DNA of 45,515 bases from Phycisphaera mikurensis NBRC 102666 (GTDB lineage: Bacteria > Planctomycetota > Phycisphaerae > Phycisphaerales > SM1A02), in contig CAMDUT010000002.1 in assembly GCA_945877905.1 (NCBI GenBank), positions 1-45,515 of the forward strand, given 5' to 3'. Each line of letters begins with the position of its first letter. Position 1 is the stretch's first letter. Shown here piece by piece: positions 1 through 45,515 of this stretch. The notes beneath the pieces were generated by a model, which saw only the letters and a list, made by a program, of their open reading frames with translations, did not search any database and was not told where the DNA came from. A program made the position numbers and the translations under genes.

Positions 1-19
1 CCCCGGCCGAAGGCCGGGG
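1..19. terminator. GC-rich hairpin CCCCGGCC-GAA-GGCCGGGG, possible terminator downstream of the minus-strand protease
   Basis: Perfect 8-bp inverted repeat with 3-nt loop just past the stop of the minus-strand ORF; no clear U-tract; at window edge. Confidence 0.4.
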
Positions 20-50
20 GAGGGGGGTGTTCGTGGGTTTGATCGGCGGC

Positions 51-3000
51 TCAGGGGTTGACGCCGCCGCCACCGCCGAAGAAGTCGACCAGGATGCGCA
101 TGTCGAGCTGGTCATGGAGGACCGAGTAGCTGCCCGCCGCGAGCGCGCACGTGTAGATGCGCGCATAGATCTCGGTGCCGCCGCTGGAGGTCCGGCGGAG
201 GAAGTCCTTGTAGTCGCCCGGGAACTGCCCCGCGGCGGTCGAGTAGTTGCCGCCGCCGACCGCCACGCCAAGCGAGGTGTAGCCCGCGGCGATCCAGCGC
301 TTCTGCACCATGTTGTAGAAGTAGACGACCTCGATCACGGGCAAGCCCCATGACACGCGCGAGCCGGTGGTGAGGGTGAACCCGGTGACCAGCGACGGGT
401 CCTGCGGCGACGTCGTCGAGATCTGCAGGTCGGTCGTCGCGCCGCTCAGCGGGTAGAAGAGCGCCGTGCCGAAGCCCTGGCCGCGGTTGCCCGCGCGCTT
501 GCGGACCGAGGCGATCTGGAGCGCCACGCCGTCGAGCTCGCGAAGCGCGAAGGCCGAACCGGCGACGTAGGTGCCGGTGATCACGTCGAAGTCGACCGGG
601 TTGGCGCCCGAGAAGGCGTTCGCCACGATCCACGCCACCGTGTTGGGCGTGCGGGGGAAGCCGCCGATGCGCGCGGTGGTGCCGCCCGAGATGATGTCGC
701 CGTACTGCGGGCAGCCCTCGGGATATCCCGGGTACACCTGGGTTCCGTACGGCAGACCGCACGGCTGGTAGTAGTTGCCGACGGCCGTGAGCGCCGTGGT
801 GAGGTCCGTGGGCGGCAGCGACGTCCCGAAGAACGCCTCCGAGAAGCCCTGCAGGCACGCGCACCAACCGGCGATGATCGCGCACGCCGGGCTGGTTCCC
901 TCGAACCCCGAGCCCGAGGTGTAGGAGCGCAGCTTGTTCTGCGTGAGCGCCTGCACTGCCGGGGGATCGGTGGGGTCCGACGGCGGGTTCGCGCCGTTGA
1001 AGAGGTCGCCGTAGCCGAGCGTGGCGACGCCCGCGCCCCACGCCGACACGGTGGACGCCGCGCCGAAGTTCGACTGCTGGAATCGGCAGTAGTAGTAGCC
1101 CGGCAGGCCACCGGGGACCGCGGAGAAGGTCGGCGCGGTGCCGACGCGGTAGCCGGGCCAGCAGGCGCTGGCCACGATCGCGCCGTTGCCCGGCGCGCCC
1201 GCGATGATCTCTGAGCTCGTGTTGCCGGCGCTCACGACGGTCGTGATGCCCGCCGTGGTGGCGATGCCCACCAGCACGTCGACCGTCGGGTTCGCGAGGA
1301 TCGTGTTGCCGTCGATGCCGATCGGCAGGCAGATGACGTCGCCCTCGACGAGGTCGATGATCGCGTTGGTCATCGCGGACTCGAGGCGCTCGCCCTCCTC
1401 GATGCTGACCGAGGGGTAGAAGCGCAGGGTCGCGCCGTTGGCGATGCCGGTGATGCCGAAGTCGTTGTCCTCGGCGCCGATGACGCCCAGCACGGCGGTT
1501 CCGTGGTTCGGGTCGATCGGGTCCTGGTCGAGCAGGATGATCGTCTGGTTGGGCTCCGGCACCACCACGTTGATCAGGTCCTCATGGTCGACGTAGGCGC
1601 TGAGGTCGATGACCGCCACGGTGACGCCCTGTCCGCGACCGCGCGTGGCGGGGTCGATGGCCAGCGAGGCAAGCGCGTTGTCGAAGGCCTCCATGTCGAG
1701 GCCGCCGCCGCGGTAGCCGGAGTTGATGCCCGCGAGCGTGCCGAGGTTGCCCTGCGAATTGGTGCGCGTCGGGTCAGCGAGCAGCGGGTCGTAGCTCGGC
1801 TGCGTCGGCGGGGGCACCGGATAGGCGAGCGGCGGCGGCGCGAACGGCTCGATGACCGGCTGCCCGACGGTGTAGACCTGGTAGCCGCGGGCGTTGCCCG
1901 GGCCGGTGACCGGGTCGATGACGCGTCCGCCGGTCAGCAGCGGGGTGGTGTCGTTGAGCCCGTTGGGGAAGTTGAGGTTCGGGAACACGCCGGGCGTCGA
2001 TGGCAGCACGCCGGTGGCGCACGGCGAACCGAAGACCGGGTCGGTCTCGGCGTTGTTCGCGATGGCGACGCAGTTGTCGTCCCAGCCGACCAGGCAGCAT
2101 GCCGGGTCGGTGCGGCACACGTAGACGCAGCAGGTGACCTGGTTGCAGCCGCCGAGCGGGTGCGGCGTGAAGCAGCCCGCCGTGAGGAGGGCGCCCGCGC
2201 CCTCGAGGCTCGGGTCGGCAAGCGCCGATTGCGGGACGCCCGTCGAGGGGTCCGCCTCGTCGAGGATGGTGCCATTGGGGTAGGGGACCGCATCGAGCGT
2301 GTCGGTGCCCGCGACGAACGCGCCCGTGGCGCCGTTGATCGTGTAGGTCATCAGGCCGTACGACAGGTCGTTGGCCGTGTTCGGGGTGATGACCTGGCCC
2401 TGGATCAGGACGTCGCCGCCGGCGCCGCCCGGCGGCACGATGGTGCCGCGCATCGCGAAGCACGGGTCGTACTTGTACTGCTGGGGCACCGAGGGCTGGT
2501 CGCCCGCCTGCGGCCCGCCGGCGTCGTAGACGCTGCTGTACACGGCGCAGAGCACGTTGGCGTAGGTCGCGCAGATCGCGTCCCAGCCCTGGCCCTGCTC
2601 CTCGTCGGCGCAGTTGGGAAGGCAGCCCGCGATCAGGTTGCAGCACGCGGTGTGGTTGCAGCCGAAGCGGCACGTGGGGGCCTGGCCCGCGGGGTTGGTG
2701 CAGCCGCCCACGTCGTTGCAGGCGCCGCCTCCGCCGAGCGCGGAGCAGCGGTTGTTCGGCGGGCCCTGGGGCGGGACGCTGGCGGTGTAGCAGTTGTTGA
2801 TTCCGGTGACCAGGCCGCTGTCGGGGCCGGCCACGCCGCAACCGTACTGGGTGGAGAAGTTCTGGCGATGCTGCTCGGGCGTGCGCTGGATGTCCACGTA
2901 CTCGACGATGTCGAGGTCATTGAACGCCTTGGCCGCGGCGAGGAGGTTGTCGGGGCTGACGTCGACGTAGACGATGCCCGCGAGGTCGGCGGCCTGCGTG

Positions 3001-3491
3001 CCGCTGCGAGTCTCGGCGCGGCGCTCGAGCTGGCGGAGTTCGGAGGCGCTCCGGCGCGTGAGCGACCGCACCGTGCCGCCGAAGTTCTTGAGGATCTCGG
3101 CGACCACCTCGACGGGCTTGCCGTCGCGGTCACGCACGGTCTCCGCGGGCATCACGTCCGCGCGGTACTTCAGGTCGTCGCGGAACTTGACCACCAGGCG
3201 GCCGTTCCACGTGGGGCGGCCCGTCAGCGGGTGCGAGGGCAGCTGCAGCCGCGACGAACTGACCTTCGGCATCGGCGTGCGCGGCGTGAGCCCGGCCGTG
3301 TTCGCGGTGCCTCCCGTCGCGAGCGTCGTCGAAGGGGTCGACGCGTCGCCCGGCAAGCCCGCCGGGGCGCGTTCGGGCTTCATCATGGTGCCTTCGGGGC
3401 GGCCCTTGGCGGGAGGAGCGATCGGCGTCGCGGCAAGGAGCCCGGTCAGGAGTCCGGCAGCGCAGAGCGTCGAGGCAATTCGGGTCAGCAT
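51..3491 (-). CDS. Secreted S8 (subtilisin-like) serine peptidase with Cys-rich insertions
   Basis: Signal peptide MLTRIASTLCAAGLLTGLLAATPIA; motifs VTVAVIDLSAYVDHEDL (Asp), NHGTAVLGVIGA (His), GFEGTSPACAIIAG (Ser). Start chosen at internal Met (ORF opens at 3521). Confidence 0.85.
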   Translation of the reverse strand: MLTRIASTLCAAGLLTGLLAATPIAPPAKGRPEGTMMKPERAPAGLPGDASTPSTTLATGGTANTAGLTPRTPMPKVSSSRLQLPSHPLTGRPTWNGRLVVKFRDDLKYRADVMPAETVRDRDGKPVEVVAEILKNFGGTVRSLTRRSASELRQLERRAETRSGTQAADLAGIVYVDVSPDNLLAAAKAFNDLDIVEYVDIQRTPEQHRQNFSTQYGCGVAGPDSGLVTGINNCYTASVPPQGPPNNRCSALGGGGACNDVGGCTNPAGQAPTCRFGCNHTACCNLIAGCLPNCADEEQGQGWDAICATYANVLCAVYSSVYDAGGPQAGDQPSVPQQYKYDPCFAMRGTIVPPGGAGGDVLIQGQVITPNTANDLSYGLMTYTINGATGAFVAGTDTLDAVPYPNGTILDEADPSTGVPQSALADPSLEGAGALLTAGCFTPHPLGGCNQVTCCVYVCRTDPACCLVGWDDNCVAIANNAETDPVFGSPCATGVLPSTPGVFPNLNFPNGLNDTTPLLTGGRVIDPVTGPGNARGYQVYTVGQPVIEPFAPPPLAYPVPPPTQPSYDPLLADPTRTNSQGNLGTLAGINSGYRGGGLDMEAFDNALASLAIDPATRGRGQGVTVAVIDLSAYVDHEDLINVVVPEPNQTIILLDQDPIDPNHGTAVLGVIGAEDNDFGITGIANGATLRFYPSVSIEEGERLESAMTNAIIDLVEGDVICLPIGIDGNTILANPTVDVLVGIATTAGITTVVSAGNTSSEIIAGAPGNGAIVASACWPGYRVGTAPTFSAVPGGLPGYYYCRFQQSNFGAASTVSAWGAGVATLGYGDLFNGANPPSDPTDPPAVQALTQNKLRSYTSGSGFEGTSPACAIIAGWCACLQGFSEAFFGTSLPPTDLTTALTAVGNYYQPCGLPYGTQVYPGYPEGCPQYGDIISGGTTARIGGFPRTPNTVAWIVANAFSGANPVDFDVITGTYVAGSAFALRELDGVALQIASVRKRAGNRGQGFGTALFYPLSGATTDLQISTTSPQDPSLVTGFTLTTGSRVSWGLPVIEVVYFYNMVQKRWIAAGYTSLGVAVGGGNYSTAAGQFPGDYKDFLRRTSSGGTEIYARIYTCALAAGSYSVLHDQLDMRILVDFFGGGGGVNP

Positions 3492-3533
3492 GTGAGGTCC
3501 AAGTCTTGGCACTTCTGGCATACAACACAGCGC

Positions 3534-3557
3534 GGTCGCAGGGGCGCCCCTGCGACC
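3534..3557. repeat. Perfect 24-bp palindrome GGTCGCAGGGGC|GCCCCTGCGACC
   Basis: Direct reading; intergenic between purD and the S8 protease gene. Confidence 0.9.
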
Positions 3558-3620
3558 ACGGACAGTCCATACGGAAGTTACCCGGCCCTTGTTGCGGGAG
3601 CAACTTCGGGAACCGCGTGT

Positions 3621-4973
3621 TCAGGCGGTTTGGGCGCCCGCGACCGAGCCCGCCGCCGCGGCCGGCAGGACCCGATGCCCGATATCCCGTCGGAAGAACG
3701 CGCCCGTGAAATGGATGCGCCCTGCGGCCTCGGTGGCAAGGTCCCGCGCACGTTGCAGGGAGCCGGCCAGTGCGGTCACGCCCAGGACCCGGCCGCCGGC
3801 GGTCACGGGTCGGCCGTCGGTGCCCGGGGCCGTCCCGGCGTGGAACACGATCACCTGTTCGCCCGCCCCCGCGCACCGCTCGGCGTCCTCGATCCCGTGG
3901 ATCGCGTGGCCCGTCGTGACGGCGCCGGGGTACCCCGCGCTGCAGACCACCACGCAGCATGCCGCGCGGGGGTCGAAGTCGATGCCCGCGGCGTCCAGCT
4001 CTCCGCCGGCCGTCCGCCAGAGGATCTCGACCAGGTCGCCCTGGAGGCGCGGCATGATCGACTGGGTCTCGGGGTCGCCGAACCGGGTGTTGAACTCGAG
4101 CACCTTGGGGCCGCCGGGCGTCAGCATCATGCCGGCGTAGAGCACGCCGCGGAACTCGATGCCGTCGCGGCGCAGGGCGTCCACGGTCGGCACCAGCACG
4201 TCGCGGCCGATCGACTCCATGACGCCCTCGGTGGCGAGCGGCGTGGGGCAGTAGGACCCCATGCCGCCGGTGTTCGGTCCCGTGTCGCCCTCGCCCACCT
4301 GCTTGTGGTCCTGGCACGGGTCGAGCACGGTGATGGTGCGCCCGTCGACCAGCGCCAGCACGCTCATCTCCTGCCCGGACAGGCGCTCCTCGATGACGAC
4401 GGTGGTGCCCGCGTCGCCGAACGCGCGCGAGCGCATGCATGCCTCGAGCGCCGCGACGGCCTGCGCGGCGTCGTCGCACACCGTGACGCCCTTGCCGGCG
4501 CACAGCCCCGCCGCCTTCACGACCATGGGCACGTCGCGCGCCTGCACGTAGGTCTTCGCCTGCTCGAGGTTGGTGAACGAACGGCCGTCGGCGGTCGGCA
4601 CGTTGGCCTGCCGCATGACCTGCTTCGCGAACGCCTTGTCGAACTCGAGCCGTGCGGCGTCCTTCAAGGGACCGAAGACGCGGCGCCCGGGCGCCTGCAG
4701 GTCGTCGACGATGCCTTCCGAGAGCGGCACCTCGGGCCCGACGACGACGAGGTGGACCTCGTTGCGGTCGAGCCACGACTTCAGGAAGAACCGTTCGCGC
4801 GGCGTGAACGGCGCGGGGCAGGTGGTGCCCAGCGCGAGGATGCCGGCGTTGGCGTCGGGCTGCACCCAGAGCGTGCCGAGCCGCCGTGACTGCGCCAGCT
4901 TCCACGCGAGCGCGTGCTCGCGCCCGCCGGTACCGATGAGGAGCACGTTGCAGCGGTCGGGCAGGGTGGTCAT
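3621..4973 (-). CDS. purD: Phosphoribosylamine--glycine ligase
   Basis: NVLLIGTGGREHALAWKLAQS, KAAGLCAGKGVTVCDD, GPNTGGMGSYCPTPL, RFGDPETQSIMPRL motifs. Confidence 0.97.
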   Translation of the reverse strand: MTTLPDRCNVLLIGTGGREHALAWKLAQSRRLGTLWVQPDANAGILALGTTCPAPFTPRERFFLKSWLDRNEVHLVVVGPEVPLSEGIVDDLQAPGRRVFGPLKDAARLEFDKAFAKQVMRQANVPTADGRSFTNLEQAKTYVQARDVPMVVKAAGLCAGKGVTVCDDAAQAVAALEACMRSRAFGDAGTTVVIEERLSGQEMSVLALVDGRTITVLDPCQDHKQVGEGDTGPNTGGMGSYCPTPLATEGVMESIGRDVLVPTVDALRRDGIEFRGVLYAGMMLTPGGPKVLEFNTRFGDPETQSIMPRLQGDLVEILWRTAGGELDAAGIDFDPRAACCVVVCSAGYPGAVTTGHAIHGIEDAERCAGAGEQVIVFHAGTAPGTDGRPVTAGGRVLGVTALAGSLQRARDLATEAAGRIHFTGAFFRRDIGHRVLPAAAAGSVAGAQTA

Positions 4974-5094
4974 GGTTCGTCGGGGCGGCGTCCGGGGGCG
5001 AGGGAACGACCGAGTCTAGCGGAGTTTCTGCTACCCTCCGCCGCCCCGGCCGGGCGCGATCCGTCGCGCCCACGAGTCCGCCGCAAGGAGATCC

Positions 5095-6570
5095 ATGACC
5101 ATGCGAAGCGTCCGCGCGATCGCCCTCACCGCCGCACTGACCTGCGTGGCCGCCCCGGCGGCGCCCGCGCGCGCCGACGACCGTGCGGCCGTGACCGCCC
5201 TGAACGCGCCCATGAAGAGCGTGCAGGACGAGAGCAAGAGCTGGCGGATGGTCTTCGAGGCCTGCGCGGCCATGACCGCCCCGCCCGTCAAGGCCGAGGA
5301 GCTCGACGCGCTCGCCGTCTGGCCGGGCATGCAGGGCTGGGACCAGGTGAAGGCGTGGGCGGCGGCGAACGGGCCGGTGCGCGAGGCGCTCATGAACGCC
5401 CAGAAGCGACGCGTGTTCGGCGCGCCCTATGGCCGGGGCTCGGTGCCTCCGGCGATGGTCGAGAAGGGCCTGTACGTCGGCATCGGCGACGGGGTGAAGG
5501 TCAGCGTGGCCGAGCCGCGCTACCTGCGCGTCCTCGACCTCATGACCGGGTACGTCACGGCAGAGATGTACCGGCTCGGCGAGGAGGGCAAGTTCGACGA
5601 GGCATTCGACCTCGGCATCGCCACGCTGCGCGTCCTCCGGCAGGTGGCCGACCAGTACCTCCTCGAGGAGAAGTCGTGGGCGCTGTCTGAGATGTGCGAC
5701 CTGTGCTCGGTGCAGCGCGACGTGCTGCAGACGTTCCTCGACAAGGTCCCGGCGGCGACGCTGAAGCGCGTCGCGAAGTCGGGCTACCCGATGGTCCACC
5801 CGTCCGACAGCGAGCGCCTGCGCCGGCTCGAGATGCCCGAGGGCGACCGCGTGCTCGCCGAGGCCATGCTGCTGCAGCTGTTCGATTCGCGCGGACAGCC
5901 CGATTCCTCGAAGTTCGCCTCGACCATGGGCGACCTGCAGGCGCGCGAGGAGCCGCTGGGCGCCTTCGGGGCGGCCCGCCGCTGGCAGTCCATCGCGCAG
6001 GTGCACGGCTCGCTCGACCTCACGCGCAAGGCGCTCACCAACATCTACGACGACTGGTGGCGGCGCTGGCGCCTGGGCTACTACGAGGAGCAGCTGCAGA
6101 AGCCGACGAAGATCAGCGTGACCAACAAGGTCCGCTACGCGATGGTGCTGCTCATGGTGAAGGACCTCGAGCGCGTGTTCTTCCTGCGCCAGCGCCTGAA
6201 CGCCGAGCTCAACGGCACCGTGCTCGTGTTCGGCGTGTGCGCGAGCTACCGCGACGCGGGCTCGTGGCCGCGCGGCATCGACACGACGTACACGCAGTAC
6301 ACGGTGAAGCGCTTCGACCGCGACCCGTGGAACCCCGAGTGGGCCAAGGGCGCGGGCGACCGCTGGCAGTACGAGGTGCTCTCGAGCCCGCGGCCGATCG
6401 AGACCGACTTCGGCCGGCTCGAGGTGTCGGGCGCGCTCGTGTTCTCCTACGGCGCCGACAAGCAGGACGGCCGCGCCGCGAAGGCGACGATGGACGGCGT
6501 GTCGGGCGACCTGGTGGTGTGGCCGGCGCTGCGCGCGCTGAGCCGCGCGCAGGGCCAGGGCGCGAAGTGA
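5095..6570 (+). CDS. Hypothetical secreted protein (491 aa)
   Basis: Signal peptide-like N-terminus, good SD (AAGGAG) upstream, consistent codon usage; no family recognised. Confidence 0.8.
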   Translation: MTMRSVRAIALTAALTCVAAPAAPARADDRAAVTALNAPMKSVQDESKSWRMVFEACAAMTAPPVKAEELDALAVWPGMQGWDQVKAWAAANGPVREALMNAQKRRVFGAPYGRGSVPPAMVEKGLYVGIGDGVKVSVAEPRYLRVLDLMTGYVTAEMYRLGEEGKFDEAFDLGIATLRVLRQVADQYLLEEKSWALSEMCDLCSVQRDVLQTFLDKVPAATLKRVAKSGYPMVHPSDSERLRRLEMPEGDRVLAEAMLLQLFDSRGQPDSSKFASTMGDLQAREEPLGAFGAARRWQSIAQVHGSLDLTRKALTNIYDDWWRRWRLGYYEEQLQKPTKISVTNKVRYAMVLLMVKDLERVFFLRQRLNAELNGTVLVFGVCASYRDAGSWPRGIDTTYTQYTVKRFDRDPWNPEWAKGAGDRWQYEVLSSPRPIETDFGRLEVSGALVFSYGADKQDGRAAKATMDGVSGDLVVWPALRALSRAQGQGAK

Positions 6571-6598
6571 CGGCGGTCCAACGAAAGGAGCGGGCGAC

Positions 6599-7585
6599 GT
6601 GAGCGGAACCGAAGGCAGCGCCGAGCGCGTGGTGATCATCGGGAGCGGCCCCGCGGGCTGGACGGCGGCGATCTACGCCGCGCGCGCCAACCTGCGGCCC
6701 GTCGTGTACGTGGGCGTGCCCGCGACCAACCCCGCGCCGGTGCTTCCGGGCGGCCAGCTCATGCTCACCACCGAGGTCGAGAACTACCCGGGCTTCCCGC
6801 ACGGGGTGACCGGCCCCGACATGATGGCGAAGTTCCGCGAGCAGGCCGAGCGATTCGGCACGCGCGTGGTGGACGCGAACATCGAGAGGTGCGACTTCTC
6901 GCGGCGCCCGTTCGCGCTGACGGACTCCGACGGCAAGGCGGTCCACGCGCAGTCGGTGATCATCTCGACCGGGGCGACCGCCAACTGGCTCGGGCACCCG
7001 AACGAGCTCAGGCTCGCCATGAACGGCGGCGGCGTGAGCGCGTGCGCGGTGTGCGACGGCGCGCTTCCCGCGTACCGCAACCAGCCCCTCGCGGTGGTGG
7101 GCGGCGGCGACACCGCGATGGAGGAGACGAGCTACCTCACGAAGTTCGCGAGCAAGGTCTACGTCATCCACCGCCGCGACTCGCTGCGCGCGAGCAAGAG
7201 CATGCAGGACCGCGTCCTCTCGAACCCCAAGGTCGAGATGGTGTGGAACAGCGCCGTCGAGGACGTGGTGGGCGAGAAGCACCTCGAGGCCGTGGTCGTG
7301 AAGGACGTGAACACGGGCGCCACGCGCCGGCTCGACGTGAAGGGCCTCTTCATCGCGATCGGCCACTCGCCGGCGACCAGGTTCCTGCAGGGCTCGGGCA
7401 TCGAGTTCGACGCGAAGGGATACGTCATGCTGCGCACGCGCGGCTCGCAGACGAACGTCGAGGGAGTGTTCGCCGCGGGCGACGTCGCCGACCAGGTCTA
7501 CCGGCAGGCGATCACGGCGAGCGGCATGGGCTGCCAGGCCGCGATCGACTGCGAGCGCTGGCTGGCGGAGCAGGGCGTCCACTGA
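6599..7585 (+). CDS. trxB: Thioredoxin reductase
   Basis: GTG start after AAAGGAG; IIGSGPAGWTAAIYAARANL, redox CAVC, VVGGGDTAMEE, GVFAAGDVAD. Confidence 0.95.
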   Translation: MSGTEGSAERVVIIGSGPAGWTAAIYAARANLRPVVYVGVPATNPAPVLPGGQLMLTTEVENYPGFPHGVTGPDMMAKFREQAERFGTRVVDANIERCDFSRRPFALTDSDGKAVHAQSVIISTGATANWLGHPNELRLAMNGGGVSACAVCDGALPAYRNQPLAVVGGGDTAMEETSYLTKFASKVYVIHRRDSLRASKSMQDRVLSNPKVEMVWNSAVEDVVGEKHLEAVVVKDVNTGATRRLDVKGLFIAIGHSPATRFLQGSGIEFDAKGYVMLRTRGSQTNVEGVFAAGDVADQVYRQAITASGMGCQAAIDCERWLAEQGVH

Positions 7586-8895
7586 TGCCCGGCACGCTCG
7601 GCGCCAAGGAACGCTGGGTGGCCACGGGCTCGGTGGCGGCGCTCGTGGGGGGCATGGTGGTCGGCGAGGTGCTCCACAAGAACGGCGCGCAGGGGGTGGT
7701 GGGTGCGTTCTCGGTGGCGGGCGACCTGATGCTGGTGCGCCCGCTGATGATGCTGGTGCTGCCCCTGATCTTCACGAGCGTCGTGGCGGGAATCACGAGC
7801 CTCGGGGACCCGTCGCGGCTGGGCAGGCTCGGCCTCGCGACCGGCACGTACTTCCTGGTGACGATGCTGGTGGCGGCGACGCTGGGCGCGTCGCTCGTGA
7901 CGCTCGTGGGACCGGGGTTCGGGCTGTCGCCGGACGACGTGGCGGCGCTCACGAAGAGCGGCATCGAGCGGTTCGAGGCGGCGCCGAGGCTCACGCAGGC
8001 GGTGGCCGCCGGCGAGCAGGGGCTCGGCGCCGCGTGGCTCCAGATCGCGCGGCAGATGCTGCCCGCGAACCCGTTCGCCGCGATGGCCGAGGGGCAGCCG
8101 CTCGGGATGATCGTGTTCGCGATCGTGCTGGGGATCGCCATGGCGCTCTGCGGCGACGCGTGCGATGCCGCGATGCGCGTACTGAACGGGTTGAACGAGG
8201 CGCTCCTGCGCGCGGTGGGCTGGGTGATGTGGATCGTGCCCGTGGGTGCGTTCCTGCTGGTGGCGTCGAGCGTGGGCCGCGTGGGGCTCCGCGAGCTGCT
8301 GGGGCCGCTGGGGATGTACATGGCGGTGGTGATCGGCGGGCTGCTGCTCCACATGTTCGTGATCCTGCCGGCGCTGCAGTTCGCGCTCGGCGGGGGCAAC
8401 CCGTTCCGCTTCATGTGGCGCATGCGCGAGGCGCTGGCCACCGCGTTCGCCACCGCGAGCTCGAGCGCGACGCTTCCCGTGACCATCCGCGTGTGCGAGA
8501 CCGAGGGCGGCTGCTCCAAGCGCGCGACGCGGTTCTGCGCGCCGCTGGGGGCGACCCTGAACATGGACGGCACGGCGCTGTACGAGGCCGTGGCGGTGGT
8601 GTTCCTCTTCCAGCTCTACGGCGTGCAGCTGAGCTTCGGCGAGCTGGCCGTGGTGGTCGCCACCGCGACGCTCGCCGCGGTGGGCGCGGCGGGCATCCCG
8701 AGCGCGGGCCTCGTGACGATGGTGATCGTGATCACGGCGGTCAACGCGTCGCTCGGCAGCGAGAAGCTGCCGGTGGGCGCGATGGGCATCGTGATCGGCG
8801 TCGACCGGCTGCTCGACATGTGCCGCACGACGGTGAACGTGTGGGGCGACATGGGCGCGGCGCGCGTGATGACGCGCCTCGCGCCGGACGGGTAA
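7585..8895 (+). CDS. Dicarboxylate/amino acid:cation symporter (DAACS family)
   Basis: RPLMMLVLPLIFTSVVAGITSLGD, ATASSSATLPVTIRVCE, GATLNMDGTALYEAVAVVFL; start overlaps trxB stop (TGATG). Confidence 0.92.
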   Translation: MPGTLGAKERWVATGSVAALVGGMVVGEVLHKNGAQGVVGAFSVAGDLMLVRPLMMLVLPLIFTSVVAGITSLGDPSRLGRLGLATGTYFLVTMLVAATLGASLVTLVGPGFGLSPDDVAALTKSGIERFEAAPRLTQAVAAGEQGLGAAWLQIARQMLPANPFAAMAEGQPLGMIVFAIVLGIAMALCGDACDAAMRVLNGLNEALLRAVGWVMWIVPVGAFLLVASSVGRVGLRELLGPLGMYMAVVIGGLLLHMFVILPALQFALGGGNPFRFMWRMREALATAFATASSSATLPVTIRVCETEGGCSKRATRFCAPLGATLNMDGTALYEAVAVVFLFQLYGVQLSFGELAVVVATATLAAVGAAGIPSAGLVTMVIVITAVNASLGSEKLPVGAMGIVIGVDRLLDMCRTTVNVWGDMGAARVMTRLAPDG

Positions 8896-8950
8896 GTGGC
8901 GTCCCGGGCAACCCCGTACGACTTTATTGCGGACGTTGGCGTCGGTCGCG

Positions 8951-10744
8951 TCAGGCGCGCTCGATCATCGTCACCCGCATCCCGCAGTCCTCGACCTGCT
9001 GCGGGTCGATGGGCCCCGGGGCGTCGATCATGAGGTCGCCGCCGGACTGCGTCTTGGGGAACGCGATCACGTCGCGGATGTTCTCGGTGCCGACGAGGTG
9101 CATCACCAGGCGGTCGAGGCCGAACGCGATGCCGCCGTGCGGCGGGGCGCCGTGGCGCAGCGCGCTCAGGAGGAACCCGAACTTGAGCTCCGCGTCCTCC
9201 TGCGTGAGGCCGATCAGCTTGAAGACCTTCTCCTGGACGTCCATGCGGTGGATGCGGATGGAGCCGCCCGCGATCTCGCTGCCGTTGACGACGAGGTCGT
9301 AGCCCGCGCTCAGGCAGCCGCCGGGGTCCTTCTCGAGGAGGTGGAACTGGTCCGGGTTCGGGCTTGTGAACGGGTGGTGCATGGCCACCCAGCGCTTGCC
9401 CTCGTCGTCCCAGTCGAACATCGGGAAGTCGACGACCCAGAGGAACCTCCAGTCCTTCTCGTCGACCATGCCGAGGTCGCGGCCGAGGCGGATGCGCAGC
9501 TCGCCCAGCGCCTTCGTCGCGGCGTCCCAGTGGTCGGCCACGATGAGCACGCTGTCGCCGGGCACGAGGCCCAGCCGCGCGACGAGCGCGTCCTTGAAGG
9601 GCTCGAGGTGCTTGGCGACGCCGGTGTCGAAGCCGTTCGCGGTGAACTTGGCGACCGCCACGCCGCCGACGCGGAACTGCTTCACCCACTCGGTGTAGCC
9701 GTCGGTCATCTTGCGCGTGAGCCGCTCGGCTCCGCCGGGCACGCGGATCGCCTTCACGCAGCCGTCGCGGCCGGCGCGGCGCTTCGCGAGGGCCTGCTGG
9801 AACACCTGGAACTCGCTCGCCTTCACGAGGTCGGAGACGTCGCGGATCTCGAGCGGGTTGCGCAGGTCGGGGCGGTCGATGCCGAAGCGGTCCATCGCCT
9901 CCTGCCACGTCATGCGGGGGATCTCGCCGATGTCGCGGCCGAGCACGTCCTGCCACACGGCGCGCGCGAAGCCGCCCATCATGGCCATCACGTCCTCGCG
10001 GTCGACGAAGCTCATCTCGAGGTCGATCTGGCTGAACTCGGCCTGGCGGTCGGCGCGCGGGTCCTCGTCGCGCAGGCACTTGCAGACCTGGATGTAGCGG
10101 TCGAAGCCGGCCACCATCAGGATCTGCTTGAAGAGCTGCGGGCTCTGGGGCAGGGCGTACCACATGCCCGGGTGCAGTCGCGCCGGCACGATGAAGTCGC
10201 GCGCGCCCTCGGGCGTGCTCTTGATGAGGAGGGGCGTCTCGATCTCGGCGAAGCCGTTCTGCGCGAAGTAGTCGCGCGCGAGCTTCGTGACCTTGCTTCG
10301 CGTGCGCAGGATGTGCTGCATGCGCGGGCGGCGCAGGTCGATGTAGCGGTACTTGAGGCGCGTCTCCTCGCCGATCTTCTCCGCGTCGTGCTCGTCGGGC
10401 AGGATGGGCGGGTTCTCGGCCTTGTTGAAGATCTCGAGCTCCTCGGCGACGAGCTCGACCTCGCCGGTGGCGAGCTTCGGGTTCGGGTCGCCGGCGCGCG
10501 TGCGGAGCGTTCCGCGCACGCCGATCACGTCCTCGCGGCGCAGCGCTCGCGCGGCCTGGACGACGTCCGGGTGGCCCTGCTCGAGGTCGAACACGACCTG
10601 GCACAGCCCGTCGCGGTCGCGCAGGTCGATGAACAGCAGGCCGCGGCCCTGGTCGCGGTAGGTGTTCACCCATCCGTTGAGGGCGACCGTCTTGCCGGCG
10701 TCGGTGGCGCGCGGCTGTCCGCAGGTGTGCGTGCGCTTGATCAT
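8951..10744 (-). CDS. aspS: Aspartate--tRNA ligase (bacterial type)
   Basis: VALNGWVNTYRDQGRGLLFIDLRDRDG, class II motifs, FGLDRLVMHLVGTENIRDVIAFPKTQSGGDLM. Confidence 0.97.
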   Translation of the reverse strand: MIKRTHTCGQPRATDAGKTVALNGWVNTYRDQGRGLLFIDLRDRDGLCQVVFDLEQGHPDVVQAARALRREDVIGVRGTLRTRAGDPNPKLATGEVELVAEELEIFNKAENPPILPDEHDAEKIGEETRLKYRYIDLRRPRMQHILRTRSKVTKLARDYFAQNGFAEIETPLLIKSTPEGARDFIVPARLHPGMWYALPQSPQLFKQILMVAGFDRYIQVCKCLRDEDPRADRQAEFSQIDLEMSFVDREDVMAMMGGFARAVWQDVLGRDIGEIPRMTWQEAMDRFGIDRPDLRNPLEIRDVSDLVKASEFQVFQQALAKRRAGRDGCVKAIRVPGGAERLTRKMTDGYTEWVKQFRVGGVAVAKFTANGFDTGVAKHLEPFKDALVARLGLVPGDSVLIVADHWDAATKALGELRIRLGRDLGMVDEKDWRFLWVVDFPMFDWDDEGKRWVAMHHPFTSPNPDQFHLLEKDPGGCLSAGYDLVVNGSEIAGGSIRIHRMDVQEKVFKLIGLTQEDAELKFGFLLSALRHGAPPHGGIAFGLDRLVMHLVGTENIRDVIAFPKTQSGGDLMIDAPGPIDPQQVEDCGMRVTMIERA

Positions 10745-10750
10745 CGGGGA

Positions 10751-10777
10751 GGGGGAGGATACGGATTATCCTCCCCC
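10751..10777. promoter_or_regulatory. Symmetric bidirectional promoter between aspS and lpxB
   Basis: Perfect inverted repeat GGGGGAGGATA-CGGAT-TATCCTCCCCC; TATCCT (-10-like) on both strands, the plus copy 6 nt before the lpxB GTG. Confidence 0.6.
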
Positions 10778-10778
10778 C

Positions 10779-11924
10779 GTGCCCACGGTCCTCGTCACCG
10801 CGTTCGAGCCCTCGGGCGACGCCCACGCAGCGCCGCTGGTGCGCGCGCTGCTCGCGTCGGCGCCCGGCGTCCGGGTCGTCGGGTGGGGCGGCCCGCGCAT
10901 GCGCGACGCCGGGTGCGAGCTCGTCGGCGAGACCGCGCGCGACGGGGCGATGACGCTCGTCGGGCTGCGCAAGATCCTCGAGGTGCGCCGCATCGTGCGC
11001 GACATCCGGGCGTGGGTCACCGCCAACCCCGTGGACGTGCACGTCCCGGTCGACAGCCCCGCCGCCAACTGGCACATCGCGTCGTGGATGAAGCGCCACG
11101 GCCGCGGCGCGGCCGGCGGCTCGCGCGTGGTCAACCTCGTCGCGCCGCAGCTCTGGGCGTGGGCGCCGTGGCGCATCCGCAAGTGGCGGCGCACAAGCGA
11201 CGCCATCATGTGCCTCCTGCCCTTCGAGGAGGAGTGGTTCCGCTCGCGCGGGGTGAACGCCGTGTTCGTCGGCCACCCCGTGCTCGCGCACCCGGTGGAC
11301 GCCGCCGCGCGCGCCCGCGCCGCCGCGCTGCCGGCGGGCGGGCCGCGGCTCCTGCTCCTGCCCGGAAGCCGCTCGTCCGAGGTCCGCGCCAACATGCCGC
11401 GCATGCTGGAGGCGTTCCGCGCCGCGTCCGCCGCGCGCCCGCGGCTCACGGGGCTCGTGATGGCGGCGAACGAGGCGCTCGTCCCCCTCGTGCGCGAGGC
11501 CGCGCGAGGCGCCGCGTGGCCGCCCAACCTTCACGTCGCGCACGGCGACCCCGACGCCGCGATCGCCTGGTGCGACTGCGCGCTCAACGTGAGCGGCACG
11601 GTGAGCCTCGACCTCGCGCACCAGCGCAAGCCGATGGTCGCCGTCTACTGGGTCGGATGGTTCCGCGCGCTCGCGTCGCGGTTCATCCTCACCATGCCCG
11701 ACCGCCTGCTGCCGAACATCGTCGCCGGCCGCCGCATCGTGCCCGAGTTCGTCCCGTACGCGGGCGGGACCGGGCCCGTGGTGCGCGCGCTCGAACCCTT
11801 CCTCGACGACCCGGCGGCGCGCGAACGCACCGCGCGCGCGCTCGACGCCGTCGCGCGCCGCTTCGAAGGACACGACCCCGGCCGCGAGGCGGCCGAGGTC
11901 GTGCGTGGGTTCCTTCCGAGGTGA
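10779..11924 (+). CDS. lpxB: Lipid-A-disaccharide synthase
   Basis: MPTVLVTAFEPSGDAHAAPLVRAL, VDSPAANWHIASWMKRHG, LVAPQLWAWAPWRIRKWRR, LLLPGSRSSEV; GTG start chosen from the ORF opening at 10662. Confidence 0.9.
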   Translation: MPTVLVTAFEPSGDAHAAPLVRALLASAPGVRVVGWGGPRMRDAGCELVGETARDGAMTLVGLRKILEVRRIVRDIRAWVTANPVDVHVPVDSPAANWHIASWMKRHGRGAAGGSRVVNLVAPQLWAWAPWRIRKWRRTSDAIMCLLPFEEEWFRSRGVNAVFVGHPVLAHPVDAAARARAAALPAGGPRLLLLPGSRSSEVRANMPRMLEAFRAASAARPRLTGLVMAANEALVPLVREAARGAAWPPNLHVAHGDPDAAIAWCDCALNVSGTVSLDLAHQRKPMVAVYWVGWFRALASRFILTMPDRLLPNIVAGRRIVPEFVPYAGGTGPVVRALEPFLDDPAARERTARALDAVARRFEGHDPGREAAEVVRGFLPR

Positions 11925-11955
11925 GCCGTCGCGCGGGCGTGCGCCCGCGGTGCGG

Positions 11956-12516
11956 TCACTTGATCGGCTCGTAGCTGAACGTCTGGCCGCCGATCACGCC
12001 CTCGAGCATGAGGCCGCCGCCGCCGAACGTGAGCACCATGACGCCGTCCTTGTAGTCGTTCGCGGCGCTGGCGCTCGCCGTGCCCGCGGTGGCGCTGCCG
12101 CCCGCCTGGAACGCCGTCTCGCCGCGCTTGAACTTCTCGAACGCCGCCTTGTCCTTGAAGAAGAGCACCTCGGAGAACGACTGGCCGCCGATCTGCGCGC
12201 CGAGCGTGCCGCCGCCGATCGAGCTGCGCGCCACGAGCGCGCCGCGCTCGTAGACCAGGCCCTTGCCCTCGAAGCCGCCGACGATCAGGCCGCCCTTGCC
12301 GACGGAGGGGTACACGGCGTACGCGTGCGCCGACTTGAACTCGGCCGACTTCTCCGGGTACTTGTTCTGGCACGTCGTGATCGTCGACTCGACGTCGCCC
12401 TTGAGGATCTTCACCTGCTCCTCGGGGGGCAGGCTCGAGTCGGGGCCGCAGCCGACGGGCGCGAGGACGAGGGCGGCGAGCGAGAGCGCGGCGAGCGAGA
12501 TGAATCTGGTGGTCAT
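11956..12516 (-). CDS. SYLF (YSC84-like) domain lipoprotein
   Basis: Lipobox-like LAPVGCG; YAVYPSVGKGGLIVGGFEGKGLVYERG ... IGGGTLGAQIGGQSFSEVLFF typical of SYLF domains; SD AAAGGAA. Confidence 0.85.
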   Translation of the reverse strand: MTTRFISLAALSLAALVLAPVGCGPDSSLPPEEQVKILKGDVESTITTCQNKYPEKSAEFKSAHAYAVYPSVGKGGLIVGGFEGKGLVYERGALVARSSIGGGTLGAQIGGQSFSEVLFFKDKAAFEKFKRGETAFQAGGSATAGTASASAANDYKDGVMVLTFGGGGLMLEGVIGGQTFSYEPIK

Positions 12517-12662
12517 GGTCGTGAGTTCCTTTCGTGGATCGCGCACGATAGCCCGCGCGGCGCGACGGCGCGCGCCGCCCGCCGGCCGGGCACGCTCGAC
12601 CGTGCGCCGCGCCCCGCGCGAACCGCGGAACCTTCCCCTGCGCACGGCTATGATCCCTCTCC

Positions 12663-13907
12663 ATGATCCGCCGGACCGCCTCCGCCGCCGCCGCGCTCGC
12701 CCTCGCTTCGCTGCTGGCCGCGGCCGCGCCCTCGGGGCCGCGCGCGTCCGCGCCGCCCTTCCTGACGATCGTCAGCAGCCTTCCCCGCACCGGTAGCGCC
12801 AACAGCCAGACGACCAGCATCGTCAACGGCATCAAGATGGCGATCGAGGAGCGCGGCGGGAAGATCGGCGACTTCGAGATCCGCTACGAGGACCTGGACG
12901 ACGCCAGCCCGCAGAAGGGCAACTGGGACCAGAACATCGAGGCGGCGAACGCGAACAAGGCCGCGAAGGACCCGACCTGCGTCGGCTACATCGGCACTTA
13001 CAACTCGGGCGCGGCGAAGATCGCGATGCCCATCCTCAACAAGGCGGGCCTCGTGATGGTGAGCCCCGGCAACACCTACCCCGGGCTCACGAAGCCGGGC
13101 GCTGGCGAGGCCAACGAGCCGAGGATCTACCGCCCGTCGGGCACCATCTCGTACTTCCGGGTCGTCCCCACCGACGACATCCAGGGCGCCGTCGCGTGCG
13201 AGTTCTGCGCGAAGGACCTCGGCTCGAAGAAGGCGTTCATCCTGCATGACCGCGAGCTCTACGGCAAGGGCATCGCCGACGTGTTCAAGAAGAGCGCACC
13301 CGGCATGGGGATCGAGGTCATGGGCTTCGAGGGCATCGACCCGAAGGCGTCGAACTACCGTTCGCTGGTCACGAAGATCCGATCGACCGGCGCCGACGTC
13401 GTCTTCTACGGAGGCACCACGCAGACGAACGCGGCGCAGATCCTGAAGGACCTCCGCTCGGGCGGCTGCAAGGTGCCGTTCGTGACCCCGGACGGCACGT
13501 TCGAGAACGCCTACATCGAGGCCGCGGGCAAGGACGCGATGAGCCCCGAGTCGGGCCCCGTCTACATCACGTTCGGCGGGCTTCCTTCCGAGCAGCTCAC
13601 CGGCCGCGGCGCCGAGTTCGTCGAGCGCTACAAGAAGAAGCACGGCGAGGTGCCCGAGGCCTATGCGGTGTACGGCTACGAGGCGTGCAAGGTGCTCCTC
13701 GACGCGATCGACCGCGCGGGCAAGAAGGACCGCGCCACGGTGCTCGCCGCCGTCGCCGCCACCAAGGATTTCGAGGGCGCGCTCGGCACCTGGAGCTTCG
13801 ACGAGAACGGCGACACGACGAACCGCCTGATGAGCGTCAACACCGTCAAGGACGGCAAGTTCGCGTTCGTGAAGGCCGCGGGCGGCGGAGCGGGCCAGGC
13901 CAAGTGA
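12663..13907 (+). CDS. livK: Branched-chain amino acid-type ABC transporter substrate-binding protein
   Basis: Signal peptide; periplasmic-binding-protein fold sequence (IVNGIKMAIEERGGKIGDFEIRYEDLDD; GYIGTYNSGAAKIAMPILNKAGLVMVSPGNTYPGLT); first gene of a liv operon. Confidence 0.92.
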   Translation: MIRRTASAAAALALASLLAAAAPSGPRASAPPFLTIVSSLPRTGSANSQTTSIVNGIKMAIEERGGKIGDFEIRYEDLDDASPQKGNWDQNIEAANANKAAKDPTCVGYIGTYNSGAAKIAMPILNKAGLVMVSPGNTYPGLTKPGAGEANEPRIYRPSGTISYFRVVPTDDIQGAVACEFCAKDLGSKKAFILHDRELYGKGIADVFKKSAPGMGIEVMGFEGIDPKASNYRSLVTKIRSTGADVVFYGGTTQTNAAQILKDLRSGGCKVPFVTPDGTFENAYIEAAGKDAMSPESGPVYITFGGLPSEQLTGRGAEFVERYKKKHGEVPEAYAVYGYEACKVLLDAIDRAGKKDRATVLAAVAATKDFEGALGTWSFDENGDTTNRLMSVNTVKDGKFAFVKAAGGGAGQAK

Positions 13908-14953
13908 TGCTGCGCGCCGCGGCGGCCGCGGAGCAGTTGGCGATCCTCGCGCTCGCGCGCGCGGACTCGGTGCCCTCGTTCGCGGCCGACGGCGCCCTGA
14001 GCCCGCCCGAGGTCTTCTCGCAGCAGCTCGTCACCGGGCTCTCCAACGGGATGATCATCGCGCTGATCGCCATCGGCTACACGATGGTGTACGGCATCGT
14101 CGAGCTCATCAACTTCGCGCACGGCGACCTCTGCATGCTGGGCGCGTTCTTCGCGCTGACGGCGGTCGGCGCGTTCGCCCTCGACGGCGCCTCGGGCGCG
14201 GGCGGGGTCGTGGGCCTGGTCGCGCTCCTGGTCGCCACCGCCGCGTTCTGCGGCGCGCTCAACTGGTCGATCAACCGGCTCGCGTACCGGCCCCTGCGCT
14301 CGGCGAGCAAGCTGAGCCTCCTGGTGGCGGCGATCGGCGCGAGCTTCGTGCTCGTCAACCTCGGGCTCTTCTGGGGCGGCCTGCCGATGGAGGTCTTCGC
14401 GGGCGGCACCAGCGCGGCGGCGCCGAAGGCGTTCCCGGCGCTCGTCGAGCCGAAGCCCGCGTTCACGGTGGGCGACGTCATCGTCTCGCGCCCCGACGTG
14501 CTGGTGCTCGCGGTGACGGTCCCGCTCATGCTGGCGCTCACGTGGCTGGTGCGGTTCACGAAGCTCGGCAAGGCGATGCGCGCCGTCGCGCAGAACCCGG
14601 TCGCCGCCGCGCTCATGGGGATCGACGTCGAGCGCGTGATCGGCGCCACGTTCTTCATCGGCGGAGCGCTCGGCGGGTTCGCCACCGTCGTCTACAGCAT
14701 CTACAACCAGACCGTCGGCTTCCAGATGGGCTACCGCATGGGGATGGACGCGTTCATCGCGGCCGTCCTCGGGGGCATCGGGAACCTCCCGGGCGCGGTC
14801 CTCGGCGGGCTCGTGATCGGCGTCGTCCGCGCGATGAGCGACGGCTACGTCGAGGCCCGCTGGACCAACGCGATCGTCTTCGGCATCCTCATCCTGATCC
14901 TGGTGTTCCGGCCCTCGGGCCTGCTGGGCGCCAAGCTGAGGGAGAAGGTCTGA
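13907..14953 (+). CDS. livH: Branched-chain amino acid-type ABC transporter permease (LivH)
   Basis: GLSNGMIIALIAIGYTMVYGIVELINFAHGD; start overlaps upstream stop (TGATG). Confidence 0.93.
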   Translation: MLRAAAAAEQLAILALARADSVPSFAADGALSPPEVFSQQLVTGLSNGMIIALIAIGYTMVYGIVELINFAHGDLCMLGAFFALTAVGAFALDGASGAGGVVGLVALLVATAAFCGALNWSINRLAYRPLRSASKLSLLVAAIGASFVLVNLGLFWGGLPMEVFAGGTSAAAPKAFPALVEPKPAFTVGDVIVSRPDVLVLAVTVPLMLALTWLVRFTKLGKAMRAVAQNPVAAALMGIDVERVIGATFFIGGALGGFATVVYSIYNQTVGFQMGYRMGMDAFIAAVLGGIGNLPGAVLGGLVIGVVRAMSDGYVEARWTNAIVFGILILILVFRPSGLLGAKLREKV

Positions 14954-16070
14954 TGGCCGCCGCGCGCCGCAACCCGTGGGTGCCCGTCGCCGGACTGGCG
15001 GCGCTCGCCGCGTGGCCGCTCTTGGAGCCCGCGCTCCCCGCGTGGCTGCAGTTGGGCGAGCCGCTCACCGAGGTGTTCGTCTACGCGATCCTCGCGCTCG
15101 GGCTCAACGTCCTCACCGGGTTCACGGGGCTCCTGAACCTGGGCGTCGCCGCGTTCGCCGCGATCGGCGCCTACGCGTACTCGATCGCCACGTGCGAGGT
15201 CTATCCGTTCCAGCTCGGGTTCTGGCCCGCGCTCGCGGTCACCGGCGCCGTCGGCGCGATCGCCGGGTTCGCGCTCGGCGCGCCGACCCTGCGCGTGCGA
15301 GGCGACTACCTCGCGATCGTCACGCTCGGCTTTGGCGAGATCGTGAAGGACGTGCTCGTCAACCTCGACGCGATCACCAAGGGCACGCAGGGCATCAACC
15401 CGCTGCCGCCGCCCTCGATCCTCGGCACGCCGCTCGAGGCGCGCGGCCAGTACTGGCTGTACCTCGGCTTCGTGGCCGCCACCTTCCTCGGCGTGCGGGC
15501 CCTCGAGCGCAGCCGCGTCGGCCGCGCGTGGATCTCGATCCGCGAGGACGAGCTCGCGAGCCGCGCGATGGGCATCCGCCCGGACCGCGCGAAGATGCTC
15601 GCCTTCGCCACGTGCGCCGCGCTCGCGGCGCTCTCGGGCGCGCTCCTCGTGAGCCGGCTGTCGAGCTCGGGCGAGCCCTCGAACTACGGGTTCGAGGTCT
15701 CGATCATCGCGCTCTGCATCGTGATCGTCGGCGGCATCGGGAGCGTCCGTGGGACGCTCCTCGGGGCCTTCGTGATGGTCGGGATGAACTCGATCGTCCT
15801 CGTGCGCCTCACCGAGGTGCTCGGCTCGGGCGCCGAGGGGATGGCCGCCGCGGCGCCGGCCGCCGACGCGGGCGCGCCTGCGCACGCGTGGCACTTCGTG
15901 CGCACGTGGGCGCACAACGTGCTGCTGACCCCCACCAACTGGAAGTTCCTGCTCTTCGGGCTGGCGCTCGTCCTCATGATGATCTTCCGGCCGCAGGGCA
16001 TCCTGCCCCCGCGCGCGGTGCACGAGGACCCGCCGGCGCCCGCGCCCCCGGGCGGAGGGGAGGCGCACGC

Positions 16071-16074
<4 letters not shown>
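14953..16074 (+). CDS. livM: Branched-chain amino acid-type ABC transporter permease (LivM)
   Basis: YAILALGLNVLTGFTGLLNLGVAAFAAIGAYAY; LRVRGDYLAIVTLGFGEI; TKGTQGI. Confidence 0.93.
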
Positions 16075-17827
<1,753 letters not shown>

Positions 17828-17870
17828 GCGCTTGGTGTTCCGCGCCGCCGCGCCTACACTCGGAGTTCGG

Positions 17871-18836
17871 ATGAAGACGTTCGCGCTGCGCACCGACCTT
17901 GAACGCCTCCGCGTTGGGAGCCACTGGCTGCCCCTGGGCCTCGAGCCCGTCGACCTGCCCGCGCCCGCGCACGGCTACACCGTGGCCGAGGCCGACATGC
18001 CCGAGGACGCGCCTCCCGCGCTCCGCTTCTACGCGGTGACCAGCATCGAGAAGGTCGAGGCGCTCCTCGACGACCTCTTCGAGCTGCTCCCGGACGACGT
18101 GTTCCCGCTGCTGGAGGCCACCTCGCGCGACGCGTTCCGAACCGTCGACGTGTTCGCCTCCGACGAGCCGATGCCGTTCGACGAGTTCCGCCGCGTGCTG
18201 AAGGAGTACCGCGACGTGATCGTCGAGGACGGCTCCCTCAGCGTCGGCGCCGAGGGCGAGGACCCCGCCATGGAGGTGGTGCTCGACAGCTGGAAGGGCA
18301 TCGACGTCCTGGTGCCCGCCTCGATGCGCGACGAGGTCGAGCGCATCATGGCCGCGCACGGGCTCGAGGAGGTCGCCGAGACGTGGCCGTCCGACCTCGA
18401 CGACCGCCCGGAGCCGCCCTTCAAGCCGCGCGAGATCCTGCAGCTCGAGGACCGCGAGTGCCCGGACCTCGACGAGATCATCTTCCAGCTGCGCGAGTCG
18501 TGGGGCCTCGAGCTCGACGAGGACCCCGAGGACAACCTCGACGAGCGCGGGCGCCACGTGGGCCGCACGCTCTGGGACGCGGTGGCGATCGTCGAGGGCG
18601 CCGACGAGGACGAGCCGAGGCTCGGCTACCTCTTCGCGTGGGTCACCGCCGGCAGCATCGCCGAGGTGCAGCAGATGATCGAGTCGCGCCTGGAGCTCCA
18701 GGACGAGTGGCGCTTCACCGGGCAGTGGTACACGCTCGACCGCGTCGCGTTCGACGACCGTCCCGAGTTCCTGCAGTCGCTCTCGCCGCGCCGCACCTAC
18801 AGCGAGATCCACAAGTTCACGATCGAGCCGGCGTGA
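17871..18836 (+). CDS. Hypothetical acidic protein (321 aa)
   Basis: MKTFALRTDLERLRVGSHWLP...; codon usage consistent; preceded by TACACT. Confidence 0.75.
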   Translation: MKTFALRTDLERLRVGSHWLPLGLEPVDLPAPAHGYTVAEADMPEDAPPALRFYAVTSIEKVEALLDDLFELLPDDVFPLLEATSRDAFRTVDVFASDEPMPFDEFRRVLKEYRDVIVEDGSLSVGAEGEDPAMEVVLDSWKGIDVLVPASMRDEVERIMAAHGLEEVAETWPSDLDDRPEPPFKPREILQLEDRECPDLDEIIFQLRESWGLELDEDPEDNLDERGRHVGRTLWDAVAIVEGADEDEPRLGYLFAWVTAGSIAEVQQMIESRLELQDEWRFTGQWYTLDRVAFDDRPEFLQSLSPRRTYSEIHKFTIEPA

Positions 18837-19470
18837 CGCCCGTGACGCCGTAGAGCCCGGCCGAGCGCACGTAGCGCTCCACCGCCTCGGGCAACCGGTC
18901 GCCGAGGGGCTCGCCCTTCGCAAGGCGCGCGCGGATGTCCGTGCTCGACACGTCAACGGGGTCGATGGGCAGCGTCCACTCGAGCCACCGCGGGGCCCAT
19001 TGCTCGCCGTGGCGCTCGTGCACCAGCGCGGGCCAGTCCTCGCGCGTGTGCGGGGGGCGCAGCACGACGGCGGGCGTCGCCAGGGCCACGAGGTCCGCCC
19101 AGTCCTTCCACGAGGTGAAGTTCAGCGCCTGGTCGCTTCCGATGAGGAGCCTGAGCGGTCCGCGCATCACCTCGCCCGACTCCTGCATCGCGTGGATGCG
19201 CCGCACGGTGTCGATCGAGTAGCTGGGCGCGCCGACGTCGAGCTCCATGCCCGAGACCACCACGTCCGGCATCCCGGCAAAGGCGAGCGAGGCCATCGCG
19301 AGGCGGTCCTTGCCGGACGCGCCCGGCTCGCCGCGCTGCGGGTTGCGCCACGCGGGGATCACGATCGCCTGCTTCGCGCGCAGCAGCGCGTCGACGCCCT
19401 TGAGGAGCTCGACGTGGCGCCGGTGCGGCGGGTCGAAGGTGCCGCCGAAGAGGACGACGGGCGCGCTCAC
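18817..19470 (-). CDS. nadD: Nicotinate-nucleotide adenylyltransferase
   Basis: VVLFGGTFDPPHRRHVELL, GSDQALNFTSWKDW, SSTDIRARLAKGE. Confidence 0.93.
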   Translation of the reverse strand: MSAPVVLFGGTFDPPHRRHVELLKGVDALLRAKQAIVIPAWRNPQRGEPGASGKDRLAMASLAFAGMPDVVVSGMELDVGAPSYSIDTVRRIHAMQESGEVMRGPLRLLIGSDQALNFTSWKDWADLVALATPAVVLRPPHTREDWPALVHERHGEQWAPRWLEWTLPIDPVDVSSTDIRARLAKGEPLGDRLPEAVERYVRSAGLYGVTGVTPARS

Positions 19471-20111
19471 GGCGCGCTCCCCGCGTCAAGCGACGCGAGC
19501 GCCGCGTCGGCCGCCGCGAGCCCCGCGAGCGATCGCGCGCGCAGCCGGTGCAGGCGGCGCAGCAGCATGGGGTTCGCCACGATCGCGCGCACCACGCGCC
19601 AGATGCGCAGCCGCCCGCGCTCGTCCACCCACGAGCCGATGTCCTTCGGGAGCGTCTCGTCGACCGTGTCGCTGATCCCGCGCACGACGGCCCATTGCCA
19701 TCCGCGCGCCTGCGCCTCGCGCGCGAATGCGGCCGACTCCATGTCGACCACGTCGGCGCGATGGGTGCGCGCCGCGCGGTCCTTCGACTCCACCGACGCC
19801 AGCACGTGGTCGAGCCCCACGATGCGCAGCGGCCCCCCGGCCGCGCCGGGCAGGGTGGGGTCCCATTCCTCGTTCGATGGCCCGATCACGGTGCCCGCGA
19901 CGACGGCCCGTGCGGCATCGAGCGGGGCGATGGCGCCGGCCACCCCCGCGAGCACCACCCGCGCGCCGGCGGGCGGCGCATCGGGGCCGGACGCCCAGCG
20001 TTCGATTCCCGCCCGCCCGGGGCCCGTGCAGTGGTAGGTCCACCCCCGGGCCTTGCCCAGGCGGGCCAGGACGGAACGCTCGAAATCCAAGGGGCAGGCG
20101 ACATGCAGCAT
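19467..20111 (-). CDS. Nucleoside phosphorylase-superfamily protein (MTAN-like)
   Basis: VVLAGVAGAI, ADVVDMESAAFAREAQARGWQWAVVRGISD motifs. Confidence 0.75.
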   Translation of the reverse strand: MLHVACPLDFERSVLARLGKARGWTYHCTGPGRAGIERWASGPDAPPAGARVVLAGVAGAIAPLDAARAVVAGTVIGPSNEEWDPTLPGAAGGPLRIVGLDHVLASVESKDRAARTHRADVVDMESAAFAREAQARGWQWAVVRGISDTVDETLPKDIGSWVDERGRLRIWRVVRAIVANPMLLRRLHRLRARSLAGLAAADAALASLDAGSAP

Positions 20112-20147
20112 GGCGGGCAGGGCGGTATACTGTCTCCCTCGTTCGCC

Positions 20148-20222
20148 GGCCCCATCGTCTAGCCCGGTTCAGGACACATCCCTCTCACGGATGGAACAGG
20201 GGTTCGAATCCCCTTGGGGTCA
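20148..20222 (+). tRNA. tRNA-Glu (anticodon CTC)
   Basis: Cloverleaf: acceptor GGCCCCA/TGGGGTC, anticodon stem-loop CATCC-CTCTCAC-GGATG, T-arm AGGGG-TTCGAAT-CCCCT; CCA not encoded. Confidence 0.95.
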
Positions 20223-20301
20223 CTCCCGCAACCGGCGCCCAGTCCAGGCGCCGGTTTCACAAGAAGCCCGCGCTTGCTGCGGGCCGCAGCAGCGCCGAAC
20301 C

Positions 20302-20376
20302 GGCCCCATCGTCTAGCCCGGTTTAGGACACCTCCCTTTCACGGAGGTAACGAGGGTTCGAATCCCTCTGGGGTCA
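20302..20376 (+). tRNA. tRNA-Glu (anticodon TTC)
   Basis: Cloverleaf: GGCCCCA/TGGGGTC, CCTCC-CTTTCAC-GGAGG, GAGGG-TTCGAAT-CCCTC; CCA not encoded. Confidence 0.95.
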
Positions 20377-20572
20377 TTCCCGGCGCTTGGCGGTACGCAC
20401 GGGGCCTTCGGGTTGGCCTTCTCGGACTCCTGCGCTCGAACGACCAGCGCGTTCCGTCGCAATCACCGCCCTCGCGCCCGATTCCGTTCGGCGATCCTGC
20501 ATCCCCGGGCTACCTTTCCGTGTCCGCCTCGAACGGGTCACGCTGTCCGTCCGTATGCACCCCCACGATCCC

Positions 20573-22060
20573 ATGCGTCCTACCACCCGATTCGCCGCCC
20601 TCGTCCTCCCCGCCGCGCTCGCCTGCGCGCCCTTCGCCTCGGCCGCCGTCCGCTACGTCGACGCGGGGCTCGCCTCCGGCGCCAACACCGGCACCAGCTG
20701 GGCGGACGCCTACCAGGGCGCCGGCGGCCTCGCGGCCGCGCTCACCGCGTCGGTCTCGGGCGACGAGATCTGGGTGAAGGCCGGCACCTACAAGCCGACC
20801 ACCGGCACCTCGCGCACCGTGTTCCTCACGATGAAGACGGGTGTCGGCATCTACGGCGGGTTCGCCGGTACCGAGACCGCGCGCGACCAGCGGAATTGGA
20901 CTGCGAACGTCACCGTGCTCACGGGCGACCTCCTGGGCAACGACAGCGGCACCGCGAACCTCACCGACAACAGCTATCACGTGCTGGTGGGCTCCGGCGC
21001 CGCGGTCACGGCCATCGTCGACGGGTTCACCGTGAAGGGCGGCAACGCCAACGGAGCCACCGCCAGCAACTACGACAAGGGCGGCGGCATCCTCATCGTC
21101 AACAGCGGCGCGCCCACCGTCCGCAACTGCATCTTCCAGGGCAACCGCTGCACCTTCGGCGGCGGGGCGGGGTACATCTTCGCCGCGCAGGCCACGTTCA
21201 CCGACTGCCAGTTCCTCGACAACGTGGGCGGCAGCTACGGCGGCGCGTTCGACACGAACAACGTGACCAGCACGTTCCGCCGCTGCGTGTTCAAGGGCAA
21301 CAGCGCCGCCCGCGCCGGCGCGTTCGAGACCTACGGCGGCGGCAACACCACCTTCGAGAACTGCCTCTTCGCGGCCAACCGCGCCACCGGCACGGGCGGC
21401 GGCGCCGCGATCTGGATCGGCGTCTCCTCGAGCATCGTGCGCGCCTACAGCTGCACCTTCGCCGGGAACATCGCCACCAGCACCGCGGGCGGCGTCAACA
21501 CGACGAGCCAGGGCACGCTCAACGCCTACAACTGCGTCTTCTGGGGCAACAGCGGCCCCACCGGCCAGACGTCGGCGAACCAGGTGAACGCAGGCGGCGG
21601 CACGAACCTCGTCCAGTACTGCACCGTGCAGGGTGGGTTCACCGGCACCGGCAACCTCGCGACCGACCCGCTCTTCGTGTCCGCGGCGAACGGCGACTAT
21701 CGCCTGCAGGCGACCTCGCCAGCGATCGACTCGGGCTCGAACTCGCTCTTCCCGACCGGCGGCATGACCGTCGACCTCGCGGTGCTTCCGCGGTACGTCG
21801 ACGTGGTCGCCGTCACCGACACCGGCGTCGGCCCGGCACCCGTGATCGACCGCGGCGCGTACGAGCTTCCCGACGCCCCGCCGCCGCCGCCCGCATGCGC
21901 CCCCGACCTCAACGGCGACAACCAGGTCGACGGCATCGACCTCGGCGTGCTGCTGAGCGCGTGGGGCACGAACGGCGAGGGCGACCTCAACGGCGACGGT
22001 TCCGTCGACGGCATCGACCTCGGCGTCATGCTCAGTGCGTGGGGCGCCTGCCCCGGCTGA
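20573..22060 (+). CDS. Secreted right-handed beta-helix-like protein with C-terminal dockerin-like domain
   Basis: Signal peptide MRPTTRFAALVLPAALACAPFASA; C/N-rich repeats (FENCLFAANRATGTGGGAAIWI); C-term DLNGDNQVDGIDLGVLLSAWG...DLNGDGSVDGIDLGVMLSAWG. Confidence 0.85.
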   Translation: MRPTTRFAALVLPAALACAPFASAAVRYVDAGLASGANTGTSWADAYQGAGGLAAALTASVSGDEIWVKAGTYKPTTGTSRTVFLTMKTGVGIYGGFAGTETARDQRNWTANVTVLTGDLLGNDSGTANLTDNSYHVLVGSGAAVTAIVDGFTVKGGNANGATASNYDKGGGILIVNSGAPTVRNCIFQGNRCTFGGGAGYIFAAQATFTDCQFLDNVGGSYGGAFDTNNVTSTFRRCVFKGNSAARAGAFETYGGGNTTFENCLFAANRATGTGGGAAIWIGVSSSIVRAYSCTFAGNIATSTAGGVNTTSQGTLNAYNCVFWGNSGPTGQTSANQVNAGGGTNLVQYCTVQGGFTGTGNLATDPLFVSAANGDYRLQATSPAIDSGSNSLFPTGGMTVDLAVLPRYVDVVAVTDTGVGPAPVIDRGAYELPDAPPPPPACAPDLNGDNQVDGIDLGVLLSAWGTNGEGDLNGDGSVDGIDLGVMLSAWGACPG

Positions 22061-22085
22061 CGCGACGGGCGGCTAGCCTTCCGGC

Positions 22086-23204
22086 ATGACCGCTCTGCGC
22101 ACCGTGGTGGTCGAGGCCGCCTCCGGACGTTGCCCCATCGAGATCGCGCGCGGCATCGTCCGCCACGTCGGTAACGGCATGGTGGCCGTCGGCCTGCGCC
22201 CCGTGCGCGCGGCGGTGGTGCATGATTCCTGCGTGCCGCTCGACGCCTTCGCGGCGGTCGAGGACTCGCTGCGGGCGGCGTCGATCGACCCCGTGCGCGT
22301 GGGGATCGCGGGGGGCGAGTCGGGCAAGTCGCTCGAGGCGGTGGCGGCGGTCTCGGCGCGCATGCTCGACGCGGGGATCGACCGCACCGGCGCGGTCGTC
22401 GCCGTCGGCGGCGGGGTCGTCGGCGACGTCGCGGGGTTCGTGGCCGCCACGTACATGCGCGGCATCGCGTGCGTGCAGGTGCCGACCACGCTGCTTGCGA
22501 TGGTCGACGCGTCGGTCGGCGGCAAGACCGCGGTGAACCTGCAGCGCACCGACGGGTCGATCGCGAAGAACGCGATCGGCGCGTTCGCGCAGCCCAGGCT
22601 CGTGGCGTGCGACCCCGAGGTGCTCGGGACGCTCTCCGGGCGCGAGCTGCGGTCGGGCCTGGCCGAGTGCGTGAAGCACGCGGTGGTGGCCGACCGCGCG
22701 ATGCTCGCGTGGATCCGCGACCGCGCGGACCGGCTGCTGGCGCACGACCCCGACACGCTGGGGGAGCTCATCGAGCGCAACGTGCGCATCAAGGCGGAGG
22801 TGGTCTCGCGCGACGAGCGCGAGTCGGGCCCGCGCGAGGCGCTGAATCTGGGGCACACGTTCGCGCACGCGATCGAGGCCATGCTTCACGCGCAGTGCAC
22901 GCACGGCGAGGCGGTGGCCATCGGCATGGTGGCCGCGTGCACGGTGGTGCGCGAGCTGGGCGCCGAGGGGGCCGACGGGCTCGAGGCCGAGGTGCGCGGC
23001 ACACTCGGCGCACTCGGGCTTCCCGTGCGCATGCCGGCCCCGCGTCCCGCGGCGGCGCTGCGCGCGGCGATGGACACCGACAAGAAGCGGCGGGGCGGGG
23101 CGCTGCGGCTGGTGCTGCCCTTCGGGCCGAACGACGTGCGCACCCTGGCCGGCGTGCCCGAGCCGATCGTCGAGCTGGCATGGCGCGCGGTCGGCGCGGC
23201 GTGA
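22086..23204 (+). CDS. aroB: 3-dehydroquinate synthase
   Basis: AVGGGVVGDVAGFVAATYMRGI, QVPTTLLAMVDASVGGKTAVN, LNLGHTFAHAIEAM. Confidence 0.95.
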   Translation: MTALRTVVVEAASGRCPIEIARGIVRHVGNGMVAVGLRPVRAAVVHDSCVPLDAFAAVEDSLRAASIDPVRVGIAGGESGKSLEAVAAVSARMLDAGIDRTGAVVAVGGGVVGDVAGFVAATYMRGIACVQVPTTLLAMVDASVGGKTAVNLQRTDGSIAKNAIGAFAQPRLVACDPEVLGTLSGRELRSGLAECVKHAVVADRAMLAWIRDRADRLLAHDPDTLGELIERNVRIKAEVVSRDERESGPREALNLGHTFAHAIEAMLHAQCTHGEAVAIGMVAACTVVRELGAEGADGLEAEVRGTLGALGLPVRMPAPRPAAALRAAMDTDKKRRGGALRLVLPFGPNDVRTLAGVPEPIVELAWRAVGAA

Positions 23205-23297
23205 GGCGCGCGGTGCCGGAACGGGCGCGCGGCAGGCGCGGGGCGAGTCCTGTGCAGCCCGCGCGCCCCGCGCGCCGATGAGTCCCCGGTCGTACGG

Positions 23298-24284
23298 ATG
23301 CTGACCCTCGCAATCGTCAACCAGAAGGGTGGCTCCGGCAAGACCACCACGGCCATCAACCTCGCCGCCGCGCTCGCCGAGCGCGGGGAGCGGGTGCTGC
23401 TGGTCGACATGGATCCGCAGGGCCACTGCGCGGCGGGGCTGGGCGTTCCCGAGGCGCGCATCGAGTTCGGGCTGGCGCAGGCGCTCCTCTGCGAGCCCCC
23501 CGGCGGCAGCGACCCCCTGGGTTGGCTGTGGGAGGTGGGGCGTGGCCTTCGGCTGGCGCCGTGCACGGTGTCCCTCGCGGGGCTCGAGAGCGCGCGAGGC
23601 GGGCTCGTGTCGCTGCCTGACCGCGACCGCCGGCTCGCGCGGCTCCTCGAGCGCGTCGCCGGCAGCTTCGACCGCTGCATCATCGACTGCCCGCCGACGA
23701 TCGGCTACCTGACGTTCAATGCCCTGCGCGCCGCCGACGAGGTGCTGGTGCCCGTCGAGACCGGGTACTTCGCGCTCCGGGGCGCCGAGCGGCAGCTCGT
23801 GACGATCGGGGCTCTGGTGCAGCGGATCGGCCGTTCGCTGCCGGTCCGGGTGCTGCCCACGCTTCACCGGGACTCCAGCCAGCTTTCGCACGACATCCTG
23901 GGCGCGATCGGACGGCGTTTCGAGCGCCACCTGGCCCCGGCGCCTATCCGCGAGCACGAGGTGCTGCGCGAGGCGGCCAGCTTCGGGCAGGCCGTCACGG
24001 CGTTCGCCCCCGGTTCGGCCGCCCATGACGACTTCAGGCGCCTGGCCGAGTGGGTGGCCACGGTCGCCGTCCCGGCCCTCGAGCCTTCGGCGGCACCGGA
24101 TGCTGGCGTTCCGGCGTCCAGCGTGTATGGTTCGGACACCCTCGGGGCCCCGTCAGGGGACCTCGACGGGAACGGCCTGCCGAGGCCGGCGGTGACAGGA
24201 CGCGCGGCGGAGCTCGCGCATCGGATGCGGACCTCGGGCGTTGCCGCATCGGGTCGAGAGGCAGGAAGCCTGGAGGAACGATGA
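23298..24284 (+). CDS. ParA/Soj-family P-loop ATPase
   Basis: LAIVNQKGGSGKTTTAINLAAALAERGERVLLVDMDPQGH; CIIDCPPTIGYLTFNAL. Confidence 0.92.
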   Translation: MLTLAIVNQKGGSGKTTTAINLAAALAERGERVLLVDMDPQGHCAAGLGVPEARIEFGLAQALLCEPPGGSDPLGWLWEVGRGLRLAPCTVSLAGLESARGGLVSLPDRDRRLARLLERVAGSFDRCIIDCPPTIGYLTFNALRAADEVLVPVETGYFALRGAERQLVTIGALVQRIGRSLPVRVLPTLHRDSSQLSHDILGAIGRRFERHLAPAPIREHEVLREAASFGQAVTAFAPGSAAHDDFRRLAEWVATVAVPALEPSAAPDAGVPASSVYGSDTLGAPSGDLDGNGLPRPAVTGRAAELAHRMRTSGVAASGREAGSLEER

Positions 24285-25576
24285 CCTCGAACGTGGATCC
24301 GTACGGCAGCTTGGCGGCGCTCTTCACGACGCCAGCTTCGCCCGAGACGTCGCATGCGCACGCCGCACCGCGCATCGGCGAGGTGACGACCGTGCTCGTC
24401 GGAAACCTCCCGGTCATGGCCGGGCTCTGGACGACGCAGCTGGCCGACGAGGTGGCGCGCGCGTTCGGCCCCGCCGGCCTCGTGCGCTTCGAGCGCGGCG
24501 AGGTCACGATCGAACTGCTCCGCGCCGACGGGCGCCAGGTGCCTCCCGCGGGCCCGGGCGCGGTCTCGCGCTGGCTGCCTCGCGGCGCCGGCGCACTGCG
24601 GCGCTGGCTGGTGTGCGTTCCGGCCGACACGGCACCGGCGGAGTACATGGATGCCTCCGAACGCATCGTGCTGATGCTCGGTGCCGACGAGGCCGCGGTG
24701 ACCGGCGGCTACCTGCGCCTCAAGCAGCTGTGCGACGAGGGCATCCACCGCGGACGCCCCGTCGATCGCGTGGGCATCGTGGTGGTGGGCGCCTCGCCCG
24801 ACCAGGCCGATGCCGCGTTCCGCAAGCTCGGCGAGGCGGCGCGTTCGTTCCTGGGCCTCGAGGTCGACCTCGTGGCGCGGCTTCCGCGCATCGAGCGCGT
24901 GGAGTCGAGCGCGCGCGCCTCGTACCCGGGCGACGAATGCCCGGGCGTCGGGGCCTTCCTCGGCGAGCTCGCCAACGCGCGCAGCCAGGCCGCGCTCCGG
25001 TTCGACGCCGGGGACGACCTGCCTGCATCCATCCCCATCGACGGCTCGGTGCATCCGAAGTCCGCGCCCGCACGCCCCCAGCCGACGGTGCCCGCCATGA
25101 ACCACGCGCCCGCTGCCCCCGGTCCGTTCGCGGCCGCCCCGAACGGTCATGCGACGCCGCCCGCCGCGCGGTCCGCGCCGGCCTACGCCGCGCTTCCGAT
25201 GGCCGAGCTGCCGCCGCGCCTGGTGCCGCTCCTGCGCGGGCTGCGCCCGCTCGGCATCGCGTGCCCGCTGGCGCCCGAGCTCGAGCTCGCCCTCGACGAC
25301 GAGCACCGCATGCACATCGTCGGCCGCAGCGACCAGCTCGCGCGCGTGCGAACGGTCCGCACGTGGGCCACGATGCACGCCGAGCTCCTCGGCCTCGCGT
25401 TCCCCGAGCTGAAGGGCGGCTTCGAGGTGCGCGAGCGCATCCTGCTCGGCGACGCGCGTGACGCGATCGTGCTGCACGGAACGGGCGCGCTGCTCGACGT
25501 GCTGGTGGTCGCGCAGACGCCGTCCGGCCCGGTGCAGGTGGTGGTGCCCCTCAACGACGCGACGACCTGCGGCTGA
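24281..25576 (+). CDS. Putative ParA/MinD-fold pseudo-ATPase partner with additional C-terminal domain
   Basis: ATG overlaps parA-like stop; VTTVLVGNLPVMAGLWTTQLADEVAR in P-loop position lacks Walker A; VDRVGIVVVGASPDQADAAFRKLGEAARSFLGLEVDLVARLPRIERVE resembles the MinD/FlhG C-half. Confidence 0.6.
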   Translation: MTSNVDPYGSLAALFTTPASPETSHAHAAPRIGEVTTVLVGNLPVMAGLWTTQLADEVARAFGPAGLVRFERGEVTIELLRADGRQVPPAGPGAVSRWLPRGAGALRRWLVCVPADTAPAEYMDASERIVLMLGADEAAVTGGYLRLKQLCDEGIHRGRPVDRVGIVVVGASPDQADAAFRKLGEAARSFLGLEVDLVARLPRIERVESSARASYPGDECPGVGAFLGELANARSQAALRFDAGDDLPASIPIDGSVHPKSAPARPQPTVPAMNHAPAAPGPFAAAPNGHATPPAARSAPAYAALPMAELPPRLVPLLRGLRPLGIACPLAPELELALDDEHRMHIVGRSDQLARVRTVRTWATMHAELLGLAFPELKGGFEVRERILLGDARDAIVLHGTGALLDVLVVAQTPSGPVQVVVPLNDATTCG

Positions 25577-26587
25577 TCACCGCGCGGGCAGCGCCTCGCG
25601 CAGCACGCGCATCCAGTTTCCGTGCATGAACGCCTGGCGGTCGGGCTCGCCCCAGCCGCGCGCCGCGAGCGCGCGGCCGAGCGCGCCGAGCTCCTCGGGC
25701 CGCCCGCACCCGGCCGGGCAGTCCGCGGGCGTGAAGCCGCCGTCGAGGTCGCTGCCGAGCCCGACGCCCGTGCGTCCCGCGATGGCCGCGGCGTGCTCGA
25801 CGTGCGCGACGGCGTCGTCCAGCGTGGCCGCCCGGTCGCGCGCGAGGAACTTCCCGTAGAGGTTCAGGCCCACCACGCCGCCGCGGCGCGCGATCTCGGC
25901 GACCTGCGCGTCGGTGGCGTGCCGCTCGCGCGGGTCCATGAGCGCGCGCATGTTCGAGTGCGTCGCGACGATGCGCCGGTCGGTCGCTCCGCAGAGGTCC
26001 TCGAACGCGGCGTCCGACAGGTGGCTCGCGTCGTGCAGCACGCCCAGCGCGTCGAGCGCCCGCACCATCGCGCGCCCGCCCGCGGTGAGCCCGCCCGCGC
26101 GCGCGTTGCCGCCCGACCACCTCGATCCGTGGGCCCACGAGAGCCCCACCGCGCGCACGCCGCGCGCATGCCACCATGCGGCCTCGTCGGGGGTGCGGAT
26201 CGGGTCGGCGCATTCCATGAGGATCACGATGCCCGGCGCGCCGCCCGGCCGCGCGCACCGTTCGAGGTCCTCGCGCGTGCGCACGATGCGGATGCGGCCC
26301 GCGCGCTCGAAGGCCTCGTAGCGCTCGAGCTGGCGCACGCCCGCGGCATGCGCGCCCTCGAGGTCGTCGTGGCCGGAGTAGCCCCACGCCGCGCCGCCCG
26401 AGCCGAACTCGGTGAAGATGGTGCCGAGGGCGATCCGCACGCCGCCGCGCACGAGCGCCGGCAGCGACGTGCCGCGCGCGGCGTGGTCGGGGTGGTCAAC
26501 CTCGACCGAGGGGCCCAGGAGGTCGAGGTACGCCAGGTCGAGGTGCGCATCCACCCACCACGGGTCGTTCGGAGCATCCGTCGGCAT
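25577..26587 (-). CDS. Membrane dipeptidase (peptidase M19)
   Basis: WWVDAHLDLAY, ILMECADPI, AVGLSWAHGSRW, GVLHDASHLSDAAFEDL, IVATHSNMRAL, VGLGSDLDGGF. Confidence 0.92.
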   Translation of the reverse strand: MPTDAPNDPWWVDAHLDLAYLDLLGPSVEVDHPDHAARGTSLPALVRGGVRIALGTIFTEFGSGGAAWGYSGHDDLEGAHAAGVRQLERYEAFERAGRIRIVRTREDLERCARPGGAPGIVILMECADPIRTPDEAAWWHARGVRAVGLSWAHGSRWSGGNARAGGLTAGGRAMVRALDALGVLHDASHLSDAAFEDLCGATDRRIVATHSNMRALMDPRERHATDAQVAEIARRGGVVGLNLYGKFLARDRAATLDDAVAHVEHAAAIAGRTGVGLGSDLDGGFTPADCPAGCGRPEELGALGRALAARGWGEPDRQAFMHGNWMRVLREALPAR

Positions 26588-26617
26588 GGCGCGGGAAGGT
26601 ACGCTGCACCCCTTCGG

Positions 26618-27157
26618 ATGGCAGCGTTCCCGACGAGTTCACCGCCTGCGGGCGCCCCGGCCGCGATGCCCGATCGCGCCGCGACGTCCCCCGGCCCCAT
26701 GCGCGCCACGCGCCCCGAGCGAACCGTCTGCGCGCTGCTTGCGTTCGGCGCGTTCGCCGTGCTGGGGGTGGCGCTGTGGCTGCGTCCGTCGCCCACGGGC
26801 CTGGGGACGCACGTGGCGCTGGGCCTCCCGCCCTGCGGGTGGGTGGCCGGCTACGACCTTCCGTGCCCCACCTGCGGCATGACCACCGCCTTCAGCCTGG
26901 CCGCACGGGGCAGCCTCTGGGCCTCATTCCGCGTACAGCCCATGGGGTGCCTGCTCGCCGTGGGCACCGCCGCGGTGGCCGTCACGTGCGCGTACGTGGC
27001 CGCGACCGGTTCGCGGCTCGGGCACGTCCTCGGCGCGCGCCTCACGCCGCGCGTGGTGGTCGCGCTCGCCGCGCTCGCGCTGGTGGCCTGGGGCTACAAG
27101 GTGTGGGACCATCGCACGAACGCGCGCGGCCCGGCCGCAGTCGGAGCAACGCCATGA
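26618..27157 (+). CDS. DUF2752 domain membrane protein
   Basis: GLPPCGWVAGYDLPCPTCGMTTAFSLAARG plus TM segments. Confidence 0.85.
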   Translation: MAAFPTSSPPAGAPAAMPDRAATSPGPMRATRPERTVCALLAFGAFAVLGVALWLRPSPTGLGTHVALGLPPCGWVAGYDLPCPTCGMTTAFSLAARGSLWASFRVQPMGCLLAVGTAAVAVTCAYVAATGSRLGHVLGARLTPRVVVALAALALVAWGYKVWDHRTNARGPAAVGATP

Positions 27158-27852
27158 ACGACACCGTCGACCGCCATGACCGCGCCGCGCGCCTGCGCGC
27201 CCTCGCCGCCGCCGGAGCCTTCGCCCTCGCGCTGCTTCCGGGATGCGGCGTCTTCGGCGTCGCCTCGAAGGTGGGCGAGGCCATCGAGGTCGAGAAGAAG
27301 GTCGAGGTGCTCGCCAAGTACCGCGGCCTCGAGAACAAGACCGTCGCCGTGCTCGTCAACGCCGAGCGCGGCGTGCTCTACGAGTACCCGACCGTGGTGC
27401 CGAACGTCGCGGGGAACGTGGCTGCGGGCATCCGCGTGAAGGTGAGCGGCGCGCAGGTGCTCGACTGGCGCGAGTCGCTCAACTGGACCTACCGCACGCC
27501 GAGCTGGAACACGCTCCCGCTCGGGCACATCGCCGAGGAGCTGGGCGTCGACCGGGTCGTGATCGTCGACATCTTCGAGTTCCGGCTGCACCCGCCGGGC
27601 AACCGGTGGATCTGGGACGGCATGGCCGGGGCCACCATCGGCATCGTCGAGCGCGACTCGATCGACCCCGACGCCTTCGCGGAGGAGTACAGCGTGTCGG
27701 TGAAGTTCCCCGACGTGAAGGAGCTGAGCCGCGAGAGCGCCGCCGAGGAGGGCATCCAGACCGGGCTGGTGGCGAAGTTCACGCAGACCGTGAACAAGCT
27801 GTTCTATGACCACCTCGAGGACAAGTACCCCAACAAGCGGCTGAAGGGCTGA
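27154..27852 (+). CDS. Putative lipoprotein
   Basis: Lipobox LLPGCG; ATG overlaps upstream stop; codon usage. Confidence 0.8.
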   Translation: MNDTVDRHDRAARLRALAAAGAFALALLPGCGVFGVASKVGEAIEVEKKVEVLAKYRGLENKTVAVLVNAERGVLYEYPTVVPNVAGNVAAGIRVKVSGAQVLDWRESLNWTYRTPSWNTLPLGHIAEELGVDRVVIVDIFEFRLHPPGNRWIWDGMAGATIGIVERDSIDPDAFAEEYSVSVKFPDVKELSRESAAEEGIQTGLVAKFTQTVNKLFYDHLEDKYPNKRLKG

Positions 27853-27855
27853 CGC

Positions 27856-28530
27856 ATGCGCATCCGGCCCTTGCCCATCCTCCTGGTCCCGGCGCTCGCG
27901 CTCGCGGGCCCCTTCGCGTGCAACATCATCACGCCCGCGCTCTACGTGGCCGAGGGTCCCGGGAAGAAGGAGGCGGAGTTCACGCTTCCCGAGGACAAGA
28001 AGCTGGTCGTCTTCGTCGATGACCGCCGCAACGTGATCAGCCGCCTGCAGCTGCGCTCGCAGCTGGCCGACGACATCGGCCAGCAGCTGAAGACGCTCGA
28101 GCTCGTCGAGGAGGTCGTCAGCGGCCGCGAGCTGATCGCGTACGTCCGCCGCGTCGAGAGCCCGAACCGGCGCGTGTCGATCGAGGAGCTCGGCAACGCG
28201 GTGGACGCGGACATCGTGCTCTACGTCGAGATGGACACGTTCGCGCTCACGCCGGACGGCGCGACCCCGAAGCCGACGGCCGCGGTGCGCGTGAAGGTGA
28301 TCGACGTCAAGGAGAAGCGCCGCGTGTTCCCGCCGGACGGCGGCGACCCGCTCGGGTTCCCGGTGAACGTCGACATGAACGCGCTCGGCAACGACGCGTA
28401 CCGCACGTCGGCGAACCGCCGGCGGCTCGAGGACATGCTCGAGAAGCGCCTGGCCGACCAGGTCGCCAAGCTCTTCTACAAGCACGAGCGCATGAACTTC
28501 GGCCAGGGCGTCACGCAGATGGAGGGCTGA
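27856..28530 (+). CDS. Putative lipoprotein, distant paralogue of upstream gene
   Basis: N-term signal ALALAGPFACN; similar layout to 27154..27852 (KKLVVFVDDRRNVI; QVAKLFYKHE). Confidence 0.78.
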   Translation: MRIRPLPILLVPALALAGPFACNIITPALYVAEGPGKKEAEFTLPEDKKLVVFVDDRRNVISRLQLRSQLADDIGQQLKTLELVEEVVSGRELIAYVRRVESPNRRVSIEELGNAVDADIVLYVEMDTFALTPDGATPKPTAAVRVKVIDVKEKRRVFPPDGGDPLGFPVNVDMNALGNDAYRTSANRRRLEDMLEKRLADQVAKLFYKHERMNFGQGVTQMEG

Positions 28531-28536
28531 CCCCGC

Positions 28537-29478
28537 ATGGCGATCGCCCGAAGCGTTCCCGACCCCGCCGTGCGCGCCATCGTGATCGACGGCCACGCGG
28601 CCACGCCGCCCGTGCTTCGCATGCTGGCCGCACAGGCGTCCGCGCGCGGCGTGCAGGCGGTGGTGGTGGGCAACGAGCGTGATGCGAATCGCGCGACGCG
28701 ACTGGGCGTCCCCGTTCGTGCGGTGGTCGCGCCGCCGATGGGTGCGCCCGTCCTCGCGCGCGCCGCCCTTCGGCGTGCCTTCGGGCCGGCCATGCGCGGC
28801 GCGGCGGTCGCGGCCGTCGGCCCGCGCGCGTTCGATGCGGCTCGCATCGCGGGCGCGCGGCCCGTCGCGCCCGGCGACGAGCTTCCCGCGCCGGTCCCGG
28901 CCGAATCGCGGCCGTCGCGAGAGCGCCTGCGCGTCGACTGGGGCATCCCGGACGACGGGCTCGCATGCATCCTGGTCGCGAGCCCGCCCGGGTGCGCCGA
29001 CGCGCGCGTGGCGCTCGACATCGTCGGGCGCGCGGCGATCCTCGGCCGCCCCATGACGCTCATTGCGCATCCAGGCGCGCGGCATGCCGGGCGCGCCGAG
29101 AGCTGGTCGGGCGTCGCGGGCGGCGCGTGGCGCATGGTGCCGGACGCGCGCGCCGAGGACCCCGAGCTGCTGGTGGCCGGCATCGACGCGGCGCTCGTCA
29201 TGGACGCGCGCGTGCCTGTGGACCTCGATGCGCGCGCGCCGGGCGCGTGGGGCACGGCGTTCGCCGCCTTCGGGCGCGCCGCGCTGCGGCCCATCCTGCG
29301 GGGTGACGCGGTGGGTGCACGGCTGCTGGCACGCGCGGGCGTGCCGCTGGTGGTCGCCGACGGCACGGCCGCGGCCGAGGCGCTCTCAGGCGCGGCCGGC
29401 GTGCGGACGTTCGACCCGCGCCGGCCGAACCTGGGCGCGCTCGCGCTTCACGCCACGGTTGCCGGCACGCCCGCCTGA
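28537..29478 (+). CDS. Hypothetical protein, possibly glycosyltransferase-like (GT-B fold)
   Basis: Codon usage and operon position; Rossmann-like segments and C-terminal DAALVMDARVP...GVPLVVADGTAAAEAL; family not certain. Confidence 0.6.
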   Translation: MAIARSVPDPAVRAIVIDGHAATPPVLRMLAAQASARGVQAVVVGNERDANRATRLGVPVRAVVAPPMGAPVLARAALRRAFGPAMRGAAVAAVGPRAFDAARIAGARPVAPGDELPAPVPAESRPSRERLRVDWGIPDDGLACILVASPPGCADARVALDIVGRAAILGRPMTLIAHPGARHAGRAESWSGVAGGAWRMVPDARAEDPELLVAGIDAALVMDARVPVDLDARAPGAWGTAFAAFGRAALRPILRGDAVGARLLARAGVPLVVADGTAAAEALSGAAGVRTFDPRRPNLGALALHATVAGTPA

Positions 29479-30563
29479 GCGAGCAGGCGCTCGGCCGCGC
29501 CGCGATAGAACGATCGCAGCACGTCCGCGGGCAGCGCCTTGCCCTCGAGCGAGGGCGCGTCGAGCGGCGAGCGCGACGGGTCCACCATCGCCAGGTCCGG
29601 ATCGCTGATGGGGCTTTCCATCGCGTGCGGGGTCTCCCACAGCGTGCGCAGCGCCCAGTACCGGCTGGCGTAGAGGTCGAACGCGCCCTCGCGGTCGCTG
29701 GCCTTCGCCGCCATCTCGGTCTGCTTCTCTCCGGAGTGCAGGTGGTCGTCGTTCGTGACGATGTCGCTGCCGAACATCACGCGTCCGCGCCAGCGCTCCA
29801 TGAACGCGCGCACGCGCGGCGCGGGATGCTTGCTCACCTCGCGCACGATCCACTTCGTGGCGCTCGCGTCGATCGAGAGGTTGGGATGGCGCTCGAGCAG
29901 GCCGTCCAGGAACGCGAGGTCCTCTGGCGAGCCGCCCATGTGCGCCGCGATCCACGGCACTCGGTACTCGTCCAGCAGCCGCTCGAGCGGCTCGTAGTGC
30001 GACGCCTTCGCGCCGTAGCGCGCACGGTCGGCGTACTTGGTGGCGAACCACGTGTCGGGGTCGGCCACGTGCACCATGAACGCCATGCCCAGCGACGCGG
30101 CGAGGTCCATGCCCGCACGCCGGTGCGGCGCGTCGAGCGCCAGCAGGCGCGGGTCGCCGGCCTCGATGCCGTAGTCGATGCCGCGCGGCGCGGCCCAGAA
30201 CTTGCAGATCGCGGCGCCCTCGTCTCGGAACGCCTTGATGCGGTCCAGGAAGTGGTGCGTGTGCGCGGCCAGCCGGTCGGGGTGCGTGAAGTCAGGCACC
30301 GCGATGAACCGGATGCGGTCTCCCATCACCGCGCGCATCGCGGGGATGTCGTCGAGCCGCGTCATCGAGTGGATCCGCTCGATGCCGTACAGGTCCATGG
30401 CGTCGCGCAGGAGCGCGGCGGCGCTCGGGCCGTGCACGTGCGAGTGGATGTCGATGATGGGGGCGGGCGGTGCACCCATCGCCACGGCCTCGGCCCGGTA
30501 GTCGGCGCCGAATCGGTTCGACGGGTTCACGAAGCGTCCCGAGGCCGGTGCGAGGCTGCGCAT
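29448..30563 (-). CDS. Amidohydrolase family protein
   Basis: PIIDIHSHVHGPS, WIAAHMGGSPEDLAFLDGLLERHPNLSIDASATKW, VMFGSDIVTNDD. Confidence 0.88.
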   Translation of the reverse strand: MRSLAPASGRFVNPSNRFGADYRAEAVAMGAPPAPIIDIHSHVHGPSAAALLRDAMDLYGIERIHSMTRLDDIPAMRAVMGDRIRFIAVPDFTHPDRLAAHTHHFLDRIKAFRDEGAAICKFWAAPRGIDYGIEAGDPRLLALDAPHRRAGMDLAASLGMAFMVHVADPDTWFATKYADRARYGAKASHYEPLERLLDEYRVPWIAAHMGGSPEDLAFLDGLLERHPNLSIDASATKWIVREVSKHPAPRVRAFMERWRGRVMFGSDIVTNDDHLHSGEKQTEMAAKASDREGAFDLYASRYWALRTLWETPHAMESPISDPDLAMVDPSRSPLDAPSLEGKALPADVLRSFYRGAAERLLAQAGVPATVA

Positions 30564-30636
30564 CGGCGGGAAGTCTAGGCCGCGGTCGCGTGCGTGCGTG
30601 CCGCGGCTGCGTGCGTGGTGCGCGGCGGGCGCCGGC

Positions 30637-31281
30637 TCAGCGCGACCGGCCGCGGGCCTTCGACGCGTCGCGGATCTTGGCGGCCTCGCGCAGCGGCAAG
30701 CGGCCGATCACGGGCTTCGGCTTCGGCGGGGCCACCGCGCGCCGCGGGGCGGGCGGGGCAGGGCGACGCGCGCCCTCGCTTCGCTCGCACAGGCACATGG
30801 CGGGCTCGCGCGGGTCGGCCAGGTTCGCGGCGTGATGGACGATGCCCACGTAGATCTCGCAGTCGCCGTCGATGTCCACGTGGCGCGCGAGCTCGCAGTC
30901 GAGGTAGCCGAGGGCGCGCGCGGGCACGGGGCATCCGCTCGCCGTGCGGTCGACGCTCGCTCCGATGAACGGGTCGATGCCCGGGGTCTGCAGGTCGAAG
31001 GCACGGGCCGTGGTGCGGTCGGTCGGGTCGAGCTGGCACACGGCGAAGCTGCGGCTGTCGCGGATCAACGGGCTCAGCACGTGTCCCTTGGTGACGGCCA
31101 CCATGACCATCGGCGGCTGGTGCGAGCACTGCTGCACCCAGCGCACCGAGACGCCGGCCCGGAGGTCGGCGTGGCTCGAGGTCAGGATGAACGAACCCGT
31201 GGGGATGCGCTGCACCACCGGAGCGACCGCCCCGGGGTCGGCGGGGACCCAGTCCAAGGCGTTCCGGTTTCGTGGGGTCAC
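30637..31281 (-). CDS. Flavin reductase-like domain protein
   Basis: RIPTGSFILTSSHADLRAGVSVRWVQQCSHQPPMVMVAVTKGHVLSPLIRDSRSFAVCQL; GTG start after AAAGGA. Confidence 0.82.
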   Translation of the reverse strand: MTPRNRNALDWVPADPGAVAPVVQRIPTGSFILTSSHADLRAGVSVRWVQQCSHQPPMVMVAVTKGHVLSPLIRDSRSFAVCQLDPTDRTTARAFDLQTPGIDPFIGASVDRTASGCPVPARALGYLDCELARHVDIDGDCEIYVGIVHHAANLADPREPAMCLCERSEGARRPAPPAPRRAVAPPKPKPVIGRLPLREAAKIRDASKARGRSR

Positions 31282-31456
31282 GTCCTCACGGTCCTTTCAT
31301 CGATGCCGTAGTGGGGCGGAGTGGAGCGCCCCAAGGCATTGTGCGCGAGCTTTGTCCGATTGCCACAACAATCGGAGCCAACGTGAGTTACGACGGAAAT
31401 TGGCGCCAAGTTCGCGGACGACGACGGAAAAAGTGAAGAAATTGGGGGTCGGTGTG

Positions 31457-31489
31457 TTGCAAGGTGGGGCAATGTGGGTTACAGTGTGT
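31457..31489 (+). promoter_or_regulatory. mraZ promoter with MraZ-box repeats
   Basis: TTGCAA (31457-31462)-N17-TACAGT (31480-31485); TGGGG (31465), TGGGT (31475), TGTGT (31485) spaced exactly 10 nt. Confidence 0.7.
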
Positions 31490-31512
31490 CGCGGCTCCAC
31501 AAGGCGCAACAC

Positions 31513-31983
31513 GTGCTATTTCTCGGTGAGTACGAGCACACGCTGGACCAGAAGCAACGTCTGGCGATTCCGTCAGAGGTGCGCGAGGTGCTCGACGAGA
31601 AGGTGCACGGTGAGGCGTTCATTGCGGCGCCTGGGTCGAATGGCTCGCTCTGGCTCTGGCCCGAGAAGACCTTCGCCCAGCTGGCGAATGCTCTGGGCGG
31701 TTCGATCGTCGGTGAACCGTCCTTGCAGGAGTTCGAGCGGCTCGTGTTCTCGCAGGCGGCCCGTGTGCCCCTCGACAGCGCGGGCCGGGTCCGGATCCCG
31801 GACCGGTTGCTGCAGCGGTTCGGGCTCGGCGGAACCATCCTGATCCTCGGCGTGCGGGATCACCTGGAACTGACGAACCCCGAGGCCTGGAAGCGCGATC
31901 AGGAGCGCCTCCAGCCTGCCACGGAAGACATCTGGCGTCGTGCGCGGATGGCCATGGCCGCCGCCCAGCGCCAGGGGACCTGA
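31513..31983 (+). CDS. mraZ: MraZ transcriptional regulator
   Basis: FLGEYEHTLDQKQRLAIPSEVRE, ARVPLDSAGRVRIPDRLLQRFGLGGTILILGVRDHLEL; GTG start chosen from AAGG SD at 31501 (ORF opens at 31474 inside the promoter). Confidence 0.92.
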   Translation: MLFLGEYEHTLDQKQRLAIPSEVREVLDEKVHGEAFIAAPGSNGSLWLWPEKTFAQLANALGGSIVGEPSLQEFERLVFSQAARVPLDSAGRVRIPDRLLQRFGLGGTILILGVRDHLELTNPEAWKRDQERLQPATEDIWRRARMAMAAAQRQGT

Positions 31984-31989
31984 CCCACG

Positions 31990-32326
31990 CCGAGGCTGGC
32001 GACGCAAGTCCAGCCGACAAGTGAACTTCCGTGCGAGTGCGTCGGGAGGAACGCGCACTCGCACGAACGGACTGCCAGCGGCACGGATCGCCGGCCGGCA
32101 GCTCCGGGACGCGCGCTTCGGCGCCGTGCTCCCCGCGGCCAAGGATGGCCACGAACGGACCACGGCCCTCTCGGGTGCGTCGAATCGAACGGCCGAGCCA
32201 CGGATGGCCCGGCATGCATGGTGCGCCTCGCATCCGCCACGGTCGGCGGGGGCGGGGCACGGGTCGAGAGACCCGCAGTTTCCGTCGTTGCCCCCGCGTC
32301 GGTCGCCCGGCGCGGGGGCATTTCAT
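31990..32326 (+). ncRNA. Candidate CsrA-binding (CsrB/RsmZ-like) structured RNA in the mraZ-csrA intergenic region
   Basis: Serial hairpins: GGCTGG/CCAGCC; 12-bp stem 32030-32041/32054-32065 with loop TCGGGAGGAACG; CGGC[ACGGATC]GCCG; GGCC[AAGGAT]GGCC; GCC[ACGGAT]GGC; CCGCC[ACGGTC]GGCGG; CGGGTC[GAGA]GACCCG; terminator-like hairpin at the end. 5' boundary not determined. Confidence 0.5.
32289..32326 (+). terminator. Intrinsic terminator-like hairpin
   Basis: TGCCCCCGCG-TCGGTCGCCCGG-CGCGGGGGCA followed by TTTCATT. Confidence 0.65.
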
Positions 32327-32614
32327 TGGCCCGTGAAACGCCGTAACAGGATGTCACGCAGAGCCTTGTGTTTCGGACATTCACGCTGGCCAACCGCGCC
32401 GCGGGGCTCGTCCCAACGACGGGAATCCGCGCTTGATGTGTCCAAATTTCATCGGTTCCCGGATGGTCGCCCGATGTCCATCGCTACGCTTGAACAACGC
32501 GCGGTGGGTTCTCCGCCGCACTCCGCCGCAAGGCCACATGGATCGGTCGCGAGACCGGGTGGCTGGCGGGACGGCCCCCACGGGCCGGCGAGGCGCAGGC
32601 AGGAGGCTCGTGCG

Positions 32615-32845
32615 ATGCTGGTGATCACTCGCCGCGAGGGGGAAGAAGTCGTGATCGGCAACCCCTCGGCCCCGTTGGGCATCGTCCGCATTGCGGCGAT
32701 CAAGGGTGACCGCGTCCGCATCGCGTTCGAGTTCCCCCGCGAGGTCGATGTGCACCGTCGCGAGGTCGCCGACCAGATCCTCAAGGCCGACGAGGCGCCC
32801 CCGGGCATCGCGGGCCAGATCCGGCCCGCGGGCGAATCGGGCTGA
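32615..32845 (+). CDS. csrA: Carbon storage regulator CsrA
   Basis: MLVITRREGEEVVIGN...IVRIAAIKGDRVRIAFEFPREVDVHRREV; SD AGGAGG at 32601. Confidence 0.96.
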   Translation: MLVITRREGEEVVIGNPSAPLGIVRIAAIKGDRVRIAFEFPREVDVHRREVADQILKADEAPPGIAGQIRPAGESG

Positions 32846-32865
32846 GCCTTCCCTACACTTCCTTC

Positions 32866-34317
32866 ATGCAAGGATCGCATCGTGGTGCCGCCCGCCTGGC
32901 GGCGTCGGTGTCGTTGGCCGCGATGCTGGCCGTGGCGTGCGTCCGCGAGGTCCAGGACCCGATGGCCGTGCTGGCCAACCCGGCCAGCGTCGGCGAGGAG
33001 ACGCAAGGCGCCATCCGGAAGCTGAGCGAGGGCGCGCGCCCGATCTCCGACGACGCCAAGCGCGCCGTGCGGCGCATCATCTTCGGGCTCGGCTACAACC
33101 TCGCGACGCGCCAGGACGCGTTCAACCTGCTCGTCGAGGACGACCCGAAGGGGCTGCGCGAGGCGCTCGAGACCAACATCGTGCGGATGGACTCGTTTGA
33201 GTTCCGCCGGTGGATCCTCGAGGAGGTCGGCAAGCGCGACCTGAAGGACTTCACCACGGTCATCGTGAACTCGTGGGCCGGCCCCGTGCCGGTGTGGGGC
33301 GTCGACGACCGGGCGCGCCCCGAGTACCAGGCGATGGCGGCGCTCTACGGCGCCGACCGCGTGGGCGACGCGCTGTTCGCCGTGATGAACGAGGCGCACC
33401 CGCTGCGGCAGGCCAGCCTGCGCGCGCGCACGTGGGAGCTCCTCATGCGGATCGACGAGCGGGACCGGCTGAAGCAGCTGGTGACCTCGAGCTCGCTGCG
33501 GCCGGACGACGCGATGCTGCGCGACATCAAGCAGCTCGTCGACGACCTCGGGATCCTGCCCGAGACGCGCGAGGAGCTGCTGTGGCTCGCGAAGCTCAGG
33601 CAGACCGCGTCGCCGGCCTACTGGAAGCTCGCGGGCGAGGCGCTGCGCGCGGTGCCCGAGGCGCAGAAGTCCGCGTTCGAGCTCCGCGGCGTGCCCGTGG
33701 CGATGGCCGCGTACCGCTACGAGCCGAGCCTGCTCGCGCAGACGCGCGAGCAGCTGTACGACGACCTGATGGTCCGGCTGAAGACGCGCGACGCGTCGAA
33801 GTACGGCGCCAACTTCACCGGGTGGGACACGGGCGGCAAGCGCACCGAGGCGCTCGGCATGCAGCGCGACGAGGTGAGGTGGATCGACCTCGTCGCGTGC
33901 AACCTCGCGCTGAAGATGCTGGACGACCCCGCGGTGCGGTCCACGCTCTTCGACATCGGCGACCGCGACCAGCAGGACCGCCGCACCGAGTACGGCGGCG
34001 TGGTCCGCATCGACGACGCGGGCAACTGGCAGGTGGTCGAGGTGCGTCCGCGCGTCACCGGAAGCGACACGCGCTTCGAGGCCCCGCAGGACCTCTTCGA
34101 CCAGGGGTACACGGCGCTCTTCCACTTCCACCTGCACGCGCAGGACTACGAGAACGGGAGCTACGCGGGCCCGCACATGGGCGACTTCGCCTACGCCAAC
34201 TCGACGCGCGCGAACTGCCTGGTGTTCACCTTCATCCGTCGCGACACCATGAACGCCGACTTCTACCGGCACGGCCCGGTCGTCGTCGACCTCGGGACCT
34301 TCCGGCGGGGCACCTGA
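32866..34317 (+). CDS. Hypothetical lipoprotein (483 aa)
   Basis: Lipobox-like MLAVACVRE; consistent codon usage; C-terminal FHFHLHAQDYENGSYAGPHMGD. Confidence 0.8.
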   Translation: MQGSHRGAARLAASVSLAAMLAVACVREVQDPMAVLANPASVGEETQGAIRKLSEGARPISDDAKRAVRRIIFGLGYNLATRQDAFNLLVEDDPKGLREALETNIVRMDSFEFRRWILEEVGKRDLKDFTTVIVNSWAGPVPVWGVDDRARPEYQAMAALYGADRVGDALFAVMNEAHPLRQASLRARTWELLMRIDERDRLKQLVTSSSLRPDDAMLRDIKQLVDDLGILPETREELLWLAKLRQTASPAYWKLAGEALRAVPEAQKSAFELRGVPVAMAAYRYEPSLLAQTREQLYDDLMVRLKTRDASKYGANFTGWDTGGKRTEALGMQRDEVRWIDLVACNLALKMLDDPAVRSTLFDIGDRDQQDRRTEYGGVVRIDDAGNWQVVEVRPRVTGSDTRFEAPQDLFDQGYTALFHFHLHAQDYENGSYAGPHMGDFAYANSTRANCLVFTFIRRDTMNADFYRHGPVVVDLGTFRRGT

Positions 34318-34320
34318 GCG

Positions 34321-35274
34321 ATGAACTCGCCCGTGAACTTCGCCAAGATGCACGGGCTCGGCAACGACTACGTCTACGTGGACGGCACGCAGCACCCGGC
34401 CCGCGACGCGCCGGCGCTCGCGCGCTGGGTCAGCGACCGCCACGTGGGCGTCGGGAGCGACGGCCTCATCATGCTCGAGCCGGTCACCCCCGGCACGGAC
34501 GCGGACGTGCGCATGCGCATGTTCAACGCCGACGGCAGCGAGGGCATGATGTGCGGCAACGGCATCCGCTGCGTCGCGAAGTTCGCGGTCGACCGCGGCC
34601 TCGCCGACCGCAACCCGCTGCGCGTCGAGACGCGCCGCGGCGTGCTCGAGGTCGCCTGGCGACGCGGCGGCCACGACGGCACGGTGTGCGAGGCGACGGT
34701 CGACATGGCCGCGCCCATCATGGCGTGCGCGCGGATCCCGGCGGCGATCCCCGGCGTCGCGCCCGCGGGCGCCGTGGTCGACCATCCGCTCGACGCCGGG
34801 TTCTGGCGCGCGAGCGGCGCGCCGGAAGGCTGGCAGGAGGCGTGCGGGCTCGACGCGCGCATGACGCTCGTCAGCATGGGCAACCCGCACATGGTGCTCT
34901 GGTGCCGAGACGCGGCCGCGGTGCCGCTCGACCGCGCGGGCCCGTTCGCGGAGCGACACCCGTGGTTCCCCGAGCGCGTCAACGTGCACTTCGCGCGGGT
35001 GCTCGGCGATGGCGAGGTGCGGATGCGCACGTGGGAGCGCGGCAGCGGCGCGACGCAGGCGTGCGGCACGGGCGCGTGCGCCGTGGCCGTGGCGGGGATC
35101 GTGACCGGCCGGCTGCGTTCGCCCGTGATCGCGCACCTGCCGGGAGGCGACCTGCGCATCGCGTGGGAGGGCGGCGGGGCGGGCGTGATGATGACCGGCC
35201 CCGCGGTCGAGGTGTTCGAGGGGAAGCTTGACCTCGGTGCGTGGCCGCGCGACGGCCGGGAAGGAAGCGCATGA
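34321..35274 (+). CDS. dapF: Diaminopimelate epimerase
   Basis: NFAKMHGLGNDYVYVDG, NADGSEGMMCGNGIRCVAKF, GSGATQACGTGACAVAVAGI. Confidence 0.96.
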   Translation: MNSPVNFAKMHGLGNDYVYVDGTQHPARDAPALARWVSDRHVGVGSDGLIMLEPVTPGTDADVRMRMFNADGSEGMMCGNGIRCVAKFAVDRGLADRNPLRVETRRGVLEVAWRRGGHDGTVCEATVDMAAPIMACARIPAAIPGVAPAGAVVDHPLDAGFWRASGAPEGWQEACGLDARMTLVSMGNPHMVLWCRDAAAVPLDRAGPFAERHPWFPERVNVHFARVLGDGEVRMRTWERGSGATQACGTGACAVAVAGIVTGRLRSPVIAHLPGGDLRIAWEGGGAGVMMTGPAVEVFEGKLDLGAWPRDGREGSA

Positions 35275-36530
35275 GCCTCACGCCGAAGGAACGGGATGCC
35301 TGCGCGCGCATCGAGTCATGGCGGCAGCGCATGGTCGACGAGCTCGCCGCGTGGGTGGCGATCCCCACGGGCCGCGGGCACGTGCCGGGGCTGCACCGCC
35401 AGCGGGCGCTGCTCGCGGCGCGGTTGCGCGCGCTGGGCGCGGTCACGCACGACGAGCCGTGCGAGGCGCGGCCCGCGTGGATCGACCCGCCATGGGCGCA
35501 CGGGGGCGCCGCGGGCGGCGTCGGCCACGGCAGTGCGGGCGTCGGCGAGGGCGACACGAGCATCGACGTGCTGGTCGCCAAGCACGACGCGCCCGGCCCC
35601 CGGCTCCTCCTGAGCGGCCACTTCGACACCGTGCACGACCCGCACGGCGCGTTCCGCGCGCTGGTGGACGTGGGGGGCGGGCGCGCGCAGGGTCCCGGTG
35701 CCGCCGACATGAAGGGCGGGCTGGTGATCGCGCTGGCCGCGCTCGAGGCGATCCGCGACGCGGGGGTTCCGCCCGCGTGGACCTTCGTGCTGACCCCCGA
35801 CGAGGAGACCGGCAGCTTCGGCTCGGCGGCGGCGCTCGCGCGCGTCGCGCCCGGCCACGCCGCGGGGTTCGTGTTCGAGCCGGCGGGCGACGGCGACTCG
35901 TTGGTGGTCGAGCGCATGGGGGCCGGCCAGTTCATGGTCGAGGCCACGGGGCGCGCCGCGCACGCCGGCCGCGACTACGCCAAGGGCGTCAGCGCCGTGC
36001 GGGTGCTCTGCGAGCGCGTCCTGCAGGCCGAGCGCGCGTCGGACGCGGCCGCGGGCCGCATCGTGAACGTCGGGCCGCTGCAGGGCGGGGCGGTCACCAA
36101 CGCCGTCCCGGACCGCGCGCGCGCATGGGGCAACATGCGCTTCGCCGACGACGCGCGCCAGGCCGAGCTCGAGCGCGCGATCGACGCGCTGGCATCGGGC
36201 GACGACGACGAGGTGCCGCGCGTGCGCGTGCGCCGCGTGGTCGGCCGGCCGGCGAAGCCCATGACCCCCGCGGTCGAGCGCCTGGCGGCGCTCGCGCGCG
36301 AGGCGAGCGAGGACCTCGGGCGCCCGCTTCCCTTCGCGAGGTCGGGCGGCGTGTGCGACGGCAACAACCTGCAGGCCGCCGGGCTTCCCGTGATCGACAC
36401 GCTGGGCGTGCGCGGCGGCAACCTCCACCGCACCGACGAGTGGGTGGACCTCGAAGGCCTCGTCGACCGCGCGCAGCTGGTGGCGCTGGTCCTGATGCGG
36501 GCGCGCGAGCGCGTTGCGCCGAGCCCCTGA
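35271..36530 (+). CDS. M20 family metallopeptidase (carboxypeptidase G2-like)
   Basis: LLLSGHFDTVHDPHG, GPGAADMKGGLVIALAAL, TPDEETGSFGS, SGGVCDGNNLQAAGLPVIDTLGVRGGNLHRTDEW. Confidence 0.9.
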   Translation: MSLTPKERDACARIESWRQRMVDELAAWVAIPTGRGHVPGLHRQRALLAARLRALGAVTHDEPCEARPAWIDPPWAHGGAAGGVGHGSAGVGEGDTSIDVLVAKHDAPGPRLLLSGHFDTVHDPHGAFRALVDVGGGRAQGPGAADMKGGLVIALAALEAIRDAGVPPAWTFVLTPDEETGSFGSAAALARVAPGHAAGFVFEPAGDGDSLVVERMGAGQFMVEATGRAAHAGRDYAKGVSAVRVLCERVLQAERASDAAAGRIVNVGPLQGGAVTNAVPDRARAWGNMRFADDARQAELERAIDALASGDDDEVPRVRVRRVVGRPAKPMTPAVERLAALAREASEDLGRPLPFARSGGVCDGNNLQAAGLPVIDTLGVRGGNLHRTDEWVDLEGLVDRAQLVALVLMRARERVAPSP

Positions 36531-36549
36531 ACCCCTACCATCCCCGCCC

Positions 36550-37980
36550 ATGACCGACCCGATCAGCGCGCTCCCGTCCCCGCTTGCCTCCGATCCCGCG
36601 ATCGCGGGACACATCGACGCGATCGTCGCGGCGGTGCGCTCGGCGCAGTCGTCCCTCACGGGCGCGCGGCCCGCCGACCCCGCGCGCAAGGAGTCGTTCG
36701 AGGCCGCGATGAAGCGCGTGGCCGCGGTGCGCAGCCGCGGGCCCATCCTGCCCTACCTCGGCACCGGCCACGGCAACGGACCCCTCGTCGAGCTGGCCGA
36801 CGGAAGCGTGAAGTGGGACATGATCAACGGCATCGGCGTGCATGCGTTCGGGCACGGCGATCCCCGCATGGTGGCCGCGGCGCTGCGGGCGGCGCTCTCC
36901 GACCTCTGCATGCAGGGCAACCTCACGAGCAACTCCGACAGCGTCGCATTCGCGGAGTTCCTCGCGCAGGAGGCGGCGCGCACGAGCCGCCTCGCCCACT
37001 GCTTCGTCACGAACTCCGGGTGCATGGCGAACGAGGCGGCGCTGAAGGTGTGCATGCAGAAGACGGGCGGCGCGCCGCGCGTGATCGCGTTCCAGGACTG
37101 CTTCCTCGGGCGCTCGCTCACCATGTCGCAGATCGGCGACAACCCCGCCTACCGCCAGGGGCTCCCGCTCTCGACGCTGGTCGACTACATGCCGTTCTAC
37201 GACCCGCTGCTCGGGCCGCGCTCCATCGACATGGCGGTGTGGCACCTGAAGCAGTACCTGCACCGCTACCCGGGCCAGCACGCCTGCTTCGTCATGGAGC
37301 TGGTGCAGGGCGAGGGCGGCTTCAACGTCGCGCCGCGCGAGTTCTTCATGGCGCTCATCGAGACCTGCAGGCAGGCGAAGGTGCCGGTGTGGGACGACGA
37401 GGTGCAGTCCTTCGGACGCACCGAGCGCATGTTCTGCTTCGAGTCGCTCGACCTCGGGCAGCACGTCGACGTCGTCACGGTGGGCAAGATGACCCAGGCG
37501 TGCGCATGCCTCTTCACCGCCGACATGAACCCGAAGCCGGGGCTCCTGAGCGGCACCTTCACCGCGAGCACGTCCGCGTTCGCGGTCGGGCTCGAGGCGG
37601 TGCGCACCATGCGCGACGGCGGGTACTACGGGCCGGAGGGCCGGAACGCCAAGCTCCACGCGGCGTTCCGCGCGCACGTCGCGCGGCTCGTCGAGCGGCA
37701 CCCGGACTGGTTCCCTCCGGTACGCGACGCGTTCGGCCGCGAGAGCCGCTCGTTCGCCGGCGGCACCGGCGGCATGTGCCGCATCTCGCCGTTCGGCGGC
37801 GACAAGGACCGCGTCATGAAGTTCCTGAACGTCCTCTTCGAGGAGGGCGTGATGGCCTTCTACTGCGGTCACGGGCCGTACCACGTGCGCATGCTGCCGG
37901 CCGTGGGCGTGATGCGGCCCGAGCAGTGGGACCCGGTGTTCGAGATCGTCGAGCGGGCGATGGCGCGGACGGCGGGGTGA
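36550..37980 (+). CDS. Class III PLP-dependent aminotransferase
   Basis: VTNSGCMANEAALKVCMQKTGG, VPVWDDEVQSFGRTERMFCFE, VVTVGKMTQACACLF; 5' of astA/astD. Confidence 0.9.
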   Translation: MTDPISALPSPLASDPAIAGHIDAIVAAVRSAQSSLTGARPADPARKESFEAAMKRVAAVRSRGPILPYLGTGHGNGPLVELADGSVKWDMINGIGVHAFGHGDPRMVAAALRAALSDLCMQGNLTSNSDSVAFAEFLAQEAARTSRLAHCFVTNSGCMANEAALKVCMQKTGGAPRVIAFQDCFLGRSLTMSQIGDNPAYRQGLPLSTLVDYMPFYDPLLGPRSIDMAVWHLKQYLHRYPGQHACFVMELVQGEGGFNVAPREFFMALIETCRQAKVPVWDDEVQSFGRTERMFCFESLDLGQHVDVVTVGKMTQACACLFTADMNPKPGLLSGTFTASTSAFAVGLEAVRTMRDGGYYGPEGRNAKLHAAFRAHVARLVERHPDWFPPVRDAFGRESRSFAGGTGGMCRISPFGGDKDRVMKFLNVLFEEGVMAFYCGHGPYHVRMLPAVGVMRPEQWDPVFEIVERAMARTAG

Positions 37981-38070
37981 GGTGGGGCGCGCGAGCCGTG
38001 CGCACGGACGTGCGGGCGTGATTCTCGGACCGTCAACAGGGCCGCGGAAACAGCCGATACACAGGTTCCG

Positions 38071-39102
38071 ATGTTCGTGATCCGACAGGCCCTGCCGGAC
38101 GACGTCGCCACGCTCCTGAAGCTGGCGCGGATGGTCCATTTCATCAACCTGCCGGCGGACCCCGACATCATCGCCGCGAAGGTGGCGAGGAGCCGCCGCA
38201 GCTTCGCGGGCGAGTCGCCGGACGAGCGCGAGCGGCAGTTCATGTTCGTCCTCGAGGACACGCAGACCGGCGGCGTGATCGGGACGAGCTCGCTGATCTG
38301 CCGCATGGGTTGGCCCGGGTGGCCGCACATCTCGCTGCGCGTTCGGCGGCGCGAGCACTTCAGCCGCGACCTCAACACGGGCGCGATGCACACGACGATC
38401 CAGGTGTCGACGGACGAGAGCGGGCCGAGCGAGCTCGGCGGCCTGATCCTGGCGCCCGGCTACCGCGGGCACCGCGAGAAGCTGGGGTCGCTCCTCTCGC
38501 TGGTGCGCTTCCACTTCCTGGGCATGCACCGCGAGCACTTCCAGCCGCACATCATCGCCGAGCTGATGGGGCCGCTGACCCCCGACAGCAACACGCTGTT
38601 CTGGGAGTTCTTCGGGCGCCGCTTCATCAACCTCAGCTACTCCGAGGCCGACGCGTTCTGCCAGCACAGCAAGGAGTTCATGCTGAGCCTGCTGCCGAAG
38701 GAGGAGATCTACCTCAGCACGCTGCCCGCCGAGGCGCGCAACCTGGTCGGCAAGGTGGGCGAGGAGACGAAGCCCGCGAAGGCGATGCTCGAGAAGCAGG
38801 GATTCACGTACCGCGACCGGTGCGACCCCTTCGACGGCGGCCCGTACCTCGAGGCCGAGGTCGACCGGATCCCGCTGGTGCAGGCGACCAAGCGCCTGAC
38901 CCTCGCGGCCGGCGAGCCGCCGGCCGGGGCCGCGACGGCGTTCGTGAGCTGCGCGGCCGACCGCGGGCTCGGGTTCCGCGCCGTGCGCAGCGCGTGCTCG
39001 GTGCAGGGCGACGGCGTACGGCTGCCGAAGGACGTGGCTTCGGCGCTGGGAGCGCGCCCGGGCGACACGGTGGGCGTGACCGCGCTCGCCGCCGAGCGAT
39101 GA
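38071..39102 (+). CDS. astA: Arginine/ornithine N-succinyltransferase
   Basis: FVIRQALPDDVATLLKLA, GLILAPGYRGHREKLGSLLSLVRFHFLGMHREHFQPHIIAELMGPLTPDSNTLFWEFFGRRFINLSYSEAD. Confidence 0.92.
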   Translation: MFVIRQALPDDVATLLKLARMVHFINLPADPDIIAAKVARSRRSFAGESPDERERQFMFVLEDTQTGGVIGTSSLICRMGWPGWPHISLRVRRREHFSRDLNTGAMHTTIQVSTDESGPSELGGLILAPGYRGHREKLGSLLSLVRFHFLGMHREHFQPHIIAELMGPLTPDSNTLFWEFFGRRFINLSYSEADAFCQHSKEFMLSLLPKEEIYLSTLPAEARNLVGKVGEETKPAKAMLEKQGFTYRDRCDPFDGGPYLEAEVDRIPLVQATKRLTLAAGEPPAGAATAFVSCAADRGLGFRAVRSACSVQGDGVRLPKDVASALGARPGDTVGVTALAAER

Positions 39103-40493
39103 TCGACCCGCGCGAGATCGTCTCGCATGACCCGGCGCGCCCCTCGCAGGAGGTGTGGCGGGGCACGGTCGAGCCCGGCGCCGCCGACGACGCGGTGATG
39201 CGCGCGCGCGCGGCGTTCCCGGCGTGGTCGCGGCTCGCGCCCGAGGCGCGGGCGGAACACCTGCGCGCATGGGGCGCGACGGCAAAGCGTCATGCCGAGC
39301 GCATCGCACGGCTCATCACGCGCGAGATGGGGAAGACGCTGGCCGAGGCGCGCCAGGAGGCGGCGCTGCTTGCGGACAAGGTGGACGTGACCCTCGAGGA
39401 GCGCGTGCGCGCGCGGATCGCGGGGTACGAGGTGCCGGGGGCCGGCACGCGCGTCAACCGGTGCTCGTACCGGCCGTACGGCGTGATGGCCGTGATCGGT
39501 CCGTTCAACTTCCCTGCGCACCTGCCGAACGGGCACTGGGTGCCGGCGCTTCTGGCGGGAAACACGGTGGTGTTCAAGCCGAGCGAGCGGACGCCGGCGG
39601 TCGGGGCGCTGATGGCGGAGTTGATGGCCGAGGCAGGCATGCCCGTGGGCGCCTTCAACCTGGTGCAGGGTCGCGGCGACGTCGCGGCCGGGCTGGTGGC
39701 GCATGCGGACGTCGACGGCGTGCTGTTCACCGGGAGCTGGCCCGTGGGGCGGCGCATCCTCGAAGCGAACCTCGATCGCCCGGGGCGCATGGTGGCGCTC
39801 GAGATGGGCGGCAGCAACCCGGCGATCGTGATGGACGACGCGGACCTCGCGGTCGCGGTGGCCGAGTGCGTGCGCTGCGCGTTCCTGACGACGGGACAGC
39901 GGTGCACGTGCACGCGGCGCGTGATCGTGCACGAGCGCGTGGCGGACCGGTTCATCGCGGCGTTCCTGGACGCGACGCGGGCGATCACCCTGGGAGCCGG
40001 CGACGCGGAGCCCGCGCCGTTCATGGGGCCCCTGGTCTCGCGCGAGGCGCGCGACGGCGCGCTGCGGTTCCAGGCCGAACGTGCCGAGGCCGGGGCGCGC
40101 GTGCTGCTCGAGGCCGTGGCGCCCGCGGGCGAGGGGTGGTTCCTGACCCCCGGGGTGCTGCAGGTGGACCTGTTCGAGCGCGCGACGGACCGCGAGGCCT
40201 TCGCGCCCATCGTGCAGGTCTCGACGTGCCGGGACCTCGACGACGCGATCGTGCAGGCGAACGCGACGGACTTCGGGCTGGCCGCGAGCGTGTTCACCCG
40301 GAGCGCGGCGGCGGCGGACCAGGCGATGCACGGCATCCGCGCGGGGTGCATCAACGTGAACTGCGGCACGGCCGGCGCGAGCGGCAAGCTCCCGTTCGGC
40401 GGCCTGGGGCGCTCGGGCAACCTGCGTCCCGCGGGTGCCGCGATGATCGACGCGTGCGCCTACCCGGTCGCGAGCATGGTCGACCGAAATTGA
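39099..40493 (+). CDS. astD: N-succinylglutamate 5-semialdehyde dehydrogenase
   Basis: YGVMAVIGPFNFPAHLPNGHWVPALLAGNTVVFKPSE, LEMGGSNPAIV, TTGQRCTCTRR, NRCSYRPYG; ATG overlaps astA stop. Confidence 0.93.
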   Translation: MIDPREIVSHDPARPSQEVWRGTVEPGAADDAVMRARAAFPAWSRLAPEARAEHLRAWGATAKRHAERIARLITREMGKTLAEARQEAALLADKVDVTLEERVRARIAGYEVPGAGTRVNRCSYRPYGVMAVIGPFNFPAHLPNGHWVPALLAGNTVVFKPSERTPAVGALMAELMAEAGMPVGAFNLVQGRGDVAAGLVAHADVDGVLFTGSWPVGRRILEANLDRPGRMVALEMGGSNPAIVMDDADLAVAVAECVRCAFLTTGQRCTCTRRVIVHERVADRFIAAFLDATRAITLGAGDAEPAPFMGPLVSREARDGALRFQAERAEAGARVLLEAVAPAGEGWFLTPGVLQVDLFERATDREAFAPIVQVSTCRDLDDAIVQANATDFGLAASVFTRSAAAADQAMHGIRAGCINVNCGTAGASGKLPFGGLGRSGNLRPAGAAMIDACAYPVASMVDRN

Positions 40494-40499
40494 TCCGGG

Positions 40500-41258
40500 A
40501 TGTCTTTTCCCATTTTCCGCACCGTGCCTGACTACGCCCTGATCGTCCCGGCCTGGAACGAGGAAGCGGTGATCGCGCAGACCGTCGGCCAGCTGCGGAC
40601 CGTGGCCGAGGAACTCGGGCGCCCCTACGAGCTGGTGGTCGTCGATGACGCGAGTTCCGACCGGACCGCCGAGCTGGCGGCCGCCGCCGGTGCGCGCGTC
40701 GTGCGCGTCGAGAAGCGCCAGATCGCGGCCGTGCGCAACGCGGGCGCCGCGGCCACGACCGCCCCGTGGCTGGTCTTCGTCGACGCCGACACGTGGGTGC
40801 CCGAGACCGTGCTCCGCCACGCGCTGCTCGAACTCGGCTCAGGTGCCGTCGGAGGCGGTTCCCGGGTCGCGTTCGACGGCCGGGGCCACCCGGTCGCCGA
40901 GGGGTTCTTCGAGGCGTTCAAGGTGCTCTGGTACTCGCAGCAGCTCGCCGCCGGGTGCTTCCTCTTCGCGCGCCGCGATGCGTTCGAGGCCGCGGGCGGG
41001 TTCGACGAACGCTGGTTCGCGGGCGAGGAGTACTGGCTGAGCAGGGCGCTCAAGGAGCGCGGCCGGTTCGCCTTCCTGCGCGAGGAGGTCGTCTCGAGCG
41101 CCCGCAAGCAGCGTGCCGGGCACGGGGTCGGGATGCTGTTGCGGCTGCTCGGCCTGACCGTGCTGTTCTTCGCGGGCGTGCGCCGTCCGCTTCAGTCGAG
41201 GAAGCACCTCGGGTTCTGGTACGACGGGACGCGCGAGGGGAAGGCGCTGGACGTGTGA
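40500..41258 (+). CDS. Glycosyltransferase family 2
   Basis: YALIVPAWNEEAVIAQTVGQLRTV, ELVVVDDASSDRTAELA, LVFVDADTWVPE. Confidence 0.92.
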   Translation: MSFPIFRTVPDYALIVPAWNEEAVIAQTVGQLRTVAEELGRPYELVVVDDASSDRTAELAAAAGARVVRVEKRQIAAVRNAGAAATTAPWLVFVDADTWVPETVLRHALLELGSGAVGGGSRVAFDGRGHPVAEGFFEAFKVLWYSQQLAAGCFLFARRDAFEAAGGFDERWFAGEEYWLSRALKERGRFAFLREEVVSSARKQRAGHGVGMLLRLLGLTVLFFAGVRRPLQSRKHLGFWYDGTREGKALDV

Positions 41259-41294
41259 CCGCGCTGGACGGAGGCCTCGACGATCGGCATCCGC

Positions 41295-44200
41295 TCACCG
41301 GGCATCGGGCCCGTGCCCGGGCGCGTCCCCGACGCCATGACGCTTCAGTGCACGCAGCACCGCGTCAAGGTCGCGCTCGGTGATCGCGCCATCACGGTCG
41401 ACGTCCGCGAGGATGCGGTCGCCCGCGCACCACGCCTCCGCGAAGAGCAGGGCATCGGCCGCATCGACCCGCCCGTCGAGGTTCGCGTCTCCGCCCAGGA
41501 TGGCGCAGGCCGCGGACATCGTCGTCGAACTCGGGTGAACGCCAGCCACGCGCGATGCCGGCTCAAGGAGATCGAGGAGTTCGAGGAACTCGTCCTCCTC
41601 GCCCGTGGCGACTGGCGCGCCCGCCGCCGCGATCAATCCTGCGATCCGGACCGTCAGGTCATCGCACTCGACGTTTGCCGCGTCGTCTCCTCCGGGCGCC
41701 CCGGGTCCCGCCCCCGGACCGCCACTTCCGCCGCCGGAGGTCCCGTCGCCTTGACCTGCGTCGCCGCCGCCCGCGCCCGATCCGCCGCCCGCGCCGCCAT
41801 CCGGCGGGCTCATTCCGGTGGACGGAGGCTCATTGCCCGCGGTGCCGCCCTCGCCGCCAGGTGGAGGCATGCCGCCGGCGGGCGGTGCGCCGCCGGGCGC
41901 GCCGGCCCGGAAACCGGTGTCGGTCGAGCTCGATGCGGTCGCCCCCGCGGCCATGACCGCTTGCACGACGTAGGTCCCGGTGATCGCCACCGGGATGGTG
42001 GTGTCGTTGTGCGTCACCGTGGTGCGGCCCGAAATCGTGGCGATCACCGTGAATGACGTCTCCGAAGGCAGCCTGCGCAGCACGCGGTATCCGGTGACCA
42101 ACGTGCTTGCATGCGCCGTCCACGTGACGCGCACCTTGTCGGCGAAGGTCCCGTCGGTGGCGGCAAGCCCCGCCGGTGCGGCGATGTTGCGCCAGCCCGT
42201 GTCGGCGGCGCTCACGGCACTGTCTCCCGCCGCCGTCGCCGCGCGCACCGTGTACGTGTAGACCGTGCCCGCCACCGCCGTCGTGTCGGCGTACGTCGCC
42301 GCCGTCGCGCCGAGCGACGCCACCTGCGTGGCCGCCGCCGTGCCCACGGCGCGGAAGACCTTGTGCCCGGTCGCGCCCGCCACCGCCGTCCACGTCACCG
42401 TCACGTTCGCCGTCGACGTGCCGTCCGTCGCGGACACCCCGGACGGCGCCGCCACGTTCCGCCAGCCGGTGTTCGACGCGCTTGCGGCGCTCGTCCCCGC
42501 CGCCGTCGCCGCTTTCACCGTGTACGTGTAGACCGTGCCCGCCACCGCCGTCGCGTCCGCGTGCGTCGCCGCCGTCGCGCCGAGCGAGGCGATCTCCGTC
42601 GCCGCACCCGTGCCCACGGCACGGAAGACCTTGTGCCCGGTCGCGCCGGCCACCGCCGTCCAGGTGAGGTTCACCGCCGCCGTCGACGTGCCGTCGCTGG
42701 CGGCAAGCCCTGCCGGCGCGGCGACGTTCCGCCAGCCCGTGTCGGCCGCGCTGGCGGCGCTGTTGCCCGCCGCGGTGCGAGCCTTCACCGTGTACGTGTA
42801 GACCGTGCCCGCCACCGCCGTGGTGTCGCTGAAGCTCGCCGCCGCCGGGGCACCGAGCTCGGTGGCCGCGCCCGTGCCCACCGCGCGGAACACGCGGTAG
42901 CCCGCCGCGCCCGTGACGGCCGTCCACGTGAGGTTCACGCCCGTCGTCACCGTCCCGTCGGTGGCCGCAAGCCCCGCCGGCGCGGCGATGTTGCGCCAGC
43001 CCGTGTCGGCGGCGCTCACGGCGCTGTCTCCCGCCGCCGTCGCCGCGCGCACCGTGTACGTGTAGACCGTTCCCGCGACCGCCGTCGTGTCGGCGTACGT
43101 CGCCGCCGTCGCGCCGAGCGACGCCACCTGCGTGGCCGCCGCCGTGCCCACGGCGCGGAAGACCTTGTGCCCGGTCGCGCTCGCCACCGCCGTCCACGTC
43201 ACCGTCACGTTCGCCGTCGACGTGCCGTCCGTCGCGGACACCCCGGACGGCGCCGCCACGTTCCGCCAGCCGGTGTCGGCCACGCTCGCGGGGCCGTCAC
43301 CGGTGGCCCCGCGGGCCTTCACCGTGAACGTGTAGACGACGCCGGCGACCGCAGACGTGTCGATGTACGTGTTCGCGGTCGGCGCCCCCACTTCCGTCGC
43401 GGCGCCCGAGCCGATGGCCCGGAGCACCCGATAGCCCTGGACGTTCGCGAGCGCTCCCCAGCTCAGCGCGACCCCCGCGACCGACGTGCCGTCCGAGGCG
43501 ACGACGCCGGTGGGTGCGGGGAGGCCTCGCCAACCGACGTCACTCGCGTCGAACCCGGGGCCCGACGGGCCCACCGAGCGAACCGTGTAGGTGTACTGCT
43601 GCAGCGGCGCCGCGGTCGTGTCATCGAACGCGGTGACCGACGGGACCACGGTGCCGACCAGCTGCGCGGCGCCCCCGGCGATGGTCCTGAGGACCTGGTA
43701 GCCGGTCGCGTTCAGCCCTGCCGTCCATGTCACCCGCACGACGCTCGTGCTGGTCCCGTCGGTGGCCACGACGTTGGTGGGAGCGCTTTCGACCACGCCG
43801 GAGTCGACGCGGAAGGTGTCGAGCCAGGTGTCGTTTCCCGTGAGGGTTCCCGGCTGCTGGCCGAATCCGCCGATCGAGAACTGCACCGGCACCAGCTGGG
43901 AGCCCATGAAGTCGAGGTACTCGTAGGCATTCGGGTCGAGGTAGCCCACGGTGCTCAGGTACAGCGCGTCATCGAGCGGGTCGTAGCGGACGTACAGCAC
44001 GGTCTCCGTCCCGATGGAGCTCGCGAAGCTGCCGGTGCCGACGTCATAGAACGCGGTCTGGTTGGAGGTCGGTGCCCAGAGCCGCATCAGGGGCATCGGC
44101 GCTCCCGCGGTGGAGGTCTCCGCGACCACCAGCGTCCGGAAGGCTCCGGCGTCGAACCGCCGGGTGCCGAGCCACGCCGCGATCCCCGGTCGAAGCTGGT

Positions 44201-44582
44201 TCGGGGCGGGAGCGGCCCCGAACCGGTGGAGGTTGATGCCCACGCCGACCTCCGAGCCCGCGAAGGCGCCCGTGCCGACGAGCGCCGAGCGCAGCGTCAC
44301 ACGTGCACGGAACTCCGAGGTCGTCCGGATCCGCCAGTTGGCGGAGGCGTAACCGGCGAATGCCATGGCCGCCACCGAGGTGGATTGCGTCGACGAGTAC
44401 TGGAGCCGGCCCGCGGTCTCGGTGATCGCCAGCGCCGGGTTGCCCGAGACGGACTGCCAGTACGTTCCGGGCGTCGTATTCGCGAAGTCGTCGCCGAACA
44501 CCTGCGCCGACGCCGGCGCGCCGGCAAGCAGCGCGGCCAGGAGCGTGGCGATCACGGCGCGCAGCGGCAGGCACGGAGTCAT
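41295..44582 (-). CDS. Secreted fibronectin type III-like repeat protein with Gly/Pro linker and dockerin-like C-terminus
   Basis: Signal peptide LRAVIATLLAALLAGAPASAQ; seven ~90-aa repeats (AAPxGxxATDGTST..VxVTWTAV..ATGHKVFRAVGT...VAGTVYTYTV...DTGWRN); GGDANLDGRVDAADALLFAEAW...DVDRDGAITERDLDAVL. Confidence 0.88.
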   Translation of the reverse strand: MTPCLPLRAVIATLLAALLAGAPASAQVFGDDFANTTPGTYWQSVSGNPALAITETAGRLQYSSTQSTSVAAMAFAGYASANWRIRTTSEFRARVTLRSALVGTGAFAGSEVGVGINLHRFGAAPAPNQLRPGIAAWLGTRRFDAGAFRTLVVAETSTAGAPMPLMRLWAPTSNQTAFYDVGTGSFASSIGTETVLYVRYDPLDDALYLSTVGYLDPNAYEYLDFMGSQLVPVQFSIGGFGQQPGTLTGNDTWLDTFRVDSGVVESAPTNVVATDGTSTSVVRVTWTAGLNATGYQVLRTIAGGAAQLVGTVVPSVTAFDDTTAAPLQQYTYTVRSVGPSGPGFDASDVGWRGLPAPTGVVASDGTSVAGVALSWGALANVQGYRVLRAIGSGAATEVGAPTANTYIDTSAVAGVVYTFTVKARGATGDGPASVADTGWRNVAAPSGVSATDGTSTANVTVTWTAVASATGHKVFRAVGTAAATQVASLGATAATYADTTAVAGTVYTYTVRAATAAGDSAVSAADTGWRNIAAPAGLAATDGTVTTGVNLTWTAVTGAAGYRVFRAVGTGAATELGAPAAASFSDTTAVAGTVYTYTVKARTAAGNSAASAADTGWRNVAAPAGLAASDGTSTAAVNLTWTAVAGATGHKVFRAVGTGAATEIASLGATAATHADATAVAGTVYTYTVKAATAAGTSAASASNTGWRNVAAPSGVSATDGTSTANVTVTWTAVAGATGHKVFRAVGTAAATQVASLGATAATYADTTAVAGTVYTYTVRAATAAGDSAVSAADTGWRNIAAPAGLAATDGTFADKVRVTWTAHASTLVTGYRVLRRLPSETSFTVIATISGRTTVTHNDTTIPVAITGTYVVQAVMAAGATASSSTDTGFRAGAPGGAPPAGGMPPPGGEGGTAGNEPPSTGMSPPDGGAGGGSGAGGGDAGQGDGTSGGGSGGPGAGPGAPGGDDAANVECDDLTVRIAGLIAAAGAPVATGEEDEFLELLDLLEPASRVAGVHPSSTTMSAACAILGGDANLDGRVDAADALLFAEAWCAGDRILADVDRDGAITERDLDAVLRALKRHGVGDAPGHGPDAR
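42149..43282 (-). repeat. Near-identical 324-bp repeat pair (42149-42472 and 42959-43282) inside the FN3 gene
   Basis: Direct alignment by eye at exactly 810-bp offset (3 x 270 bp FN3 unit). Confidence 0.9.
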
Positions 44583-44646
44583 CGCCGCATCGTACGTGCG
44601 CCCGCCGACTGCCTTCCTCGCCGGCGGGTCAGGCCCGTCCGGGAAC

Positions 44647-45515
44647 TCACTCCGCCCCGACCTGCCCGTCGAGCCACGCCGGCACCGCGTCGATCGCCAT
44701 CTTCTCCTGCTGCTGCGTGTCGCGGTGGCGGATCGTCACCGTCTGCGCGGCGAGCGTGTCACTGTCGATCGTGATGCAGAAGGGCGTGCCCGCCTCGTCC
44801 ATGCGCGCGTAGCGCTTGCCGATCGACTGCTTCTCGTCGAACTCGACCATGTGCTTCTTGCGCAGCTGCCGGAACAGGCGCTCGCCCACCTCGGGCATGC
44901 CGTCCTTGTTGACGAGCGGGAAGATGCCGGCTTTCACCGGCGCCATGCGCGGGTGGAACTTCATGAAGACGCCGCTCGGCCGGCTCGGGTCCGGCGTGTA
45001 CGCCTCGCAGATGAGCGCCAGCGTGCCGCGGTCGGCGCCGGCCGACGGCTCGATCACGTGCGGGAAGTACCGCTCGTTGCGCGCCTGGTCGAAGTACTTC
45101 GCCTTGTCGTTCTTGCCGCTGTGCGTCGCGTGCGCGCGCAGGTCGAAGTCCGCGCGGTGCGCCACGCCCTCGAGCTCGCCGAACCCGGGCGCGGTGAACG
45201 GGAACCGGTACTCGATGTCGCTGGTGCCGGCGCCCTCCTTCGCGTAGTGCGCGAGCTCGTCGCGGTCGTGCTCGCGCAGCTGCAGGTTCGAGCTCGTGAG
45301 CCCGATCGACTGCCACCAGGAGAACCGCCAGTCGCGCCACCACGCGTACCACTGGTTCGCCTCGCCGGGGTGGATGAAGAACTCGATCTCCATCTGCTCG
45401 AACTCGCGGCTGCGGAACGTGAAGTTGCGCGGCGTGACCTCGTTGCGGAACGCCTTGCCGACCTGCGCGATGCCGAAGGGGACCTTGACGCGCGTCGAGT
45501 CGACCACGTTCTGGA
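44647..45515 (-). CDS. glyS: Glycine--tRNA ligase, 3' part (truncated by window end)
   Basis: PFGIAQVGKAFRNEVTPRNFTFRSREFEQMEIEFF, FPHVIEPSAGADRGTLALICEAY. Confidence 0.94.
   Translation of the reverse strand, partial: QNVVDSTRVKVPFGIAQVGKAFRNEVTPRNFTFRSREFEQMEIEFFIHPGEANQWYAWWRDWRFSWWQSIGLTSSNLQLREHDRDELAHYAKEGAGTSDIEYRFPFTAPGFGELEGVAHRADFDLRAHATHSGKNDKAKYFDQARNERYFPHVIEPSAGADRGTLALICEAYTPDPSRPSGVFMKFHPRMAPVKAGIFPLVNKDGMPEVGERLFRQLRKKHMVEFDEKQSIGKRYARMDEAGTPFCITIDSDTLAAQTVTIRHRDTQQQEKMAIDAVPAWLDGQVGAE

Follow-up and report, generated by a model that had tools for sequence, protein, structure and literature searches.

The best-known RNAs that sequester CsrA are those of Gammaproteobacteria. 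CsrB and CsrC of Escherichia coli and RsmX, RsmY, and RsmZ of Pseudomonas are non-coding, carry serial hairpins with GGA or ANGGA in their loops, and end in an intrinsic terminator. The ANGGAN hexaloop is a high-affinity ligand of CsrA/RsmE (PMC7652899). In Bacillus subtilis and Campylobacter, CsrA is inhibited by a second route, antagonism by FliW. In a genomic survey, UvrY-type systems, which make Csr RNAs, were anticorrelated with fliW and almost never co-occurred with it; Planctomycetes were placed there among the groups likely to use FliW (PMC4682653). A review describes it as undetermined for any species whether the protein and RNA antagonists operate jointly (PMC7652899). A small RNA of the dcw cluster, UpsM of Rhodobacter sphaeroides, derives from the untranslated RNA of the mraZ/dcw message (PMC5089854), and MraZ is described as repressing its own expression via MraZ boxes (Eraso et al. 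2014, as cited in PMC8475190). The initial annotation of the locus described here knew of no planctomycete CsrB-type RNA; the literature searched, with most subscription papers outside the search, likewise yielded neither a planctomycete CsrB nor a link between MraZ and a CsrA sponge.

The window, meaning the whole 45.5-kb stretch that was analyzed, comes from contig 2 of a 2.47-Mb genome with 97.6% completeness, and the public records closest to it are planctomycete (Phycisphaerales) MAGs. It contains the sole mraZ copy of the genome (31513-31983, + strand; Pfam MraZ, 67.4 bits), and relatives also nearly always have one copy per genome. The GTG start at 31513 agrees with the alignment of relatives, and the longest ORF begins at 31474. 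Downstream on the same strand is csrA2 (32615-32845; Pfam CsrA, 52.1 bits), a divergent csrA paralogue that is kept across the order and has no linkage to FliW. The canonical csrA1 is on another contig, adjoining fliW. Two CsrA classes thus occur side by side in the order (G000:C7:6511-7135 and relatives): CsrA1 has SRQ or SRH, a long C-terminus, and a neighboring fliW, and CsrA2 has TRR, a 4-residue insertion, and, in the window's family, linkage to mraZ. Two tRNA genes were also identified by Rfam on the + strand at 20148-20376.

Between mraZ and csrA2, the 343 nt at 31984-32326 contain eight GGA trinucleotides and an array of hairpins, all on the + strand; every hairpin that the initial annotation had drawn 3' of mraZ is present where it was placed. 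H1, GGCTGG[..]CCAGCC (31994-32015), begins 10 nt past the mraZ stop, is 100% paired in 10 species, and has one compensatory pair. H2 (32030-32065) has a 12-bp stem with six pairs changed on both sides and a loop, TCGGGAGGAACG, with two GGA; the GGAGGA of this loop (32045-32050) is kept in 9 of 10 congeners. Three hairpins are candidate CsrA sites with a loop GGA found in 10 of 10 species: H3, CGGC[ACGGATC]GCCG (32079-32093), whose stem covaries in part; H5, GGCC[AAGGAT]GGCC (32137-32150), which is 100% paired with compensatory changes; and H6, GCCGAGCC[ACGGAT]GGCCCGGC (32192-32213), which is 100% paired with two pairs changed on both sides. In the MFE structure predicted from the window sequence alone, the H3 GGA (32085) is partly paired, and the open ANGGATC loop of H3 is backed by relatives, not by the MFE. 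A GCGC[TTCG]GCGC hairpin without GGA (32113-32124) is invariant in 10 species, and an extra ACGGA outside any loop (32155-32159) keeps its GGA in 9 of 10. H7, CCGCC[ACGGTC]GGCGG (32234-32249), is a conserved stem as had been described, but its loop reads GGT in all 10 species, which is not canonical and makes a CsrA site improbable. The terminator-like hairpin with TTTCATT at the end of the series was detected independently as a 14-bp intrinsic terminator (32289-32326, stem 32289-32320).

Coding capacity was ruled out for this region, as the initial annotation had surmised, because substitutions across the 343 nt lack codon-phase bias and indels break the frame. Fold energy is better than that of shuffled sequences for the array strand (z -4.15) and likewise for the reverse strand (z -5.62). 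Since both strands fold well, stability is uninformative on strand and was not used as evidence; the strand is indicated by the ANGGA motif. A 12-mer of the array, GCCANGGAYGGC, occurs 13 times in the genome compared with 12 times for its reversed control, and among the places listed only the array region has copies at most 60 nt apart. An unrelated second sponge may exist elsewhere in the genome.

Covariation of the stems and conservation of the loop GGA in relatives, which had been put forward as a check on the hairpins, were both found in an alignment of ten congeneric species. The structure scored comprised the hairpins of the initial annotation and one additional conserved hairpin. Across the alignment 88.4% of cells pair, and 19 pairs are changed on both sides, compared with 9.6±1.7 in shuffles (0 of 500 as high) and five to eight in control structures slid by 1–3 columns. 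Loop GGAs of the three ANGGAN hairpins (32085, 32143, and 32202) are identical in all ten congeners, so that variable stems hold unvarying loops.

The pattern extends beyond the genus. We scanned the 500 nt past the mraZ stop for ANGGA in loops of 5–7 nt closed by a stem of at least 4 bp, and the resulting counts are raw, ignoring kinship among genera. In 22 genera of the family, 69 such hairpins were found on the mRNA strand and one on the opposite strand, compared with 3.5±1.8 in shuffles (maximum 9) and 3–16 for ten control loop pentamers. These hairpins hold 69 of the 129 ANGGA occurrences in the family regions, compared with 1 of 37 on the opposite strand. Sixteen more genera of the order have 28 on the mRNA strand and 2 on the opposite strand (shuffles, 2.4±1.4), and the class Phycisphaerae yielded 102 versus 4 (57 loci, mostly from further families, restricted to gaps between mraZ and the next ORF). 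Background near csrA1 is 0.56 ANGGA hairpins per kb per strand. Two CsrA-bearing groups, f7 and f20, have few or no ANGGA hairpins after mraZ. Outside the class, 12 loci contain 5 hairpins versus 0 on the opposite strand, all in family f42 (L153, L164, L176, and L178), a suggestive indication that the array may be older than Phycisphaerae.

These serial hairpins of CsrA type, conserved, covarying, and closed by a terminator, are in keeping with the CsrB/RsmZ-like RNA that had first been proposed here. Alternatively, the array could be a structured and conserved RNA, a 3' UTR or another kind, in which the GGA loops have a role apart from CsrA, such as binding another protein or protection from RNase. 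Elements without GGA are conserved too, among them the GCGC[TTCG]GCGC stem-loop and H7 with its GGT loop, as this explanation would have it; the preferred loop, however, matches the ANGGAN hexaloop of CsrA exactly, and csrA2 neighbors mraZ and the array in nearly the whole family. CsrA2 aligns to solved PDB structures of CsrA and keeps the RNA-contact residues TRR and VHR. The hairpins are also gone where CsrA is gone: in family f16 (G070, G077, and G270–G273), CsrA and FliW are each absent from all six genomes, and the six mraZ 3' regions contain a single ANGGA hairpin, located within an ORF, whereas the average over the class is 2.0 per locus. This joint loss of array, CsrA, and FliW is one evolutionary event, suggestive rather than proof, which leaves some room for a role unrelated to CsrA; we nevertheless consider such a role very unlikely. 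A small ORF lies between mraZ and rsmH in f16 and had no Pfam match where tested (L249). In another genome, G075, the sole CsrA match is weak, and an ORF begins 11 nt after mraZ. FliW was found in 73 of 120 sampled genomes of the class, many of which also have the array. One of these is G040, in which three ANGGA hairpins accompany FliW and a single CsrA.

The position of csrA2 bears on a further alternative, raised in the initial annotation, that the array is a cis-acting leader or attenuator of csrA2. Within the window's genus, this gene is indeed on the same strand, ~540–630 nt downstream (631 nt in the window), as such a leader would require. In most other genera of the family, however, csrA2 is convergent, and in other families it is elsewhere and unlinked, whereas the place and strand of the array relative to mraZ are constant whatever the position or orientation of csrA. 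Moreover, csrA2 has its own conserved leader, and both this leader and the terminator separate it from the array. A putative promoter-like sequence, CTACGCTTG (TACGCT, ~32484-32492, + strand), follows the array terminator, and the leader GCCACATGGATCGGTCGCGAGACCGGGTGGC (~32534-32564, + strand), distinct from the array RNA, contains ANGGAN in an internal loop with an AGGAGG Shine-Dalgarno further 3'. Both are kept in 8 congeners, and the ANGGAN of the leader is a possible CsrA autoregulatory site. Orientation and synteny contradict the idea that the array itself acts on csrA2 in cis, which we rejected as extremely improbable.

Linkage to mraZ raises the question of how the array is transcribed. 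Upstream of mraZ, repeats resembling MraZ boxes occur with a period of 10 (GTGTT 31454-31458, GTGGG 31464-31468, and GTGGG 31474-31478, + strand), with a -10-like TACAGT 3' of them (31480-31485); together they form a putative mraZ promoter at 31454-31485. TGGG-N6-TGGG was found upstream of mraZ at 46 of 117 loci, compared with 0–1 for other spacings and a shuffle expectation of 0.8. These period-10 repeats would place the transcription unit that they precede in the MraZ regulon. No sigma-70-like promoter was found in 31300-32700. In several genera the hairpins begin 5–30 nt after the mraZ stop (L019, L089, L090, and L104), leaving scant room for a separate promoter. A promoter within mraZ is possible; divergence at four-fold sites drops mildly at the mraZ 3' end, with no clear synonymous constraint. 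Terminator-like sites occur at 21 of 25 family loci (3.6 in shuffles), and in other families of the class a terminator is often not detectable after the array. The MraZ-box promoter, mraZ, the array, and the terminator therefore appear, from their arrangement, to be one unit. The suggestion that the array is made as an mraZ 3' UTR under MraZ control is plausible in view of the upstream MraZ boxes, the short distance from stop codon to hairpins, and the lack of another promoter in the stretch searched.

The array is probably a CsrB/RsmZ-like CsrA decoy that forms the 3' part of an MraZ-controlled mraZ transcript in FliW-carrying planctomycetes. Transcription would start at the MraZ-box promoter (~31454-31485), pass through mraZ, and end at 32320, where the terminator lies. 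The ANGGAN hairpins and the GGAGGA loop would bind CsrA dimers and, like CsrB/RsmZ, titrate CsrA2 and/or the FliW-linked CsrA1 away from mRNAs. The decoy would be released with the mraZ message or cut from it. Because MraZ is reported elsewhere to repress its own promoter, the level of the decoy would follow MraZ, and thus division and cell-wall status. Only 3–4 strong sites are present in this species, which leaves the titration capacity presumptive; this number is within the range of RsmX, RsmY, and RsmZ, and CsrB has 22 GGA.

The main rival to the decoy is local control, in which the array would be a cis CsrA target that sets the stability or translation of the mraZ message, with or without rsmH and the dcw cluster, and would not act as a sink. 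The gene that follows the array in much of the class is rsmH/mraW (Pfam PF01795; ORFs checked in L203, L220, and L245). Long ORFs checked in f5 (L126 and L148) are not rsmH, and for the f6 ORF that was checked (L108) Pfam gave no match. Beyond the window's family the array is mostly flanked by mraZ and a different gene, in many cases rsmH, and in many cases no terminator is detectable, an arrangement that fits local regulation too. In families f15 (L206, L209, L214, and L242) and f8 (L239), the start codon of the rsmH-sized ORF after mraZ is itself in an ANGGA hairpin loop, e.g., ggccggcgtcATGGATgatgccggcc, which suggests direct CsrA control of translation in these two families. The window's family, by contrast, has no rsmH at the mraZ locus, yet has the densest array, ended by a terminator; a series of several to eight sites is more than the repression of a single gene would call for, and the mraZ start codon in the window has no such site. 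The two modes are not mutually exclusive, and local control without a sink is a less likely account that we nonetheless take seriously. For the window's family a decoy is favored because rsmH is absent and a terminator follows the array.

A wider proposal, that a CsrA-decoy RNA on the mraZ message joins the dcw switch to post-transcriptional control throughout the class, alongside FliW, is tentative, and we place it slightly short of an even chance. If true, two antagonists would serve two CsrA paralogues, and this would be the first instance of FliW and an RNA at work in the same organism. A decoy at this locus would be a CsrA-directed RNA in a group thought to control CsrA by protein alone, and would connect MraZ to CsrA physically and directly. 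For a phylum known for its unusual division, it would also suggest a plausible function of mraZ outside dcw. The locus makes the question of FliW acting together with RNA directly testable.

Compared with known systems, the array resembles CsrB, CsrC, and the Rsm RNAs in its serial GGA-loop hairpins, its lack of coding sequence, its intrinsic terminator, and the presence of csrA in the genome; titration of CsrA is presumed. The Rfam models CsrB, CsrC, RsmX, RsmY, PrrB/RsmZ, and TwoAYGGAY gave no match at the gathering score in the window array and 12 relatives, and no Rfam family matched 31900-32700 up to E=5, so identity with a known Rfam RNA was rejected. By analogy, the array may work like CsrB/RsmZ while belonging outside those families. 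A GacA/UvrY box (TGTAAGN6CTTACA) is absent upstream of the array, and the sole match in the window, at another place, is at chance level. Unlike CsrB and the Rsm RNAs, the array is 3' of mraZ, has MraZ boxes upstream, and is probably co-transcribed with that gene instead of starting from a stand-alone promoter; it also has fewer sites than CsrB and occurs in a FliW-bearing planctomycete with a second CsrA next door. The FliW-CsrA antagonism of B. subtilis and Campylobacter has its counterpart here in the fliW that adjoins csrA1, and both routes would inhibit CsrA, with the RNA array present in addition. Like UpsM, the array would be made from untranslated RNA of an mraZ message; UpsM, however, is a 5' leader RNA that is bound by Hfq and has no reported link to CsrA, whereas the array follows mraZ and carries ANGGA hairpins.
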